A stretch of DNA of 64,000 nucleotides from Rhodovibrio salinarum DSM 9154 (lineage in GTDB: Bacteria; Pseudomonadota; Alphaproteobacteria; Kiloniellales; Rhodovibrionaceae), in contig NZ_KI911559.1 in assembly GCF_000515255.1 (NCBI RefSeq), positions 1,878,824 to 1,942,823 on the forward strand, given 5' to 3'. The notes under the pieces are model-generated. The model was not told where the DNA came from. It made no database searches and worked only from the letters and a program-made list of their open reading frames with translations. Shown piece by piece: positions 1 to 64,000 of this stretch (positions are counted from its first letter, which is position 1; each line of letters begins with the position of its first letter). A program made the translations under genes and the position numbers.

Positions 1-255
1 AGCGTCCCGCTCGTTCTTGGCGAGCGAGTTGAACATGATCGGCACGGAAGCCGTGATCAGGTCGGTCTCGTACCCGAGCTGCTGCAGGACCCAGGCCAGG
101 GTCTCGGTCTTGGCCGTGACGCCGGTCCAGTTGACCTGCTCCAGGCGTACGGTGCCGCAGGAATCGCCTTCGTCCTGCGCGGTCGCCGGTCCGGTGACCA
201 GGGCGGTGCTTGCCAGCGCAAGCGCGCCGGCGGCGAAAAGGCTCTTGAAGTTCAT
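1..255 (-). CDS. Choline/glycine betaine ABC transporter substrate-binding protein, ChoX/ProX-like (5' part only)
   Basis: Only the first 85 codons are inside the window; the rest lies beyond base 1. The start ATG is at 255, preceded on the minus strand by an AGGGGA ribosome binding site. Residues 1-26 form a signal peptide with a hydrophobic core and an ATA|QD cleavage site, so the protein is exported to the periplasm. The mature start has the VRLEQVNWTGVTAKT and LGYETDLITASVPIMF patterns of OpuAC-type binding proteins for choline or betaine. It is divergent from betI-betB-betA, and this context favours choline as ligand. The ligand-binding aromatic residues are outside the window, so substrate is inference. 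Confidence 0.8.
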   Translation of the reverse strand, partial: MNFKSLFAAGALALASTALVTGPATAQDEGDSCGTVRLEQVNWTGVTAKTETLAWVLQQLGYETDLITASVPIMFNSLAKNERDA

Positions 256-736
256 GTGAAGTCCCCTCGTTTCAAGCCGTTGTTGTCGCGGTTGTCGGGT
301 CTTCTTGGGCTTCGGTTGTCGGGCGCGGCCAACGCCCGTTGCGATCCGGCGCGGCTGCGTTTGCAACCGAGGCCCTTTATTTCTCGCACGTCCATCTCGC
401 CGACCGCTTCAGCGAAATAGCCAGGATGGTCGAGAAGGCGCGCCGCCGATCGCGTGCACGGCCGTATCAGTCCCTCTCGATCATGGCGACCATGCGATCA
501 GATCGGCGCGCGGGCTGACGCGCCCACGGCCAAGCGGCGAACCCAGCTTACGGGGTCACCGTCGTCGTCGCCACGATACGGTTTTTGATTGAACGTTCAA
601 TCAAAAAAAGATACATGGACTGTGGAACGGGCGTTTCTGGGGCGTTCAGCGCCAACGGCGCCCCTGTGCGACTCGGCATAGGGTCAGCGGTTCGATCGGA
701 AGCGATCGTGGACGATAAGCAGGGGAGAGTGGGGCG
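256..736. other. Divergent intergenic region between choX-like gene and betI
   Basis: About 480 bases separate the divergent choX-like and betI starts. No convincing gene is present: the short open frames here lack ribosome binding sites and family-like sequence. The only clear structure is the palindrome at 582-607. Both promoters are expected here, but I could not assign -35 and -10 boxes with confidence. Confidence 0.6.
582..607. promoter_or_regulatory. Putative BetI operator, perfect 26-bp palindrome
   Basis: Bases 582-607 are a perfect inverted repeat centred between 594 and 595, with core TTGATTGAACGTTCAATCAA. This closely resembles the TTGATTGAACG-type site bound by BetI, the choline-responsive TetR repressor of bet genes. 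It lies about 130 bases before betI, in the gap shared with the choX-like gene. It could therefore control uptake and oxidation together. Binding itself is inferred. Confidence 0.85.
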
Positions 737-1354
737 ATGCCCAAGCTCGGGATGGAGCCGGTGCGTCGGCACCAGATGATCGAGGCCACGATTCGCGCGA
801 TCCACGAGGTTGGCTTTCCGAATACCTCGCTCGCGCAGGTCGCTCGGCGTGCCGGCGTCAGCCAGGGGCTCGTCGCACATTACTTCCGCGATAAGGCCGG
901 CCTGCTGGAGGCCACGATGCGCCACATTGCCGCCGAGCTGAAGGCGGATGTCGTGCGCTACCGCCGCGGCCTGACCGATCCGCTGGCGCGCCTAGATGCG
1001 GTTCTGGAGGCCAACTTCTCCCCGCGCTCCTTCGCGCCGGAAAGCCTCAGTGCCTGGGTCGCCTTCTGGGGGCAGACCCACCGAAACCCGCAACTCGGCC
1101 GCATCCAGCGCGTCTTGCGGGTGCGGCTGAAAAGCAACCTGGCCTACGACCTGCGTCAGCTTCTGCCGGATGCGGAAGCCCGGCGCATCGCTCTGGGCCT
1201 GTCGATCTTCGTCGACGGTCTGAGCCTGCGCACGGCGATGGGCGAGCGCGCCCTCGACCGGGAAACCGCGCGGGCTCTCGCCTTCGACTATCTGGACACG
1301 GAACTCGCCAAGAACGGCGTCAAACGGGAGCCCAGCCATGCAGCGCAAGGATGA
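737..1354 (+). CDS. betI: TetR-family repressor BetI
   Basis: A 205-residue TetR-type regulator with its helix-turn-helix at about residues 31-50 and an all-helical ligand domain after it. The start (MPKLGMEPVRRHQMIEAT), the GVSQGLVAHYF recognition helix and the WVAFWGQ pattern in the ligand domain are typical of BetI, which represses choline oxidation genes until choline binds. It is the first gene of betI-betB-betA; its 3' end overlaps the betB start by 17 bases, suggesting translational coupling. The palindrome at 582-607 is a likely autoregulatory site. An AGGGGAG ribosome binding site lies just upstream of the ATG. Confidence 0.93.
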   Translation: MPKLGMEPVRRHQMIEATIRAIHEVGFPNTSLAQVARRAGVSQGLVAHYFRDKAGLLEATMRHIAAELKADVVRYRRGLTDPLARLDAVLEANFSPRSFAPESLSAWVAFWGQTHRNPQLGRIQRVLRVRLKSNLAYDLRQLLPDAEARRIALGLSIFVDGLSLRTAMGERALDRETARALAFDYLDTELAKNGVKREPSHAAQG

Positions 1355-2804
1355 TCTGAAGCTCTACATCGGCGGCGGCTACGTTGCCGCGCAGAGCGGG
1401 CAGACGTTCGAGACCGTCGACCCCGCGCACAACGCGCCGATCTGCAACGTGCACCTGGCCGGCAAGGCCGACGTCGACGCCGCCGTCGGCTCGGCGCGTC
1501 AGGGCTTTGAGGTCTGGTCGCGGATGACCGGCGCGGCACGCGGTCGGGTGCTGCAGAAGGCGGCCGACCTGCTGCGCGCGCACCGCGACGAGCTGGCCCG
1601 GCTGGAGACGCTGGACGCCGGCAAGCCGCTGTCGGAAACGCCGGAGGCGGACGTCGATTCCGGCGCGGATTGCCTGGAGTACTTCGCCGGTCTCGCCAGC
1701 AAGCTGGGCGGCGAGTATCAGGAGGTCGACGACGCCTTCTTCTATACCCGGCGCGAGCCGCTCGGCGTGTGCGCCGGCATCGGGGCCTGGAACTATCCGC
1801 TGCAGATCATCTGCTGGAAGGCCGCCCCCGCGCTCGCGGCCGGCAACGCGATGGTGTTCAAGCCGGCCGAACTCACCCCGCTGTCCGCCCCGCGCATGGC
1901 CGAGCTGATGACCGAGGCCGGCCTGCCGGATGGTGTGCTGAACGTGGTGCAGGGCTTCGCGGAAACCGGCCAGGCGCTGGTCAATCATCCGGGCGTGGCC
2001 AAGGTCTCCCTGACCGGCGAGGCGGAGACCGGCAAGGTGGTCGCCAGCGAGGCCGCGCGCAGCTCGCTCAAGCACGTGACGATGGAGCTTGGCGGCAAGT
2101 CGCCGCTGCTGGTGTTCGACGACGCCGATCTGGATAACGCGGTGTCGGGCGCGATGCTGGGCAACTTCGCAACCCAGGGTGAGGTCTGCACCAACTGCAC
2201 GCGCGTGTTCGTCCACGCGGATGTGGTCGACGATTTCCTGGACCGGCTGGTCAAGCGCACCCAGGCGATCAAGCTGGGCGACCCGTCCGATCCCAGCGTC
2301 CAGATGGGCCCGCTGATCAGCCGCGAGCATCAGAAGGTCGTGCTCGACTACATCGAGACCGGCAAGCGCGAGGGCGCCAACCTGCTGGTCGGCGGCGGCG
2401 TGCCGGAGGCCTCGGAGCTTGCCGACGGCAATTACGTGCTGCCGACGATCTTCGATCGCTGCACCGACGAGATGACGATCGTGCGCGAGGAGATCTTTGG
2501 GCCGGTGATGTCGGTCCTGACCTTCCGCGACGAGGACGAGGTGCTCAAGCGCGCCAACGACACGCGTTACGGGCTCGCCTCCGGTGTCTTCACCCGCGAT
2601 CTGAACCGCGCGCACCGCTGCGCACGCGAGCTGCAATCCGGCATCTGCTGGGTGAACCACTACAACGTCACCCCGATCGAGATGACCTTCGGCGGCGCCA
2701 AGCAGTCCGGGCTGGGCCGGGAGAACGGCCGCCAGGCGATCGAATACTACAGCCAGTTGAAGAGCGTGTTCGTCGCGACGGGCGACTGCGAAGCGCCGTT
2801 CTGA
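1338..2804 (+). CDS. betB: Betaine aldehyde dehydrogenase
   Basis: A 488-residue NAD(P)-dependent aldehyde dehydrogenase that oxidises betaine aldehyde to glycine betaine in the cytoplasm. The general base is Glu250 in the MELGGKSP motif and the nucleophile is Cys284 in GEVCTN. The cofactor-binding segment [20 protein letters not shown] is present, and length is normal for BetB. Placement between betI and betA, with an overlapping start, fits the standard bet operon. Other aldehyde dehydrogenases share these motifs, so the exact substrate rests mainly on context. Confidence 0.95.
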
Positions 2805-2850
2805 GCGTGCGTTTGCCCGTTACGCGATCGAGCCTCATGGGAGCCTAAGC

Positions 2851-4512
2851 ATGAGCGATACCGAAACGTTCGATTACGTCATCGTCGGGGCCGGCTCGGC
2901 CGGGGCCGTGCTGGCCCACCGGCTGAGCGAGGACCCGGAGACCTCCGTCCTGCTGCTGGAAGCCGGGCCGCCGGACTGGTCGGTGTTCATCCACATGCCG
3001 AGCGCCTTCGCCGAACCGCTCAAGGGGCGGACGTTCAACTGGGCGTACTTCTCCGAACCCGAACCCTACATGGACAACCGGCGGATGTACTGCCCGCGCG
3101 GCAAGACGCTGGGCGGCTCCAGCGCGATCAACGGCATGGCCTATATCCGCGGCCATGCCCGCGACTACGACCGCTGGGCGCGCACCAACGGCATGGAAGG
3201 CTGGGCCTACCGTCACGTGCTGCCCTACTTCAAGAAGGCGGAGACGCACGAGACCTTGGGCGGCGACCCGTATCACGGCGATTCCGGGCCGCTCTACGTC
3301 ACCCGCGGCGAGCGCCGGAACCCGCTGCACCGTGCCTTTATCCAGGCAGGCCAGCAGGCGGGTTACGCTTATACCGACGACATGAATGGCTACCTCAACG
3401 AGGGCTTCGGCCCGATGGACCGCACAACCAAGAAGGGCGTGCGCTCCTCTACGGCCAACACCTACCTACGGCCGATCAAGGGCCGGTCGAACCTGACGAT
3501 CCGCACCCGGGTGATGACCCACCGCGTGCTGTTCGAGGGCACGACCGCGACCGGCGTCGAGGTCACCTATCGTGGCCGCACCCAGACGATCCGGGCCGAG
3601 CGGGAGGTGCTGGTCTGCGCCGGCGCGATCAACTCGCCGCAGTTGCTGCAGCTCTCCGGCGTGGGCGCGGGCGACCACCTGAAGGCGATCGATGTGCCGG
3701 TCGTTTCCGAACTGCCGGGCGTGGGCGAGAACCTGCAGGACCACCTGGAGGTCTACGTCCAGCACAAGTGCAAGGAACCGATCACGCTCTATTCCGCGAC
3801 CAAGCCGCTCAACAAGGCGATGGTCGGCCTGCAGTGGCTGGCGACCCAGACGGGGCTGGGCGAGAGCAACCACTTCGAGGCCGGCGGCTTCATCCGCTCG
3901 GAAGCCGGCGTCGAGCACCCGAACGTGCAGTACCACTTCATGCCGGTGGCTGTGAACTACGACGGCTCGGACGCCGCCGATTTCCACGGCTATCAAGCCC
4001 ACGTCGGGCCGATGCGCCCGGAAAGCCGCGGCCACGTCAAGGCGCGCTCGAATGATCCCCGGCAGGCGCCGGAGATCCTGTTCAACTACAACCAGAGCGA
4101 TCGCGACGTGAAAGAGATGCGCGACAGCATCAAGCTGACCCGCGAGATCCTGGAGCAGGAAGCGTTCGCCCCTTACAGCGACGGCGAGCTGGAACCGGGC
4201 CCGGACGTGAAGACCGACGCCGAGATCGACGCCTGGGTCCGGCAGAACGGCGAAAGCGCCTACCACCCGTCCTGCACCTGCCCGATGGGCCATGACGAGA
4301 TGGCGGTGGTCGATGGCGAGGGCCGTGTGCACGGGACCGAACGGCTGCGCGTGGTCGACGCCTCGATCATGCCGACGATCGTTTCGGGCAACCTGAACGC
4401 GCCCACGATCATGCTGGCGGAAAAGATCGCCGACCAGATCCGCGGCACCCAACTACCGCCCGAGGATCCGGCGATCTGGATCCACCCGGCGTGGCAGACG
4501 CAGCAGCGGTAG
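2851..4512 (+). CDS. betA: Choline dehydrogenase
   Basis: A 553-residue GMC-family flavoprotein that oxidises choline to betaine aldehyde, and can act further on the aldehyde, passing electrons to the membrane respiratory chain. The N-terminal FAD dinucleotide fold is [18 protein letters not shown] at residues 8-25. The GMC signature [20 protein letters not shown] follows, and the C-terminal HPSCTCPMG and [19 protein letters not shown] segments carry the active-site histidine and FAD contacts. It follows betB by 46 bases, with GGGAG before the ATG. Length and motif order match BetA well. Confidence 0.95.
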
Positions 4513-4577
4513 CTGGCATGTCAGTCAGGTGATTGAGGATCGTCAGCGCCCTTTAACCGGGCGCTGGCACGCCCCTT

Positions 4578-5216
4578 TCACCCCCGCACCACCGCCAGCG
4601 TCGTCTCGGCGCCTTTCGCGCAATCTTCCAGATACCGCCAGACGTATTCGGCGAAGGAGCGCCGGCAGTAAAGGTCGAGGCTCGGCGTGTCGTCCTTGAG
4701 GTGCAGGGTCACGCCGGTGTGGCGGCCGAACAGGGTCTGCTTGACCTGGCCCGGCTGGAAGGCGCGCGGATGCATGTCGAGCGGGACGGCGCGTTCCAGA
4801 ACCTCACGGGCGTCCGGCCCGGTGATCCCGATCGTGGTCTGCGCGCCGGAGACATCGAGCACCTGAGCGAACACGCCGTCGAGCACGCCGGTCAGCTTGG
4901 TGAGCAGGTCGGCGCCGGCGTCCGGGGCCGGGTCGTCAACCACGAACAGCCACTCGTCCGGGCCAAGCCAAAGGATGTGCAGCGGTCCGGCGCTGGCGGC
5001 CGTGTTGGGGGTGGTCGGCAGGTCCAGGCCGGTCGCGTCCTTGACCGCCTGCTGGGCCGTGGGCTCGCGCGTCAGGTCGACGCGCAGGGTTACTAGGCCC
5101 CGGAAGTTGCATGGGATCAGGCCGATACCGGCGCCCTGCAAGCCGTCCTGCGTGCGCGCGGCGAGGTGGAGTGGGTCAAACGGGCTGTGCCGCAGGCTAG
5201 CCGCGGTCGTCATCAT
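4578..5216 (-). CDS. soxG: Sarcosine oxidase gamma subunit
   Basis: A 212-residue protein and last gene of soxB-soxD-soxA-soxG. SoxG is the small subunit that completes the heterotetrameric sarcosine oxidase and belongs to the GcvT/folate-binding superfamily. The protein carries LHILWLGPDEWLFV and DVSGAQTTIGITGPDAREVL, which are typical of SoxG. The open frame runs further upstream, but the first supported start is the ATG-ATG pair at 5216/5213, 4 bases after the soxA stop. The frame before it is soxA read in another phase. It converges with betA, with 65 bases between the stops. Confidence 0.92.
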   Translation of the reverse strand: MMTTAASLRHSPFDPLHLAARTQDGLQGAGIGLIPCNFRGLVTLRVDLTREPTAQQAVKDATGLDLPTTPNTAASAGPLHILWLGPDEWLFVVDDPAPDAGADLLTKLTGVLDGVFAQVLDVSGAQTTIGITGPDAREVLERAVPLDMHPRAFQPGQVKQTLFGRHTGVTLHLKDDTPSLDLYCRRSFAEYVWRYLEDCAKGAETTLAVVRG

Positions 5217-5220
5217 GCTG

Positions 5221-8200
5221 TCAGGCACGGAGGCGCTCCCCTTCCGGATCGAAGAACACCGGGTTCGTGATGGTGCAGGCGATCGTCTTGCCGCCCGGCA
5301 TGGGCGCGAAGATCTTCTGGCCGTGCTTCTGGTGACCGCCCTCGACCAGCGCAAGCGCGAAGGAGCGTTCGAGGTTCGGGCTCATGTAGCTGGACGAGAC
5401 GTGGCCGACCATCTGCATCGGCGGGGCGTCCTTCAGCGTCTCGACCAGTTGCGCGCCTTCTTCCAGCACCTCGCCGGGGTCGTCGGGCAGCAGACCGACG
5501 AACTGCTTGCGCTGCGGGTCCTGCATGTCGGGGCGGGAAAGCGAGCGCTTGCCGATGAAGTCCTTCTTCGAAGAGCATAGCTTGTCCATGCCGAGGTCGA
5601 TCGGCGTCACCGTGCCGTCGGTCTCCTGGCCGACGATGATGAAGCCCTTCTCGGCGCGCAGCACGTGCATCGTCTCGGTGCCGTAGGGCGTGATGTCGTA
5701 CTTCTCGCCTACGCTCATCAGCGTCTGCCACATGTGCAGGCCCTGGTCCGCCTGGACGTTGATCTCGAAGCTGAGGTCGCCGGAGAAGGAGATCCGGAAT
5801 ACCCGCGCCGGCACGCCCGCGACCGTGCCCTCGCGGAAGGTCATGAACGGGAACGCCTCCGGCGACAGATCGATGTCCGTAACCTCCTGCAGCAGCTTGC
5901 GGGCGTTCGGCCCGGCGATCGCGGCGGTGGCGTACTGCTCGGTCACGGTCGTCAGATAGACGCGCAGGTCCGGCCACTCCGTCTGCAGGTATTCCTCCAG
6001 ATGCGCCAGCACGCCGCCGGCGCCGCCGGAAGTGGTGTGCATCAGGTAGTGGTTCTCGCCCAGGCAGGCGGTGACGCCGTCGTCCATCACCATGCCGTCT
6101 TCGCCCAGCATCAGCCCGTAGCGGGCCATGCCGGGCTTCAGGGTCTTCCAGCCGTTGGTGTAGACGCGGTTCAGGAACTCCACGGCGTCTGGGCCCTGGA
6201 TGTCGATCCGGCCCAGGGTGGTGGCGTCGAGGATGCCCACGCTCTCGCGCGCCGCCTTGCTCTCGCGCTGCACCGCGTCGTGCATGCTCTCGCCCGCCTT
6301 GGGGTAGTACCAGGGGCGCTTCCAGTGGCCGACGTTCTCGAACTCCGCCCCGGCGCGCACGTGCCAGGAGTGCATCGGGCTGTGCCGCTCGGCGTCGAAC
6401 AGGTCGCCCACGTCGCGCCCGCCCCAGGCGCCGAAGGTCACGGGCGTGTAGGGCGGGCGGAAGGTGGTCGTGCCGATCTCCGGGATCGGCAGGCCGCGCG
6501 CCTGCGAGACGATGCCGAGCGCATTGACGTTGGACGTCTTGCCCTGGTCGGTCGCCATCCCGGTGGTGGTGTAGCGCTTGACGTGCTCGATCGAGGTATA
6601 GCCCTCGCGGATCGCCAGCAGCAGGTCGGCGGCGGTCACGTCGTTCTGATAATCGACGAAATGCTTGCCCTTGTGGCCGAGCGGCTTCTCGCCCGGCACG
6701 GTCCACAGCCAGCGTGCCGGCAGGAAGCCGTCGTCGCCGGCCTTGGGCGTGGTGCCGGCCTTGGTGTCCGGGAAACCGGCGGCCTTCGCCGCCTCCGCGC
6801 CGGCGGTCAAGCCGTCCTTCAGGCAGCCCTTGAGGCCCCAGGTGCCCTGGCAGCAGCCGGCCGAGCGTTCGCGCTGGACCGAGCGATCGGGCACGAATGC
6901 CGCCGTCTCCGCGTCGAAGCGCAGCTTGCCACGGGATTGGCTGAACAGGTGAACCGTCGGGTTCCAGCCGCCGGCGTTGGCCACGAAATCGCAGGCGATC
7001 TCTTCACTGTTACCGCTGGACAGGCTCTCGCCGTCGTCGGCAAGCGGTGCGGCCACCAGCGCGCGCACTCGCTTGGCCCCTTTCACAGCGGCCACGCCGT
7101 GGTTGGCCAGGATACGGATGCCTGCCTGCCTGGCCCGCTCGGTATAGGGGCCGCTCGCTTCCGCGCGGACGTCGATCGCCGCGGCGATCTCGATCCCCGC
7201 CTCGTGCAGGTCGAGCACGGCCTGGTAGGCGCCGTCGTTGTTGGTGACCAGCACGCAGCGCTCGCCGGGCTTGACCCCGTAGCGGTTGACGTAGGTCTGC
7301 GCCGCGCTCGCGAGCAGGATGCCGGGACGGTCGTTGTCGACGAACACCAGCGGCCGTTCGATCGCGCCGGTCGCGAGCACGACCTCCTGCGCGCGCACCT
7401 TCCACATCCGCTGGCGCGGCCGGTCGGTCGGCTTCTCGGCGAGATGGTCGGTCCGGCTTTCCAGCAGGTCGATCCAGTTGTGGTCATAGTAGCCGAACAC
7501 GATGGTGCGCGGCAGAATCCGCACCTCCGGATGCTGGCGCAGTTCGTCCAGCGTCGCCTGCACCCACTCCATCGCCGGCTTGCCGTCGATCATCTCGCGT
7601 GACGACAGCAGTGCGCCGCCGAACTCCGGGTTCTCGTCGGCCAGGATTACGCGCGCGCCGCTGCGTGCCGCCGTCAGCGCGGCGGCCAGGCCGGCTGGCC
7701 CGCCGCCGGCGACCAGCACGTCGCAGTGGGCGTAGCGCTTGTCGTAGAAATCGGGATCCGGTTCCGTCGGCGCCTTGCCCAGGCCGGCGGCGTGACGGAT
7801 CACCTTTTCGTAAAACGGCCAGGCCTTCCCCGGCCACATGAAGGTCTTGTAGTAGAAGCCCGCCGGGAAAAGCTTGGAAAACAGTTGGTTGACGGCGTTG
7901 ACGTCGGTTTCCGGCCCCGGCCAGGCGTTGACGCTCGTAACCGACATGCCGTCGTACAGCTCGGCCTGGGTGGCCCGGATGTTGGGCAGGGTGCGCGCGC
8001 CGCTTTCGACCTGCAGCAGGGCGTTCGGCTCCTCCGCGCCGGCGCCCAGGATGCCGCGCGGGCGGTGGTACTTGAACGACCGCCCGACCAGGTGAATGCC
8101 GTTCGCCAGCAGCGCGGAGGCGACCGTGTCGCCGGCATACCCGCGGTAGCGCTTGCCGTTGAAGGTGAAGTCGATGGGGCGTTGCAGGTCGACCCGGCCC

Positions 8201-8229
8201 CGGTCGTTCAGGCGGAAGTTCTGCGCCAT
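5221..8229 (-). CDS. soxA: Sarcosine oxidase alpha subunit
   Basis: A 1002-residue SoxA. The N-terminus carries the 2Fe-2S-like Fer2 fold (residues about 15-100, FNGKRYRGYAGDTVASALL) with the conserved GRSFKYHRPRGI pattern. An NAD-binding flavoprotein fold follows, with DVLVAGGGPAGLAAALTAA near residue 170. The C-terminal third is a GcvT-like tetrahydrofolate domain (GILDATTLGRIDIQGPDAVEFL). The enzyme oxidatively demethylates sarcosine to glycine, yielding methylene-tetrahydrofolate and hydrogen peroxide. Length matches the family. It lies 63 bases after soxD and 4 bases before soxG, in one operon. Confidence 0.97.
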   Translation of the reverse strand: MAQNFRLNDRGRVDLQRPIDFTFNGKRYRGYAGDTVASALLANGIHLVGRSFKYHRPRGILGAGAEEPNALLQVESGARTLPNIRATQAELYDGMSVTSVNAWPGPETDVNAVNQLFSKLFPAGFYYKTFMWPGKAWPFYEKVIRHAAGLGKAPTEPDPDFYDKRYAHCDVLVAGGGPAGLAAALTAARSGARVILADENPEFGGALLSSREMIDGKPAMEWVQATLDELRQHPEVRILPRTIVFGYYDHNWIDLLESRTDHLAEKPTDRPRQRMWKVRAQEVVLATGAIERPLVFVDNDRPGILLASAAQTYVNRYGVKPGERCVLVTNNDGAYQAVLDLHEAGIEIAAAIDVRAEASGPYTERARQAGIRILANHGVAAVKGAKRVRALVAAPLADDGESLSSGNSEEIACDFVANAGGWNPTVHLFSQSRGKLRFDAETAAFVPDRSVQRERSAGCCQGTWGLKGCLKDGLTAGAEAAKAAGFPDTKAGTTPKAGDDGFLPARWLWTVPGEKPLGHKGKHFVDYQNDVTAADLLLAIREGYTSIEHVKRYTTTGMATDQGKTSNVNALGIVSQARGLPIPEIGTTTFRPPYTPVTFGAWGGRDVGDLFDAERHSPMHSWHVRAGAEFENVGHWKRPWYYPKAGESMHDAVQRESKAARESVGILDATTLGRIDIQGPDAVEFLNRVYTNGWKTLKPGMARYGLMLGEDGMVMDDGVTACLGENHYLMHTTSGGAGGVLAHLEEYLQTEWPDLRVYLTTVTEQYATAAIAGPNARKLLQEVTDIDLSPEAFPFMTFREGTVAGVPARVFRISFSGDLSFEINVQADQGLHMWQTLMSVGEKYDITPYGTETMHVLRAEKGFIIVGQETDGTVTPIDLGMDKLCSSKKDFIGKRSLSRPDMQDPQRKQFVGLLPDDPGEVLEEGAQLVETLKDAPPMQMVGHVSSSYMSPNLERSFALALVEGGHQKHGQKIFAPMPGGKTIACTITNPVFFDPEGERLRA

Positions 8230-8292
8230 GCCCGGCGTATCCTCAAAAACAGCGTGCCTCTCGGCCCGCGCGTCTCGCGCGGGCGGCGCGGG

Positions 8293-8586
8293 TTAGACGT
8301 AGGTCTTCTCGTCCACCTTGGGCGGCTCCTCGCCCATCTTGTAGGAGCCGTGGACCTCGTTGGTCAGGGTGTCGCGCACCACGTTGAACCAGCGCCGGCA
8401 GCCGTAAGTGTGGACCCAGCGCTCGTAGAACGTGCCCTTGGTGTTCTTTTGCAGGAACAGGTAGTCGGCCCACTGCGCGTCGGAGACTTCCTCGGGGCGT
8501 TCCGGACGCACCTTGTGCGCCTCGCCGCCGTAGGAGAACTCGTTCTCAGTGCGCTCGCCGCAGTAGGGGCAGGGGATTCGCAGCAT
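8293..8586 (-). CDS. soxD: Sarcosine oxidase delta subunit
   Basis: A 97-residue SoxD, the zinc-binding small subunit of heterotetrameric sarcosine oxidase. The expected ligands are visible: Cys6 and Cys9 in PCPYCGER, plus His59 and Cys63 in VHTYGC. The start ATG at 8586 gives the normal MLRIPCPYCG beginning; the much longer open frame around it is mostly soxB in another phase. It sits between soxB (62-base gap) and soxA (63-base gap), the usual order. Confidence 0.95.
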   Translation of the reverse strand: MLRIPCPYCGERTENEFSYGGEAHKVRPERPEEVSDAQWADYLFLQKNTKGTFYERWVHTYGCRRWFNVVRDTLTNEVHGSYKMGEEPPKVDEKTYV

Positions 8587-8648
8587 CGTCTCTGGTCCTC
8601 GTCTCGCGCAGGGAACGCGTCGGCGTGTCGGGTCGAAAAAAGGCTTGG

Positions 8649-9902
8649 CTAGTGCGCGACACCGGCGGCGGCGTGTTCGTCGATCAGGAAGCCGGTGCGG
8701 AAGCGGTCCAGGGCGAACGGGGCGGCGATCGGGTGCGGACGGTTGTTCGCCACCGTGTCCGCGAAGATGTGGCCCGAGCCGGGCGTCGCCTTGAAGCCGC
8801 CGGTGCCCCAGCCGCAGTTCAGGTACATGCCCTTGACCGGCGACAGCCCGATGATCGGGCTCGCATCCGGGCAGGTGTCGACCACGCCGCCCCACTGGCG
8901 CAGCATGCGCATGCGCTTGAACAGGGGATACAGCTCGCAGATCGCCGCCAGCGTGTCCTCGGTGACCGGGTTGGAGCCCCACTGCGAATAGCCGTTGTAG
9001 GCGTCCGTGCCGGCGCCGATCACCAGCTCGCCCTTGTCGGACTGGCTGATGTAGGCGTGCACCGCGCCAGCCATCACCACGTTGTGGACGATCGGCTTGA
9101 CCGGTTCGCTGACCAGCGCCTGCAGCGGCCGGGAGTTCACCGGCAGCTTGAACCCGGCCATGTTGGCGAGGACGCCGCAGTGCCCGGCGACCACGAGACC
9201 CACCTTGTTGGTCTTGATGTGGCCTTTGGAGGTGCGCACGCCGGTGACCTGGCCGCCTTCGATGTCGAAGCCTTCGACCGCGCACTGCTGGATGATATCG
9301 ACCCCCATCTCGGAGCAGGCGCGGGCATAGCCCCAGGCCACCGCGTCGTGGCGCGCCGTGCCCGCGCGCCGCTGGATCGAGCCACCCATCACCGGATAGC
9401 GACCGCCACCGCGTAGGTCGATGATCGGCACCTCGCGCTTGACGTCCTCGGGCTCCAGCCACTCGCTGTCGATGCCGTTCAGGCGGTTCGAGTTGATCCG
9501 GCGCTTGGTGATCCGCACTTCGTTCAGGGTGTGGGCGAGGTTGAGCACGCTGCGCTGGGAGAACATCACGTTGAAGTTCAGCTCCCGGGTCATGTTCTCC
9601 CAGAGCTTCAGCGAGTGCTCGTACAGCGCGGCGGACTGGTCCCACATGTAGTTGGAGCGCACGATCGTGGTGTTGCGGCCGGTGTTGCCGCCGCCCAGCC
9701 ACCCCCGTTCGATCACGGCGATGTTGCGCAGGCCGTGTTCCTTGGCAAGATAGTAGGCGGTCACAAGGCCGTGGCCGCCGCCGCCCACGATCACGGCATC
9801 GTACTGCTTCTTCGGCTCTGGCGAGTGCCAGGCCTGTTGCCAGTTCTCGTGATAGGACAGGGCGTTCTTGACCAGCGAGAAGATCGAGTAGCGAGCTGTC
9901 AT
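8649..9902 (-). CDS. soxB: Sarcosine oxidase beta subunit
   Basis: A 417-residue flavoprotein of the DAO family that holds the covalent FMN and FAD site of tetrameric sarcosine oxidase. The N-terminus [15 protein letters not shown] and the nucleotide-binding [20 protein letters not shown] are diagnostic for SoxB. The ATG at 9902 is chosen because SoxB proteins begin with this RYSIFSL motif; 19 extra upstream codons in frame lack support. It is the first gene of soxBDAG and is divergent from the GbdR-like regulator, which probably controls it (inference from the Pseudomonas GbdR regulon). Confidence 0.96.
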
Positions 9903-10134
9903 GCTCTTGCCGCGCGCTCCCATCCAAGCGGTGAACCGGATCCCAGGACCCCGCGTCACTGCCCGCCTGGACGGCGCGGAAATCGGGATGCCTGCAGGGT
10001 TCAGAACACGCTGGCCAGGCTTGAGGGGCTAGCCGATCTCCGGCAGAAAACTTTCAGATCGCGACACCCGATCTTATGTGCTTGAATCGAGTCATCTGAT
10101 TGCAACGAAATAGGGACGCTGCTGGGTCAAAAGC

Positions 10135-11229
10135 ATGCTGGGTACCGTGCCGCGGGAGCTTCCGCAGAAGATCGGCTTCGTAGTCGTGCCGCGCTTCTCA
10201 ATGATCGGGTTGATGAGCGCGATCGAGACCCTGCGGCTTGCTAACCGCTTGGCTGGCAAGACTCTTTATCGTTGGCCGTTGCTAACGATATCGGGCGAGC
10301 CGCTGGCGGCATCGAACGGCTTTCACCTGACGCCCGACGGGGATCTGGAGTCGGGCAACGATCTGCAGACGGTGGCGGTCTGTGCGGGAATCGACGCGCA
10401 CAAGGTAACCGACAAGACCCTGATAAACTGGCTGCGCAAGCTGGACCGCAAGGGGGTCGACCTGGGGGCGATCGGGACCGGAAGCTACGTCCTGGCGCGT
10501 GCCGGTCTCTTGGAAGGGTACAACTGCACGATCCACTGGGAAGCGTTGGCGGCCTTCGCAGAGGATTTCCCCGAACTCGAGGTCACCACGGAACTGTTCG
10601 AGATCGACCGTCAACGCTTCACCTGCGCTGGCGGGACTGCGGGCATCGACATGATGTTGAACATGATTGCCATGCAGCACGGCCACGAGTTGGCTGCGCG
10701 GGTGGCCGACCAGTTCATGCACGAGCGTATCCGCGACCGCCACGACCACCAGCGGATTTCCTTGCCGGCGCGCCTGGGGGTCCGTCACCCCAAGCTGCTG
10801 TCGGTGATCGACCTGATGGAAAAGCATCTGGAGGACCCGCTGTCGCGCGCCGACCTCGCGCGCACCTCCGGCTTGTCGACGCGCCAGCTGGAGCGGCTGT
10901 TCCGCAAGTACCTCGGCCGCTCGCCGGCGCGCTATTATCTGGAGTTGCGGCTGAACAAGGCGCGTCTCTTGCTGCTGCAGACCAACATGTCGGTGATCGA
11001 CGTCGCGCTTGCCTGCGGCTTCGTCTCCGCCAGCCACTTCTCCAAGTGCTACCGCGACTTCTTCGGCCGCACGCCGCGCAAGGAGCGCGGTCTGCCCAGC
11101 GAGGACGAGGGCGGCTCGGCCGAACTCGACGAATTGGACGCCAATCAGGCGCGTGCCCAGGTGGATAAACAGGCCAACAGGAAGTCCGGAAAGCAAGTCG
11201 GCCCGCAGACGCCGGTCGCCGGGAAATAG
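10135..11229 (+). CDS. gbdR: GlxA-family AraC-type regulator, GbdR-like
   Basis: A 364-residue protein with an N-terminal DJ-1/PfpI-like sensor domain (residues about 10-190) and a C-terminal AraC helix-turn-helix pair (about 225-325, with LSRADLARTSGLSTRQLERL and ACGFVSASHFSKCYRDFFG). The usual nucleophile elbow of the DJ-1 fold reads AIGTGSYVLARAGLL, with no cysteine, so it senses rather than catalyses. This architecture and its divergent position beside soxB match GbdR, the activator of glycine betaine, dimethylglycine and sarcosine catabolism. The acidic tail after residue 325 is unconserved-looking. The exact ligand is inferred. Confidence 0.82.
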   Translation: MLGTVPRELPQKIGFVVVPRFSMIGLMSAIETLRLANRLAGKTLYRWPLLTISGEPLAASNGFHLTPDGDLESGNDLQTVAVCAGIDAHKVTDKTLINWLRKLDRKGVDLGAIGTGSYVLARAGLLEGYNCTIHWEALAAFAEDFPELEVTTELFEIDRQRFTCAGGTAGIDMMLNMIAMQHGHELAARVADQFMHERIRDRHDHQRISLPARLGVRHPKLLSVIDLMEKHLEDPLSRADLARTSGLSTRQLERLFRKYLGRSPARYYLELRLNKARLLLLQTNMSVIDVALACGFVSASHFSKCYRDFFGRTPRKERGLPSEDEGGSAELDELDANQARAQVDKQANRKSGKQVGPQTPVAGK

Positions 11230-11294
11230 CCCCGCCGGGCGGCATCCCGTCGGCAATCCTGACAACAGAATCAGAGTTTTATGGGGAGAGTTTG

Positions 11295-12140
11295 ATGTAT
11301 CGGTCGGATCTCCTGCAGGACAAGCGCGTGCTGATCACCGGGGGTGGCAGTGGGCTCGGCAAGTCGCTCGGCCGACGGGTCCTGGAACTCGGCGCGCATC
11401 TCGTGATCTGCGGCCGCCGGGCGGATACGCTGGATGCGACCCGGGCGGAGTTCGACGCCGACTTTCCGGGGCGCACGGCCAGCCACGTCTGCGACATTCG
11501 CGATGCGGACGCGGTCGAGGCGATGCTGGAGACGATCTGGCAGGACGGGCCGCTGGACGCGCTGGTCAACAACGCCGCTGGCAATTTCCTGGCCAAGTCG
11601 GAGGAACTGAGCCCGCGGGCGTTCGACGCGATCACGGGCATCGTCCTGAATGGGACGGCCTACGTCACGCTCGGATGTGGGCGGCGCTGGCTGCGCGACG
11701 GGCATGTGGGCACGGTGCTGTCGATCGTCGCCACCTACGCCTGGACGGGCAGTGCCTACGTCGTGCCCAGCGCCTGCGCCAAGGCCGGCGTACGCGCGCT
11801 CACGCAGTCGCTGGCGGTGGAATGGGGCGACCGGAACATCCGTCTGAACGCGATCGCGCCGGGCCCGTTCCCGACCGAGGGGGCCTGGGACCGTCTGGTT
11901 CCCACCCAGGAGCTGGAGGACACCTGGCGCAACCGGATTCCGGCCAAGCGCTTCGGGGAGCACGGCGAACTCGCGGACCTTGCGGTGTTCCTGTTGGCCG
12001 ACCAGTCCAGCTACATCAACGGCGAGGTGGTCGCGATCGACGGCGGCGAGTGGCTGAAAGGTGCCGGCCAGTTCAACTTCATGGACGCCCTGAGCGAACA
12101 GCAGTGGGATGCCATGAACCCGAAGCGGAAAAAGGGGTAG
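11295..12140 (+). CDS. SDR oxidoreductase of the 2,4-dienoyl-CoA reductase type
   Basis: A 281-residue short-chain dehydrogenase with cofactor motif TGGGSGLGKSLGRR near residue 18 and NNAAGNF. The usual YxxxK catalytic pair is replaced: the segment reads TYAWTGSAYVVPSACAKAGV, with serine before the lysine. This is the pattern of mitochondrial-type 2,4-dienoyl-CoA reductases, so reduction of an enoyl- or dienoyl-CoA is likely. I start at the ATG at 11295, after a GGGGAGAG ribosome binding site; a TTG one codon earlier is also possible. It lies 65 bases after gbdR on the same strand, but a link to betaine metabolism is not evident. Confidence 0.8.
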   Translation: MYRSDLLQDKRVLITGGGSGLGKSLGRRVLELGAHLVICGRRADTLDATRAEFDADFPGRTASHVCDIRDADAVEAMLETIWQDGPLDALVNNAAGNFLAKSEELSPRAFDAITGIVLNGTAYVTLGCGRRWLRDGHVGTVLSIVATYAWTGSAYVVPSACAKAGVRALTQSLAVEWGDRNIRLNAIAPGPFPTEGAWDRLVPTQELEDTWRNRIPAKRFGEHGELADLAVFLLADQSSYINGEVVAIDGGEWLKGAGQFNFMDALSEQQWDAMNPKRKKG

Positions 12141-12344
12141 GCGGGGGCGCCCATGCGGCGTCCGGGCGCGCCGCGCACGGGCTTTGCAAGGGGGCGCGCG
12201 CTTGGCTAGGGTGACGCGCGCTTTCAGCCCGCCGCTTGCAAGCTGTGCGGTGGGCTGCTTTATGACGCACCAGATTGACGCACATCCGCGCATCCGTCCG
12301 CTTGCGGGCAGCGCGCCAACCCGGGCACGAGGGCCGATACCGCC

Positions 12345-12986
12345 GTGAGTGATATCTTCCGCGAGGTCGACGAGGAGATCCGCAAGGAACGTTACGCGAC
12401 CCTGTGGAAGAAGTACGGGGTCTTCGTGATTGCCGCCGCCGTGGTGCTTGTCCTGGCGGTCGCGGGCTATCAGGGCTGGCAGCAATGGCAGCGCAGTCAG
12501 GCCCTTGATGCATCCGACAGCTACAACGCCGCCGTTCAGTTGCTGCAACAGGATGAGACCGAGCAGGGCCTGCAAAAGTTGGCCGAGATGTCCGATCCGT
12601 CCGGCAGCGGCTATGCCCTGTTGGCGGCCTTCCGCCGCGCGGAGCTGCTGGCCGAGCAGGGGGAGACGGAGCAGGCCGTCCAGATCTGGGACCGGATTGC
12701 GGATAGTGGCGGCAACGATCCGCTGCGCGAGCTTGCCACGGTGTTCGCGGTCGTCCATCAGGTCGACAGCGGCGATCCCGAGCAGCTGGCTGAGCAGTTG
12801 CAGCCGCTCGCCTCTCAGGAAAGCCCATACCGCTGGACGGCGCTGGAGCTGCAGGCAACGCTCGCCCACAAACAGGGCGACGACGCGAAAGCCGTCGAGT
12901 TGTTCAAGCAGATCGCCGACGGTAGCGATGTGCCCCCGGCCCAGCGCCGCCGTGCCACCCAAATGCTGGAGCTGCTGCAGGAATGA
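12345..12986 (+). CDS. YfgM-like tetratricopeptide membrane protein
   Basis: A 213-residue protein starting at GTG. A short cytosolic N-terminus (SDIFREVDEEIRKERYATLW) precedes one membrane helix at about residues 26-46, followed by a periplasmic TPR-like helical region. This matches the TPR_21/YfgM family, a SecYEG-associated partner in folding of exported proteins. It overlaps the BamB-like gene by four bases (ATGA), and der follows. The yfgM-bamB-der order is conserved in proteobacteria and supports the call. Confidence 0.85.
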   Translation: MSDIFREVDEEIRKERYATLWKKYGVFVIAAAVVLVLAVAGYQGWQQWQRSQALDASDSYNAAVQLLQQDETEQGLQKLAEMSDPSGSGYALLAAFRRAELLAEQGETEQAVQIWDRIADSGGNDPLRELATVFAVVHQVDSGDPEQLAEQLQPLASQESPYRWTALELQATLAHKQGDDAKAVELFKQIADGSDVPPAQRRRATQMLELLQE

Positions 12987-14296
12987 TTCGCGCGCTACTG
13001 CGCCATGGCGCCCTCGCCGGGCTTGTACTCACACTGGCCGCCTGCAGCTGGTTCGAAGAGGATCCCGACCGTCTGGAAGGCGAGCGGATCGACGTGCTCG
13101 GCCCCGAACAGCGGTTGAGCCCGGACGAGACCATCCAGGACCGACAGGTTCAGCTGCCGCGTCCCTACGTCAACGCCGAATGGCCGCAGCCCGGCGGCAA
13201 TCCGAGTCATGCCATGTTCCATCTGGAACTGGGCGATTCCCCATCGCGCGATTGGTCGGTGGACGTCGGCGAATCCTCCGACGACCGTCAGCAGATCATG
13301 AGCCAGCCGGTCGTGGCGGATGGCCGGGTCTATGCCATGGATGCCGTGGCCACGGTCGGCGCCTATGACGTCGAAGATGGCGCAACTGTTTGGCGGCGCG
13401 AGCTGATCGAGGACGCCGATGGGGTGTTCGGCGGCGGGGTCGCGTTCGCCGACGGTCGGCTGTTCGTCACCACTGGCGCCGGCCGGGTGTTCGCGCTCGA
13501 CGCCGAGACGGGCGAGACCGTCTGGACCTATGACGCCAGCGCGCCGATGCGCGCTGGCCCGACGGTACGTGATGGGCGCGTCTATGCGGTGACGATCATC
13601 AACGAAACGGTCGCTCTGTCGACCCGCGACGGCAGCGAAATCTGGACCCACCAGGGGATCGAGGAGCAGGCGGGCCTGCTCGGCTCCGCCAGCCCGGCGG
13701 CCACCGGCGCTTCTGTCCTGGTCGCTTATTCCTCGGGCGAGCTGTACGCGCTCCTGCCGGAGAACGGGCGCTCGCTGTGGAGCGACAGCCTGGCCGGGAT
13801 CGCCCGGACGGACTCTGTCGCCAACCTGACCGATGTGCGTGCCAAACCGGTGGCCGACGGCAACCGTGTCTACGCCATTTCCAACGCCAACCGCATGGCC
13901 GCGATCGACACCCGCCGTGGCGCACGCGTCTGGGATGAGCGCCTGGCCGGGATGGAGATGCCCTGGATCGCCGGCGACTGGCTGTTCATGGTGACTGTTC
14001 GCAGCGAACTCTTGGCCTTGGAGCGCGAGACCGGCCGGATCCGCTGGGTGACCCAGCTGGCGCAATGGGAGGACCCGGACGATAAGGACGGGCCGATCGT
14101 CTGGCAGGGGCCGGTGCTGGCTGGCGACCGACTGATCCTGCTAGGATCCAACGGCAAGGCGGTGTCCGTGTCGCCCTACAATGGCAAGGTGCTGGGGGCG
14201 ATCGATCTTCCGGGGGCACCAGCCGCGCCGCCCGTCGTCGCGGACGAAACGCTTTACATCCTGACCGACGACGCCACCCTGGCGGCTTACCGCTAG
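12983..14296 (+). CDS. bamB: BamB-like outer membrane lipoprotein with PQQ-type beta-propeller
   Basis: A 437-residue lipoprotein. Signal peptide residues 1-20 end in the lipobox LTLAAC, with Cys21 as the lipidation site. The rest has repeated W-R/V-E-T-G blades typical of PQQ-like propellers (YDVEDGATVWRRE, LDAETGETVWTYD, LERETGRIRWVTQ). BamB is the accessory lipoprotein of the BAM complex that inserts outer membrane beta-barrels. Position between the YfgM-like gene and der supports this. A different PQQ-propeller lipoprotein is the alternative, but context makes it less likely. Confidence 0.87.
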   Translation: MIRALLRHGALAGLVLTLAACSWFEEDPDRLEGERIDVLGPEQRLSPDETIQDRQVQLPRPYVNAEWPQPGGNPSHAMFHLELGDSPSRDWSVDVGESSDDRQQIMSQPVVADGRVYAMDAVATVGAYDVEDGATVWRRELIEDADGVFGGGVAFADGRLFVTTGAGRVFALDAETGETVWTYDASAPMRAGPTVRDGRVYAVTIINETVALSTRDGSEIWTHQGIEEQAGLLGSASPAATGASVLVAYSSGELYALLPENGRSLWSDSLAGIARTDSVANLTDVRAKPVADGNRVYAISNANRMAAIDTRRGARVWDERLAGMEMPWIAGDWLFMVTVRSELLALERETGRIRWVTQLAQWEDPDDKDGPIVWQGPVLAGDRLILLGSNGKAVSVSPYNGKVLGAIDLPGAPAAPPVVADETLYILTDDATLAAYR

Positions 14297-14342
14297 CCCG
14301 CGCCCGGCAGCGATCCACCGACGAAACGCAACCGGTGTTCCC

Positions 14343-15707
14343 GTGACCCTGACCGTCGCCATCGTCGGCCGGCCGAACGTCGGCAAGTCGACCTTGTTCA
14401 ACCGCCTGACCGGCCGGCGCAGCGCGCTGGTCGACGATACCCCGGGCGTGACCCGCGACCGGCGCGAGGGCGAGGGCAAGCTGTTCGACTTGACCTTCCG
14501 GCTGTTCGATACCGCCGGGTTGGAGGACGTCGACGACGATAGCCTCGAGGCGCGCATGCGCCGGCAGAGCGAGATCGCGATCGAGGAAGCCGACGTCGTC
14601 CTGATGATGCTGGACGCGCGCGCCGGCGTCACCGCCACGGACGAGATCTTCGCCGACAAGCTGCGCCGCGGCGACAAGCCGGTGCTGGTGCTCGCCAACA
14701 AGTGCGAGGGGCAGGCGGGGGCGGCCGGTCTGGCGGAGGCGTTCACGCTCGGCCTCGGCGATCCCGTGGCCTTTTCCGCCGAACATGGCATCGGCCTGGA
14801 AGAGGTACACGAATTGCTGAGCGAGGTCGCGCAGACGACCGGCCATGCCGATGAGCTCGCAGCCGACGCCGAAGCCGAGGACGCTTCGGAGGAAGCCGAT
14901 GCGGGGCCGCTGCGCCTCGCCATCGTCGGCCGGCCGAACGCCGGCAAGTCGACGCTGGTCAACCGCCTGCTCGGTGAGGAGCGACTGCTGACCGGGCCGG
15001 AAGCCGGGATCACGCGCGATTCGATCGCCGTTGACTGGGTCTACAAGGACCGCGAGATCAAGCTGGTCGATACCGCCGGCCTGCGCCGCAAGGCGCGGGT
15101 TGACCAGAAGCTGGAGAAGCTCGCGGTCGCGGATGCGCTGCGGGCGGTGCAGTTCGCCCATGTGGTCGTGCTGGTGATCGACGCCGAACAGGGTCTGGAC
15201 AAGCAGGACCTGACGATCGCCAACCAGACGATTGAAGAGGGGCGGGCGCTCGTCCTCGCGCTCAACAAGTGGGATGCGGTCGGCGAGAAGGAGCCGGTGC
15301 GCAGCGCCGTCTCCGATCGCCTGACCCGCTCGCTGCCGCAGGTCAAGGGCGTCCCCGTCGTCCCCGTCTCGGGGCTCAAGGGGACGGGCATGCAGAAGCT
15401 GCTGGATCAGGTGCTGCGGGTCTACGACCTGTGGAATCGCAAGTTCGCGACCCCTGATCTGAACCAGTGGCTGTCCGAGGTTGAGGCCGCCAATCCGCCG
15501 CCCAGCGTCGGCGGCAAGCGCTGCCGGCTGAAGTACGTCTCCCAGCCCAAGGCCCGGCCGCCGACCTTCGTGCTGTTCTGCTCGCGTCCGAAGGACCTGT
15601 CGGATTCCTACCTGCGCTATCTGGAAAACGAGCTGCGGCACGACTTCGACCTGCCGGCCGTGCCCGTGCGCTTCCACCTGAAAAAGAGCAAGAACCCCTA
15701 CGCGTAA
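14343..15707 (+). CDS. der: Ribosome biogenesis GTPase Der
   Basis: A 454-residue double GTPase. Domain one starts with VAIVGRPNVGKSTLFNRL near residue 5, with switch DTPGVTRDRREG and DTAGLE. An acidic linker around residues 173-190 leads to the second G domain (LAIVGRPNAGKSTLVNRLL, DTAGLRRKARV, NKWD). A KH-like domain closes the protein (LKYVSQPKARPPTFVLFC). Der acts in late assembly of the 50S subunit. The start is GTG, 46 bases after bamB. Length and motif order are normal. Confidence 0.98.
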   Translation: MTLTVAIVGRPNVGKSTLFNRLTGRRSALVDDTPGVTRDRREGEGKLFDLTFRLFDTAGLEDVDDDSLEARMRRQSEIAIEEADVVLMMLDARAGVTATDEIFADKLRRGDKPVLVLANKCEGQAGAAGLAEAFTLGLGDPVAFSAEHGIGLEEVHELLSEVAQTTGHADELAADAEAEDASEEADAGPLRLAIVGRPNAGKSTLVNRLLGEERLLTGPEAGITRDSIAVDWVYKDREIKLVDTAGLRRKARVDQKLEKLAVADALRAVQFAHVVVLVIDAEQGLDKQDLTIANQTIEEGRALVLALNKWDAVGEKEPVRSAVSDRLTRSLPQVKGVPVVPVSGLKGTGMQKLLDQVLRVYDLWNRKFATPDLNQWLSEVEAANPPPSVGGKRCRLKYVSQPKARPPTFVLFCSRPKDLSDSYLRYLENELRHDFDLPAVPVRFHLKKSKNPYA

Positions 15708-15770
15708 GGGGCATGCGTGCCAGCCGCAAAGGACGTCGCCGTCAAGCGGCCGTGGCTACCGGTGCTTGCG

Positions 15771-16394
15771 TTACGGCAGGTGCAGCAGCACCGGCAGATA
15801 GCCTAGGCGGTGCAGCGCCTCGATGCCTTCGGCGACGGGGAGTGCTAGCAGCATCAGGCTGGCGTCCCGCAGGGTGATGAGCAGGAGGCGCGGCCGAACC
15901 TCGACGGTTTCCGCGTCATGCCAGTGCGCGTCGGGGGAGAGCCAGCGTGGCACGCTGCGCATGTATTCGAGGTAAGCAACCGGGAAGTGTTCGGTCAGAT
16001 ATGCCTCTTCACGGCGGATCACAATGTCCAGAATCGCTGCCGCCGCCGCGGCAAGCAAGGCGCCCATGACGATGCTGCCGCTGGTTGCACCGATCCCAAA
16101 TGCCCCCATGACGGAGAAAACGTAGAGGGGATTGCGGCTCAGGCTGTAGGGGCCTTCGGTCACGAGCGTGCGCTTCTTGCGTCCCCCGATGTAGAGGGTA
16201 CACCACGTGCGTCCGAGGACAGCGAGCGCGATGACCGCAAAGCCGGCGATCTCGATCGTTTGTTCGCTGGGGCCTTCAGCTGTCCAGGCCGGTACGCTTG
16301 CGAGAAACGCGGCGTTGAAGCTGGCGGCGACAAGCCACAGGGCACGCTTGCGAGCGTGTTGAAGTTTTGACAGTCGTGAGGCCTCGCCCTTCAT
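15771..16394 (-). CDS. Isoprenylcysteine carboxyl methyltransferase-like membrane protein
   Basis: A 207-residue integral membrane protein with four or more hydrophobic segments. The conserved core is TLVTEGPYSLSRNPLYVFS near residue 85, then a late RREEAYLTEHFPVAYLEYMRSVPRWL. This is the PEMT/ICMT-type methyltransferase pattern. The substrate is unknown; bacterial members methylate lipids or other membrane molecules using SAM. It converges with der and lies downstream of the first PepSY gene on the same strand, separated from it by a GC hairpin and G-tracts, so it may be a separate unit. Confidence 0.75.
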   Translation of the reverse strand: MKGEASRLSKLQHARKRALWLVAASFNAAFLASVPAWTAEGPSEQTIEIAGFAVIALAVLGRTWCTLYIGGRKKRTLVTEGPYSLSRNPLYVFSVMGAFGIGATSGSIVMGALLAAAAAAILDIVIRREEAYLTEHFPVAYLEYMRSVPRWLSPDAHWHDAETVEVRPRLLLITLRDASLMLLALPVAEGIEALHRLGYLPVLLHLP

Positions 16395-16417
16395 GCGCCA
16401 TTACCTCGTCTGGTTTT

Positions 16418-16454
16418 GGGGGGTATGGGGTGATGTTGTGGGGGCGTCGCTGGG
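16418..16454 (+). other. G-tract cluster, possible G-quadruplex
   Basis: Four runs of three or more G occur on the plus strand at 16418-16423, 16427-16430, 16440-16444 and 16452-16454, with loops of 3, 9 and 7 bases. The cluster begins 24 bases before the start codon of the ICMT-like gene, on its template strand. It could fold as a G-quadruplex, but long loops make this uncertain. Confidence 0.4.
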
Positions 16455-16465
16455 AGCGGCAGGCA

Positions 16466-16498
16466 CCCCCGCCGCCGGGGCGGGCACGGCGGCGGGGG
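16466..16498. terminator. GC-rich hairpin downstream of the first PepSY gene
   Basis: A perfect 11-bp inverted repeat, CCCCCGCCGCC at 16466-16476 and GGCGGCGGGGG at 16488-16498, with an 11-base loop. It lies 31 bases past the stop of the minus-strand PepSY gene. No T-run follows on the minus strand, so it is a weak intrinsic terminator or an RNA-stabilising hairpin. Confidence 0.45.
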
Positions 16499-16529
16499 CC
16501 GACGGACGCGCGGGGAGTCCAGACGCGCG

Positions 16530-16892
16530 TCAGTCGTTGTCCTCGCGGCTCAGGACCTTGCCGGTGACGGCATCGACCTTGAGCTCGACCCGGCGGCCCT
16601 CGGCATCGCGGGCGTCGACCTCGTAGCGGTCCGGGCCATCGCGCTCGACTTCGCGGATGTCGCTGTAGCCTTGCCGGCTGAGCTTCCCTATGACCTCTTC
16701 CATCGGCATTGTCCGCTGACCGGTCTGGAGCTTGTTCGTATCATCGCGACTCTGCTGCTGGACGCTTTGGCCGGTGTCCCCAGCGCCGCCGCTGCTGGCG
16801 GCGTGGGTGGCCTGGATGCCGTTCAGGGCAACTGTGCCCGCAGCGCTGGCGAGCACCAGGGCACTGGCCAGAAGAAGCGAACGGGTACGCAT
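16530..16892 (-). CDS. Secreted PepSY-domain protein
   Basis: A 120-residue protein with an N-terminal signal peptide (RTRSLLLASALVLASAAGTV, cleavage probably near THA|AS around residue 31). A glutamine- and serine-rich linker precedes one PepSY domain at about residues 60-117. The domain has the typical MEEVIGKLSRQGYSDIREVE and VDAVTGKVLSRE patterns. PepSY domains are periplasmic and often sit beside two-component systems or peptidases. It is 75 bases downstream of the cytochrome b561-like gene on the same strand, likely one operon. Specific ligand unknown. Confidence 0.82.
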   Translation of the reverse strand: MRTRSLLLASALVLASAAGTVALNGIQATHAASSGGAGDTGQSVQQQSRDDTNKLQTGQRTMPMEEVIGKLSRQGYSDIREVERDGPDRYEVDARDAEGRRVELKVDAVTGKVLSREDND

Positions 16893-16967
16893 GGTGCGCC
16901 TCCTTTGATGACGATGTCGTGTGATTGAGAGCAGGGGGCTATGGCTAACTAGGTGAGGGCGGTTGGC

Positions 16968-17717
16968 TCAGTCGTCCTCGTACGCCTCGTATTCCTCTTC
17001 CTCGCCGTAGCCGGTTTCTTTGTGGTCCTCGGCCTCCGCCTGTTCGTGCTCTTCGCTTTCGAACGCGGCTTCGGTCGGGGGCCAGGGCGTGGCGCCGCTG
17101 GTGACGCCGGCAACGGCGGCGATCCCGACCGCAGCGAGCGAGGCAAGGACGCGGCTGGCGCCGGCTGGCTGGCTGTCTTGAGCACCATCGGTGTCTTCGG
17201 GCAGCTTCTTGCGGCCGTGGATCATCGCGGGCACCAGATTTTCGCCAGTCAGGATGGTCTCGGCGATCACGCCGATGACGTGCACGATCGCGATGATCAG
17301 AATCAGGTTGGCGAAGGTTTCGTGTAGCTCCTCGCCGCCGCCGAACAGGCCGGTGTAGAGGGTTGCGAGCAGAACCGCGATCATGGCGAAAATCGCGAGC
17401 CCGCCGACCGGGTTGTGGCCGACGTAGTGCTTCGGTTTGCCCGACAGCAGACCCTGGATGTGCGTCTTCACGGCATTGGGGGTGGGCAGGAAGTCGCGGA
17501 AGCGGCTGTGTTCGCTGCCCAGGAAGCCCCAGACGATGCGGAAGATCAGTAGTGCAGCGACCAGGTAGCCGGCGCCAACGTGCAGCGTAAACTCGAAGCC
17601 GTCCTCTTCGCCGCCGGTGATGTAGGCGACCGTGACGGAGGCGACCAGCAGCCAGTGAAAGGCCCGTGTGGGTAGGTCCCAGACGAAGAAGCTTTTGATC
17701 CGAGCCGGGGTCGGCAT
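16968..17717 (-). CDS. Cytochrome b561-like membrane protein with long acidic tail
   Basis: A 249-residue protein. It starts with VWDLPTRAFHWLLVASVTVAY, the first histidine-bearing helix of prokaryotic b561/Ni-Fe hydrogenase-type cytochrome b proteins. Further histidines lie in the TLHVGAGYLV, ELHETFANL and AIVHVIGVIAE helices, enough for two hemes across four membrane helices. After about residue 175 the protein changes to a low-complexity region with one more hydrophobic stretch, then a strongly acidic Glu/Asp/Tyr-rich tail (residues about 218-249). It is transcribed away from the second PepSY gene. It probably carries electrons in the membrane; the partner is unknown. Confidence 0.83.
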   Translation of the reverse strand: MPTPARIKSFFVWDLPTRAFHWLLVASVTVAYITGGEEDGFEFTLHVGAGYLVAALLIFRIVWGFLGSEHSRFRDFLPTPNAVKTHIQGLLSGKPKHYVGHNPVGGLAIFAMIAVLLATLYTGLFGGGEELHETFANLILIIAIVHVIGVIAETILTGENLVPAMIHGRKKLPEDTDGAQDSQPAGASRVLASLAAVGIAAVAGVTSGATPWPPTEAAFESEEHEQAEAEDHKETGYGEEEEYEAYEDD

Positions 17718-17788
17718 GGTCCGGTTTCCTCCTAATGGTTGTGTGGGGAGTTGCGAGCAATGTCGCGTCGGACCCTGCCGAAGCGTGG

Positions 17789-17826
17789 CTGAACGCAGCT
17801 TGAATGGGCTGTTCAGTTCACGTTCA
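17789..17826. promoter_or_regulatory. Candidate response-regulator binding site in the divergent promoter
   Basis: CTGAAC at 17789-17794 and its inverse GTTCAG at 17811-17816 flank 16 bases. Three GTTCA copies start at 17811, 17816 and 17822, giving direct repeats about 5 bases apart. OmpR/PhoP-type regulators bind such repeats. The site is between the divergent cytochrome b561-like gene and the PepSY-RR-HK genes, so autoregulation is plausible. Confidence 0.5.
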
Positions 17827-17855
17827 TCCGCGCCCGGGGTAGAAGGGCGGTTGCC

Positions 17856-18254
17856 ATGACCCGTCTGTCACCTTTTCTGCTCGCCGGCCTGCTGTTGCTT
17901 GCTCTGGGCGTTGCACCGCACGCCAGCAGCGACCATGAGCAGGCGCGCGAGGCCGTTCAGCGCGGCGAAATCCTGCCGCTGGAGGAGGTCCTCGCGCGCG
18001 TACGCCGCGATTTTGCCGGCGAGATGCTGGCGGTCGAGCTGGAGCGGGAGCAACATGATCCGTTCGACGGACAACTGGTCTACGAGGTGAAGATGCTGTC
18101 CGACGACGGGGCGGTCACCGAGCTGTACTACGACGCGCGGACGGGGGAGCTGCTGAAGGCGCGCGGTCATGGCTTGGAAGCGCACGACCGCGACGACCGC
18201 GAGCATGAGGATGGCGACGACGATCACGACAGCTGGGACTGGTTCGGCGACTGA
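17856..18254 (+). CDS. Secreted PepSY-like protein with Asp/His-rich tail
   Basis: A 132-residue protein with signal peptide at residues 1-24 (PFLLAGLLLLALGVAPHASS). One PepSY-type domain covers about residues 30-105, with EILPLEEVLARVRRDF and LYYDARTGELLKARGH. The last 28 residues are mostly Asp, His, Glu and Arg (AHDRDDREHEDGDDDHDSWD), suggesting metal binding or a flexible charged tail. Its stop overlaps the response regulator start by one base, so it is translationally coupled to the two-component system and may be its periplasmic input protein. Confidence 0.8.
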   Translation: MTRLSPFLLAGLLLLALGVAPHASSDHEQAREAVQRGEILPLEEVLARVRRDFAGEMLAVELEREQHDPFDGQLVYEVKMLSDDGAVTELYYDARTGELLKARGHGLEAHDRDDREHEDGDDDHDSWDWFGD

Positions 18255-18943
18255 TGCGTTTGCTGGTGATCGAGGATGACGCGGATCTGCAGCGCCAGCT
18301 ATGTGCGGCACTGACCGACGCCGGCTATGCGGTGGATCAGGCCTTTGACGGTGAGGCGGGCGAATTCCTGGGACAGACGGAAAGCTACGACGCCGTCGTG
18401 TTGGATCTGGGGCTGCCCAAGTTGGATGGGTTGTCCGTCCTGCGTTCCTGGCGCGAGAGCGACAACCACGTTCCCGTCCTGATCCTGACGGCGCGTGGTG
18501 CCTGGACCGAGCGGGTGGAAGGCATCGATGCGGGGGCCGACGACTATCTCTCGAAGCCCTTCCAGATGGCCGAGCTGGTCGCTCGCGTGCGCGCACTGAT
18601 TCGTCGGGCGAGCGGGCACGGCTCCGCGGAGCTGACGTGCGGACCGGTGACACTGGACACGCGCGCCAACCGTGTGACGGTCGATGGTGCGCCGGTAAGC
18701 CTGACCGCGCACGAGTACCGCGTGCTGTCCTACCTGATGCACCACCAGGGGCGCACCGTCTCCCGCATGGAGTTGAGCGAGCACGTCTACGCCCAGGATC
18801 TCGATCGTGATAGCAACACGATCGAAGTGTTCGTCCGCCGACTGCGCAAGAAGCTCGGGCAGGCTCTGATCAAAACGGAACGCGGGCTCGGCTACCGGAT
18901 CGAGGCGGACGGTGAGCCGTACCGCGGCGGGGCTGGGCGGTGA
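18254..18943 (+). CDS. OmpR/PhoP-family response regulator
   Basis: A 229-residue response regulator. The receiver domain has the acidic pocket EDD at residues 7-9, phosphoacceptor Asp51 in VVLDLGLPKLDG, and lysine in DDYLSKPF. The C-terminal winged helix (about residues 130-220) has LTAHEYRVLSYLMHH and the GLGYRIE wing. It is encoded between the PepSY protein and its kinase, with one-base overlaps on both sides. Likely target: the divergent promoter at 17718-17855. It resembles the PhoP/QseB/TctD group; the inducing signal is unknown. Confidence 0.93.
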   Translation: MRLLVIEDDADLQRQLCAALTDAGYAVDQAFDGEAGEFLGQTESYDAVVLDLGLPKLDGLSVLRSWRESDNHVPVLILTARGAWTERVEGIDAGADDYLSKPFQMAELVARVRALIRRASGHGSAELTCGPVTLDTRANRVTVDGAPVSLTAHEYRVLSYLMHHQGRTVSRMELSEHVYAQDLDRDSNTIEVFVRRLRKKLGQALIKTERGLGYRIEADGEPYRGGAGR

Positions 18944-20334
18944 TGGGGCTGCGCTGGCCTGTGGGAGTGCGTCCCGGCTCGCTGTCGTTCCGCTTGCTGC
19001 TCGGCGCCATGCTGTGGATCGCGCTCGCCCTGGTCGTCACGGGCGTCGTGCTGACCCGTATTTTCGCAGCGCATATCGAAGACCAGTTCGCCCAGCGGCA
19101 GGAAGCGTTGCTGAATCAACTCGCGGCCAATCTGGAGGTCGGTCCGCAGGATAGCCTGACCCTGACTGGAAGCCTCAGCCCGCCACAGTTCGAGCGGCCC
19201 TATTCCGGCACCTACTGGCAGGTCCAGGCGAGCGACGGGGAGGTGCTGCTGCGCTCCCGCTCGCTATGGGACGCGGCGCTCCCGTTGCCGTCGGATACGC
19301 TGTTGAACGGTCAGGTGCACCGTCATCGCCTCACCGGACCTGGTGAGGCCGCGCTGATCGCATATGAGCGCGCGGTCCGCCTGCCGGGTCGTGACGACCA
19401 GCTACGCTTGGTGGTTGCCCGCGACGCGGTGGTGCTGGATACGGCCGTGCAGCGGTTCGCGCGGGTGCTGACGGTGTCGTTGTCGGTACTCGGGCTTGGG
19501 TTGATCGCTGCGGCTGGGGCGCAGATCGCTGGCGGCCTGCGCCCGCTCGGCCGCTTGCGCCGAGCGCTGGGCGAGGTGCGCGCGGGGCGGGCACAACGGC
19601 TCGAAGGCACCTATCCAGCGGAGATTCAGCCCCTGGTCACGGACCTGAATGCCGTCTTGCAGCGCAACGCGACGGTCGTGGAGCAGGCGCGCACGCAGGC
19701 CGGCAATCTGGCCCATGGCCTGAAAACCCCGCTCAGCGTGCTGTCCAATGAAGCCGCGGTCCTGGAAAACACCGGCCAAGCCGCCTTTGCTGCGCGGATC
19801 GCCGAGCAGACGCGCATCATGCAGCGCCAGATCGACTATCACCTCGCCCGTGCCCGCGTGGCCGCGACGGTCGACGTGCCGGGGAGTCGGGCGGACGCGC
19901 AGGCGGCGCTGCAACGCCTGGCCCGTACGATGTCCAAGCTCTACGCGGCCAAGCAGCTATCGGTTGAGGCTGACGGGCATACCGTACCCGCCTTCCGCGG
20001 CGACCGGCAGGACCTGGAAGAGATGCTGGGCAACCTGGTCGACAATGCCTGCAAGTGGGCGCACGCTCAGGTACGCCTGTCCGCCCGGCCCGCGGCGACG
20101 GAGGGCTGGCTTGTGATCGCGGTGGACGACGACGGCCCCGGCCTGCCGGAGGACCAGCGCATGGCCGTGTTCGACCGTGGCCGCCGTTTGGACACCCGCG
20201 TCGACGGGTCCGGTCTCGGCCTGGCGATCGTTGTCGAGCTGGCGGAGCTTTACGGCGGCACGGTCGCCCTCGGCGACTCCGATCTTGGTGGCCTGTGCGC
20301 GACGCTCACGCTGCCGGCGGCTGGGGACGCGTAA
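18943..20334 (+). CDS. Sensor histidine kinase, PhoQ/QseC-like
   Basis: A 463-residue membrane kinase. The first helix is at about residues 13-35 and the second at about 165-188, enclosing a periplasmic sensor of about 130 residues. A HAMP-like linker follows. The phosphorylated histidine is His258 in NLAHGLKTPLSV. The ATP domain shows DNACKWA (N box), DDDGPGLPEDQR (G1) and GSGLGLAIV (G2). I prefer the ATG at 18943, giving a one-base overlap with the regulator stop; an in-frame GTG lies one codon earlier. It phosphorylates the preceding response regulator. Confidence 0.92.
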   Translation: MGLRWPVGVRPGSLSFRLLLGAMLWIALALVVTGVVLTRIFAAHIEDQFAQRQEALLNQLAANLEVGPQDSLTLTGSLSPPQFERPYSGTYWQVQASDGEVLLRSRSLWDAALPLPSDTLLNGQVHRHRLTGPGEAALIAYERAVRLPGRDDQLRLVVARDAVVLDTAVQRFARVLTVSLSVLGLGLIAAAGAQIAGGLRPLGRLRRALGEVRAGRAQRLEGTYPAEIQPLVTDLNAVLQRNATVVEQARTQAGNLAHGLKTPLSVLSNEAAVLENTGQAAFAARIAEQTRIMQRQIDYHLARARVAATVDVPGSRADAQAALQRLARTMSKLYAAKQLSVEADGHTVPAFRGDRQDLEEMLGNLVDNACKWAHAQVRLSARPAATEGWLVIAVDDDGPGLPEDQRMAVFDRGRRLDTRVDGSGLGLAIVVELAELYGGTVALGDSDLGGLCATLTLPAAGDA

Positions 20335-20365
20335 AACCGGGCGTGCGCACGGCTCTATGCCACGA

Positions 20366-21082
20366 TCAGACGTGCACCACCTCGCCGTGGTGCGTGCACG
20401 CCGGTTCGGCCAGCTCGACGAAGCGTTCGGTGATTGCGGCCGGTTCGGGATGCTGGTTTGGGTCCTCGCCGGGGAAGGCATGGGCGCGCATGCTGGTGCG
20501 GACCACGCCTGGGTCTAGCAGGTTGGCCCGGATGTTGGTCTTGTTCAGTTCTGCCGCCCAGACCTTGACCATATGCTCCAGCGCGGCCTTGGAGGCGGCG
20601 TAGGCGCCGAAGTAGGCGAACGGCGTGCGGGCGACACCGCTGGTGGTGAAGATCGCCCGGCCGGCATCCGATTGGCGCAGCAGCAGATCCAGGCTGCGGA
20701 TCAGGCGGAAGTTCGCGGTCACGTTGATGTCCATCACCTCCTGCCAGGTATCCGGCGGGATGTGGCTCATCGGGCCCAGCTGGCCGAGCGCGCCGGCGTT
20801 GCCGACCAGGATGTCGACCTTTTGGTAGCGGTCGAACAGCGAGCCGCCCAGCCGGTCCAGCGCGTCGAAGTCGCGCAGGTCGAGCGGCACCAGGACCGGC
20901 GATGGACCGCCGGTCGCAGCGATCGCGTCGTCCAGTTCTTCCAGCGCGCCCTTGGTGCGCCCAATCGCGACGACGGTCGCGCCCTCGGCGGCGAACCGCT
21001 CCGCGACCGCGCGGCCGATCCCGCGGGAGGCGCCAGTGACAACGGCGATGCGGTTCTGCAGGCGGCCCTGCTGTTCGGTCAT
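20366..21082 (-). CDS. SDR family oxidoreductase
   Basis: A 238-residue classical short-chain dehydrogenase. Cofactor motif TGASRGIGRAVAERF near residue 16, GNAGALG (variant of NNAG), and the catalytic SxxxY...YAASK segment (TTSGVARTPFAYFGAYAASK). The substrate is not evident. The start ATG at 21082 overlaps the stop of the DUF2937-like gene by four bases, making it the last gene of the purF-linked minus-strand run. The same SDR-after-purF order is common in alphaproteobacteria. Confidence 0.88.
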   Translation of the reverse strand: MTEQQGRLQNRIAVVTGASRGIGRAVAERFAAEGATVVAIGRTKGALEELDDAIAATGGPSPVLVPLDLRDFDALDRLGGSLFDRYQKVDILVGNAGALGQLGPMSHIPPDTWQEVMDINVTANFRLIRSLDLLLRQSDAGRAIFTTSGVARTPFAYFGAYAASKAALEHMVKVWAAELNKTNIRANLLDPGVVRTSMRAHAFPGEDPNQHPEPAAITERFVELAEPACTHHGEVVHV

Positions 21083-21801
21083 GTCCGGGTCTTCTCCTGC
21101 CTCGCGTTGAGCGTGGGCGTCTTGGCCGACGCGTCGCGCGGTGTGTGTGTCGTGTGTTGTGCCGGAGCGGCCTGTCCGGGGTCCAGGGCGCTTTCCGCCG
21201 CAGGCGTGCGCGCGGGCAGCAAGCGGGGCTCGCGCCGCGTGCCTTCGGCGGGGCCGAGCGGCGCTATTCTGCTCGCTGCGTCGGCGGTTTGCCGGCGCAG
21301 CCGGCGGACATGTCGGCGCCGGCGCACCGCAAGCGCCGGACGCTCCAACGTCCACACCGCGAGCAGCCCGAGCAGCAGTCCCGCCAGCGCGTAGCCGCCG
21401 CCCTCCACCGTCAACGGCAGGGCCGGGGCGAAGCCGTGGAGCGTGCCCTCGACGATCTGCATGTCGAGATGGCGGGCAAGCGCGAGCGGACGGTCCAGCG
21501 GGCCCGCGTCGGTCAGCGCCTGATGCGCGGCCTGCAACCGTTCGAACGCCTGATAGGTGGAGCGATAGCCCGCCACCAGCGTGCCGGTCAACTCGCCGCC
21601 TTCGGTCGCCGCGCGGTCCAGATAGTCGCTGACGGAAAGACCGCGCGCCTGCGCGTCCTGGATTACCGGGGCGAGGTCGTCGCGCGCCTGCGCAAGCCGG
21701 CCGGAGAGGTGCTGCAAGTACTGTTGGTAAAAGGCCGGGAACTGCGCCGCGCTGGCGGCCCCGGCGGCCGCGAACAGACCGTTGGCGAGCCGTGCGAACA
21801 C
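21079..21801 (-). CDS. DUF2937-like membrane protein
   Basis: A 240-residue protein with one hydrophobic segment near the N-terminus (GLFAAAGAASAAQFPAFYQQY) and a second at about residues 137-155 (GGGYALAGLLLGLLAVWTLE). A helical region between them is rich in Gln and Ala. The AQFPAFYQQYLQHLSGRLAQA pattern resembles DUF2937, a family of unknown function. The C-terminal 80 residues are Arg/Pro-rich and look disordered. It lies 135 bases after purF and overlaps the SDR start by four bases. Function unknown. Confidence 0.65.
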   Translation of the reverse strand: MFARLANGLFAAAGAASAAQFPAFYQQYLQHLSGRLAQARDDLAPVIQDAQARGLSVSDYLDRAATEGGELTGTLVAGYRSTYQAFERLQAAHQALTDAGPLDRPLALARHLDMQIVEGTLHGFAPALPLTVEGGGYALAGLLLGLLAVWTLERPALAVRRRRHVRRLRRQTADAASRIAPLGPAEGTRREPRLLPARTPAAESALDPGQAAPAQHTTHTPRDASAKTPTLNARQEKTRT

Positions 21802-21936
21802 GGCTGTCAGGCTAACAGGCCGCTCGGGGCCCGGCGGTGCGGTGTCAGAACCCGCAGGCCTGTGCCGTCGAGCGCCGGTCGGAGGTTCAGGTCAGTCAAG
21901 CTCCCTCCTTTGAGGGGACGGCGACGGGGCGCGCGT

Positions 21937-23391
21937 TCAGCCCTCCGCGAGCAAGTTCAGTTGGCGCTGGCGGCTTTCGCCTTCAACCTGGTCGGTCAGG
22001 CGGATCGGGTATTCGCCCGTGAAGCAAGCGTCACAGAATTGCGGCTGCAGCGCGTTGCGCTTGGGATAGCCCATGGCGCGGTACAGCCCGTCGTCGGAGA
22101 TGAACGCCAGGGTGTCGCAGCCGATCTCCTCGGCCATCCCGTCGACGTCGAAGCGCGCAGCCAATAGTTCCGACTCGTCCGGTGTGTCGATGCCGTAGAA
22201 GCAGGGATGCCGGGTCGGCGGCGCGGCGATGCGCATGTGCACCTCCGCCGCGCCGGCCTGGCGGACCATGTTCACGATCTTGGCGCTGGTGGTGCCGCGA
22301 ACGATCGAATCGTCGACCAGCACGACCCGCTTGCCGCGCAGTAGCGCGCTGTTGGCGTTGTGTTTGAGCTTCACGCCCAGGTGGCGGATCGAATCGGTCG
22401 GCTCGATGAAGGTGCGCCCGACGTAGTGGTTCCGCACGATGCCGAGCTCGAAGGGGATATTCGCCTGATTGGAATAGCCGATCGCCGCTGGCACGCCGGA
22501 GTCCGGCACCGGCACCACGAGGTCGGCGTGGGTCTCCTTTTCGCGGGCCAGCTCGGCGCCGATGCGCTTGCGCGCTTCGTAGACGCTGGTGCCCTCAATC
22601 TGGGAGTCGGGGCGGGAAAAGTAGATGTACTCGAATACGCACATCCGTTGGCGCTGGCGCGGGAAGGGGCGTAGCGAGCGCAGCCCTTCCTTGTCGATCA
22701 CCACCATTTCGCCCGGCTCGATGTCGCGCACGAAATCCGCGCCGATGATGTCGAGCGCGCAGGTCTCCGAGGCGAGGATGTAACTGTCGCCCAGCGTGCC
22801 CAGTACCAACGGCCGCACCCCGAGGGGATCGCGTACGCCGATCAGCTCGCTGTCGGTCAACGCGGTGAAGGAGTAGGCGCCCTCGATCTGCTTAAGCGCG
22901 TGGATCAGCCGCTCGATCACGGTGTGCGCCGGGGCGGTCGCCATCAGATGGATCACCACCTCGGTGTCGGTGGTCGACTGGAACAGCGAGCCGCGGCGCA
23001 CCAGTTCCCGGCGCAGCTTGCGGGCGTTGGTCAGGTTGCCGTTGTGCGCGACCGCGAAACCGCCGAAGTCCATCTCCGCGAACAGGGGCTGGACGTTGCG
23101 GATCACCGTGTCGCCGCTGGTCGAATAGCGGTTATGGCCGATCGCGCAGTGGCCTTCCAGCCGGCGCATCCGCTCCGGGCTGGAGAAGATGTCGCCGACG
23201 TGACCGGCGTCACGGTAGGCGTTGAACTGCGTGTCGTCGTAGCTGACGATGCCGGCGGCTTCCTGTCCGCGGTGCTGCAGGGCGTGCAGGCCGAGCGCGG
23301 TGTGCTTCGCGGCGTCTGCATTGTTGAAGATGCCGAAGACGCCGCACTCCTCATGGAGTTTGTCGTCGTCGAACGGGTTGGTCGTGATCAT
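21937..23391 (-). CDS. purF: Amidophosphoribosyltransferase
   Basis: A 484-residue PurF, which makes phosphoribosylamine from PRPP and glutamine in the first step of purine synthesis. The catalytic cysteine is Cys16 ([11 protein letters not shown]), so 15 propeptide residues are expected to be removed. The glutaminase half shows HNRYSTSG, and the transferase half has the PRPP loop [14 protein letters not shown]. The C-terminal CFTGEYPI is also typical. It overlaps cvpA by four bases, the classic cvpA-purF pair. Confidence 0.98.
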
Positions 23392-24086
23392 TGCTCGCCG
23401 CTCCCGTTTTCGGACGCTTGGTTTTCGAATAGACGGTCCAAGTCCTGCCGCTGCTCCTCGTTATAGCCCGGTTCGCGTTTCGGGTCTTGCGCTTCCGTCT
23501 TGGGCCGACTGAGTACGTCGTAAGCGTCCTTAAGGTCCTGCGCATCCTTGGCACCCTGCTGGGCCTGGCCGGCCGCCGAGCTTCCCTGATGGCGCAGGGA
23601 TTCGGGCAGGGCGCTTTCCAGAGCCGAGGCCGTCGCCGCGACCAGGCGCGCGCTCTTCGCCTCCTGCAGGTAGCTGGGCCGTTCGTTCGGATTGGGAAGG
23701 GCCCAGGTCATCAGCATCCAGGCGACCGCGACCAGCAGCACGCCGCGCACCAGGCCGAACACCAGGCCAAGCGAGCGGTCGAGGGCGCCCAGCGAGCTTT
23801 CCCGTACCCGGTTGGAGAAGACCCGGGAAATGATCGACAGCACGACGAGCGTGACCACGAAAATCACCACGCCGGCGACGATGTCGGCCAGCAGGTCGAT
23901 CGCGATGATATCCCGGGCGAATGGCTGAGCCGTTTCGAAGCCGTACAGCGTCGCCAGGCCCGCGCCGACCCAGGCGCCGACCGAGAGCACCTCGTGCACG
24001 CATCCGCGCATGAACGCGAGCGCGCCGGAGAGCAGCAGCACCGTGAGCACCGCGATATCGATGAAGTTGATCGGCAAGTCGGCCAT
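23388..24086 (-). CDS. cvpA: CvpA-family membrane protein
   Basis: A 232-residue protein with four hydrophobic helices in the first 130 residues (IDIAVLTVLLLSGALAFMRG, then SVGAWVGAGLATL, ADIVAGVVIFVVTLVVLSII and LGLVFGLVRGVLLVAVAWM). The region after about residue 150 is polar and Gln-rich. CvpA proteins are inner membrane proteins linked to colicin V production and envelope stress. It overlaps purF by four bases and follows radA by 119 bases. Confidence 0.93.
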   Translation of the reverse strand: MADLPINFIDIAVLTVLLLSGALAFMRGCVHEVLSVGAWVGAGLATLYGFETAQPFARDIIAIDLLADIVAGVVIFVVTLVVLSIISRVFSNRVRESSLGALDRSLGLVFGLVRGVLLVAVAWMLMTWALPNPNERPSYLQEAKSARLVAATASALESALPESLRHQGSSAAGQAQQGAKDAQDLKDAYDVLSRPKTEAQDPKREPGYNEEQRQDLDRLFENQASENGSGEQ

Positions 24087-24205
24087 CGGGGCGTCCTGTT
24101 AGGCGCGTCGGGCGCTAGGGGGCTTGGTGGGATGGCTGCGCGGTCGGCGCTCGATCGATCGCACGGCCTGGGAGCGCGCGGCTGTCCATGAACCGACCGA
24201 ACCTC

Positions 24206-25603
24206 TCAGGCGCGGCCGCCGTCGGCGAAGCGCGCAACCAACTCCTCCAGGTGGCTCAGCTCCTCCAGGCCGAGTCCATCCGGTCCGGGCGGTGCCTTGG
24301 CTTTACCGCCTCTGCGCGGCGGCGTCCAGGCGCGCTCGAAACCGAGTTTGGCGGCTTCCTTCAGGCGCTGCTCGCTTTGGCCAACCGCGCGGATCTCGCC
24401 TGACAATCCGATCTCGCCAAAGATCACTGTATCCTCCGGCACAGGCCGGTCGTAGGCGGCGGAGACGAGGGCAGCGGCGACCGCGAGGTCGGCAGCCGGC
24501 TCACCCACCCGCAAACCGCCCGCGACGTTTAGGTAGATATCCTTACCGGCCAGTAAAAGCCCACAGCGCGCTTCCAGGACCGCCAGCACCATCGACAGGC
24601 GGTTGCCGTCCCAGCCGACGACGGCCCGGCGCGGCGTCGCGAGCGGCGAGGCGGACACCAGCGCCTGGATCTCGACCAGCACGGGGCGCGTGCCCTCCAT
24701 CCCAGCGAACACGCTGGCGCCGGAGACCTGGCCGTTGCGTTCCGCCAGAAACAGGGCAGAGGGGTTGGCGACCTCCACCAGTCCGCCGTCGGTCATCTCG
24801 AACACACCGATCTCGTCGGTCGCGCCGTAGCGGTTCTTGACCGCGCGCAGGATGCGGAACTGATGGCCGCGCTCCCCCTCGAAGTAGAGGACGGTGTCGA
24901 CCATGTGCTCCAGCACCTTCGGGCCCGCGATCAGCCCCTCTTTGGTCACGTGGCCGACCAGTAGCAGCGTGAAACCGCGCGCCTTGGCCAACCGGATCAA
25001 TTCCTGCGAGGCGGCGCGGACCTGGCCGACCGTGCCGGGCGCGCTTTCCAGGTTGTCGACGTACATCGTCTGGATCGAGTCGACCACGACGACGTCCGGG
25101 GCGTCGGCGCTATCCAGCGCGGCGGCGATGTCGCGGACGTTGGTGGCGGCGGCCAGCTGTACCTGACTGTTCGCCAGGCCCAGGCGACGGGCCCGCAGGC
25201 GCACCTGATCGATCGCCTCCTCGCCGGAGATGTAGGCGCAGCTCGTGCCCTCGCGCATCGACAGCGCCGCGGCGGCCTGCAGGGCCAGGGTGGACTTGCC
25301 GATGCCGGGGTCGCCCCCGACCAGCACGGCGGAGGCTTCGACCAGTCCGCCGCCGCACACCCGGTCGAACTCGGCGATCCCGGAGACCCGGCGCGGTTCC
25401 CGGTCGGCCTGACCGGCGAGGTCGACGAACTCCAGCCCCCGCCCGCGTTTGCCCCGTTTGGCGGACAGCCCGCCAGGCGCGGCCTGGGCGATCTCTTCCT
25501 CGGCGAGCGTGTTCCATTCTCCGCAGCCATCGCAGCGCCCTTGCCACTTGGCATGCACGCTGCCGCAGGACTGGCAGACGAACTGGGACTTCGGCTTGGC
25601 CAT
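24206..25603 (-). CDS. radA: DNA repair protein RadA
   Basis: A 465-residue RadA/Sms. The N-terminal zinc finger has Cys10, Cys13, Cys24 and Cys27. The RecA-like ATPase has Walker A GGDPGIGKST and Walker B DVVVVDSIQTM. The RadA motif reads KNRYG (usual KNRFG). The C-terminal Lon-like domain follows (GLRVGEPAADLAVAAALVSA). RadA drives branch migration in recombination and replication-fork repair. It is 13 bases downstream of mlaF, inside the dnaB-purF run. Confidence 0.97.
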   Translation of the reverse strand: MAKPKSQFVCQSCGSVHAKWQGRCDGCGEWNTLAEEEIAQAAPGGLSAKRGKRGRGLEFVDLAGQADREPRRVSGIAEFDRVCGGGLVEASAVLVGGDPGIGKSTLALQAAAALSMREGTSCAYISGEEAIDQVRLRARRLGLANSQVQLAAATNVRDIAAALDSADAPDVVVVDSIQTMYVDNLESAPGTVGQVRAASQELIRLAKARGFTLLLVGHVTKEGLIAGPKVLEHMVDTVLYFEGERGHQFRILRAVKNRYGATDEIGVFEMTDGGLVEVANPSALFLAERNGQVSGASVFAGMEGTRPVLVEIQALVSASPLATPRRAVVGWDGNRLSMVLAVLEARCGLLLAGKDIYLNVAGGLRVGEPAADLAVAAALVSAAYDRPVPEDTVIFGEIGLSGEIRAVGQSEQRLKEAAKLGFERAWTPPRRGGKAKAPPGPDGLGLEELSHLEELVARFADGGRA

Positions 25604-25616
25604 CGGCGGCTCGGGA

Positions 25617-26417
25617 CTATTCCTGGCGCACCGGCATGCGGATCGGCCCTTCGGCGCGGCCGTGGACGAACTGCTGGACGTAGGGATTGTCGGTCGTGTC
25701 GACCTCCGCGACCGGGCCCTGCCAGATGATCTTGCCTTCGTAGAGCATCGCGACCCGGTGGGCGATCTTACGCGCGCTCGCCATATCGTGGGTGATCGAC
25801 AGCGTGCTGGCGCCCAGCTCCTGCACGCAGGAGACGATCAGATCGTTGATCACGTCGCCCATGATCGGATCGAGACCGGTCGTGGGCTCATCGAAAAAGA
25901 TGATTTCCGGATCGGTCGCGATCGCTCGGGCGAGGCCAACGCGCTTCTTCATGCCGCCTGACAGTTCCGCCGGGTAAAGGTCGGCGACGGTTTCCTGCAG
26001 GCCGACCTGGGCCAGCTTGTCGATCGCCGCCGCCCGTGCCCGTTTCTTGTCCATCTTCTCGCGCTGGACCAGGGCGAAGGCGACGTTTTCCCAGACGCTC
26101 AGCGAGTCGAACAGGGCGGCGTTCTGGAACAGCATGCCGAACTTGCGCAGCAGTTCGTCGCGCGCGGGACCCTTGAGGCCGACCACGTTCTGCCCGTCGA
26201 CCTCAATCGTGCCGGCGTCCGGCTCCAGGATGCCCAGGATGCATTTCAGGAGCACCGACTTGCCGGTGCCGGAACCGCCGATCACCACGACCGACTCCTG
26301 CTCGGCCACGTCGATGTCCAGACCGTTCAGCACCTGATGCGTGCCGAACGCCTTGTAGAGGCCGCGCACGCGGATCTTCGGGGGCTGTTGGGTCGTGCCG
26401 CCGTTCGTCTCGGTCAT
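25617..26417 (-). CDS. mlaF: ABC transporter ATP-binding protein MlaF-like
   Basis: A 266-residue ATPase with Walker A GGSGTGKSVLL, signature LSGGMKKR and Walker B IIFFDEPTTGLDP. The LSGGMKKRVGLARA and GLDPIMGDVINDLI segments are typical of MlaF/Ttg2A, which power retrograde phospholipid transport with MlaE and MlaD. The ATG at 26417 is used because it overlaps the mlaE stop by four bases; the longer frame is mlaE out of phase. No mlaD follows; radA is next. Confidence 0.93.
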   Translation of the reverse strand: MTETNGGTTQQPPKIRVRGLYKAFGTHQVLNGLDIDVAEQESVVVIGGSGTGKSVLLKCILGILEPDAGTIEVDGQNVVGLKGPARDELLRKFGMLFQNAALFDSLSVWENVAFALVQREKMDKKRARAAAIDKLAQVGLQETVADLYPAELSGGMKKRVGLARAIATDPEIIFFDEPTTGLDPIMGDVINDLIVSCVQELGASTLSITHDMASARKIAHRVAMLYEGKIIWQGPVAEVDTTDNPYVQQFVHGRAEGPIRMPVRQE

Positions 26418-27187
26418 CGGGCGAAGAACAGCTCCGTGATCACGTAGTTGAACGACAGGATCAGGATCGAGGCGGACACCACCGCGTTGGTGGTGGCGCC
26501 GCCGACACCCTGCGCACCGCCGCGGGAGTGGTAGCCGTGGTAGCAGCCCATCAGCGCGATCAGGAACCCGAACACGCCCGCTTTCACGAGGCCGGAGACG
26601 ACGTCCATCACCTCCAGGAACTCGCGCGTGTTGTTCAGGTAAACGGCCGGGTTGAAGCCGAGCTTGTAGGTCGACACCAGATAGCCACCGAAGATACCGA
26701 TCGCATCCGCCGTCAGCACCAGGACCGGCAGGGTGATGATGCCGGCCCACAGCCGGGGGGCGACCAGGTACTTGAACGGGTTGGTCGCGAGCGTGGTCAG
26801 CGCGTCGATCTGCTCGGTCACGCGCATCGTGCCGATCTCAGCCGCCATTGCCGCGCCAACGCGTCCGGCGACCATCAGGCCGGCCAGCACCGGGCCCAGC
26901 TCGCGGGTGATCGAGACCACGACCACGTTCGGGATCGCGCTTTCCGCGGAGAAGCGGGCGAAGCCGGTATAGGACTGCAGCGCCAGCACCATGCCGGTGA
27001 AGATCGCCGTCAGCCCGACCACCGGCAGCGAATAGAAGCCGACGTCGAGCATCTGCCGGCCCAGGCTGCGCCAATAGAACGGCGGGCGCACCATGTGCGA
27101 GACGGCCTGGGCGGTGAACAGGAACAGGCGACCGGCGGCGGCCAGGAAGTTGAGGAAGGCCCGCCCAACGATTTGCAGCAGCACCAT
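26414..27187 (-). CDS. mlaE: ABC transporter permease MlaE-like
   Basis: A 257-residue MlaE-family permease with five or six membrane helices. Diagnostic segments are GMVLALQSYTGFARF, SITRELGPVLAGLMVAGR and GAAMAAEIGTMRVTEQIDAL. It forms the membrane part of a phospholipid transporter that maintains outer membrane asymmetry. It is 6 bases after alr and overlaps mlaF. Confidence 0.94.
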   Translation of the reverse strand: MVLLQIVGRAFLNFLAAAGRLFLFTAQAVSHMVRPPFYWRSLGRQMLDVGFYSLPVVGLTAIFTGMVLALQSYTGFARFSAESAIPNVVVVSITRELGPVLAGLMVAGRVGAAMAAEIGTMRVTEQIDALTTLATNPFKYLVAPRLWAGIITLPVLVLTADAIGIFGGYLVSTYKLGFNPAVYLNNTREFLEVMDVVSGLVKAGVFGFLIALMGCYHGYHSRGGAQGVGGATTNAVVSASILILSFNYVITELFFAR

Positions 27188-27193
27188 GCCGGT

Positions 27194-28384
27194 TTAGCCG
27201 CCCCCGCCGGTATAGACCCGGTGGTAGCGCGACCCGAGGGCCGTCAGCATTTCGTAGCCGATCGTTCCGGCCTCTTCGGCGAGCGCGTCCTGGTCGTGGC
27301 CGTCGCCGATGACATCGACGAAATCGCCTACAACCGGCGCGTTTGCGCCGAATTCGGTGACGTCCACCGTAATGGAATCCATGGAAACCCGTCCGACCAC
27401 GGGCGCGCAGCGGCCTTGCACCGCTACATGCCCACTGTTCGAGAGATGGCGCAGCAGCCCGTCGGCATAGCCGACACCAATCGTAGCGATCCGGGTCGGC
27501 CCCTGGGCGCGGAAGCTCGCACCGTAGCCAACCCCCCGTTGAGCGTCAATCTGACGGACTTGCAGGATTCGCGCTTTCAGCGTGACCACCCGCTGCATCG
27601 GGTTGGGGTGCCCGGGTGTTGGATTGACGCCGTAAAGCGCCACGCCCGGCCGGGCCAGGTTGCGATGATAGTCGGGCCCCAGGAAGATGCCCGAGGAGTT
27701 GGCAAAGCTGACCGGTGCGGCCGGCAGGCGGGCGAGCGCGGCGTCGAAGCGCTCGAGTTGCGCGGCGTTCTCTGGATGGCCGGGATCATCCGCGCTGGAC
27801 AGGTGGGTCATGATGTGGGCGAGCGCGACCTCGTCGAGCGGCGATGGGTCCGCGGCCAACCGGTCGACCTCGTCGTCCGGCAGGCCAAGGCGGCTCATCC
27901 CGCTGTCGACATGCAGGGCTGCAGCCGGGCGTACGCCCGCGGCCTTGCCGGCCGCGCGCCACCGATCGAGGTCGCCTAGGCTGTTCAGCACCGGGGTCAG
28001 GCGTGCGTCCAGCAGGTCCCGCTCGGTACCCGGCAGCGGGCCGCTCAGGACGTGGATCGCCGCGTCCGGCCAACCCGTCTCAGTCAGCACACGGCGCAGG
28101 TGCAATCCTTCATCGATCGTGGCGACGAAGAAGGTGCGCGCCCCGGCGCGCGCGAACGTCGGGGCCATGCGCTCAATGCCCAGGCCGTAGCCGTTCGCCT
28201 TGACCACGGCCGCGCATTCGGTTCCGGGCGTCAGCTGATCACACAGCCGGCGGTAGTTCCAGGCAGCGGCGTCCAGGTCGACCTGCAGGAGCGCGCAGGC
28301 ACGTCGGGCGGCCGGGTCGGCGAGCAGAGTAGCGTCGAGCCCGGTCGGATGCGGCGTCCCGCCGCTGGCTTCAGCCGATTTCAT
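27194..28384 (-). CDS. alr: Alanine racemase
   Basis: A 396-residue PLP enzyme that interconverts L- and D-alanine for peptidoglycan. The PLP lysine is in AAVVKANGYGLG and the second base tyrosine is in GVGYGASF. The N-terminus LLQVDLDAAAWNYRRL and the C-terminal GRVSMDSITVDVTEF are typical. I choose ATG 28384, giving a 14-base overlap with the dnaB 3' end; the longer frame is dnaB out of phase. Next gene mlaE begins 6 bases on. Confidence 0.96.
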   Translation of the reverse strand: MKSAEASGGTPHPTGLDATLLADPAARRACALLQVDLDAAAWNYRRLCDQLTPGTECAAVVKANGYGLGIERMAPTFARAGARTFFVATIDEGLHLRRVLTETGWPDAAIHVLSGPLPGTERDLLDARLTPVLNSLGDLDRWRAAGKAAGVRPAAALHVDSGMSRLGLPDDEVDRLAADPSPLDEVALAHIMTHLSSADDPGHPENAAQLERFDAALARLPAAPVSFANSSGIFLGPDYHRNLARPGVALYGVNPTPGHPNPMQRVVTLKARILQVRQIDAQRGVGYGASFRAQGPTRIATIGVGYADGLLRHLSNSGHVAVQGRCAPVVGRVSMDSITVDVTEFGANAPVVGDFVDVIGDGHDQDALAEEAGTIGYEMLTALGSRYHRVYTGGGG

Positions 28385-29885
28385 CAGGCGTCTGGTCTTC
28401 ACGCGCGAGGTTGCCGAATTTCGTCGTTGCGCCGTCGAAGGCGAGTTCGACCTTGCCGGTCGGGCCGTGGCGCTGCTTGGCGACGATGGCTTCCGCCTTG
28501 CCCCAAGCTTTTTCGAGCCGGTCGCGCCACTTGTCGTAGCGCTCCTGGTGCTTTTCCTCCGACTCGTCGGGGCGCTGGGTCGGTTCGGCGCGCTCCAGGT
28601 AATACTGCTCACGATAGACGAACATAACCATGTCGGCGTCCTGCTCGATCGTGCCCGATTCGCGCAGATCGGCCAGCTGCGGGCGTTTGTCCTCGCGCTG
28701 CTCGACTGCGCGCGACAGCTGCGACAGCGCGATCACGGGGATGTTCAACTCCTTGGCGATCATCTTAAGCCCACGGGTGATCTCGGAGATCTCCTGCACA
28801 CGGCTTTCCGGTCGGCTGCCGGCGGTCGGCTGCATCAGCTGGATGTAGTCGACGATGATCATGCCCAGGTCCTGCTGGCGCTTCAGTCGCCGGGCACGCG
28901 TGCGCACTTGGCCGACCGACACCGCCGGCGTGTCGTCGATATAGAAGGGCAGGGTGGAGAGTTCGTGACTCGCCTGGACAACCTGCTCGAAGGAGTCGGG
29001 GGAGAGCTTGCCACGACGGATGTCCTCACTCGGCACCATCGAGGATTCCGAGAGGATACGCGTGGCGAGCTGCTCGCTCGACATTTCCAGCGAGAAGAAG
29101 CCGACGACCGCGCCGTCCTCGCCGCCGCTGTCGCGGTGGCGCCGGGCGGCGTTGAAGCCGACGTTGGTGGCGAACGCGGTCTTGCCCATGCCCGGCCGGC
29201 CGGCGAGCACTATCAGGTCGGAGTTGTGCATGCCGCCCAGCATCTCGTCGAGGTCGACGAAGCCGGTCGGCACACCGGCGATCTGCCCCTCGCGGCGGTG
29301 GGCGCTCTCCGCCATCTCGATCGCGCCGGAGAGCGCGTGCCGGAACGACTGGAAGCCGCCTTCGGTCTGGCCGCTTTCCGATAGGTTGAACAGCTTCTGC
29401 TCGGCGACCTCGATCTGGGTGGTCGCCGGGCTGTCCAGGTCGTAATCGAACGCCTCGTTGACCACGTCCTCGCCCAGCTCGATCAGCTGGCGGCGCAGGT
29501 AGAGGTCGTGGATCGCCTTGCCGTAGTGCTCGGCGTTGATGACGGTGACGTAGGCGCTCTGCAGTTCGGCCAGGTACTGCGCGCCGCCGACGTCTTGCAG
29601 GTCGCCGTCCTGCTCGAAGACGTTCTTCAAGGTCACCGCGTTGGCCATCTGCCCGCGGTTGATCAGCTTGCCGCACGCCTCGAAGATCCGGGAATGCACG
29701 GGATCGGCGAAATGCCCGGCGTGCAGGAAGTCGGCGACCCGCTCGTAGGCTTGGTTGTTGGCCAGCACCGCGGCGAGCAGCGCCTGCTCGGCTTCGTAGT
29801 TGACCGGCGGGGCACGGTAGCCTGTCTGATCGCCGTCGCCGCCTTCCGTGCCCGGCAGGTGCGCGATGTTGCTGCTGTCATTCAT
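28371..29885 (-). CDS. dnaB: Replicative DNA helicase DnaB
   Basis: A 504-residue hexameric helicase. The N-terminal helical domain (NYEAEQALLAAVLANNQAYE) precedes the RecA fold with Walker A AGRPGMGKTAFATN and the DIRRGKL, LSQLSRAVEQR and ADMVMFVYREQYY segments. The start is ATG 29885; an in-frame GTG two codons earlier is also possible. It is the first gene of the minus-strand run to purF. In many alphaproteobacteria rplI lies upstream; here the AT-rich island takes that place. Confidence 0.98.
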   Translation of the reverse strand: MNDSSNIAHLPGTEGGDGDQTGYRAPPVNYEAEQALLAAVLANNQAYERVADFLHAGHFADPVHSRIFEACGKLINRGQMANAVTLKNVFEQDGDLQDVGGAQYLAELQSAYVTVINAEHYGKAIHDLYLRRQLIELGEDVVNEAFDYDLDSPATTQIEVAEQKLFNLSESGQTEGGFQSFRHALSGAIEMAESAHRREGQIAGVPTGFVDLDEMLGGMHNSDLIVLAGRPGMGKTAFATNVGFNAARRHRDSGGEDGAVVGFFSLEMSSEQLATRILSESSMVPSEDIRRGKLSPDSFEQVVQASHELSTLPFYIDDTPAVSVGQVRTRARRLKRQQDLGMIIVDYIQLMQPTAGSRPESRVQEISEITRGLKMIAKELNIPVIALSQLSRAVEQREDKRPQLADLRESGTIEQDADMVMFVYREQYYLERAEPTQRPDESEEKHQERYDKWRDRLEKAWGKAEAIVAKQRHGPTGKVELAFDGATTKFGNLAREDQTPDEIG

Positions 29886-29991
29886 GGCCACGAGCCTAGC
29901 AGAGTCGGGGCGCTACGCTAACGGCAAACCGGCTTGTCTTATTGCGCCACTTCGAAGCGCTGATCTTGGGAAATTTATGGCTTAAACCACA

Positions 29992-30005
29992 ACTATTGCA
30001 ATAGT
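29992..30005. repeat. 14-bp perfect palindrome in the AT-rich island
   Basis: ACTATTGCAATAGT at 29992-30005 is a perfect inverted repeat with no spacer. It lies 107 bases before the dnaB start and about 175 bases before the unknown gene, so it could serve either. Regulator unknown. Confidence 0.5.
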
Positions 30006-30056
30006 ATAAATCAAGGTATATTGTGCATAAATTGTAAGTCTGAAGGTAAAGGCCTG

Positions 30057-30075
30057 ACATAAAAGATTTTTATGT
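30057..30075. repeat. Short AT-rich hairpin
   Basis: ACATAAAA at 30057-30064 and TTTTATGT at 30068-30075 form an 8-bp perfect stem with a 3-base loop. The TTTTAT run on the plus strand means it could end transcription or be a binding site. It precedes the unknown gene by about 100 bases. Confidence 0.4.
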
Positions 30076-30080
30076 GTGAA

Positions 30081-30094
30081 TTCAGATATCTGAA
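30081..30094. repeat. Second 14-bp perfect palindrome
   Basis: TTCAGATATCTGAA at 30081-30094 is a perfect inverted repeat. It begins 5 bases after the 30057-30075 hairpin and ends 83 bases before the start codon of the unknown gene, a sensible place for an operator. Confidence 0.5.
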
Positions 30095-30177
30095 GGTCTT
30101 TGTAATAAACTCAGTAACCTTAACCGTATAAATCCGGATAAACGCCTTTCTTCCAAAAACAACTTAGCGAGGCAGGT

Positions 30178-30756
30178 ATGAAATATTCCTACGAGAGTGT
30201 GTTTACGTTAGATTCCCCGTTCGACCTTATACGTAAACTCGAGAATGAAGTATGTCGTATAAAAGATGCTGATAAGTTAAATGAATTGATTGAGCATGTC
30301 CTAAATTTTGCGCTTACGGCTAATCATATTCCGGAGTGGATATGGGCGAAAATTGAAATGGAGCCACATTCTCCTGGGGATAAGTTTGAGCGAGATGTTT
30401 GGCTTACAGATTTGGGCGGCAAGCCAGAGAATTTCGCGAGCTTGCGCAGAAACATAACGTCCTCCTGTCCAGGGATGGAATTATGTCGACAAATTTCAAA
30501 TTGTAGCAAGCATATGTCTACTTCCGTTCATAACCATCATGACGGGTTTAAGAGGTTTAATGTTATTAGGACATCGAAGTATGAGGAAACACTTGCGAAG
30601 AGACCTTTCGTAGCAGTGCTGGAGCACGATAAAGCAGAGAATTTCCGTCTAGTAGCTGAGAGCGGTTCTAGGCAGTTGGATGTGGTTAAAATCCTCTGCG
30701 AAGAGGTGTTCCCATATTGGTCGGAGAAAGGGTATCGCTTATATATCGGAGTTTAG
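30178..30756 (+). CDS. Unrecognised protein in AT-rich island
   Basis: A 192-residue soluble-looking protein with no signal peptide or membrane helix and no family that I recognise. It is rich in Lys, Glu, Asn and aromatic residues and uses AT-rich codons, unlike every neighbour, so recent transfer is likely. Six histidines, including VHNHHDGFKRF near residue 120, and cysteines at several positions could bind metal, but the spacing fits no motif I know. A GCGAGGCAGGT ribosome binding site precedes the ATG. It stands alone between dnaB and cfa, and its last codons lie in the hairpin at 30747-30785. No function is assigned. Confidence 0.7.
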   Translation: MKYSYESVFTLDSPFDLIRKLENEVCRIKDADKLNELIEHVLNFALTANHIPEWIWAKIEMEPHSPGDKFERDVWLTDLGGKPENFASLRRNITSSCPGMELCRQISNCSKHMSTSVHNHHDGFKRFNVIRTSKYEETLAKRPFVAVLEHDKAENFRLVAESGSRQLDVVKILCEEVFPYWSEKGYRLYIGV

Positions 30757-30785
30757 GCCGCCAAAAGTCACCGGCCTAAACTCCG
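30747..30785. terminator. Hairpin between convergent unknown gene and cfa
   Basis: A perfect 14-bp inverted repeat, CGGAGTTTAGGCCG at 30747-30760 and its complement at 30772-30785, with an 11-base loop. The left arm contains the stop codon of the 192-aa gene. It lies 26 bases beyond the cfa stop. It can fold in transcripts from both strands, so it probably ends both convergent genes, although no long T-run follows. Confidence 0.65.
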
Positions 30786-30810
30786 CCATAGAATTGAAGA
30801 TATTGACGTT

Positions 30811-32046
30811 TTACTCCGCCGCGGCGCTTTGGCGGCCGTCCATCTGGGCGCGTTCCCAATCGGTAATGTAGTCGCGGGTCAGGGGGACGGCATCCTGCTG
30901 GCGGGTGAGTTGCATCTGGAAGACCATTTGCCCCATCTCCCGGAACGAGAGTTCGCAGCCGATCAGATAAAACTCCCACATCCGGCAGAAACGTTCGTCG
31001 TAGAGTTCGCGCACCCGATCGCGGTTGGCCTGGAAACGGTCATACCAGCGTCTGATGGTTTCGGCGTAGTGCAGGCGCAGAATCTCGACGTCGGTGACCC
31101 AAAGATTGCGGCGTTCGATCACGCCCAGCGTTTCCGATAGGGCGGGGGTGTAGCCGCCAGGGAAGATGTACTTTCGTAACCAGGCGTTGGTGGAGCCGGG
31201 CGGACTCATCCGGCCGATCGAATGCAGCAGCGCCACCCCATCGTCCGCCAGCAAGTCGTGTATTTTCTGGAAGAACTCGTGGTAGTGGCGGGTGCCGACG
31301 TGCTCGAACATGCCCACCGAGACGATCCGATCGTAGCGGCCGGTCAGGTTGCGATAGTCCTGCAATTGGAACTGTACCTGCTCGTCCAGGCCGGCGTCCT
31401 TGGCCCGCCGACGGCTTTTCTTGATCTGCTCTTCCGACAGGGTGACGCCGGTGACGTTCGCGCCGGCTTCCTGGGCCAGGTACATGCCGAGCCCGCCCCA
31501 GCCGGAGCCGATGTCCAGCACTTCCAGGCCCGGGCGGTCGAGCAGCAGCTTGGCGGCGATGTGCCGCTTCTTGTTCTGCTGCGCCTGCTCGATCGTTTCG
31601 CCCTGGGGATCGTAGAAGTAGGCACAGGAGTACTGCCAGTCGTCGTCCAGGAACAGGTCGTACAGTTCGCCCGACAGGTCGTAGTGGTGGGCGACGTTCT
31701 TCCGCGCCCGGCCGACCGGATTGTAGTACAGGAGCGGGCGGAGCAGGGCGCCGGCGCGTTCGAACACGCCCCACAGCGGGTGGTTCTCCAGCCGGAGTAC
31801 GTTGCGCCCGCAGATGTAGAGGAAATCGTAAAGTGTCCCTTCCTCGATCACCAAGCGGCCGTCCATGTAGGCTTCGCCCAGGTAGAGCTTGGGGTGGGCG
31901 CCAATCTTGAACTCTGTCTTGCGGTCTGTGACTCGGACCGTGACTGCAGGATCGCCTTGACCGAACGTAAAACGCTGGCCCTGGGCGTCGATCAGCGTTA
32001 GGCGCCCCTCCCGGATAATTTGCCGGAACAGAGTTGCGGCAAGCAT
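30811..32046 (-). CDS. cfa: Cyclopropane-fatty-acyl-phospholipid synthase
   Basis: A 411-residue SAM-dependent enzyme that adds a methylene bridge to unsaturated acyl chains of membrane phospholipids. The SAM motif is LEVLDIGSGWGGLGMYLA. Further markers are NKKRHIAAKL, SVGMFEHVGTRHYHEFF and KYIFPGGYTPAL. The ATG at 32046 is chosen over an earlier in-frame ATG because GGAGGG lies about 12 bases upstream and it gives the family-like start MLAATLFRQIIREG. It converges with the unknown AT-rich gene. Confidence 0.95.
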   Translation of the reverse strand: MLAATLFRQIIREGRLTLIDAQGQRFTFGQGDPAVTVRVTDRKTEFKIGAHPKLYLGEAYMDGRLVIEEGTLYDFLYICGRNVLRLENHPLWGVFERAGALLRPLLYYNPVGRARKNVAHHYDLSGELYDLFLDDDWQYSCAYFYDPQGETIEQAQQNKKRHIAAKLLLDRPGLEVLDIGSGWGGLGMYLAQEAGANVTGVTLSEEQIKKSRRRAKDAGLDEQVQFQLQDYRNLTGRYDRIVSVGMFEHVGTRHYHEFFQKIHDLLADDGVALLHSIGRMSPPGSTNAWLRKYIFPGGYTPALSETLGVIERRNLWVTDVEILRLHYAETIRRWYDRFQANRDRVRELYDERFCRMWEFYLIGCELSFREMGQMVFQMQLTRQQDAVPLTRDYITDWERAQMDGRQSAAAE

Positions 32047-32291
32047 AGTGTCAGGCCCTCCGCTGCTATCTGTTTCGCCGCGTAACTGTCTATAGTGGCG
32101 GCTACCGGCGAACATGTTATCAAATCTCAACTCTCCTTGAACTCTAGAAGCTGTCCAGGGGGCCGTCCTTAACCCATGAAAGTCGTCGGTGAATCGGCAG
32201 TGTTGGTGTTTAATGTTTTAAGGGTGATGCTTGAAACATCAAGATAGCATGTATACCCTGTAACGCTCTGATTTGCTTTGAAGGATCACGA

Positions 32292-32591
32292 ATGCTCACG
32301 GCGGCCCAACTCCGCGCGGCTCGGGCGTTGCTCGGACTCGACCAGAAGACCTTGGCCGAGCGGGCTGGTGTGTCCGTGCCCACGATCCAGAGGATGGAAG
32401 CCAGCCCAGGCAACGTCCGTGGCGTGGTCGAGAGCCTGACTCGGGTGGTGCAGGCGCTCGAGGCGGCGGGAGTCGAGCTGATCGGAGAAGGAACGGAGAG
32501 CCGCGGTCACGGGCGCGGGGTTCGCCTGAAGGCCTCGGCAGGGCCATCGGGGAGCGCACCCGTGCCGGGAGACAAGTCGGACCACGGCTGA
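32292..32591 (+). CDS. Small XRE-family DNA-binding regulator
   Basis: A 99-residue protein with one Cro/C1-type helix-turn-helix over residues 4-65 (LRAARALLGLDQKTLAERAG, SVPTIQRMEA). The C-terminal 35 residues are Gly/Arg/Ser-rich and look disordered. The GAAGGA ribosome binding site precedes the ATG. It lies about 108 bases before the SulP gene on the same strand; such a small XRE gene next to a SulP transporter suggests local control, which is inference. The upstream gap has a CTTGA/TCAAG dyad that may be its operator. Confidence 0.88.
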   Translation: MLTAAQLRAARALLGLDQKTLAERAGVSVPTIQRMEASPGNVRGVVESLTRVVQALEAAGVELIGEGTESRGHGRGVRLKASAGPSGSAPVPGDKSDHG

Positions 32592-32699
32592 TCTCCGTCG
32601 CCGTGCAGGCGCTGCCTGTGTCGTTTTTTGAAGATAGAGCCCAGCGATGGCGACCGTCTGGCCCGGCCGGCGATCCCGCCGGGTCAGAAGGAGTGTGCC

Positions 32700-34442
32700 T
32701 TGCCGAGCAGGACCGATCCTGTCACTCGCACCGCCGCCACATCTGGTGCTGCGGGCTTCGTCGAGTTGTTCACGCCGAAGCTGGTCACCGTTCTGCGGGA
32801 GAGCTACGACTTCAGGAAGTTGCGGGGCGACGCGCTGGCTGGTCTGACCGTCGCGATCGTCGCGCTGCCGTTGTCGATGGCGATTGCGATTGCTTCCGGT
32901 GCCAGTCCGGCGCAGGGGCTCTATACCGCGATCGTGGGCGGGTTTCTGGTGTCGCTGCTGGGCGGCAGCCGTTTCCAGATCGGCGGGCCGGCGGGCGCTT
33001 TTATCGTGCTGGTTGCTGCCACGGTGCAGGCGCACGGGCCGGATGGACTGATCCTGGCGACGCTGCTTTCCGGGGCGATGCTGGCGGTCGTCGGGCTGTT
33101 GCGTCTGGGGACCTACGTGAAGTTCATCCCCTATCCGGTGACGGTCGGCTTCACCGCCGGTATCGCGATCATCATCTTTGCCAGCCAGCTTCGCGCCCTG
33201 CTGGGCCTGCAGCTCGACGGGCCGGAGCCGGGCCCGTTTCTGGAAAAGCTGCTAGTGCTTTGGGACGCGTTGCCGACGGCAGACCCGGCGACAATCGGGC
33301 TCGCGCTTGCGACGATCCTGGCGATTGCCGGGTTGAAGCGTCTGCGCCCGCACTGGCCGGGGATGTTGCTGGCGATCGCTGGTACGGCGGCGGCGAGCGC
33401 ACTGCTGGATCTGCCGGTCGCGACCATCGGCAGCCGCTTTGGTGGTATTCCAAGCAGCCTCCCGATGCCGGCACTGCCCGACGCAACGCTCGACAAGGTG
33501 CTGGCGGTGCTGCCGAACGCGCTCGCCTTCACGCTTCTGGGCGCGATCGAATCGCTGCTCTCGGCCGTGGTGGCCGACGGCATGACCGGGCGGCGCCACC
33601 GCTCGAATTGCGAACTGGTTGCCCAGGGCGTGGCCAACGTCGGCTCGGCACTGTTCGGCGGCATTTGCGTCACCGGTACGATCGCGCGCACCGCGACCAA
33701 CGTGCGCGCCGGCGCGCACGGTCCGGTGGCGGGCATGCTGCACGCGCTGTTTCTGCTCGCCTTCGTTTTGGTGGCGGCCCCGCTGGCCAGCTACATCCCG
33801 CTCGCCAGCCTTGCCGGGGTGCTGGCCGTGGTCGCCTGGAACATGATCGAGCGCGATGCGATCGCGAGCCTGTTGACCGCCTCGCGCGGGGGCGCGGCGA
33901 TCCTGCTTGCGACCCTACTGCTGACCGTTTTCCGGGACCTCAGCGAGGCGATCGTGGTTGGCGTGGCGATGGGATCGCTGCTGTTCATCCACCGCATGTC
34001 AGAGACCACGGCGGTACATAGTCACACGCCGTTCGTCCGAGAGGACCGCGCCGACGACGATTACGGGCCGGCCGGCCGCACGCCCTATGATGGGCATAAT
34101 GCGACAGACCCGGACATCGTGGTCTACCGGATCTCCGGCGCTTTCTTTTTCGGCGCGGCAGCCTCGATCGGCTCGGTGCTGGAGCGGATCGCCGACACCC
34201 ACCGCCTGCTTGTGGTCGACTTCGCGGCCGTGCCGTTCCTGGATTCCACCGCGGCGAATACGATCCACGGCCTCGCCCAGAAGGCGCGCCGGCGCGGCAT
34301 CTCGGTGGTCCTGACCGGAACCACGCGAGAACAGCGCCGGGAGCTGTTCCAGCACGGCGTGCGGCCGCCGCTGGTTGGCTACGCGGCGCGGCTGGAGAGC
34401 GCACTACCGCGGTTGCGCCGCCGCCTGGCCGCTGCGGACTGA
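32700..34442 (+). CDS. SulP-family anion transporter with STAS domain
   Basis: A 580-residue transporter with about 10-12 membrane helices and a cytoplasmic STAS domain at about residues 465-575. The SulP core is DALAGLTVAIVALPLSMAIA and GGSRFQIGGPAGAFIVLV. The STAS domain has ISGAFFFGAAASIG and VVDFAAVPFLDSTAA. It probably moves sulfate, bicarbonate or another anion with Na+ or H+. The TTG start at 32700 is favoured because AGAAGGAG at 32686-32693 sits 6 bases before it; an earlier TTG at 32628 has no such site. Substrate not certain. Confidence 0.9.
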   Translation: MPSRTDPVTRTAATSGAAGFVELFTPKLVTVLRESYDFRKLRGDALAGLTVAIVALPLSMAIAIASGASPAQGLYTAIVGGFLVSLLGGSRFQIGGPAGAFIVLVAATVQAHGPDGLILATLLSGAMLAVVGLLRLGTYVKFIPYPVTVGFTAGIAIIIFASQLRALLGLQLDGPEPGPFLEKLLVLWDALPTADPATIGLALATILAIAGLKRLRPHWPGMLLAIAGTAAASALLDLPVATIGSRFGGIPSSLPMPALPDATLDKVLAVLPNALAFTLLGAIESLLSAVVADGMTGRRHRSNCELVAQGVANVGSALFGGICVTGTIARTATNVRAGAHGPVAGMLHALFLLAFVLVAAPLASYIPLASLAGVLAVVAWNMIERDAIASLLTASRGGAAILLATLLLTVFRDLSEAIVVGVAMGSLLFIHRMSETTAVHSHTPFVREDRADDDYGPAGRTPYDGHNATDPDIVVYRISGAFFFGAAASIGSVLERIADTHRLLVVDFAAVPFLDSTAANTIHGLAQKARRRGISVVLTGTTREQRRELFQHGVRPPLVGYAARLESALPRLRRRLAAAD

Positions 34443-34457
34443 GGGCCGCAACGCATA

Positions 34458-34495
34458 CGCCCCCGGAAAGCATGAGCCTTCCAGGGGCGTTATTG
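34458..34495. terminator. Probable bidirectional terminator between sulP and lon
   Basis: A 14-base stem with two mismatches (34458-34471 against 34476-34489, 4-base loop), followed by GTTATT on the plus strand. It lies 16 bases past the SulP stop and between two convergent genes, so it may stop both transcripts. Confidence 0.6.
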
Positions 34496-34579
34496 ATGGG
34501 TTTGGGGCGATGGCAAGCGGTCGCCCGAGTGTGGGCTGCTTGCCACCGACCGGCCATCACCACGTCATGCGAAAACGCA

Positions 34580-36988
34580 TTAGTGCTTGGTCACGCCGCC
34601 CCGCGCCGGTTCACTCGGCCGGGCCAGCTGGTCGACCTCGGTCTCCTCGACCACCTCGACCGGGGTGGGCTTGGTGGTCAGCGCCTTGTCGAGCACCTCG
34701 TCGACCGTATCCACCGGAATGATTTCCAGGGCCCGCTTGACGTTCTGCGGGATGTCGGCGAGGTCCTTCTCGTTCTGCTTGGGGATCAGCACCGTCTTGA
34801 TCCCGCCGCGCATCGCCGCCAGCAGCTTCTCCTTCAAGCCGCCGATCGCAAGCACGCGGCCGCGCAGCGTGACCTCGCCGGTCATCGCCACGTCGTGGCG
34901 CACCGGGATGCCGGTCAACGCGGAGACGATCGAGGTCACCATGGCGATGCCGGCGGACGGGCCGTCCTTGGGCGTGCCGCCCTCGGGCACGTGCACGTGC
35001 ACCGACTTGCGGTCCAGAAGGTTCGGCTGGATGCCGAACTCCGGCGCGCGCGACTTGATGAAGTACTCGCTCGCCTGGATCGATTCCTTCATCACGTCGC
35101 CCAGCTTACCGGTGGAGGTCACCTTGCCCTTGCCGGGCACGGTCACGCTCTCAATCGACAGCAGCTCGCCGCCGACTTCGGTCCAGGCCATGCCGGTGGC
35201 GACACCGACCAAGTCCTCGGTCTCCGCCTCGGTGTGCTTGAAGCGCGGAACGCCCGCGTACTTCTCAAGGTTCTGCTTGGTGACATGCACCTGCTTGGCC
35301 TTGGAGAGCTGGATCTCCTTGACCGCCTTCCGGGCCAGGGTGCCGATCTCGCGTTCGAGGTTCCGCACGCCGGCCTCGCGGGTGTAGCGCCGGATCAGCT
35401 CACGCAGCGCGGTGTCGGAGATCGACCACTCCTGCTCGGTAAGGCCATTTTCCGTGCGCTGCTTGGTGATCAGGTGGCGCTTGGCGATCTCGACCTTCTC
35501 GTCCTCGGTGTAGCCCGGGATCCGGATGATCTCCATCCGGTCGAGCAGGGCCGGGGGCATGTCGAGCGTGTTGGCCGTGGTGATGAACATCACCCCCGAC
35601 AGGTCGTACTCGACATCCAGGTAGTGGTCGACGAACTGGTTGTTCTGCTCCGGGTCCAGGATTTCGAGCAGCGCGGAGGTCGGGTCGCCGCGCCAATCCG
35701 CGCCCAGCTTGTCGACCTCGTCGAGCAAGAACAGCGGGTTGGTCGCGCCGGCCTTCTTCATGCCCTGGATCACCTTGCCGGGCATCGAGCCGATGTAGGT
35801 GCGGCGGTGACCGCGCATCTCTGCTTCGTCACGCACGCCGCCCAGCGACTGCCGGACGAATTGCCGGTTGGTGGCGCGGGCGATCGACTTGCCGAGCGAG
35901 GTCTTGCCGACACCGGGCGGGCCCACCAGGCACAGGATCGGTCCCTTCACCTTGCCCATGCGCTGCTGCACGGCGAGGTACTCCAGGATCCGGTCCTTCA
36001 CCTTGGTCAGGCCGTAGTGGTCGGAATCCAGGACCTGCCGGGCGTACTCCAGGTCGTTCTTCAGCTTGGAGCGTTTCTTCCACGGCACCGCCAGGATCCA
36101 GTCGAGGTAGTTGCGCACCACCGTCGACTCGGCCGACATCGGGCTCATGTTCTTGAGCTTCTTGAGCTCCTGATCGGCCTTTTCGCGGACCTGCTTGGGC
36201 AGCTTGGCCTTCTTCAGGTTGTCCTCAAGCTCCTGCAGCTCGTCCTGGCCGTCGTCGCCCTCGCCGAGCTCCTTGCGGATCGCCTTCAGCTGCTCGTTGA
36301 GGTAGTACTCGCGCTGCGTCTTCTCCATCTGCTTCTTGACGCGGTTGCGCACGCGCTTTTCCGCCTCGAGGCCGCCGATCTCGCCTTCGATGTAGCCGTA
36401 GATCTTCTCCAGCCGCTCGGCGACCGTGTCGGCCTCGAGCAGTTCCTGCTTGTCGGCGATCTTGAGCGACAGGTGCGAGGCGACCGTATCGGCCAGCTTC
36501 GAGGGTTCCTCGATCTGGCTGACGGTGTTCAGCACCTCCGGCGGGATCTTCTTGTTCAGCTTGATGTACTGCTCGAACTGCGAGACCACCGAGCGACGGA
36601 GCGCATCCAAGTCGCGCTCTTCGCTGGATTCGTCCTCAGCGATCACGTCCGCTTCAGCTTCCAGGAAGCTGTCGTTCTCGGTGAACTGTTTGACGCGGGC
36701 GCGCTGACCGCCTTCGACCAGCACCTTGATCGTGCCGTCGGGCAGTTTGAGCAGTTGCAGAATCGACGCCAGCGTGCCGACCTCGTAGAGATCGCCCGAC
36801 TGCGGGTCCTCCTTCTGTGCGTCCTTCTGGGCAACCAGAAGGATCTGTTTGTCCTCGCGCTTCACTTCTTCCAGCGCGTTGACCGACTTCTCCCGGCCCA
36901 CGAACAGCGGGACGATCATATGGGGGAAGACGACGATGTCGCGCAGGGGAAGGACGGGGTAACGGTTGCCTTGGGACAGCTCCAGCAT
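34580..36988 (-). CDS. lon: ATP-dependent protease Lon
   Basis: An 802-residue Lon. The N-terminal substrate domain begins YPVLPLRDIVVFPHMIVPLF. The AAA+ module has Walker A GPPGVGKTSLGKS and FLLDEVDKLG. The protease domain has the serine motif KDGPSAGIAM and the catalytic lysine in IGGLKEKLLAA. It degrades misfolded and regulatory proteins in the cytosol. Length is normal. It is monocistronic here, converging with the SulP gene. Its promoter should lie in 36989-37370, where I could not place a heat-shock box with confidence. Confidence 0.98.
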   Translation of the reverse strand: MLELSQGNRYPVLPLRDIVVFPHMIVPLFVGREKSVNALEEVKREDKQILLVAQKDAQKEDPQSGDLYEVGTLASILQLLKLPDGTIKVLVEGGQRARVKQFTENDSFLEAEADVIAEDESSEERDLDALRRSVVSQFEQYIKLNKKIPPEVLNTVSQIEEPSKLADTVASHLSLKIADKQELLEADTVAERLEKIYGYIEGEIGGLEAEKRVRNRVKKQMEKTQREYYLNEQLKAIRKELGEGDDGQDELQELEDNLKKAKLPKQVREKADQELKKLKNMSPMSAESTVVRNYLDWILAVPWKKRSKLKNDLEYARQVLDSDHYGLTKVKDRILEYLAVQQRMGKVKGPILCLVGPPGVGKTSLGKSIARATNRQFVRQSLGGVRDEAEMRGHRRTYIGSMPGKVIQGMKKAGATNPLFLLDEVDKLGADWRGDPTSALLEILDPEQNNQFVDHYLDVEYDLSGVMFITTANTLDMPPALLDRMEIIRIPGYTEDEKVEIAKRHLITKQRTENGLTEQEWSISDTALRELIRRYTREAGVRNLEREIGTLARKAVKEIQLSKAKQVHVTKQNLEKYAGVPRFKHTEAETEDLVGVATGMAWTEVGGELLSIESVTVPGKGKVTSTGKLGDVMKESIQASEYFIKSRAPEFGIQPNLLDRKSVHVHVPEGGTPKDGPSAGIAMVTSIVSALTGIPVRHDVAMTGEVTLRGRVLAIGGLKEKLLAAMRGGIKTVLIPKQNEKDLADIPQNVKRALEIIPVDTVDEVLDKALTTKPTPVEVVEETEVDQLARPSEPARGGVTKH

Positions 36989-37370
36989 GGTTCCTCGTGC
37001 TCTGCCGCGTCCGGTGTTGAGTGCGGCCGTTGCGGATCGCCCCCGTCGCAGAGGGGGGATCCAAGTTCCTGACTGCTAACGCGTATCTTGGCCCGCACGG
37101 GAAGTGCTTCAAGCCCGTGACGCCGGCGGCGTGTCCAAGGTGTGCGCGTCGTCACACGTTCTTGCGTCCAGTCGCCGGAGTAGGGCGCGCGTTGGCGATC
37201 CCCGGTCCGGTCTGTTGTTCCATTGGGCATCCTGGCACATCCGACTGCCGCCACGCCATGGCGAGACGGACCCTTGGATGCTATGTAGCGTTAGTTGCCA
37301 ATACGCTGACGCCCGTGCTGCCGTTTTTCACCGCCAGTCATCCCAGACCACAAATCTCAAAGGAACTGAA
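36989..37370. other. Divergent gap between lon and Rieske ferredoxin gene
   Basis: 382 bases with no gene I can support; the open frames crossing it lack family-like sequence. It must hold the lon promoter and the promoter of the ferredoxin-reductase pair. AAAGGAACTGAA before 37371 is the ferredoxin ribosome binding site. Confidence 0.6.
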
Positions 37371-37703
37371 ATGGCCGACGACAATTTGGAGTGGCACGCC
37401 GTTGTTAAAGCGAGCGAGCTTGAGGAGCAGGAGCCGGAACACGCCCGGATTGGCGATACGCTGATCTGTGTGGTCAAGCTGGATGATGGCATTTTCGCCA
37501 TTAACGATGTGTGCAGCCACGAGTTCGCTCAGCTCTCCGAAGGCTTCGTCGAAGGCGAGGAAATCGAATGCCCGCTGCACCAGGCGACGTTCAACCTGAA
37601 AACCGGTGAGGCCACCGCGCCGCCGGCGGACGATCCGGTCGAGACCTATCCGGTGAAGGTCGAGAGCGATCAGGTCTACGTCGGTTTCAAGAAACAGGCC
37701 TGA
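37371..37703 (+). CDS. Rieske 2Fe-2S ferredoxin
   Basis: A 110-residue Rieske-type ferredoxin. The cluster ligands are in VCSHEFA (Cys, His) and ECPLHQATFN (Cys, His). This is the compact NirD/BphF-type fold that shuttles electrons from a flavin reductase to an oxygenase. An AAAGGA site precedes the ATG. It is 7 bases upstream of a matching FAD reductase. No oxygenase component lies nearby, so the electron acceptor is unknown. Confidence 0.93.
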   Translation: MADDNLEWHAVVKASELEEQEPEHARIGDTLICVVKLDDGIFAINDVCSHEFAQLSEGFVEGEEIECPLHQATFNLKTGEATAPPADDPVETYPVKVESDQVYVGFKKQA

Positions 37704-37710
37704 GGTCGCG

Positions 37711-38961
37711 TTGGCCGACAGCAATTCCAGCCAGACCTTCGTTGTCATCGGCGGCGGTCAAGCCGGTGGCCGTGCCGTCGAGGGTATCCGCAAGGCCGGC
37801 TTCGACGGGCACGTGATTCTGTTGAGCGAGGAAGAGCGGGCGCCTTACGAACGCCCGCCGCTGTCCAAGGAGGTGCTGACCGGGGCGGCCGAGCCGGACA
37901 GCGCCGCCCTGCGCACGCACGATTGGTACGAGGACCAGAAGATCGACCTGCGTTTGTCGACGCGGGCCGGGCGAATCGACCGAGCGCGTAAGCGGGTGGT
38001 GCTGCAGGACGGGCAGGAGCTCGCCTATGACCGGCTGCTGCTGGCCACCGGCGCGCAGCCAAAGGTGCCCGATTTCCCCGGTGTCGAGCTGGCGGGTGTG
38101 CACGTGCTGCGCGACGTGGCGGATTGCCTGGCGATCCGCGATGCGATGCGCAAGGGGGCCCGTGTCGCGCTAGTCGGCGGTGGCTACATCGGCCTTGAGG
38201 TCGCGGCTGCCGCCCGCAAGCTGGGCTGCGAGGCGACGGTGCTGGAGGCTGCGTCCAGCCTCATGCGCCGGCAGGTCGCCCCGGAGTTGGGCGATTGGTA
38301 CGCCCGATTGCATCGCGACCACGGTGCGGACGTTCGCACCGAGGCCGAGGTTTCCCGGCTGCTCGGCAGCACGCACGTCGAGGGCGTGGAACTTGCCGAC
38401 GGCACGCGTGTCGACGCCGATCTTGTTGTGATTGGCGTGGGCATCCAGCCGAACGTCGAGCTCGCCCTGCAGGCCGGGCTTGAGGTTGGCGATGGGATCG
38501 AAGTCGACGATCAGGGGCGGACCAGCGATCCCGATATCTTTGCCGCCGGCGACGTCACCCGTCACCCGAACCCCTACACCAACGGCAAGCTCCGGCTGGA
38601 ATCCTGGCAGAACGCCCAAAATCAGGCGTTGGTGGCAGGGCAGACGATGGCCGGGGTGGCAGACGTCCGCCACGATGACGTGCCGTGGTTCTGGTCCGAC
38701 CAGCATGGGGTCAATCTGCAGATGGTGGGGATGCCGAGCGGCCAGCCGCGCCAGGTCTGGCGTGGCGATCCGGAACAAGGGGCCGGCTTCACGCTGTTCT
38801 ACCTGGACGATCAGGGGCGGCTGATCGGCGCCAATGCGGTGGACCGCCCGGCCGATATCGCCGCTGCCCGGCGGATGATCGAGCGCGGCGTCAATCCCGA
38901 TCCCGACAAGCTGGCCGACCCGGATGTATCGATGAAGAAGTTGCTAAAAGGGCAGGCCTGA
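37711..38961 (+). CDS. FAD-dependent ferredoxin reductase
   Basis: A 416-residue pyridine nucleotide-disulfide-type flavoprotein of the ferredoxin reductase class (BphA4/rhodocoxin reductase-like). The FAD motif is VVIGGGQAGGRAVEGIRKAG near residue 10, the NADH motif is VALVGGGYIGLEVAAAA near residue 152, and FAAGDVTRHPN marks the second FAD contact. The start is TTG with GAGG 7 bases upstream. It is 7 bases after the Rieske ferredoxin gene and should reduce it. The last 18 bases overlap the converging ExoD-like gene. Confidence 0.92.
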   Translation: MADSNSSQTFVVIGGGQAGGRAVEGIRKAGFDGHVILLSEEERAPYERPPLSKEVLTGAAEPDSAALRTHDWYEDQKIDLRLSTRAGRIDRARKRVVLQDGQELAYDRLLLATGAQPKVPDFPGVELAGVHVLRDVADCLAIRDAMRKGARVALVGGGYIGLEVAAAARKLGCEATVLEAASSLMRRQVAPELGDWYARLHRDHGADVRTEAEVSRLLGSTHVEGVELADGTRVDADLVVIGVGIQPNVELALQAGLEVGDGIEVDDQGRTSDPDIFAAGDVTRHPNPYTNGKLRLESWQNAQNQALVAGQTMAGVADVRHDDVPWFWSDQHGVNLQMVGMPSGQPRQVWRGDPEQGAGFTLFYLDDQGRLIGANAVDRPADIAAARRMIERGVNPDPDKLADPDVSMKKLLKGQA

Positions 38962-39633
38962 GGTCAGGGCGGCCAGGGGGTGCCCCGTCAGCACCCCAAG
39001 CGCCGCCCGCGACATTTCCTGCTGGATCGTCTCGCCAGCCTCCACCAGCCCGGCCACGACCGCGACGAAAACGGCAACCGCCCCAGCGCCAACGGCGAGG
39101 CCGCTGGCCACGATCATGCCGTCGCGCTCCAGCAAGCCGAGCGCGACGATCAGCAGGGCGGCTCCCGGCAGCCAGCCGGTCAGCGGTAACGGCGCCAGCG
39201 AGACCAGCGAAATCACGACGCAGCAGAGGCCGACCAGCCGGTCGCCGGGCGGCTGCCAGATGTGTCGCCAGCGCGGACGGATCACCCGCTCGATCCGGCG
39301 CATCATCGGTACCATGCGTCGGCACGCACCAAGCACCTTGTCGCGCGTCACCGGTCGGTTCAGGACCCACTCGGGCAGCCAGGGCTGGCTGTTGCCGGCC
39401 GCCATCTGGAGGGCGATCAGCACGATCGGCAGGGCCAGCGCATTGGAGACGCCGAGCGGCAGGGGCAAGAGCTGTGGTGCGGTCAGCAGCAACAGCGCCG
39501 AGGCCATACCCCGATCGCCCAGCGCATCCAGTAGGCGGCGCAGGGGAATGCGTTGCTCGTTGAACAACCGCGGGAAGGTTTCCAGCAAATCCGCGGTCGA
39601 CGGCGCCGTGCCGCGATTGTGCTGATGTTCCAA
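38944..39633 (-). CDS. ExoD-like exopolysaccharide synthesis membrane protein
   Basis: A 229-residue membrane protein of the ExoD family (COG3932), linked to exopolysaccharide production in rhizobia. After a short polar N-terminus it has RLLDALGDRGMASALLLLTAPQ, then several hydrophobic helices (LALPIVLIALQMAAGNSQ, VGLCCVVISLVSLAPLPLTG, ASGLAVGAGAVAVFVAVVAG). I start at TTG 39633 because GGAGG lies 7 bases upstream and ExoD proteins begin near this point. An earlier in-frame ATG at 39771 has no ribosome binding site and its extra 46 codons cross a perfect palindrome. Mechanism is unknown. Confidence 0.78.
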   Translation of the reverse strand: MEHQHNRGTAPSTADLLETFPRLFNEQRIPLRRLLDALGDRGMASALLLLTAPQLLPLPLGVSNALALPIVLIALQMAAGNSQPWLPEWVLNRPVTRDKVLGACRRMVPMMRRIERVIRPRWRHIWQPPGDRLVGLCCVVISLVSLAPLPLTGWLPGAALLIVALGLLERDGMIVASGLAVGAGAVAVFVAVVAGLVEAGETIQQEMSRAALGVLTGHPLAALTSGLPF

Positions 39634-39704
39634 GCTCGTGCCTCCAGGCTCGCTGCCGCGCGAGCGCGCCGACGCGGACACGTGGGCCTGCGTGTCGGCT
39701 TGCG

Positions 39705-39734
39705 CGTCCGTCGCGCCGCGCGGCGCGACGGACG
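39705..39734. repeat. Perfect 30-bp palindrome in ExoD-like leader
   Basis: Bases 39705-39734 read the same on both strands (half site CGTCCGTCGCGCCGC). It lies 71 bases before the preferred TTG start. In RNA it would make a hairpin of about 13 bp with a tiny loop, so it may act as an attenuator, stability element or operator. Confidence 0.7.
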
Positions 39735-39807
39735 GCGCGCGGTTATGCTCGGCATACCGCGTACGCGTCATGGCACGGATGCAATCCTAGGAACAAGCTC
39801 AAGGCAA

Positions 39808-39833
39808 GCCGTAATTGGCGTACGCCTTACGGC
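39808..39833. repeat. Nested inverted repeat around a GGCGTACGCC core
   Basis: GCCGTAA at 39808-39814 and TTACGGC at 39827-39833 flank the 10-bp palindrome GGCGTACGCC at 39817-39826, with a two-base bulge on one side. The total is about 11 paired bases. Operator-like; regulator unknown. Confidence 0.5.
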
Positions 39834-39893
39834 GTTTGTGTGTACAGTACAGTCGTGCGTGCGCACAGATGACACCATGCGAACACCCACGTA

Positions 39894-39940
39894 CACTTAT
39901 GGCGTGCGTAAGCGTACAGCCGTGGCGTGCCACATAAGTG
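39894..39940. repeat. Long-range inverted repeat CACTTATG...CATAAGTG
   Basis: CACTTATG at 39894-39901 and CATAAGTG at 39933-39940 are exact complements 31 bases apart; the interior holds a GGCGTGC direct repeat and a GTAC. It lies between folE and the ExoD-like gene. Confidence 0.4.
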
Positions 39941-40051
39941 CCGGCTTACCGCTCATGCTCCTCGGTCGAGCGATCGCGCAGGGATGCGCGTACACCCCTG
40001 TGTGACACGCGTTTTCATAGGGCAGACGTAAAAAACTTCGGCAGCAGAGGG

Positions 40052-40741
40052 TTAGCGCCGGTTCAGACCGGCCAGGGTCTCGAAGTCCTGGCGGACCTCC
40101 CGGCTTTCGCGGAAGGCGCCGAGCATGCGGCTGGTGGTCATCATGGCACCGGTCTGGCGTACGCCCCGGCTTGCCATGCACTGGTGCTGACTGCGCAGCA
40201 CCACCGCGACGCCGCGCGGGTCGAGTACGTCTTCGATCGCATTGGCCACCTGTGCGGTCAGGCGCTCCTGAATCTGTAGACGCTTGGCGTAGATTTGCAG
40301 CACGCGGGCGAGCTTGCTCACGCCGACCACCCGAGTCTTTGGCAGGTAGCCGATGTACGCCGTGCCGACGATCGGAACCATGTGGTGCTCGCAATGGCTG
40401 GTAAACTCCACGCCATCGAGCACGATCATCTCGTCATAACCGTCCGTCTCTTCAAAGGTCCGTGCCAGGATATCCTCGGGATCCTGGGCGTAACCGCCGA
40501 AGAATTCGTCGTACGAGCTGACGACCCGCTTGGGCGTGTCCACCAGCCCCTCCCGGTCGGGGTCCTCGCCGATATAAGTTAGCAGGGTTCGGACGGCCGC
40601 TTCGGCTTCCGCGCGGTCGACCTGCGCGCCGGGACCGTGGGCGTAATGATGGCCATTGCTGGCGCCAGGATGCTGGCAACCGGAATCCTGTACATCCGCC
40701 TGCGGCGTCCGCAGGGCGTCGTGCGGCTCAAGCGGCGCCAT
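40052..40741 (-). CDS. folE: GTP cyclohydrolase I
   Basis: A 229-residue enzyme that converts GTP to dihydroneopterin triphosphate for folate synthesis. The zinc ligands are Cys117 and His120 in HCEHH and Cys188 in QHQCMASRG. The core begins about residue 44 (EAAVRTLLTYIGEDPDREGL). The first 40 residues are a His/Gly-rich extension. The ATG at 40741 has GAGAGGA about 9 bases upstream. A T-run lies just past the stop on the minus strand, with only a weak hairpin before it. Confidence 0.96.
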   Translation of the reverse strand: MAPLEPHDALRTPQADVQDSGCQHPGASNGHHYAHGPGAQVDRAEAEAAVRTLLTYIGEDPDREGLVDTPKRVVSSYDEFFGGYAQDPEDILARTFEETDGYDEMIVLDGVEFTSHCEHHMVPIVGTAYIGYLPKTRVVGVSKLARVLQIYAKRLQIQERLTAQVANAIEDVLDPRGVAVVLRSQHQCMASRGVRQTGAMMTTSRMLGAFRESREVRQDFETLAGLNRR

Positions 40742-40924
40742 TGCGCGCGTCCTCTCGCTGTGCGTCCACGAATTCGTACTGGGAATTAGGTGGATCAGCG
40801 CGTGCGTCCACCCCCTTCGCCGGTCAGGGCATGGCAGCGCGGCAAACTGAAAGCGGGTGACCACGCCGTGGCCGGCCGGCGGAGGGGCATACGCGCAGGA
40901 CGCCCTGGATCGGATGCGGTCCGG

Positions 40925-41350
40925 CTAGCGTGCCGCCAGGAAGGCGTCGATCCCCGCCTGCGCACAGTCACCGTCCTGATCCGGCGTACCAGAGGAGCAG
41001 CCGACCGCCCCCACGACCTGTCCATCGACGCTTACCGGGATGCCGCCGCCGACCACCGAAAAGCGGCCGCCGATCGCGGTGTGGATCCCGAAGGTCAAGC
41101 TGCCTTCTGCCTGCACGGCCTTGTTGTAATCGGCCGTCGACTTGCGCTGGGCGGACGCGACCATCGCCTTGTCGCGGGCGATGTCGATCGACAGCACTTT
41201 GGCGCCGTCCATCCGCTCGAAGGCGATCAGGTTGCCACTTTCGTCCGTCACGGCAATGCACATGGGCACGCCGATCTCCTCCGCGCGCTTGGCGGCCCCG
41301 GCGATCAGGGTGCGGGCATCGCTCAGCGACAAACGGGCGATCTGCAGCAT
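40925..41350 (-). CDS. GlcG/HbpS-family protein
   Basis: A 141-residue cytosolic protein of the GlcG/HbpS (DUF336) family. Markers are LSLSDARTLIAGAAKRAEE, DESGNLIAFERMDGAK and GGIPVSVDGQVVGAVGCSSG. Members bind heme or are found in glycolate and other small-molecule pathways; function is poorly defined. The ATG at 41350 gives the family-like MLQIARLSLSDA start; the longer frame has no support. It is divergent from the 2-hydroxyacid dehydrogenase gene with 193 bases between. Confidence 0.88.
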   Translation of the reverse strand: MLQIARLSLSDARTLIAGAAKRAEEIGVPMCIAVTDESGNLIAFERMDGAKVLSIDIARDKAMVASAQRKSTADYNKAVQAEGSLTFGIHTAIGGRFSVVGGGIPVSVDGQVVGAVGCSSGTPDQDGDCAQAGIDAFLAAR

Positions 41351-41543
41351 GGCGGGCGAACTCCTGTCATGGGAATCAGAGAAAACTCGGGGGGAGCGTA
41401 GTGTCGCGTCCGGCGTTTGGCCACCCGCCGGCTGCCGGTGGCGGCGCTCGGGGGTGCCGCATGGCAGCGCGCGCATGCTAGAAGCGCCTGTGCGATCAAA
41501 CGTGCGTGTAAGACGAGATAAGCAATCCAAGGGAGGTCACGCC

Positions 41544-42506
41544 ATGGCGAAACCGAGCATTCTGGTGACCCGCCGCCTGCCAGAGAAGGTGCAGGCGCGG
41601 ATCGCCCGTGATTACGCGGCGGAGTTCAACGACGACGACCATATCTTCACATCCGATGAGCTGCTCCGCCGGTGTGCGGGCAAGGATGCGGTGCTGCCCT
41701 GTCATTCCGAGCATTTCACCGCCGAGGTGATTGATCAGCTTCCGGACAGTGTGAAGATCATCGCCAACTTTTCCGTCGGCGTGGATCACGTCGATCTGGA
41801 GGCGGCGACGCGGCGCGGCATCGTCGTCACCAACACACCGGACGTGCTGTCGGATGCCACCGCCGAGATCGCCTTGCTTTTGACCTTGGGCGCCGCGCGC
41901 CGCGCTAGCGAGGGCGAGCGTCTGGTTCGCAGCGGCGGCTGGAAGGATTGGAGCCCGTCCTTCATGGTCGGCACGCAGGTGACCGGCAAGACCGTCGGCA
42001 TCGTCGGCATGGGCCGTGTCGGGCAGGTGGCGGCCCAGCGCTTCCGCGGTTTCGACATGCAGGTCCGCTACCATAACCGCAGCCGGCTCGATCCCGCGAA
42101 AGAGCAGGGGGCGGTCTATCACCCCGATCTCGACGATCTGCTGGGCCATTGCGACGTCGTCTCGTTGCATTGCCCGGCTACGGCCGACTCTCGGGGGATG
42201 GTCAACGCGGACCGGCTGGCGCGCATGAAAGACGGTGCGATCTTAGTGAATACCGCCCGCGGCGCGCTGATCGACGACGATGCGCTGCTGGAGGCGTTGA
42301 CGTCCGGTAAGTTCGCCGCGGCCGGACTGGACGTCTTTAACGGGGAGCCGGGCGGGGATCCTCGCTACCGCGAACTAGAGAATGTCTTCCTGCTGCCGCA
42401 CATCGGCTCGGCAACGGTCGACACGCGCAATGCGATGGGCGACCGGGCGTTGGACAATCTGGACAGCTTTTTTGGTGGCCGCGAACCGGGCGATCGGGTT
42501 GCGTAG
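41544..42506 (+). CDS. D-2-hydroxyacid dehydrogenase (glyoxylate/hydroxypyruvate reductase type)
   Basis: A 320-residue NAD(P)-dependent D-2-hydroxyacid dehydrogenase. The cofactor loop is VGIVGMGRVGQVAAQRF near residue 151. The catalytic residues are Arg239 (NTARGALI), Glu268 (GLDVFNGEP) and His286 (LPHIGSAT). ANFSVGVDHVDLEAA is typical of the glyoxylate reductase/D-glycerate dehydrogenase group. GGGAGGT precedes the ATG. The GlcG-like gene beside it fits a glycolate/glyoxylate context, but the substrate is inferred. Confidence 0.9.
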   Translation: MAKPSILVTRRLPEKVQARIARDYAAEFNDDDHIFTSDELLRRCAGKDAVLPCHSEHFTAEVIDQLPDSVKIIANFSVGVDHVDLEAATRRGIVVTNTPDVLSDATAEIALLLTLGAARRASEGERLVRSGGWKDWSPSFMVGTQVTGKTVGIVGMGRVGQVAAQRFRGFDMQVRYHNRSRLDPAKEQGAVYHPDLDDLLGHCDVVSLHCPATADSRGMVNADRLARMKDGAILVNTARGALIDDDALLEALTSGKFAAAGLDVFNGEPGGDPRYRELENVFLLPHIGSATVDTRNAMGDRALDNLDSFFGGREPGDRVA

Positions 42507-42815
42507 AGGCCATCCTCAGCCTGCGGGCTTCCGCCAAACTATCGCTGTATCCCGCCAAAAACGCATGATCCTGGCTTGTTAAGCGATCCTGCCATCGCTA
42601 AGCTCCAGGCGCGCAGGTCCGCGGTGCGGGGCTGCCGGGGCCGGGCTGTGACGCCATGTAACGTCCAGCGTGGCTCGGCTTTAGGCTACAGGCTGTAAAA
42701 ATAAAAATCCGGTAGTGCCGCGGCTCAAACCGCTGGCCCACCGGGTCGGAAGATGGCCGTTGCTTATGCGGTCGAACTCCGGCCCAGCCAAGGCAACAGG
42801 GAGGTTGATACCGCT
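42507..42815. other. Gap before the TRAP binding-protein gene
   Basis: 309 bases with no supported gene. It contains a short AGCGAT/ATCGCT dyad near 42575-42600, an A-rich patch near 42697-42709 and the GGGAGG ribosome binding site of the TRAP gene near 42800. The TRAP promoter should be here. Confidence 0.5.
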
Positions 42816-43982
42816 ATGACCGATCAGAAGGTCACGCAGGCAACTGGCGAAACATCGGAAACGCCGACCAACGCTAACCGTCGTAAGTTCCTTACAGGTG
42901 CCGCCGCAGCTGGCGCCGGTGCGGCCGCCTCGATCGCAGCGCCGCAGATTTCGCGTGCTCAGACGACCACCATCAAGATGCAGGGCGCCTGGGGCTCCGG
43001 CGATATTTTCAACGAATATGCCGAAGACTACGCCCGGATGGTCAACGAGATGGGCGAGGGACGCCTGAAAATCGACTATCTGACGTCCGGCTCGGTCGTG
43101 AAGGCGTTCCGTGTCCAGGATGCCGTCGACAAGGGCGTGCTCGACGCAGGTCACCAGGTGGCGGCCTACTGGTACGGCAAGAATAAGGCCGCCTCGCTGT
43201 TCGGCACGGCGCCGGTGTACGGCTGGGACGCGCACATGGCGCTCGGCTGGATCTGGCAGGGCGAGGGCCTGGATCTCTACCACGAGCTGGTGCAGGACAT
43301 CCTGGGGCTGAACATCGTCGGGTTCTTCGCGATGCCGATGCCCGCGCAGCCGCTCGGCTGGTTCAACCAGGAGATCAACTCCGCCGAGGACATGGAGGGC
43401 CTGAAGTACCGCACGGTCGGCCTCGCCACCGACGTGATGCAGGCGATGGGTGTCAACGTCACCCAGCTCCCCGGTGGTGAGATCGTGCCGGCGCTGGAGC
43501 GTGGCGTCATCGACGCGTTCGAGTACAACAATCCGACCTCGGACCGCGCGTTCGGTGCCCACGATGTCGCCGACCACTACTATCTCGGTTCCTATCACCA
43601 AGCGATGGAGTTCTTCGAGATCCTGTTCAACAAGGACATGTACGAGGGGCTGGCCGACGAGCAGAAGGCGATCCTGCGCCACGCCGCCAAGGCTGCGTCC
43701 TCGGACAACTACTGGAAGGGACTGGATCGCTATTCCAGCGATCTGCAGTGGATCCAGGACGAAGGTGGCGTGAAGGTGCACCGCACCGACCCGTCGATCC
43801 TGAAGGCTCAGTTGGATGCGTGGGATCAAGTTCTTGAAAACCTGCGCGCCGAGGATGCCTTCTTCAAGAAGGTGACCGACTCTCAGCGTGCCTGGGCCGA
43901 ACGGGTCGGCTACTACCTGCACAGTGACCAGCCGGACTACGTCATGGCTTGGGAGCACTACTTCGGCAAGCTGCCCTCTTAA
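42816..43982 (+). CDS. TRAP transporter substrate-binding protein, TakP/FcbT1-like
   Basis: A 388-residue periplasmic binding protein. The N-terminus has a Tat-type signal with the twin arginines at residues 22-23 (NRRKFLTGAAAAG), cleaved near SRA|QT around residue 50. Characteristic segments are EGLKYRTVGLATDVMQAMG, TQLPGGEIVPALERGVIDAF and NNPTSDRAFG, as in TakP, the 2-oxoacid-binding TRAP protein. The ATG at 42816 gives the right signal peptide; an upstream in-frame start is not needed. The membrane subunits follow after 319 bases. Substrate: probably an organic acid (inference). Confidence 0.92.
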   Translation: MTDQKVTQATGETSETPTNANRRKFLTGAAAAGAGAAASIAAPQISRAQTTTIKMQGAWGSGDIFNEYAEDYARMVNEMGEGRLKIDYLTSGSVVKAFRVQDAVDKGVLDAGHQVAAYWYGKNKAASLFGTAPVYGWDAHMALGWIWQGEGLDLYHELVQDILGLNIVGFFAMPMPAQPLGWFNQEINSAEDMEGLKYRTVGLATDVMQAMGVNVTQLPGGEIVPALERGVIDAFEYNNPTSDRAFGAHDVADHYYLGSYHQAMEFFEILFNKDMYEGLADEQKAILRHAAKAASSDNYWKGLDRYSSDLQWIQDEGGVKVHRTDPSILKAQLDAWDQVLENLRAEDAFFKKVTDSQRAWAERVGYYLHSDQPDYVMAWEHYFGKLPS

Positions 43983-44301
43983 ACGGGCGGCGCGGCCACA
44001 TCGCCGGCAGGCGCCGGACTGCGCCTGCCGGCTTCGGCGCATTCACGGGGCGGCGGCCCGCACCGTCGCCCCGTGTCTGTGAGGGGCAACGACCGGTGGC
44101 TCGGATGACTGCTGACCGGCAGGACTCCAAGCGGCCGAAGCGTTGTGTCTCGATTCCGACGCATGCTCCTTCTCGCCGGCGCCGTACCGTCCCGATGATT
44201 CGGTCGTTCACGAACGCTCTTGCGAACGGCCGACCCGAGCGCTTCCACCCGCCGGAACCATCTCTCCGGGCCATCCGCATTCCAGCGTGGGGTTACCGCG
44301 C
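43983..44301. other. Gap between TRAP binding protein and small permease genes
   Basis: 319 bases with no supported gene; the frames here look random. It holds the strong hairpin at 44003-44032 shortly after the binding-protein stop. Confidence 0.6.
44003..44032 (+). terminator. Strong hairpin after the TRAP binding-protein gene
   Basis: A perfect 12-bp stem, GCCGGCAGGCGC at 44003-44014 and its complement at 44021-44032, with a 6-base loop. It lies 20 bases after the stop. Such hairpins stabilise or partly terminate the binding-protein message so that it exceeds the permease message. No long T-run follows. Confidence 0.6.
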
Positions 44302-44898
44302 ATGCAGTACCTGTATTTCGTCGACCGGCTCAGCATGTTCACCGGCAAGGCGTTTGCCTGGTGCATCATCATCCTGACGTTGGGCGGGAGTTACGAGGTC
44401 TTCGTTCGCTACCTGCTGAACTCGCCGACCGGCTGGGCGTACGACATGAGCTACATCATGTACGGCGCCCTGTTCCTGATGGCCGGGCCCTATGCCCTGT
44501 CGCGCGACGGGCACGTTCGTGGCGACGTCGTCTACCGGTTGTTTCCGCAGCGCGTGCAGGCAGGCATCGACATGCTTCTGCACATCGTCTTCCTGCTGCC
44601 GGGCGTGGCCGCGATGATGTATCAGGGTGCGTTTTATGCGCAGGAGAGCTGGACGTACATGGAAACGTCCATCTTCTCGCCGATGGGCATCCCGATCTAT
44701 CCGCTTAAAACCCTGATTCCGTTTGCCGGTCTGTTGCTGTTTCTGCAGGGCACAGCCGAGGTCACGCGCTGCGTGTGGTGCATGAAGCACGGCTATTGGC
44801 CGCAACGTTTGCGCGACGTCGAGGAAACCGAGACCGCCATTATGCACCAACAAGAAGCCGAGCACGGTGACAAGCTCGGGACGGGAGGCCAGGCATGA
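44302..44898 (+). CDS. TRAP transporter small permease (DctQ-type)
   Basis: A 198-residue membrane protein with four helices: about residues 14-33 (GKAFAWCIIILTLGGSYEVF), 45-65 (SYIMYGALFLMAGPYALSRD), 88-108 and 133-153. The RDGHVRGDVVYRLFPQR segment is typical of DctQ. The ATG at 44302 starts MQYLYFVDRLSMF; the long frame before it has no support. Its stop overlaps the large permease start by four bases. Confidence 0.92.
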   Translation: MQYLYFVDRLSMFTGKAFAWCIIILTLGGSYEVFVRYLLNSPTGWAYDMSYIMYGALFLMAGPYALSRDGHVRGDVVYRLFPQRVQAGIDMLLHIVFLLPGVAAMMYQGAFYAQESWTYMETSIFSPMGIPIYPLKTLIPFAGLLLFLQGTAEVTRCVWCMKHGYWPQRLRDVEETETAIMHQQEAEHGDKLGTGGQA

Positions 44899-46214
44899 CC
44901 GATCCCCAGGTCGGCATCCTGATGATGGTGTTGTTCATCTTCACCATCCTGTTGGGGTATCCGATCGCCTTCACGCTGCTCGCCATGGGCCTGATCTTTG
45001 GCTTCTACGCCATGGGCGACCGCGTCTTCGACCTGATGGTCCAGAACACCTTCGACGTGATGGCCAACGACATTCTGACGGCCATCCCGTTGTTCCTGTT
45101 CATGGGCTACGTGATCGAGCGCGCGAACATCATCGACCGCTTGTTCTTCTCGATCCAGGTGGCGGCCCGGCGCGTGCCGGCGTCGATGGCGGTGGCCGCG
45201 CTGCTGACCTGCGCGGTGTTTGCAACGGCCACGGGCATCATCGGCGCGGTGGTGACGCTGATGGGGCTGCTCGCCTTCCCGACGATGCTGAACGCCGGTT
45301 ACGATCAGCGGTTCGCTTCGGGCGTGATCTGCGCCGGTGGCTGTCTTGGCATCCTGATCCCGCCGTCGATCATGCTGATCGTTTATTCGGCGACCGCCGG
45401 GGTCTCGGTGGTACAGCTCTACGCCGGCGCGTTGCTGCCGGGTCTGATGCTGGCCAGCATGTACATCGCTTATGTGATCGGCCGGGCGGTGCTGAACCCC
45501 AAGCTGGCCCCCAAGCCGGCCCAGGAAGAGTTGGACATGCCGATCGGCCAGGTGCTGCGGCTGATGGCGACCAGCTTCTTCCCGCTAGCTGTTTTGATCA
45601 TGTGCGTCCTCGGCGCGATCCTGGCGGGGCTGGCCACGCCGACCGAGGCGGCGGCCGTGGGCTCGTTGGGCGGTCTGGTGCTGGCCGCGGCCTACCGGGC
45701 GCTCTCGTGGGAGCGGTTGCGTGAATCTGTGTTCCTGACGGCCCGGACCAGTGCGATGGTCTGCTACCTGTTCATCGGGTCCTGGACCTTCGCGTCGATC
45801 TTCTCCTACCTGGGGGGGCACGATCTGATCGAGCATTGGATCCTGAACGCGAACCTGACCCGGGTCGAGTTCCTGATCATCGCGCAGTTGATCATCTTCC
45901 TGCTCGGCTGGCCGCTGGAGTGGACGGAGATCATCATCATCTTCGTGCCGATCTTCCTGCCGCTCCTGGAGCCGTTCAACGTCGACCCGCTGTTCTTCGG
46001 CATCCTGATCGCGTTGAACCTGCAGACCTCCTTCCTGACCCCGCCGATGGCGATGTCGGCCTACTACCTGAAAGGGGTCGCGCCCCCGAACGTGGAGTTA
46101 ATGAACATCTTCCGCGGCGTGATCCCCTTCGTCGGCATCGTCATTCTGGCGATGGTGCTGCTGTACGTCTTCCCGGGGGTGGCGCTCTACCTGCCGGAGG
46201 TGATGTACGGTTAG
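44895..46214 (+). CDS. TRAP transporter large permease (DctM-type)
   Basis: A 439-residue integral membrane protein with about 12 helices. IPLFLFMGYVIERANII, IPPSIMLIVYSATAGVSV and GLATPTEAAAVGSLGGL are diagnostic of DctM. It couples substrate uptake to Na+ or H+ and works with the small permease and binding protein just upstream. The ATGA overlap supports coupled translation. Confidence 0.96.
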   Translation: MTDPQVGILMMVLFIFTILLGYPIAFTLLAMGLIFGFYAMGDRVFDLMVQNTFDVMANDILTAIPLFLFMGYVIERANIIDRLFFSIQVAARRVPASMAVAALLTCAVFATATGIIGAVVTLMGLLAFPTMLNAGYDQRFASGVICAGGCLGILIPPSIMLIVYSATAGVSVVQLYAGALLPGLMLASMYIAYVIGRAVLNPKLAPKPAQEELDMPIGQVLRLMATSFFPLAVLIMCVLGAILAGLATPTEAAAVGSLGGLVLAAAYRALSWERLRESVFLTARTSAMVCYLFIGSWTFASIFSYLGGHDLIEHWILNANLTRVEFLIIAQLIIFLLGWPLEWTEIIIIFVPIFLPLLEPFNVDPLFFGILIALNLQTSFLTPPMAMSAYYLKGVAPPNVELMNIFRGVIPFVGIVILAMVLLYVFPGVALYLPEVMYG

Positions 46215-46226
46215 AGGCTGAAGGCA

Positions 46227-46266
46227 TCCCCCGGGACCGGGCCGGTTCAGGGCCGGTCCCGGGGGA
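46227..46266 (+). terminator. Hairpin after the TRAP large permease gene
   Basis: A perfect 14-bp stem, TCCCCCGGGACCGG at 46227-46240 and its complement at 46253-46266, with a 12-base loop. It starts 13 bases after the stop. The following bases (CGTATTGG) are only slightly T-rich, but strength and place favour a transcription end. Confidence 0.7.
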
Positions 46267-46344
46267 CGTATTGGCGGTGGTTTCGGGCGTCCTGACGTCT
46301 TGAAATCTGCGAAGCAAACGAACGGATCGAGGAGTCGTGTTTCC

Positions 46345-47700
46345 GTGACCAGCGGCGAGACGTCGAGCGGCACCGCTCAGACCAACAGTGCGAGCGCCCT
46401 CGTGCAGCGCATCCGCGACGGCGAGATCACCGCGAGCGAAGCGTTGGAAGCCTACCTCGCGCGGATCGACGAGTCCGAGCCGACGGTGCAGGCGTGGGAC
46501 TATCTGGCGCGCGACAACGCCCGCAAGCAGGCCGAGATCGCCGATAAGGCGCGTCGTCGGGGGGCGCCGATGGGGGCGTTGCACGGGGTGCCGTTGGGCG
46601 TGAAGGATATCATCGATACCTTCGACATGCCGACCCAGTACGGCACGCCGCTGCACAAGGGACGTCGTCCGCGCACGGACGCCTATGCCGTCGAGCGCTT
46701 GCGTAGCCAGGGGGCGATCCTTCTGGGCAAGACCTCGACGACCGAGCTGGCGACCTATGCGCCGGGTGTCACCAAGACCCGTAATCCGCACAATCCCGAG
46801 CACACGCCGGGCGGCTCGTCCAGCGGCTCCGCGGCGGCTGTGGCAGCCGGACACGTGCCCGCGGCGTTGGGGACGCAGACCAACGGCTCGGTGATCCGTC
46901 CGGCCAGCTTCTGTGGCGTTTGGGGCTATAAGCCGACTTTTGGTGCGATCTCGCGCACCGGCGTGTTGCGTCAGTCCCCGGCGCTGGATCATGTCGGCGT
47001 GCTGGCGGCAACGCTGCAGGACGCCGGATTGGTGGCGCAGCAGATGATGGCGTACGACAGTCGCGACAGCGCGATGCGCCCGTGTGCAGCCCCAGACCTG
47101 CACCAGGCCGCCAGCGAACTGCCGCCGGTCGCCCCACTGATGGCCTTCGTCAAGACGCCCGTTTGGGATCAGGCGGACAGCGAGACCCAGAACGCATTCG
47201 GCGAACTGGCGCAGGCGCTAGGCGACGCGGTTACAGAGCTCGCCCTGCCGGATAGCTTCGCGCACATCCATACCATGCACAAAACGGTGATGGAGACGGA
47301 GATCGCGCGGAACTACCACCGTGACTATGAGCGCGGTGCGGATCAGCTCTCCGACAGTCTGCGCGCTCAGATCGAGCGCGGTCGGGAAGTCCGTGCGGTC
47401 GACTATATCCGTTCGACCGAGTCGATCGGTGCCCTGGCGGCGATCGCGGATGAAATCCTGAACGATTACGATGTCTTCCTGACACCCGCGGCGCCCGGCA
47501 CGGCGCCGCACGGTCTGGACAGCACGGGCAGCGCCACCTTCTGCACGATCTGGACGTACCTGGGGTTGCCGGCGCTCTCGATCCCGTTGATGACCGGCGC
47601 CAACGGGCTGCCGATCGGTGTCCAGCTGGTGGGCGCGCGCGGTGACGACGCGCGGCTGTTTCGGATGGCTAACTGGTTGGTGCGGTCTGTCAGCAACTGA
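46345..47700 (+). CDS. Amidase-signature family hydrolase
   Basis: A 451-residue amidase. The Ser-cisSer-Lys triad is visible: Lys87 (VPLGVKDIID), Ser158 (GGSSSGSAA) and nucleophile Ser182 (LGTQTNGSVIRPAS). The protein is cytosolic. I use GTG 46345, which has CGAGGAG about 10 bases upstream; a TTG at 46300 in frame is possible. It follows the TRAP transporter after a terminator-like hairpin and may act on an imported amide, though the substrate is unknown. A GatA-like role is unlikely without gatB or gatC nearby. Confidence 0.87.
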   Translation: MTSGETSSGTAQTNSASALVQRIRDGEITASEALEAYLARIDESEPTVQAWDYLARDNARKQAEIADKARRRGAPMGALHGVPLGVKDIIDTFDMPTQYGTPLHKGRRPRTDAYAVERLRSQGAILLGKTSTTELATYAPGVTKTRNPHNPEHTPGGSSSGSAAAVAAGHVPAALGTQTNGSVIRPASFCGVWGYKPTFGAISRTGVLRQSPALDHVGVLAATLQDAGLVAQQMMAYDSRDSAMRPCAAPDLHQAASELPPVAPLMAFVKTPVWDQADSETQNAFGELAQALGDAVTELALPDSFAHIHTMHKTVMETEIARNYHRDYERGADQLSDSLRAQIERGREVRAVDYIRSTESIGALAAIADEILNDYDVFLTPAAPGTAPHGLDSTGSATFCTIWTYLGLPALSIPLMTGANGLPIGVQLVGARGDDARLFRMANWLVRSVSN

Positions 47701-47756
47701 CGGCCGGCCCAGCGACCTCGCAGCGAAACGGGGCGCCTCGGATGGGGGCGCGGACC

Positions 47757-47936
47757 TTACGAGCCCGAGCCCTCCTCTTTGGCTGCCTGATAGAAGTCGA
47801 ACACCAGCATGCCCATCGTCACCACCATGACGATCCACAGCGGCAGGGAATTCACCGAAACCATCATCCAGCCCAGGAATAACACCGCCGCCAGAACAGA
47901 AATCACGCCCGCGAGCAGAGCTGCGTTGCGATACAT
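47757..47936 (-). CDS. 59-residue two-helix membrane protein
   Basis: A small frame read directly from the sequence: 59 residues starting MYRNAALLAGVISVLAAV and ending AAKEEGSGS. Two hydrophobic segments lie at about residues 5-24 and 32-48 (LPLWIVMVVTMGMLVFDFYQ). GGGAG lies just before the ATG, supporting translation. It converges with the amidase and is divergent from the semialdehyde reductase. Function unknown; it resembles small proteobacterial inner membrane proteins of unknown role. Confidence 0.7.
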   Translation of the reverse strand: MYRNAALLAGVISVLAAVLFLGWMMVSVNSLPLWIVMVVTMGMLVFDFYQAAKEEGSGS

Positions 47937-48153
47937 GGCGGAACTCCCTTGATCGTTGTCGGTCCGGTTCCCGGCCGGCAGGGCGGAGGACGCCGCGCAC
48001 GATCACGCGCGCCCCAGCATAACTCACGGCGAATTGAAGCATTTAAGCTGCAAACTGACAAGCACGTGCCGCGCACGATAGAGGCCGTCCAACGCCGGTT
48101 GGGACGGGCGTGGCCGAGGGATAACCGGAAAATCGCTTAAGGAGGCGAACGGT

Positions 48154-49041
48154 ATGAAAATCGGTTTCATCGGATTGGGCATCATGGGCCGCTGGATGGC
48201 CGGTCATCTGGCTGATGCGGGCCACGAGTTGTTCACGGTTACCCATCGCAGCCCCGTACCGGACAATCTGAGCGGCCGGATCACGGAGTGTGGCAGCGGC
48301 AAGGAGGTCGCCGAGGCCGCCGAGGTGATCATCCTGATGGTCCCCGATACCCCGGACGTGCAGAAGGTCCTGTTCGCCGACGGCGGCGTGCATGACGGGT
48401 TGAGTAACGGCAAGATCGTGGTCGACATGTCCTCGATCTCGCCGACCGAGACCAAGGCGTTCGCCGCCAAGGTCAAGGAGGCTGGTGCGGGTTACCTCGA
48501 TGCCCCGGTTTCCGGTGGCGAAGGCGGCGCCAAGAATGCCCAGCTGACGATCATGGTGGGCGGCGCGCAGGAAACCTTCGACACGATCAAGCCGCTGTTC
48601 GATATCATGGGCAGTTCGGTGACGCTGGTCGGAACGGCCAATGGCGATGGCCAGACCTGCAAGGTGGCCAACCAGATCGTCGTCGCCCTGACGATCGAGG
48701 CGGTGGGCGAAGCGCTCACCTTCGCGTCCAAGGCGGGTGCCGATCCGGCCAAGGTTCGTCAGGCTCTGTTGGGCGGGCTGGCGCAGTCCAAAATCCTGGA
48801 TGTGCACGGCCAGCGCATGATCGACCGTAGTTTTGACCCCGGATTCCGGATCGAGCTGCACCAGAAGGACCTGAACCTGGCCCTGCAGTCGGCGAAGCAG
48901 ATCGGCGTTTCGCTGCCCAACACCGCCACGGCGCAGGAACTATTCAACGCGTGTAACGCGCTGGGCGGTCAGGCTTGGGACCACTCGGGCATGGTCAAGG
49001 CGCTGGAGCAGATGGCCCAGCACAAGGTAAGCGAAGACTAG
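48154..49041 (+). CDS. glxR: 2-hydroxy-3-oxopropionate (tartronate semialdehyde) reductase
   Basis: A 295-residue member of the 3-hydroxyisobutyrate dehydrogenase family that reduces tartronate semialdehyde to D-glycerate. The cofactor fold is IGFIGLGIMGRWMAGHL at residues 3-19. The substrate motif is DAPVSGGEGGAKNAQLTIMV, and the catalytic lysine is Lys170 in CKVANQIVV. FRIELHQKDLNLAL is typical of GarR/GlxR. AAGGAGG precedes the ATG. With the nearby 2-hydroxyacid dehydrogenase and GlcG-like gene it suggests glyoxylate/glycerate metabolism. A 3-hydroxyisobutyrate dehydrogenase role cannot be fully excluded. Confidence 0.88.
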   Translation: MKIGFIGLGIMGRWMAGHLADAGHELFTVTHRSPVPDNLSGRITECGSGKEVAEAAEVIILMVPDTPDVQKVLFADGGVHDGLSNGKIVVDMSSISPTETKAFAAKVKEAGAGYLDAPVSGGEGGAKNAQLTIMVGGAQETFDTIKPLFDIMGSSVTLVGTANGDGQTCKVANQIVVALTIEAVGEALTFASKAGADPAKVRQALLGGLAQSKILDVHGQRMIDRSFDPGFRIELHQKDLNLALQSAKQIGVSLPNTATAQELFNACNALGGQAWDHSGMVKALEQMAQHKVSED

Positions 49042-49140
49042 CCCTCTCGGGCGGTAAGTCGCCGGGGTCAGCAGGCGGCCGACGCGTTTTGCGTTGGACG
49101 CGCGTGTCAGGCCCCGGTACGCTTCCGATGCAATCGGTCC

Positions 49141-50514
49141 GTGCAGACCCTTGTTCTCATCCTTATCCGGCCGTCCTCGAACGATTCCGCCAGCGTGCGA
49201 CACAGACGTCTAACCCTTCCGGTCCTCCGATACGCTGCCCGACGCGCGGTTTTGCTATTCCGGCGCCGACCTAGCGCGTTGCATCACAAGGCCCGACTCG
49301 CCCTGTCACTATCGGCAGCGGTGTTGCTCGCCGTATTGGTCGCGGTACCGACGATCCGCAGCGACGCCGCGATTTCCCGCGACGTGCTTAAGATCGGCAT
49401 CTTGAACGACCAGTCCGGGGTGTATGCCGAGCTGGCCGGGCAGGGGTCGGTCGAGGCCGCGCGTATCGCCGTTGAGGATTTCGGTGGCGAGGTCATGGAC
49501 CGGCCGATCGAGATTCTGTCGGCCGACCATCAGAACAAGCCCGAACTGGGCGCCTCGATCGCGCGGGAGTGGATCGAGGTCGACGGCGTCGACGTCATCG
49601 TCGATGTTCCCGCCTCCGATGTTGCGCTCGCCGTGCAGGAGGTGACCGAAGACACCGACACGGCCTTCCTGATCAACGGGGCGGCCGCCTCCAGCCTCAC
49701 CGGTGAAGCCTGTTCGCCGACCAGCGTGCATTGGGCCTACGACACCGATTCGCTCGCCGCCGGCACGGTCCGCGCGATGCTGAAGGAAGGGCTGACAAGC
49801 TGGTTCTTCGTCACCGCGAACGACGCTTTCGGCACGACCCTGCAGCGCGCCGCCCAGCGGGTGATCGAGGCCAATGGCGGCGAGGTGCGTGGAGCCGCCA
49901 AGCACGCGCTCAATACCGACGATTTCACCGCGCTCCTGATGGAGGCACAGGGCTCCGAGGCGGACGCGATCGGGCTTGCGAATGCGGGCCAGGACGCGGT
50001 CCGGGCGATTGAAAAAGCGCACGAGTTGGGGGTCCAACGCGGGCCGCAACGGGTCGTCCCGCTGCTCCTGTTTCTGAGCGACGTCAAAAAGATGGGGCTG
50101 GAGGTCGCGCAGGACCTGCCGCTTACCACCGCGTTCTACTGGGACCGCACGGATGCCAGCCGTGCCTTCGCCGAACGGTTTGCTGCCCGACGCGATGGTC
50201 AGCGTCCGACCATGGTGCAGGCCGGCGTCTATTCCTCCTTGATGCATTACCTGCAGGCGGTTGCCGCGGTGGGCGACGACAGCGGTCGTACAGTGGTTGA
50301 GCAGATGAAGAAGATGCCGGTCGACGATTTCTTCGCCACTGGTGGTCGGGTGCGCGCGGATGGGCTGATGGTGCACGAGATGTACCGCGCGCGCGTGAAA
50401 CGCCCGTCGGAGTCAACTGGACCCTGGGATCTCTACGAGATCGTTGAGACGATCCCGGCGGAACTCGCCTTTCCTCCGCTGTCGGAAAGCGCCTGCCCGC
50501 TGGTCGAGGATTAG
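49141..50514 (+). CDS. ABC transporter substrate-binding protein, branched-chain amino acid type
   Basis: A binding protein of the LivJ/urea/amide class (type I periplasmic fold), 457 residues from the GTG at 49141. The mature part begins LKIGILNDQSGVYAELAGQG and continues ILSADHQNKPELGASIAREW. The signal-like hydrophobic segment lies at residues 50-68, so the first 45 residues are doubtful and a TTG at 49279 may be the true start; neither start has a good ribosome binding site. No permease or ATPase genes adjoin it, so it is an orphan. Ligand unknown. Confidence 0.82.
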   Translation: MQTLVLILIRPSSNDSASVRHRRLTLPVLRYAARRAVLLFRRRPSALHHKARLALSLSAAVLLAVLVAVPTIRSDAAISRDVLKIGILNDQSGVYAELAGQGSVEAARIAVEDFGGEVMDRPIEILSADHQNKPELGASIAREWIEVDGVDVIVDVPASDVALAVQEVTEDTDTAFLINGAAASSLTGEACSPTSVHWAYDTDSLAAGTVRAMLKEGLTSWFFVTANDAFGTTLQRAAQRVIEANGGEVRGAAKHALNTDDFTALLMEAQGSEADAIGLANAGQDAVRAIEKAHELGVQRGPQRVVPLLLFLSDVKKMGLEVAQDLPLTTAFYWDRTDASRAFAERFAARRDGQRPTMVQAGVYSSLMHYLQAVAAVGDDSGRTVVEQMKKMPVDDFFATGGRVRADGLMVHEMYRARVKRPSESTGPWDLYEIVETIPAELAFPPLSESACPLVED

Positions 50515-50611
50515 TTGTAAGTCGCTGGACGTGGCCAACCAGACCGACCACCTTTGAAGCAGGCGGCGCGCCCTTGAGCGTGTGCGATCGAAGCCAAGGA
50601 GGGCAGGTGCC

Positions 50612-51181
50612 ATGACGATCGATCCAAGTCGCGATTTGGGCTCAGCGGACGCACTCCTGATCGTCGACGTCCAGAATGACTTCTGTCCTGGTGGGGCGCT
50701 ACCCGTGCCGGGAGGCGACCGGGTCATCTCGATCCTGAACGAGTGGGCGGATGCGGCGCAACGCGCCGGGGCACGTGTCTACGCCTCGCGCGACTGGCAC
50801 CCGGGCGATCATCTCAGCTTCCAGTCCGAAGGCGGCCCGTGGCCGCCGCATTGCGTGCAGGACACCGCCGGCGCGGCTTTTCACCCGGAACTTCGGTTGC
50901 CGGAATCGACGGTCGTGGTGTCCAAGGGCACACGCTTCGACCAGGACCAGTACAGTGCCTTCGACGAGACCGGCTTTGCGCACGAGTTGAGTCGCAAGGG
51001 GGTGCGCCGGGTCATCCTGGGCGGGTTGGCCGAAGACGTGTGCGTGCGTGCCAGCGCTTTGGACGCCGTCAAGCTCGGCTTCGAAACCGTGTTGATCCGT
51101 GCGGCCACCCGCGCCATCACCGATGACGGTCGCGAACAGACCGAACGCGAACTCGCCGAAGCCGGCGTGGCCTTCACGTAA
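50612..51181 (+). CDS. pncA: Nicotinamidase
   Basis: A 189-residue isochorismatase-fold enzyme that hydrolyses nicotinamide to nicotinate for NAD salvage. The catalytic triad is Asp19 (LLIVDVQNDF), Lys104 (VVSKGTRF) and Cys143 (LAEDVCVRAS). The metal ligands are Asp61, His63 and His67 (RDWHPGDHLSF). These fit PncA rather than isochorismatase. AAGGAGGG precedes the ATG at 50612. Its 3' end meets the converging adenylation-acyltransferase gene after 22 bases. Confidence 0.95.
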   Translation: MTIDPSRDLGSADALLIVDVQNDFCPGGALPVPGGDRVISILNEWADAAQRAGARVYASRDWHPGDHLSFQSEGGPWPPHCVQDTAGAAFHPELRLPESTVVVSKGTRFDQDQYSAFDETGFAHELSRKGVRRVILGGLAEDVCVRASALDAVKLGFETVLIRAATRAITDDGREQTERELAEAGVAFT

Positions 51182-51203
51182 GGCCTGCCTGGAGGGCGCG
51201 GCG

Positions 51204-53867
51204 CTAAGGGGCGTCGCGCTCGGACAGGCCGGCGACCTTTGTCCGTAAGGCATCGGCGACCGCTTCCGGCGTCGCGTCCGCGCCGGCGAGATCGATGGCG
51301 GAGACAGGCGCGCCGAAGCGCACCGTGACCTTGCGGGCACGGGGCAGGCGGGCGCCGCGGGGCATCGCCTCGAAGGTTCCGTCAATGTAGCAGGGGACTG
51401 CCTGCGCGTCCGTGTCCAGCAGCAACCGGCCGATGCCGGGCCGGAAACGCTGCAGACGGCCATCGGGCGCACGCCATTCCTCCGGGAACCAGACCAGGAT
51501 ATGGCCCTGGCGCAGCACCTCGGTCGCCACGGCCAGGCTGGCGCCGGGCGCGCGGTCGTCGACCGGGACCATGTGGGCGACCCGTGCCAGGACGCGGCCG
51601 GGCGCGTTGGTGAACAGCCGTTCCCGGATCGCCCCCCAGACGACGTGACGCGCCCGCGCGCCGTCGAGCGCGCCGCCGAGGACGACGGGGTCGAGGTCGC
51701 TGACGTGGTTGGGCGTGATCACCACGGGGCCCTGCGTTGGCACGTTCGCCAGCCCTTCGATCCGTAGCCCCAGGATCAGGCGGGTCAGACCGCGGGCGAC
51801 CTGATGCAGCATGCGGCCTGCGGTCATCGTCACGATTCCGCGCGGACGCAGCCAGTGGCGCGCTTCCGCCACCAGAGTTTGACTATGCGCGTCCTGATCG
51901 GTGCCTTCGGCTGCCGGGGCGCGGTCGACTTCCTGCAGCAGGTCGCGCAGGGTCAGCGTGCGCGCGATCGCCTCCTCCGACAGGGCGATGCCGAAGCGCT
52001 CTTGGATTTCCAGGCCCAAGGTGACCCAGGCCAGCGAATCGATGCCGAGATCGAGCTGCGGGCTGGTATCTGGATGTAAGGTCTTGTTCGGGAACTTGCT
52101 CTGCAGCCAGTCCCAGACCTGCCGGCCGCGCGCGGTTTCGAGCAACGCGCGGTCCGCCTCCGACCAGGGTGCGTCGGCTGGGTCGTGGCCGCGTTCGGCG
52201 CGCTCCAGGACGGCGGCCAGCTTGTGGCGTTGGTACTTGCCGAGTTGGGTGCGCGGCAGCGGTTCGCGCACCAGCGCCCAGTCGCTCAGCCGTTTGTAGG
52301 CCGGCAGACGCGGGCCGAGTTCGGCCAGCGAAACGCGGATCACGTCGGTGACGCTGTGCCCCGCCCCACGCAAGGTATCCACGTCCGGTACCACGAGACC
52401 GATCAGCTGGCCTTGCTGCTCCATCACCGCGATCTCGCGGATGTAGGGGCTTTCGGCGTAGACGGTCTCGACCTCGTCCGGCGCGACGTTCTTGCCATCG
52501 GGCAGGACGATCATTTCCTTCACCCGCCCGACGATCACCAAGTAGCCGTCCTCGTCCAGATAGCCGAGATCGCCCGACTTGAACCAGCCATCCTGCGTGA
52601 AGGACTTGGCGTTGGCGTCGGCGTTGTTGCGGTAACCGGGGAAGACGTTCGGACCGGTGATCTGGATCTCGCCTTGTTCTTCGGGCGCGTCGGGGGCGCT
52701 GGCGTGGTCGATGCGCAGCTGCGCGCCGGGCGCCGGTTTGCCGGCGGTGCCGAGCTTGGCCGCGCCGGGCGGATTGAAGGTGGTGATCGAGGCGGTTTCC
52801 ACCAGCCCGTAGCCGGATAGCACCATCCAGCCAAAGGCCTCCAGCGTCTGTGCCGTCTCAGCCTCCAGCTTGGCGCCGCCGGAGGCCATCAGCCGCAGGT
52901 TGGGCGCCAGACGCTTGTGCAGCGGGCGCAGCAGCGTGCGCCCCCGCAGCACGCCGAAATGCCGGCGGAGCCACCCCGACAGACGCAGCAGACGGTACAT
53001 CGCCTTCTCCACCGCGCCGCCGTCGCGCAGCCGGGCGGTCAAGCCCTGGGCGAGCGTGTCGTACAGGCGCGGGACGCCGACAACGATGTCGACTTCGCCT
53101 TCCGCCAGGGCCTGACGAATCTCCGGTCCGCTGACGCCGGCCGGCTGAATCTGCGTGGCGCCGGTAATCAGCGGCATCATCAGGCCGACGATGAAGGGGT
53201 AGGAGTGGTGCAGGGGCAAGGGCAACAGGATGCGATCGCCCGGTCCCACGACGTTCAGCGCCTGGATCGCCCGCAGGTTGCCGACGATGTTGCGATGAGT
53301 CAGCGGGACGCCCTTGGGCGGGCCGGTGGTCCCACTGGTGTAGAACAGCGAGGCGGTCTGGTCCGGGTCGACCCTGGGCAGTTCGTCGATGGGCGCCCCC
53401 AGCAAGTTGCGCCAACTTCGCGCGTCTTCCCCAGGTTCGGCGTCGAGCAGCCAGAGGTCGCGGCCGTCCAGCACACCGGCGGCGTCGAGGTCGTCCAGGT
53501 GGGCCCGGACGGTGACGACCACCTTGGGATCGCTGTCCGCGAGTTGCAGGGCAAGGGCCTCCCGGCCCAGGTCGCTGTCGAGCGACACGGCAACGCCGCC
53601 GGCCATCAGCACGCCGAGACGCGCCTGGACCCAGCGCGGCGAATTCGGCGCATAGATCGCGACGAAGTCGCCGACTTGGAGCCCGCGCGCTTGCAGGCCG
53701 CCGGCCAGTTGCCGTGCGCTTTCGTCGAGCTCCCGATAACTCAGGCTTTCCGCACCGTCGGCGGTGAACGCGCGCACGGCCGTCCGGGTGTCGCCACGGC
53801 CCAGGTCGCCCAGCAGGTCGAGCAGGGTTTCCCCATCCCCGGTGGTGGGAGCGTTGGTGTCGAACAT
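51204..53867 (-). CDS. Acyl adenylate ligase / acyl carrier / 1-acyl-glycerophosphate acyltransferase fusion
   Basis: An 887-residue three-part protein. Residues about 10-550 are an AMP-forming acyl ligase ([17 protein letters not shown] near 175, [25 protein letters not shown]). Residues about 575-650 are a carrier domain with the phosphopantetheine serine at Ser611 ([10 protein letters not shown]). The C-terminus (about 690-887) is a PlsC-type acyltransferase with NHVSDLDP (His721, Asp726), but the usual FPEG motif reads [10 protein letters not shown]. It likely activates a fatty acid, loads it on its own carrier and transfers it to a glycerolipid. I use ATG 53867; an earlier TTG is unsupported. 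It is divergent from clpS. Confidence 0.9.
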
Positions 53868-54249
53868 GCGTGTGCGCCCTTTCTCGCTCTGCGTGTCCTG
53901 TGCCGCGTCCTGGGGCAATGTGACGCGTATCAGAAGCGGTTCATCCGCTCCCCCGAACTTGGGGGCCCATATCGGCGTTCATAGGGGCAGCCGACGAACC
54001 GGGGCTGGAACTGCCCCCTTCGGCGTCTTAGATTCAGATAAGGGCGCACGTTCGGTGCGCGGGCCGCCCGCTGTGGTCACTGCGACAATCTGGCGGGCAC
54101 AATCATTCCCAACAACTGGTGGGTCCCGCTGCGGGGCTTCCCAAGCAGGCGCGACAGGCAATATCATCAGAGAACCACACAGGAGCCGGCTGGCAGCCCG
54201 AGAGGCCCGGCTGGCACGCGGACGCAACGGGCAGGTCGAACGCACGGCC
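53868..54249. other. Divergent gap between the ligase-acyltransferase fusion and clpS
   Basis: 382 bases with no supported gene. A short CCCCC-GAACTT-GGGGG hairpin lies near 53950-53965. Promoters for both genes are expected here; I could not assign them confidently. Confidence 0.5.
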
Positions 54250-54585
54250 ATGAGCGAACGCAAGGATCAAGACCAGACGCCAGGCGGTGGCACGTCGACG
54301 AACGTGGTCGTCAAGACCCGGGCGAAGACGAAAAAGCCGTCCATGTACAAGGTCTTGATGCTGAACGATGATTACACTCCGATGGAATTTGTCGTTCACG
54401 TCCTGGAAAGTTTCTTCAGCAAGAGTCGTGAGGAAGCGACCGAGATAATGCTGCATGTGCACCATCGAGGCGTGGGAGTCTGTGGTGTCTACAGCTACGA
54501 AGTGGCTGAGACGAAAGTAACCCAGGTGATAGACTACGCCCGTAAGCACCAGCACCCTCTGCAATGTACGCTAGAGAAGGAATAG
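54250..54585 (+). CDS. clpS: ATP-dependent Clp protease adaptor ClpS
   Basis: A 111-residue ClpS that delivers N-degron proteins to ClpAP. The core has [20 protein letters not shown], with the N-end-rule pocket residues NDD, and [21 protein letters not shown] flexible N-terminal extension of about 35 residues, needed for ClpA regulation, precedes it. ATG 54250 gives the normal length; the longer upstream frame is unsupported. clpA begins 7 bases later. Confidence 0.97.
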
Positions 54586-54592
54586 GCCGCGG

Positions 54593-56980
54593 ATGCTCTC
54601 GGCAAACCTCGAACAAACGCTCCATCGCGCCCTGGCCTACGCCAACGAGCGCCGGCATGAGTACGCCACGCTCGAGCATCTGGCTCTGGCGCTGATCGAG
54701 GATCCGGACGCGGTGGCGGTGCTGCGCGCGTGCGGCGTCGATCTCGACCGCTTGCGCAACGAGCTGAATGACTATCTGGACAACGAACTGTCCAACCTGA
54801 TCACGACCCAGGTCGGCGATGCGAAGCCCACCGCCGGGTTCCAGCGCGTACTGCAGCGCGCGGCCATCCACGTCCAGTCGAGTGGGCGTGAAGAGGTGAC
54901 CGGCGCGAACGTCCTGGTCGCCATGTTCTCCGAGCGCGAAAGCCATGCCGTGTACTTCCTGCAGGAGCAGGAAATGACCCGGCTGGACGCGGTCAACTAC
55001 ATTTCCCACGGCATCGCGAAGGTGGCCGGTCGCAGCGAGGCACGGAACGTGGACGGTGCGGACGAGGAGCAGCAGGGCGAGAAGGTCGTTCGTAAGGGGC
55101 ACGAGGCGCTGGACGCCTACTGCATCGACCTCAACCAGAAGGCCGAAGACGGCAAGATCGACCCGCTGATCGGCCGCGACCACGAGGTCGAACGCACGAT
55201 CCAGGTGCTCTGCCGCCGGACCAAGAACAACCCGCTCTACGTCGGTGATCCCGGCGTCGGCAAGACCGCGCTGGCCGAGGGGCTGGCGCGGCGGATCGTC
55301 ACCGGCGACGTGCCGCACGTGCTGTCCGACGCGCAGATCTTCTCGCTCGACATGGGCGCGCTGCTGGCCGGCACGCGCTATCGCGGCGACTTTGAGGAAC
55401 GCGTCAAGGCGGTTCTGCAGGAGTTGGAACAGCAGGATCACGCGATCCTGTTCATCGACGAGATTCACACGGTGATCGGCGCGGGCGCGACCAGCGGCGG
55501 GGCGATGGACGCTTCCAACTTGCTCAAGCCCGCGTTGCAAAGCGGCACTCTGCGGTGCATCGGCTCAACCACCTACAAGGAATACCGCAACCACTTCGAG
55601 AAGGATCGGGCGCTGGTCCGGCGCTTCCAGAAGATCGACGTCACCGAGCCGACGGTCGAGGACGCGGTGAAGATTCTGCGGGGGCTGAAGCCGCACTACG
55701 AGAAGCACCACCGCGTCAAGTTCACCAACGAGGCGATCCGTTCGGCGGTCGAGCTGTCGGCGAAGTACATCTCCGACCGCAAGCTGCCGGACAAGGCGAT
55801 CGACGTGATCGACGAGGTCGGCGCAGCGCAGATGCTGTTGCCGGACTCCAAGCGCCGCAAGACCGTCGGCGTGAAAGATGTCGAGGGCATCGTCGCCAAG
55901 ATCGCCCGGATTCCGCCGAAGTCGGTGTCCAAGGACGACAAAGCCGCGCTGCAAAACCTGGAACGCGATCTCAAGACCATGGTTTTCGGTCAGGATCAGG
56001 CGATCGAGGCGCTGTCGAGCGCGATCAAGCTGTCCCGCGCCGGCCTGCGCGAGCCGGAGAAGCCGATCGGCAACTATCTCTTCTCCGGTCCGACCGGCGT
56101 CGGCAAGACCGAGGTGGCCAAGCAGCTGTCGCGCTCGCTCGGCATCCAACTGACCCGCTTCGACATGTCGGAGTACATGGAGCGGCACTCCGTCAGCCGC
56201 CTGATCGGCGCGCCTCCGGGGTACGTCGGCTTCGACCAGGGCGGCCTGCTGACCGACGCGATCGATCAGCACCCGCACTGCGTCCTGCTGCTGGACGAGA
56301 TCGAAAAGGCCCATCCGGACCTGTTCAACGTTCTGCTGCAGGTCATGGACTACGGCAAGATGACCGACCACAACGGCAAGACGGTCGACTTCCGGAACGT
56401 CATCCTGATCATGACCACGAACGCGGGCGCGGCCGAGATGGCCAAGCCGGCCATGGGCTTCGTCAACGAGGCGCGCGGCGGCGACAGCGAGGAGGCGATC
56501 AACCGCCTGTTCACGCCGGAGTTCCGCAACCGCCTCGACGCGGTGATCCCGTTCCGCAACTTGGATCAGGAGATCATCACGCGGGTCGTCGACAAGTTCG
56601 TCATGGAGCTGGAGGCGCAGCTCGCCGACCGCAACGTGACCATCGAGCTGACCGACGAATCCCGCCAGTGGCTCGCGGACAACGGTTACGACATGCTCTA
56701 CGGCGCGCGTCCGCTGGGCCGCGTGATTCAGGATCACATCAAGAAGCCGCTCGCCGAGGAGCTGTTGTTCGGCAAGCTCGCCAAGGGCGGGGTTGTCCGG
56801 GTGTCGATCGATCCGGAGACCAACAAGCCGACTTTCGAGTTCTTCGAACCCGGCTCCGGCCGCGGCAACAATGGCAATAGCGGGGGCGGCGGTGGTCGCC
56901 GCACCAAGGGCACGGACGACAATTCCGGCTCCGGCGGCGGCGGTGCGCAGGAAGAAAACAAGCCCGAGTTGGTGGAATAG
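54593..56980 (+). CDS. clpA: ATP-dependent Clp protease ATP-binding subunit ClpA
   Basis: A 795-residue double AAA+ unfoldase that feeds ClpP. The N-domain starts [21 protein letters not shown]1 has Walker [14 protein letters not shown] and [15 protein letters not shown]2 has [13 protein letters not shown] and [15 protein letters not shown]. The IGL loop type needed for ClpP docking should be near 600 but I did not pin it. The last 43 residues are an unusual Gly/Asn/Ser-rich tail. ClpS is the adaptor encoded just before. Confidence 0.97.
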
Positions 56981-57013
56981 TCCACTGCGGGCCTACGACC
57001 CCCGCATGCTTCG

Positions 57014-57052
57014 AAAAGCGCCCCCGTCGGCAAAAGCCGGCGGGGGCGTTTT
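57014..57052 (+). terminator. Rho-independent terminator after clpA
   Basis: AAAAG-CGCCCCCG-T-CGGC, AAAA loop, then GCCG-G-CGGGGGCG-TTTT. The stem is 13 bp with one G-U pair and flanked by A-run and T-run, so it works on both strands. It begins 33 bases after the clpA stop and can also serve the converging gene at 57095. Confidence 0.95.
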
Positions 57053-57094
57053 CGCCTTTGATGTCGTTGTGGCCTGGCTAACGTGGCCCCAGCT

Positions 57095-58273
57095 TTAGCT
57101 GTCCGCGTGTTTGTAGGGGCTATGCTGTTCGCGTAAGCCCACGATCTGAGCTTCGACAGCGCGGCGTTCGCGTTTTAGGAAGTCGTCGACCGCCTGTTCC
57201 AGGGCCGGGTCGGTGATCCAGTGAGCCGAGTGGGTCGCGACAGGCAGATAGCCGCGCTGGATCTTGTGTTCGCCCTGTGCCCCGGCCTCCACGCGGGAGA
57301 GACCGCGTTCAATCGCGAATTCGATCGCTTGGTAGTAGCAGGCCTCGAAGTGCAGAAAGTCGTAGTCCTCGATTGCGCCCCAGTTGCGTCCATACAGCGC
57401 GTGCCGCCCGATCAGGTTGAGGGCGCCGGCGACCGGCGTGCCATCGGCCTCTTCCGCCATCACGAGCAGGATGCGCTCCGGCATGCGTCGGCCGATTTCG
57501 TGGAAGAATTCCTCTGTTAGGTAGGGGAAGCCCCAGCGCTTGTCGGCGGTGCGCAGGTAAAAGGCATAAAAGGCATCCCAATGCCGGGGCTCGATGTCGC
57601 TGCCGGTGAGGCGGCGCAGCTTCAAGCCGGCATCCGCGACTTCGCGGCGCTCGCGTTTGATCTGCTTGCGCTTGCGGCTCTGCAGGGCCGCAAGGAAATC
57701 GTCGAAGCTTTGATACCCCGGATTGTGAAGATGGTACTGCAGACCGATCCGCGGTAGGAAATCCGCTTCGGCGAGGTGCTCGCGTTCGTCCTCGGTGGGG
57801 AAGGTGACGTGGAGGGAGGATACGTCGTGTCGACGGGCCACCTCTGTCAGCCCGGCGATCAGCGTATGCGCGACCTCGTTGCGAGATGCCGCCGGTAATT
57901 CCTGGTTGATCAAGAGCCGGGGCCCAGTGACCGGCGTGAACGGTACCGCGCACTGCAGCTTGGGGTAGTATTGTCGCCCGGCGCGTTCGTAGGCATCCGC
58001 CCAGCCCCAGTCGAACACGTATTCGCCGTAGGAATGGCTTTTCAGATACAGCGGTGTTGCGCCGAGCACCCGGCCGTCGCTGTTGCGCGCGACTAGATGC
58101 TGCGGCAGCCAGCCGCGCTCGCCCACCGCTGAGCCGCTTTGTTCCAGCGCGTCCAGGAAGGCGTGGGAGATAAAAGGATCATCGTCGCCGGCGCACGCGT
58201 TCCAGTCGGCCGCGTCGACTTGGGCGATTTCCGAGATGACTTCGATGTGGATTGCGTCGGCGCCGTCGGGCAT
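57095..58273 (-). CDS. COG3146-type GNAT-like protein
   Basis: A 392-residue protein of the DUF482/COG3146 family (predicted N-acyltransferase with FemAB/GNAT fold). Segments include DDPFISHAFLDALEQSGSAV, SYGEYVFDWGWADAYER, LSSLHVTFP-like VSSLHVTFPTEDE and CYYQAIEFAIERGLSRVEAG. The function is not established; an aminoacyl or acyl transfer is predicted. ATG 58273. It converges with clpA over a shared terminator. Confidence 0.88.
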   Translation of the reverse strand: MPDGADAIHIEVISEIAQVDAADWNACAGDDDPFISHAFLDALEQSGSAVGERGWLPQHLVARNSDGRVLGATPLYLKSHSYGEYVFDWGWADAYERAGRQYYPKLQCAVPFTPVTGPRLLINQELPAASRNEVAHTLIAGLTEVARRHDVSSLHVTFPTEDEREHLAEADFLPRIGLQYHLHNPGYQSFDDFLAALQSRKRKQIKRERREVADAGLKLRRLTGSDIEPRHWDAFYAFYLRTADKRWGFPYLTEEFFHEIGRRMPERILLVMAEEADGTPVAGALNLIGRHALYGRNWGAIEDYDFLHFEACYYQAIEFAIERGLSRVEAGAQGEHKIQRGYLPVATHSAHWITDPALEQAVDDFLKRERRAVEAQIVGLREQHSPYKHADS

Positions 58274-58340
58274 GGCCCCAAAATGGTGCCGTACGGCCGG
58301 TCGGGCAAGCGCCTGTCACGATACCGGCCGATAACCCGGA

Positions 58341-58565
58341 TCAATAGTTGTCGCTGGTCCGGAAGGCGTTGTTGTCCAGTCGCTCATGCGCCTGCTCGTT
58401 CCTCTCGGCGTCGCTTCTGCGATCGTCGTGCCGGACCTCGTCCAGACTGCGGATCGGCTTGCGCAGATAGGGACTAAACGCCCGGTTCAGGCTACTTTTC
58501 TGCTGATTGTCCACAGGGCTTTCCCCAGCTTCGTCCACAAGTAACTGCGTTTGCACTAAGCTCAC
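58341..58565 (-). CDS. Possible small hypothetical protein
   Basis: A 74-residue frame beginning at GTG, in the gap between the glutamine-synthetase-like gene and the COG3146 gene. Residues 30-46 read AFSPYLRKPIRSLDEVR; this Pro/Tyr/Arg pattern looks like a conserved short motif, but I cannot name a family. The C-terminal half is Arg/Asp/Glu-rich. No clear ribosome binding site was found and other in-frame starts exist. It could be noncoding. Confidence 0.4.
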   Translation of the reverse strand: MSLVQTQLLVDEAGESPVDNQQKSSLNRAFSPYLRKPIRSLDEVRHDDRRSDAERNEQAHERLDNNAFRTSDNY

Positions 58566-58585
58566 CAGCTAAATGTGGCAGGTCA

Positions 58586-58608
58586 CGGCTTAAAAGCACG
58601 TTAAGCCG
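58586..58608. repeat. Hairpin, first of two adjacent inverted repeats
   Basis: CGGCTTAA at 58586-58593 and TTAAGCCG at 58601-58608 form a perfect 8-bp stem with a 7-base loop. It touches the hairpin at 58608-58642. Confidence 0.55.
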
Positions 58609-58642
58609 CTGCAGGTTCAAGACGGGAGCGTGAACCTGCAGC
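58608..58642 (-). terminator. Strong hairpin downstream of the glutamine-synthetase-like gene
   Basis: GCTGCAGGTTCA at 58608-58619 and its complement at 58631-58642 give a perfect 12-bp stem with an 11-base loop. It lies 26 bases past the stop of the minus-strand gene. No T-run follows directly, but the next bases form a second hairpin, so it may be a two-stem terminator. Confidence 0.6.
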
Positions 58643-58668
58643 AGGTGCTCAATATAGAAGTCGAAAAC

Positions 58669-60051
58669 TTAATCTGCTTGCAGATACCACCGATACTCAA
58701 GCGGCGACGGCTCGCTTTCGAACTTGTCCATCTCCGCCTGTTTGCAGGCAGCGTAGGCGTCGATGTACGCCTCGCCTAGATAGCGCCGCAGGATCGGAGC
58801 ATCGGCGAGCCCCTCGACCGCCCGGCGTGGGCGCCATGGCAGCGTGGCGTCGAAGGCGTGGCCGGCGTTGCCGGTGTCGGGCGTGCCTGGCTCCAGCCGG
58901 TTGGCGATCCCGTGGTGCACGCCGGCCAATACGGTAGCCAGCGCCAGATAAGGGTTCGCATCCGCGCCCGCCACGCGGTGCTCGATCCGTCGGGCATGGC
59001 CCGCGCCATGGGGAATGCGCAAGGCGACCGAACGGTTTTCGAAGCCCCAGGATCGGCGGATCGGCACGAAGATGTCCGGTTGGAAGCGGCGATAGCTGTT
59101 CAGATTCGGCGCCAGGATCGCCATCGCTTCCGGTAGGCTCTCCAGGATGCCGGCGATGGCCTGATGCAGCGTTGGGCTCGCCGGACCGGCCTCGCCCCCG
59201 TCGAACGCGTTGTTTCCGTCCTGATCGAGCAGAGACAGGTGCATATGCATGCCGGACCCCGCCTGCTGTGGGTACGGCTTGGCCATGAAGGTCGCCTGCA
59301 GGCCGTGGCGCTTGGCGACCCCTTTGACCACGCGTTGGAACAGCACGCAGTGATCGGCCGCCATCAGTGGGTCGGCGACATGGCCCAGATTGATCTCGAA
59401 CTGGCCCGGCGCGTACTCGGCGCTGATCGCGCCGGTCGGCACGCCCTGGGCGGCGCAGGCGCGGGTGATCTCCTCCAGCACGGTGTCGAACGCGTCGACA
59501 TCGGCCATGCCGTACACCTGCGTGCCGGTATCGCGCGTTCCCGTCAGGGGCGAGATCGGCGGCTGCGGCGCGTCGCCGGGCGCGCGCTCGGGGTCGATCA
59601 GATAGAACTCGAGCTCGAACGCCACCACTGGGCGCAGGCCGAGCGTCTCGACCTCGCGGGCGACGCGGGCAAGGACGTTGCGCGGTTCGTAGGGGTAGGG
59701 ACCGCCGTCGCCGCTGCGGAACGACAGCAAAACCTGCGCCAGCGGCTTGGGCGCCCAGGGAACCGGCGCCAATGTGTCGGGGATCGCGACCGCCGGCACG
59801 TCCGGGTCGCCATCGGAAAAGCCCAGACCCATGGGATCGTGGCTTTCGCCCACCACATCCAGCATGAACGCCGACCCCGGGAACGCCAGCCCTTGCGTGA
59901 AGATCTTGTCCAGATCGTCGATTGGGTAGCGCTTGCCGCGAACGACGCCGGATAGATCGGCGAAGATGGCGTCGACGGCGCGGGTCTCAGGGTGGGCTCG
60001 CAGGAAGTCCGCGACCTCCTGCGGGCGTTCCGGCGGGTGGGCGTCGCTCAT
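58669..60051 (-). CDS. Glutamine synthetase family protein, gamma-glutamylpolyamine synthetase type
   Basis: A 460-residue glutamine-synthetase-like ligase of the PuuA/GlnA-type-3 group. The N-terminal beta-grasp has VDAIFADLSGVVRGKRYP. The catalytic barrel has VVAFELEFYLID, SAEYAPGQFEINLGH, KPYPQQAGSGMHMHLSL and NSYRRFQPDIFVPI. It likely attaches glutamate to a polyamine or other amine. No other puu genes are adjacent, so the substrate is uncertain. It lies 51 bases downstream of a small hypothetical gene. Confidence 0.88.
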   Translation of the reverse strand: MSDAHPPERPQEVADFLRAHPETRAVDAIFADLSGVVRGKRYPIDDLDKIFTQGLAFPGSAFMLDVVGESHDPMGLGFSDGDPDVPAVAIPDTLAPVPWAPKPLAQVLLSFRSGDGGPYPYEPRNVLARVAREVETLGLRPVVAFELEFYLIDPERAPGDAPQPPISPLTGTRDTGTQVYGMADVDAFDTVLEEITRACAAQGVPTGAISAEYAPGQFEINLGHVADPLMAADHCVLFQRVVKGVAKRHGLQATFMAKPYPQQAGSGMHMHLSLLDQDGNNAFDGGEAGPASPTLHQAIAGILESLPEAMAILAPNLNSYRRFQPDIFVPIRRSWGFENRSVALRIPHGAGHARRIEHRVAGADANPYLALATVLAGVHHGIANRLEPGTPDTGNAGHAFDATLPWRPRRAVEGLADAPILRRYLGEAYIDAYAACKQAEMDKFESEPSPLEYRWYLQAD

Positions 60052-60102
60052 GCGCGGAACATTGGGCTGTTGGATTTTATGGGAGGATGGGGGACGTATC
60101 GG

Positions 60103-60363
60103 CTATTCGCCGTCCCCGTCCTTGTCGTCACTGCCCTGCTGGTCGGCGCTCGGCTGGCTGAAGGCGCCGTTGCGAACCTTCTCCGGCAGGGTCTCGATGA
60201 TGCCCGCGGTGGCTTCCTCGCCGTAATCGTTGACGAAGTTGGTGACGGCGGCCGAGAGCGTGACCAGCTTGACCACGTCCGGTTCCACGCCCTCGTCGAT
60301 CGCGCTCTGCATCGCCTCGAGGACCTTCTTGGCGGCGACGTCGCGCTGCTGCTGCTCGTCCAT
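60103..60363 (-). CDS. Small conserved-looking hypothetical protein
   Basis: An 86-residue acidic protein starting MDEQQQRDVAAKKVLEAMQ. Helical, with LVTLSAAVTNFVNDYGEEAT in the middle and an Asp/Gln/Gly-rich tail. No signal peptide or membrane segment. Another in-frame ATG at 60393 adds 10 residues; neither has a clear ribosome binding site. It precedes the glutamine-synthetase-like gene on the same strand with 51 bases between, so it may share its operon. Family not recognised. Confidence 0.68.
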   Translation of the reverse strand: MDEQQQRDVAAKKVLEAMQSAIDEGVEPDVVKLVTLSAAVTNFVNDYGEEATAGIIETLPEKVRNGAFSQPSADQQGSDDKDGDGE

Positions 60364-60512
60364 GGGGTTAGGGGACCTTGTCTCGCGGTTCATGGAAGGA
60401 TGGTTGCGGACACAACCGGGCTGTTACCGGTTGCGACCGCAGCAGGTCTAACGACGGATCGTCCCACGGTCACGGACGAATCGCAAATCGGCTTCGGGGT
60501 GGGCGAATTCGC

Positions 60513-61985
60513 TCACCCCTGCTTGATCTGCTGGAAGGCGTCGAGCGCGCGTTGACGGGCCGCTTTGTGGTCGACGATCGGCTGGGGATATGTCGTGCCG
60601 AGGCGCACGCGCGCATCGGCCAGCACACGGTCCGGCGCGGTCCAGGGGGCGTGCAGATACTTGTCCGGCAGGCGGGCGATCTCGGGGACCCAGTGGCGGA
60701 CGTAGGCCCCCTCGGGATCGAACTTCTGGCCCTGGGTTACGGGGTTGAATATCCGGAAATAGGGCGCGGCATCGGCGCCGCAGCCGGCGATCCACTGCCA
60801 GGAGGCGGCGTTGGAGGCAAGGTCGGCATCGACCAGCGTGTCCCAGAACCACGCTTCACCTTCCCGCCAGTGGATCAGCAGGTCCTTCACCAGGAAGGAG
60901 CCGACGATCATCCGCACCCGGTTGTGCATCCAGCCGGTTCGGTAAAGTTCGCGCATGCCGGCATCGACGATCGGATAGCCGGTGATGCCGCGTTGCCAGG
61001 CGCGCAGCCCGTCGGGATCGTCGGCCCAGGGAAAGCGCTTGAAATTGTCCTTCCAGGTCTCCTCCGGAAGTGACGGCCACCAGTACAGGAGGTGGTAGGA
61101 GAATTCCCGCCAGCCGATTTCCTGCAGATACGCCGTGGCGGCGTTCTGAGCGTCGTTGCGCGCGTCCATGCGATGCTGCACCGCCGCCCAGATCTGACGC
61201 GGGCCGATTTCCCCGAAATGCAGATGCGGCGACATCCGGCTGGTGCCGGGCTTGTCCGGACGGTTCCGGGTCTCGTCGTAGTGCGGCAGCCAGGTGTCCA
61301 GAAAGGCGTTCAAACGTTCGCGTGCGCCCTGCTCGCCGGGCGTCCAGTGCGCGCGCAGGCCGCCGGCCCAGTCCGGTTCCTTGGCCTTGGGCGTGCCTGG
61401 CAACAGCCCCCAGTCGGCCAACCGGTCGCTTTTGATCGTTGGACCGGTCGGAACGGTGGCGGGTGCGGGGAGGGGAGCCGGCGGCGGGGCCAGCTTCTGC
61501 AACGCTTTCCAGAAGGGCGTGAACACCTTGTAGGGCTGACCGCTGCCGGTCTTGGGCGTCCAGGGTTCGAACAGCAGGCGGGCGTTGAAACTCTCGACCT
61601 GCACGCCGCGCTGCTTGAGGTCGGCTTTGATCTCGGCGTCGCGCGCATTCGCCCAGGGTTCGTACAGCCGGTTCCAGTAGACCGCCGCGGCGCCGGTTTC
61701 CTGCGCGACCTGTGGCAGCACTTCCGCCGCGTTACCGGTACGCAGGACGAGGCTTGCTTCGTGGCGCTGCAGCGTCTCCGACAGCGCTTCGAGCGACTGG
61801 TGCAGCCACCAGCGCTGTGCGCCACCGGGCGCCCAGGCGCCAGGCGTGTCGTCGTCCAGTACGAACAGCGGGACGACTGGCCGGCCGCTCTCGATGGCGG
61901 CGCTGAGCGCCGGGTTGTCCGCCAGGCGCAGGTCGCTGCGGAACCACAAAATCGCGGGGGCTTGGGCGGTGCGAGGGTCGGTCAT
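60513..61985 (-). CDS. phrB: Deoxyribodipyrimidine photolyase
   Basis: A 490-residue photolyase that repairs UV-induced cyclobutane dimers using light. The antenna domain begins ILWFRSDLRLADNPALSAA. The FAD domain has SRMSPHLHFGEIGPRQIW, GWREFSYHLLYWWPSL, TGYPIVDAGMRELYRTGWMH and DADLASNAASWQWIAGCGAD. These fit the CPD class I photolyases. The start is ATG 61985; a longer frame is unsupported. It stands alone 88 bases downstream of fliP. Confidence 0.96.
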   Translation of the reverse strand: MTDPRTAQAPAILWFRSDLRLADNPALSAAIESGRPVVPLFVLDDDTPGAWAPGGAQRWWLHQSLEALSETLQRHEASLVLRTGNAAEVLPQVAQETGAAAVYWNRLYEPWANARDAEIKADLKQRGVQVESFNARLLFEPWTPKTGSGQPYKVFTPFWKALQKLAPPPAPLPAPATVPTGPTIKSDRLADWGLLPGTPKAKEPDWAGGLRAHWTPGEQGARERLNAFLDTWLPHYDETRNRPDKPGTSRMSPHLHFGEIGPRQIWAAVQHRMDARNDAQNAATAYLQEIGWREFSYHLLYWWPSLPEETWKDNFKRFPWADDPDGLRAWQRGITGYPIVDAGMRELYRTGWMHNRVRMIVGSFLVKDLLIHWREGEAWFWDTLVDADLASNAASWQWIAGCGADAAPYFRIFNPVTQGQKFDPEGAYVRHWVPEIARLPDKYLHAPWTAPDRVLADARVRLGTTYPQPIVDHKAARQRALDAFQQIKQG

Positions 61986-62073
61986 CGGGAGCCTTGTCGC
62001 TTGTGTGCGCCTGCGACTTGGGTCCGCGACGGGGGCGGGCAACCCCGACCCGTCTGTCTCGCGCCTCTCCGGT

Positions 62074-62862
62074 TCAGCCGCCGTAGGATTGCACCAGCGA
62101 GCCCGCGACCAGGTACCAGCCGTCGACCATGACGAAGAAGATCAGCTTGAACGGCAGGGAGATCATCACCGGCGGCAGCATCATCATGCCCATCGACATC
62201 AGGATCGAGGCGACCGTCATGTCGATGATCAGAAAGGGCAGGAACAGCAGGAACCCGATCTCGAAAGCGCGCTTCAGTTCGGAGATCATGAACGCCGGGA
62301 TCAGCGCGCGCATTGGCACGTCCTGCGGATCGTCGGTCAGCTCGACCTCTGCCATGTCCATGAACAGCTGCAGGTCCTGCTCGCGCACCTGGCCCAGCAT
62401 GAAGCTGCGTACCGGGGCCGCCGCCGCATCGAGGGCTTCCATCTCGTCGATCTGCTGATCGACCAGCGGAATCACTGCGTCGTCGTACACCTGTTCCAGC
62501 GTGGGCATCATGATGAACACGGTCAGGAACAGCGCCAGACTGATCAGCACCGAGTTGGGCGGCGTCTGCTGGATGCCGAGGGCTGAGCGCAGGAACGACA
62601 GCACCACGACGATCCGGGTGAACGACGTCACCATCACCAGGATCGACGGTGCGAGCGAGAGGACCGTCACCAGCGCGATCAGTTGGATCATGGTCGAGGC
62701 CGTGCTGGCCCCGCCCTGGCCGAAGTCGAGGTTGAGCGACTGCGCCGCCGCCGGGCTGGTCAGGGCGACGAGTCCGGCCACGCCCAGGAACAGCCCGCTC
62801 AACCCGGCCACCAACCAGCGACCGCGTCCTGCGGTTTTGAAGGTGCGTGTCAGCCGGCTCAT
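62074..62862 (-). CDS. fliP: Flagellar export protein FliP
   Basis: A 262-residue FliP with N-terminal signal peptide, then four membrane helices. Diagnostic segments are PSILVMVTSFTRIVVVLSFL, QQTPPNSVLISLALFLTVFI and ELKRAFEIGFLLFLPFLIID. It is a core pore subunit of the flagellar type III export apparatus. Its start overlaps the fliO stop by four bases. fliQ and fliR are not downstream here. Confidence 0.98.
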   Translation of the reverse strand: MSRLTRTFKTAGRGRWLVAGLSGLFLGVAGLVALTSPAAAQSLNLDFGQGGASTASTMIQLIALVTVLSLAPSILVMVTSFTRIVVVLSFLRSALGIQQTPPNSVLISLALFLTVFIMMPTLEQVYDDAVIPLVDQQIDEMEALDAAAAPVRSFMLGQVREQDLQLFMDMAEVELTDDPQDVPMRALIPAFMISELKRAFEIGFLLFLPFLIIDMTVASILMSMGMMMLPPVMISLPFKLIFFVMVDGWYLVAGSLVQSYGG

Positions 62863-63170
62863 GCGCCCGTCTCCCGCTCGAGTTGGGCGGCAAAGCTGTC
62901 GCCGGCGCCGATCCGGGTTTCCACTACCGTCTCCGTGTTCTGGCCGAGGATCACCAGATGCTCCCGATCGTCGCGCTTGATCAGGACGAGCTTGCGCCGG
63001 CCGTCCAACGGCTGGACCTCGACGATTCCCAGTCGGCGGTCGCGTCCGGCGTTGGTCGGGGCCATCCGGCCGCCCAGGCCCAGTCGCTTGGCGAGGTAGG
63101 CGAAGCCCCCGATCAATCCCAGGACGAACACCAGGACGAGCAGGAAGCGCAGGTAGGTTTCGATTTCCAT
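62859..63170 (-). CDS. fliO: Flagellar biosynthesis protein FliO
   Basis: A 103-residue protein with one N-terminal membrane helix (LRFLLVLVFVLGLIGGFAYL) and a basic cytosolic domain with RRLGIVEVQPLDGRRKLVL and REHLVILG. This is the FliO pattern; FliO helps assemble FliP. Overlaps fliP by four bases. Confidence 0.93.
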   Translation of the reverse strand: MEIETYLRFLLVLVFVLGLIGGFAYLAKRLGLGGRMAPTNAGRDRRLGIVEVQPLDGRRKLVLIKRDDREHLVILGQNTETVVETRIGAGDSFAAQLERETGA

Positions 63171-63197
63171 GTCTGGGAACGCGCGCTCGCTCTGCGG

Positions 63198-63551
63198 TTA
63201 CCGGCGGCCGGTCGGCGTGGAACTGGTGCTGCCTGCCTTGCCATAGGCACGCACGGCCGTCTTGCGTGCGCCGTGCTGTTTCAGTTCCGCGCTGAGGCCG
63301 TCGAGGCGTCCGCGCATCGTCCCGCTGATGCGATCGAGCGCGTCGGTAAGGTCCTGCAGGCGGGGCAGGTAGGTCCGTGCGCTTTCCCGCGGCAGGGCGG
63401 CGATGTCCGTGCAGATATTCTGGATGCCGGTTTCCAGCTCGGTGGCGTCCTGCTCGTGGCCTGCTGCCAAGGCGTTTTCGATCCCGCGCGCCTCGGCGAG
63501 CAGGTCGTCCAGGCGCGTGTCGATCGCGCTGTCAGTCGAGCTGGCGGTCAT
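63198..63551 (-). CDS. Unknown protein in flagellar cluster
   Basis: A 117-residue soluble, helical protein starting MTASSTDSAIDTRLDDLLAE. Heptad-like leucines in residues 12-105 suggest a helical bundle, which resembles flagellar chaperones of the FlgN/FliT sort, but I see no diagnostic motif. It overlaps the FlhB-like gene by four bases and lies 27 bases before fliO, so a flagellar role is likely. Confidence 0.65.
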   Translation of the reverse strand: MTASSTDSAIDTRLDDLLAEARGIENALAAGHEQDATELETGIQNICTDIAALPRESARTYLPRLQDLTDALDRISGTMRGRLDGLSAELKQHGARKTAVRAYGKAGSTSSTPTGRR

Positions 63552-63928
63552 CGGGGGTCCTCGTCGTTTCTCGGGTCGTCGTCGCTTGGCTCTGGGCCGC
63601 TGGCGCCAGCCTGCGGCGGTGCGGCCGGATCCGGCACGGCCTCGCCGTTGGCCCGGTAGATGTAGGTCAGGATTTCCGCCACGGCGGCGTAGGCCGCGTA
63701 GGGGATTTCCCGGTCCAGCTCGGCGGCGCGCAGCACCTCCGCAAGATCGGCGTCGGTGCGCACCTTGACCCCGCGGTCGAAGGCCACCCGCAGGATCTGC
63801 TCGGCCAGCGCGCCTTCGCCCTTGGCGGTCACCGTCGGCGCATCCCGGCGTTCGGGGTCCCACTGCAGGGCAACGGCGACCTGGCGGCGCCGTCGTCCGT
63901 CGCTGCTGTCGTCGCTGTCGCCGGTCAT
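63548..63928 (-). CDS. FlhB-like C-terminal domain protein
   Basis: A 126-residue protein that matches the cytoplasmic C-terminal domain of FlhB. RRQVAVALQWDPERRDAPTV opens the domain, and ILRVAFDRGVKVRTDADLAE and DREIPYAAYAAVAEILTYIY follow. The membrane part and the NPTH autocleavage site of full FlhB are absent, so it is a stand-alone paralogue. The tail is Pro/Asp-rich. It sits upstream of the unknown gene and fliO-fliP in one operon. Confidence 0.9.
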   Translation of the reverse strand: MTGDSDDSSDGRRRRQVAVALQWDPERRDAPTVTAKGEGALAEQILRVAFDRGVKVRTDADLAEVLRAAELDREIPYAAYAAVAEILTYIYRANGEAVPDPAAPPQAGASGPEPSDDDPRNDEDPR

Positions 63929-64000
63929 GGTCTGCGCCTAGCCGCTGGTAGGGAGGGCGCCGGCCGGGGGTGCCGACGCCGTCGAGCAGGAGACTGCGGG

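Follow-up and report, generated by a model that had tools for sequence, protein, structure and literature searches.

The presumed replicative helicase gene dnaB and a presumed cfa-like gene of Rhodovibrio salinarum DSM 9154 are separated by an AT-rich stretch that carries one intact gene for a 192-aa protein, and this gene was almost certainly acquired by insertion between the two. It lies within the 64,000 nucleotides of DNA analysed here, to which we refer as the window. The acquired gene most likely encodes a mobile cargo protein. A reading that joins our results, namely that a single foreign gene was inserted and encodes a HEPN-like stand-alone effector, most likely one that is anti-phage or limits superinfection, comes close to an even chance of being right. 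Overall, we regard the acquisition as real and the predicted defence role as plausible. The acquisition is well supported and the fold weakly to moderately so, while the function is one that we infer; the product is possibly an anti-phage protein.

The earlier note had described an AT-rich island with one 192-aa gene among GC-rich genes. This description held up, as no other stretch of the window is as low in GC as the island and its gene is intact, with an ATG start and a GAGG located 5 bases upstream of the ATG. The GC content of the gene is 0.427 (42.7%), and slices of 579 nt over the 64 kb have a mean of 0.660 (sd 0.039) and a minimum of 0.389 in the slice from 30001. When 500-nt bins were used, 30001-30500 was the sole bin below 0.50 (0.390), followed by 0.508 for 30501-31000. 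By codon position 1/2/3, the GC of the gene is 0.48/0.35/0.45, and its GC3 of 0.45 compares with 0.83-0.92 in dnaB, cfa, lon, radA and a sulP-like gene. The names dnaB, cfa, sulP and lon, as well as acnA and ccmG used below, were given by reading the sequences rather than from a profile search, and the two neighbours of the acquired gene are presumed to encode the helicase and the cyclopropane-fatty-acyl-phospholipid synthase (Table 1). The island proved narrower than the span of 29886-30785 originally assigned to it: low GC extends from ~29,965 to ~30,780, ending near the stop codon, and the first 60-80 bp of that span are the start of dnaB and the GC-normal region before it.

Table 1. Features of the dnaB-cfa junction in the window.
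Feature	Coordinates	Strand	Basis or remark
dnaB (presumed replicative helicase), left neighbour	28371..29891	-	ORF; matches in 15/15 genomes searched
dnaB upstream region, normal GC	29892..29965	-	Upstream comparison, GC profile
AT-rich 5' region of the acquired gene	29966..30177	+	Presumed promoter inside
Acquired 192-aa gene	30178..30756	+	ORF, composition, predicted structure, family alignment
Perfect 14-bp inverted repeat, 11-nt loop	30747..30785	.	Overlaps the stop codon of the acquired gene
cfa-like gene (presumed cyclopropane-fatty-acyl-phospholipid synthase), right neighbour	30811..32049	-	ORF; relatives; the ORF as listed extends to 32130 from TTG

No second copy of the gene was found in the genome, where other matches were at most 55 bp long. 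The remaining ORFs (at least 30 aa) beginning or lying in the dnaB-cfa gap are all of 67 aa or less; a 54-aa open frame with an ATG (29896-30060, minus strand) is situated entirely between dnaB and the 192-aa gene. A check of the island revealed neither direct repeats bracketing it nor a recombinase gene inside it. The acquired gene and dnaB are divergently oriented, and the dnaB upstream region contains a CTGCTAGG block that is common to G002, a genome of the same family. The shared block suggests that the insertion probably occurred upstream of the putative dnaB promoter. For the 5' region of the acquired gene, a promoter scan gave no more than shuffled sequences did. The hairpin at the stop codon (z -4.57) has no T run and sits between two convergent genes; it is likely to act as a transcription barrier.

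We compared the junction with that of relatives. cfa was matched in 8/8 genomes searched, and dnaB and cfa are direct neighbours in five of seven other genomes, two of the same family (G001, G002) and three of the same order (G004, G006, G011), none being of the same genus. In these five, the distance from the end of the dnaB match to that of the cfa match is about 137-283 bp versus 925 bp here, and direct reading of the five gaps revealed no gene of the 192-aa type. In the remaining two (G003, G016), dnaB and cfa are on separate contigs. A search with the single sequence, which diverged copies could escape, found no homologue in 57 relatives (1/58 genomes including its own) and, with the same limit, no match when 397 further genomes from the phylum sample were searched. 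As cfa and dnaB adjoin each other without the gene in relatives, cfa-dnaB represents the older order to which the gene was added. The proposal of a transferred gene is thus borne out by the empty site in 5/7 genomes, the lack of a match in the 57 relatives, the foreign composition and the fact that distant relatives occur in phage-like contigs and in plasmids. The sister-genome comparison that had been suggested as a check detected no copy of the gene in the family and order genomes compared, none of them congeneric, and does not refute transfer.

The earlier note had also supposed that the island replaces the rplI neighbourhood of dnaB. This is not what we found: the cfa-dnaB order is common to relatives, and G001, G002 and G006 have rplI at 0.7-0.9 kb on the far side of cfa. 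The gene is ~0.7-0.9 kb from dnaB in G003 and G016, and on a contig other than that of dnaB in G004 and G011. Here it is 1.2 Mb distant (rplI at C1:3137118, dnaB at C1:1907197 in G000), and we take its departure from the dnaB-cfa neighbourhood to be a separate rearrangement.

The 192-aa protein had been called unlike any family. A profile search with the window protein agrees as far as named families are concerned, with no match in Pfam, PADLOC or NCBIfam at E values up to 10 and one insignificant match in PHROGs (E 0.2). The protein also had no significant match among PDB sequences or, as a query, in plasmid and phage records. Distant unnamed relatives do exist, however, and by alignment the window protein belongs to a sparse, unnamed protein family. 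Its 23 aligned members (the window protein and 22 distant relatives with 13-24% identity to it) are mostly 150-200 aa long, and the relatives come from phage-like contigs, plasmids and scattered chromosomes. For the family at large, 14 members (nine aligned and five further ones) were scanned against PADLOC without a match at E up to 1. Pfam at E up to 10, likewise with 14 members, returned no HEPN family, only two insignificant matches to other families. None of five family queries matched an annotated phage record, and the link to phages therefore rests on predicted viral contigs and integrase neighbours.

Members were recruited from several sources. The class sample yielded L002 (protein identical to L017), L003 and L006 (protein identical to L014), and a four-row profile matched 4/385 class-sample genomes, own included. 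A wider survey of the class matched 10/308 genomes, again including its own, with a weakest E value of 4.6e-4, and one member came from a Pseudomonas putida genome (L018). Among predicted viral contigs, a first motif pattern led to a clear member in 5/17, three of them already known, and a second pattern to one in 1/56. With L064 as query, 10 of 72,556 plasmid records matched, part of which were examined; records H4, H8 and H10, each with the same coverage and identity as an included record and nearly the same score, were left out, as was H18 from another plasmid search. Weak matches L055, L056, L057, L061 and L131 were excluded from the family. Three of six weak non-own matches (L004, L005, L007) were judged to be chance, as they cover ~36-56 residues with unalignable flanks; those of L005 and L007 run across stop codons, and L004, which has no stop, was rejected by judgement, not proof.

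A Lys-His pair (K111-H112) is kept in 23/23 aligned members, a count that overstates independence because L148 was recruited via a match itself covering the pair, and in which each member of the close pairs L018/L063 and L015/L074 is counted. The motif patterns span residues ~37-56 and leave out the Lys-His pair, but the profiles that brought in part of the members contain it. His50 is found in 20/23, Trp54 in 21/23 and Trp181 in 20/23 members. The window protein retains the common residues of the family (N43, A45, A48, H50, W54, W56, K111, H112 and W181).

Each of the 23 family genes has a GC below that of the remaining locus, by 8 points on average (range 0.2-27.5, with less than 2.6 kb of flank available for L064, L146 and L148). 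As a control, 25 of 58 annotated neighbours, taken from seven plasmid loci only, were below locus GC. The low-GC stretch extends no more than ~200 bp past the gene in 9/10 loci profiled, its length being at least that of the gene by construction and L063 being cut at the locus end. In three other genomes of the class (L151, L152 and L153) the member is, as in the window, a lone AT-rich gene in GC-richer surroundings. The acnA-ccmG gap measures 628 bp in the genome carrying L151 (G307), and 87 bp (G808), 102 bp (G801) and 212 bp (G802) in genomes of the same family that lack a member at this site. Three further acnA-ccmG gaps of 361, 843 and 870 bp have other content and no family member; this survey covered 15 other ccmG loci, of which six also showed the acnA end and nine were not judgeable. 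Other ORFs occupy the gap at L160:649-1518 and L167:2014-2856, and the gap may thus be an insertion hotspot.

L152 shows a direct duplication of 191-193 bp (89% identical; 4771-4961 and 5720-5912) flanking the member, with a unit of 758 bp and 37% GC between the copies. It looks as though the insertion had duplicated its flank; of the eight loci for which a self-comparison was made, L152 alone shows this pattern. A 20-bp direct repeat around the member in L017, considered as a mobile signature, was rejected as terminator-like and recurs elsewhere in the L017 locus.

In the phage-like contigs L012 and L014, which differ from each other, diverged members occupy the same slot between a phage integrase gene and a DUF5131 gene. 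The P. putida member (L018) adjoins a C5 methylase gene with an integrase 3.3 kb away, and in L063, a phage-like contig, the integrase is 7 kb from the member. On a Ti plasmid (L074), the member lies beside CBASS-type genes (DncV-like, patatin, ThiF) and a capP-like protease gene, with an Abi protein and an AbiEii-type toxin encoded nearby. This was the one obvious defence island among the loci looked at; on that plasmid, pTi_CFBP2516, positions 1-10459 of L074 form a dense defence-type region. By eye, no recurring partner gene was evident among the listed loci.

Structure prediction, which the earlier note had called for, gave a helical bundle for which HEPN proteins were the best matches in VIA-align, with nothing significant in Foldseek. 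AlphaFold models of the window protein (pLDDT 70.3, pTM 0.70) and of the homologue L099 (pLDDT 76.5, pTM 0.74) were both built from the same nine sequences. Each comprises four main helices with two shorter ones between helices 2 and 3. The Lys-His pair ends helix 3, and a poorly predicted strand region and the last helix follow, the modelled strands coming some 30-45 residues past the pair after a low-confidence stretch. Foldseek returned nothing significant for either model and, against viral models, a single weak match (A0A516KPP1, E 0.038). In VIA-align, HepT chains were the top matches of the window protein (Z 8.7, rmsd 2.8, 109 residues aligned), with alpha-catenin (8.2) and a designed diiron protein (8.1) within 1 Z of them. 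For L099, HEPN toxins ranked highest (Z 8.0, rmsd 3.6, 112 aligned) and the next unrelated match had a Z of 6.4. A Z of about 8 lies in the range that helical bundles can reach by chance and may reflect a common arrangement only. The Rx4-6H motif is not conserved: the x6 spacing occurs in 2/23 members, an Arg at x7 (Rx7H) in 8/23 including the window protein, and the window protein has Gln, Ile and Ser at the three possible positions of the motif Arg. A profile comparison with four HepT proteins, which had low power, gave no signal. In a HEPN survey, some families are described as lacking or altering the Rx4-6H motif (PMC3710099). Judged by these models, a HEPN-like helical bundle has about an even chance of being the fold of the family.

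The HepT/HEPN toxins (PDB 6m6u, 5yep, 8xdj and 8yuf) are the best solved VIA-align matches for two family members. As modelled, the family resembles them in its four main helices, in the insert separating helices 2 and 3 and in an invariant His next to a basic residue where helix 3 ends. In contrast to these toxins, the family lacks a conserved Arg at the Rx4-6H spacing and is modelled with strands ahead of its last helix; MntA-like neighbours were not seen and no sequence similarity between the toxins and the family was detected. Proteins of the AbiV type play a role in phage resistance. AbiV (PDB 9bj7), a HEPN protein, departs from the canonical motif as the family does, but the survey describes it as keeping the basic residue and usually lacking the motif His (PMC3710099), whereas the His of the family is invariant. 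The Z of AbiV was only 4.7 for L099. The HEPN domain of Csx1 likewise carries additional beta-strands, which come after the motif and ahead of the final part of the domain; the modelled strands of the family lie some 30-45 residues past the Lys-His pair and its genes lack a CRISPR context. The window gene also recalls phage morons and single-gene defence cargo as a lone gene of lower GC, part of whose relatives adjoin phage-type genes, integrase genes among them, or lie between such genes. It has, however, no phage genes around it, and the family queries found no annotated phage record.

Our data show that one foreign gene, along with a short upstream region of its own, entered an older gap between dnaB and cfa, and that it comes from a family distributed over phage-like contigs, plasmids and lone AT-rich chromosomal genes. 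According to models of moderate confidence, its product would fold as a HEPN-like bundle with the Lys-His pair ending helix 3. The protein may be an accessory effector that acts on RNA or nucleotides by itself, most likely in conflict with phages, and the Lys-His pair may belong to a site for ribonuclease activity or nucleotide binding like that of other HEPN proteins. An anti-phage role of the acquired protein is put forward tentatively. A bolder formulation, which we consider unlikely in its entirety, is that of a one-gene immune or phage-competition family whose proteins have a HEPN-like fold with Lys-His as a non-canonical active site, and whose genes would move as bare AT-rich units, with no recombinase of their own, into gaps next to core genes, the gaps concerned being dnaB-cfa and acnA-ccmG.

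It is quite possible that the gene instead serves a phage or plasmid in some other accessory role, for example in lysogenic conversion, counter-defence, regulation or binding, and that its product is not a nuclease and the bundle simply a common arrangement. The vicinity of some relatives to integrases and phage-type genes is compatible with this, as are a fold match that is not decisive and the lack of a conserved HEPN motif. However, a Lys-His pair retained by all 23 members despite their divergence points to a site of catalysis or binding, HEPN proteins head the VIA-align results for both models, and one relative neighbours a defence island. HepT toxins being the best solved matches, and HepT being reported to pair with MntA (PMC7641770), the protein might also be the toxin of a toxin-antitoxin pair whose partner was left behind, is located elsewhere or is very small, the 54-aa frame being a possible candidate. 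We consider this improbable, since no recurring partner was seen by eye among the listed loci and the gap has no other frame above 67 aa.

That the gene is functionless and in decay would agree with its solitary position, its foreign composition and a promoter score not above chance, but is quite improbable given the full-length open frame, the ribosome-binding site and the retained common residues of the family. An old resident of the dnaB-cfa site, lost in relatives, is a highly improbable explanation. It gains from the junction having been compared in seven other genomes outside the genus and from searches that could miss diverged copies, but it is opposed by the foreign composition, by the five directly read gaps without such a gene and by the absence of matches from both the 57 relatives and the 397 further genomes of the phylum sample.

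The family keeps a strict Lys-His pair wherever its members lie, be it phage-like contigs, plasmids or chromosomes, in at least two phyla. Should the protein prove to be an immune effector, it would represent a further one-gene system, of a sort that escapes defence finders based on domains. The lone AT-rich genes in gaps also offer a clean case for studying the entry of single genes into chromosomes without mobile machinery.

Two minor features were noted to the right of the acquired gene. A weaker second GC dip at 31900-32350 (52-56% in 300-nt slices) lies around the start of cfa and a small helix-turn-helix-like gene at 32292, and a near-palindrome of ~42 bp (82%) is located at 33691-33732 within the sulP-like transporter gene.
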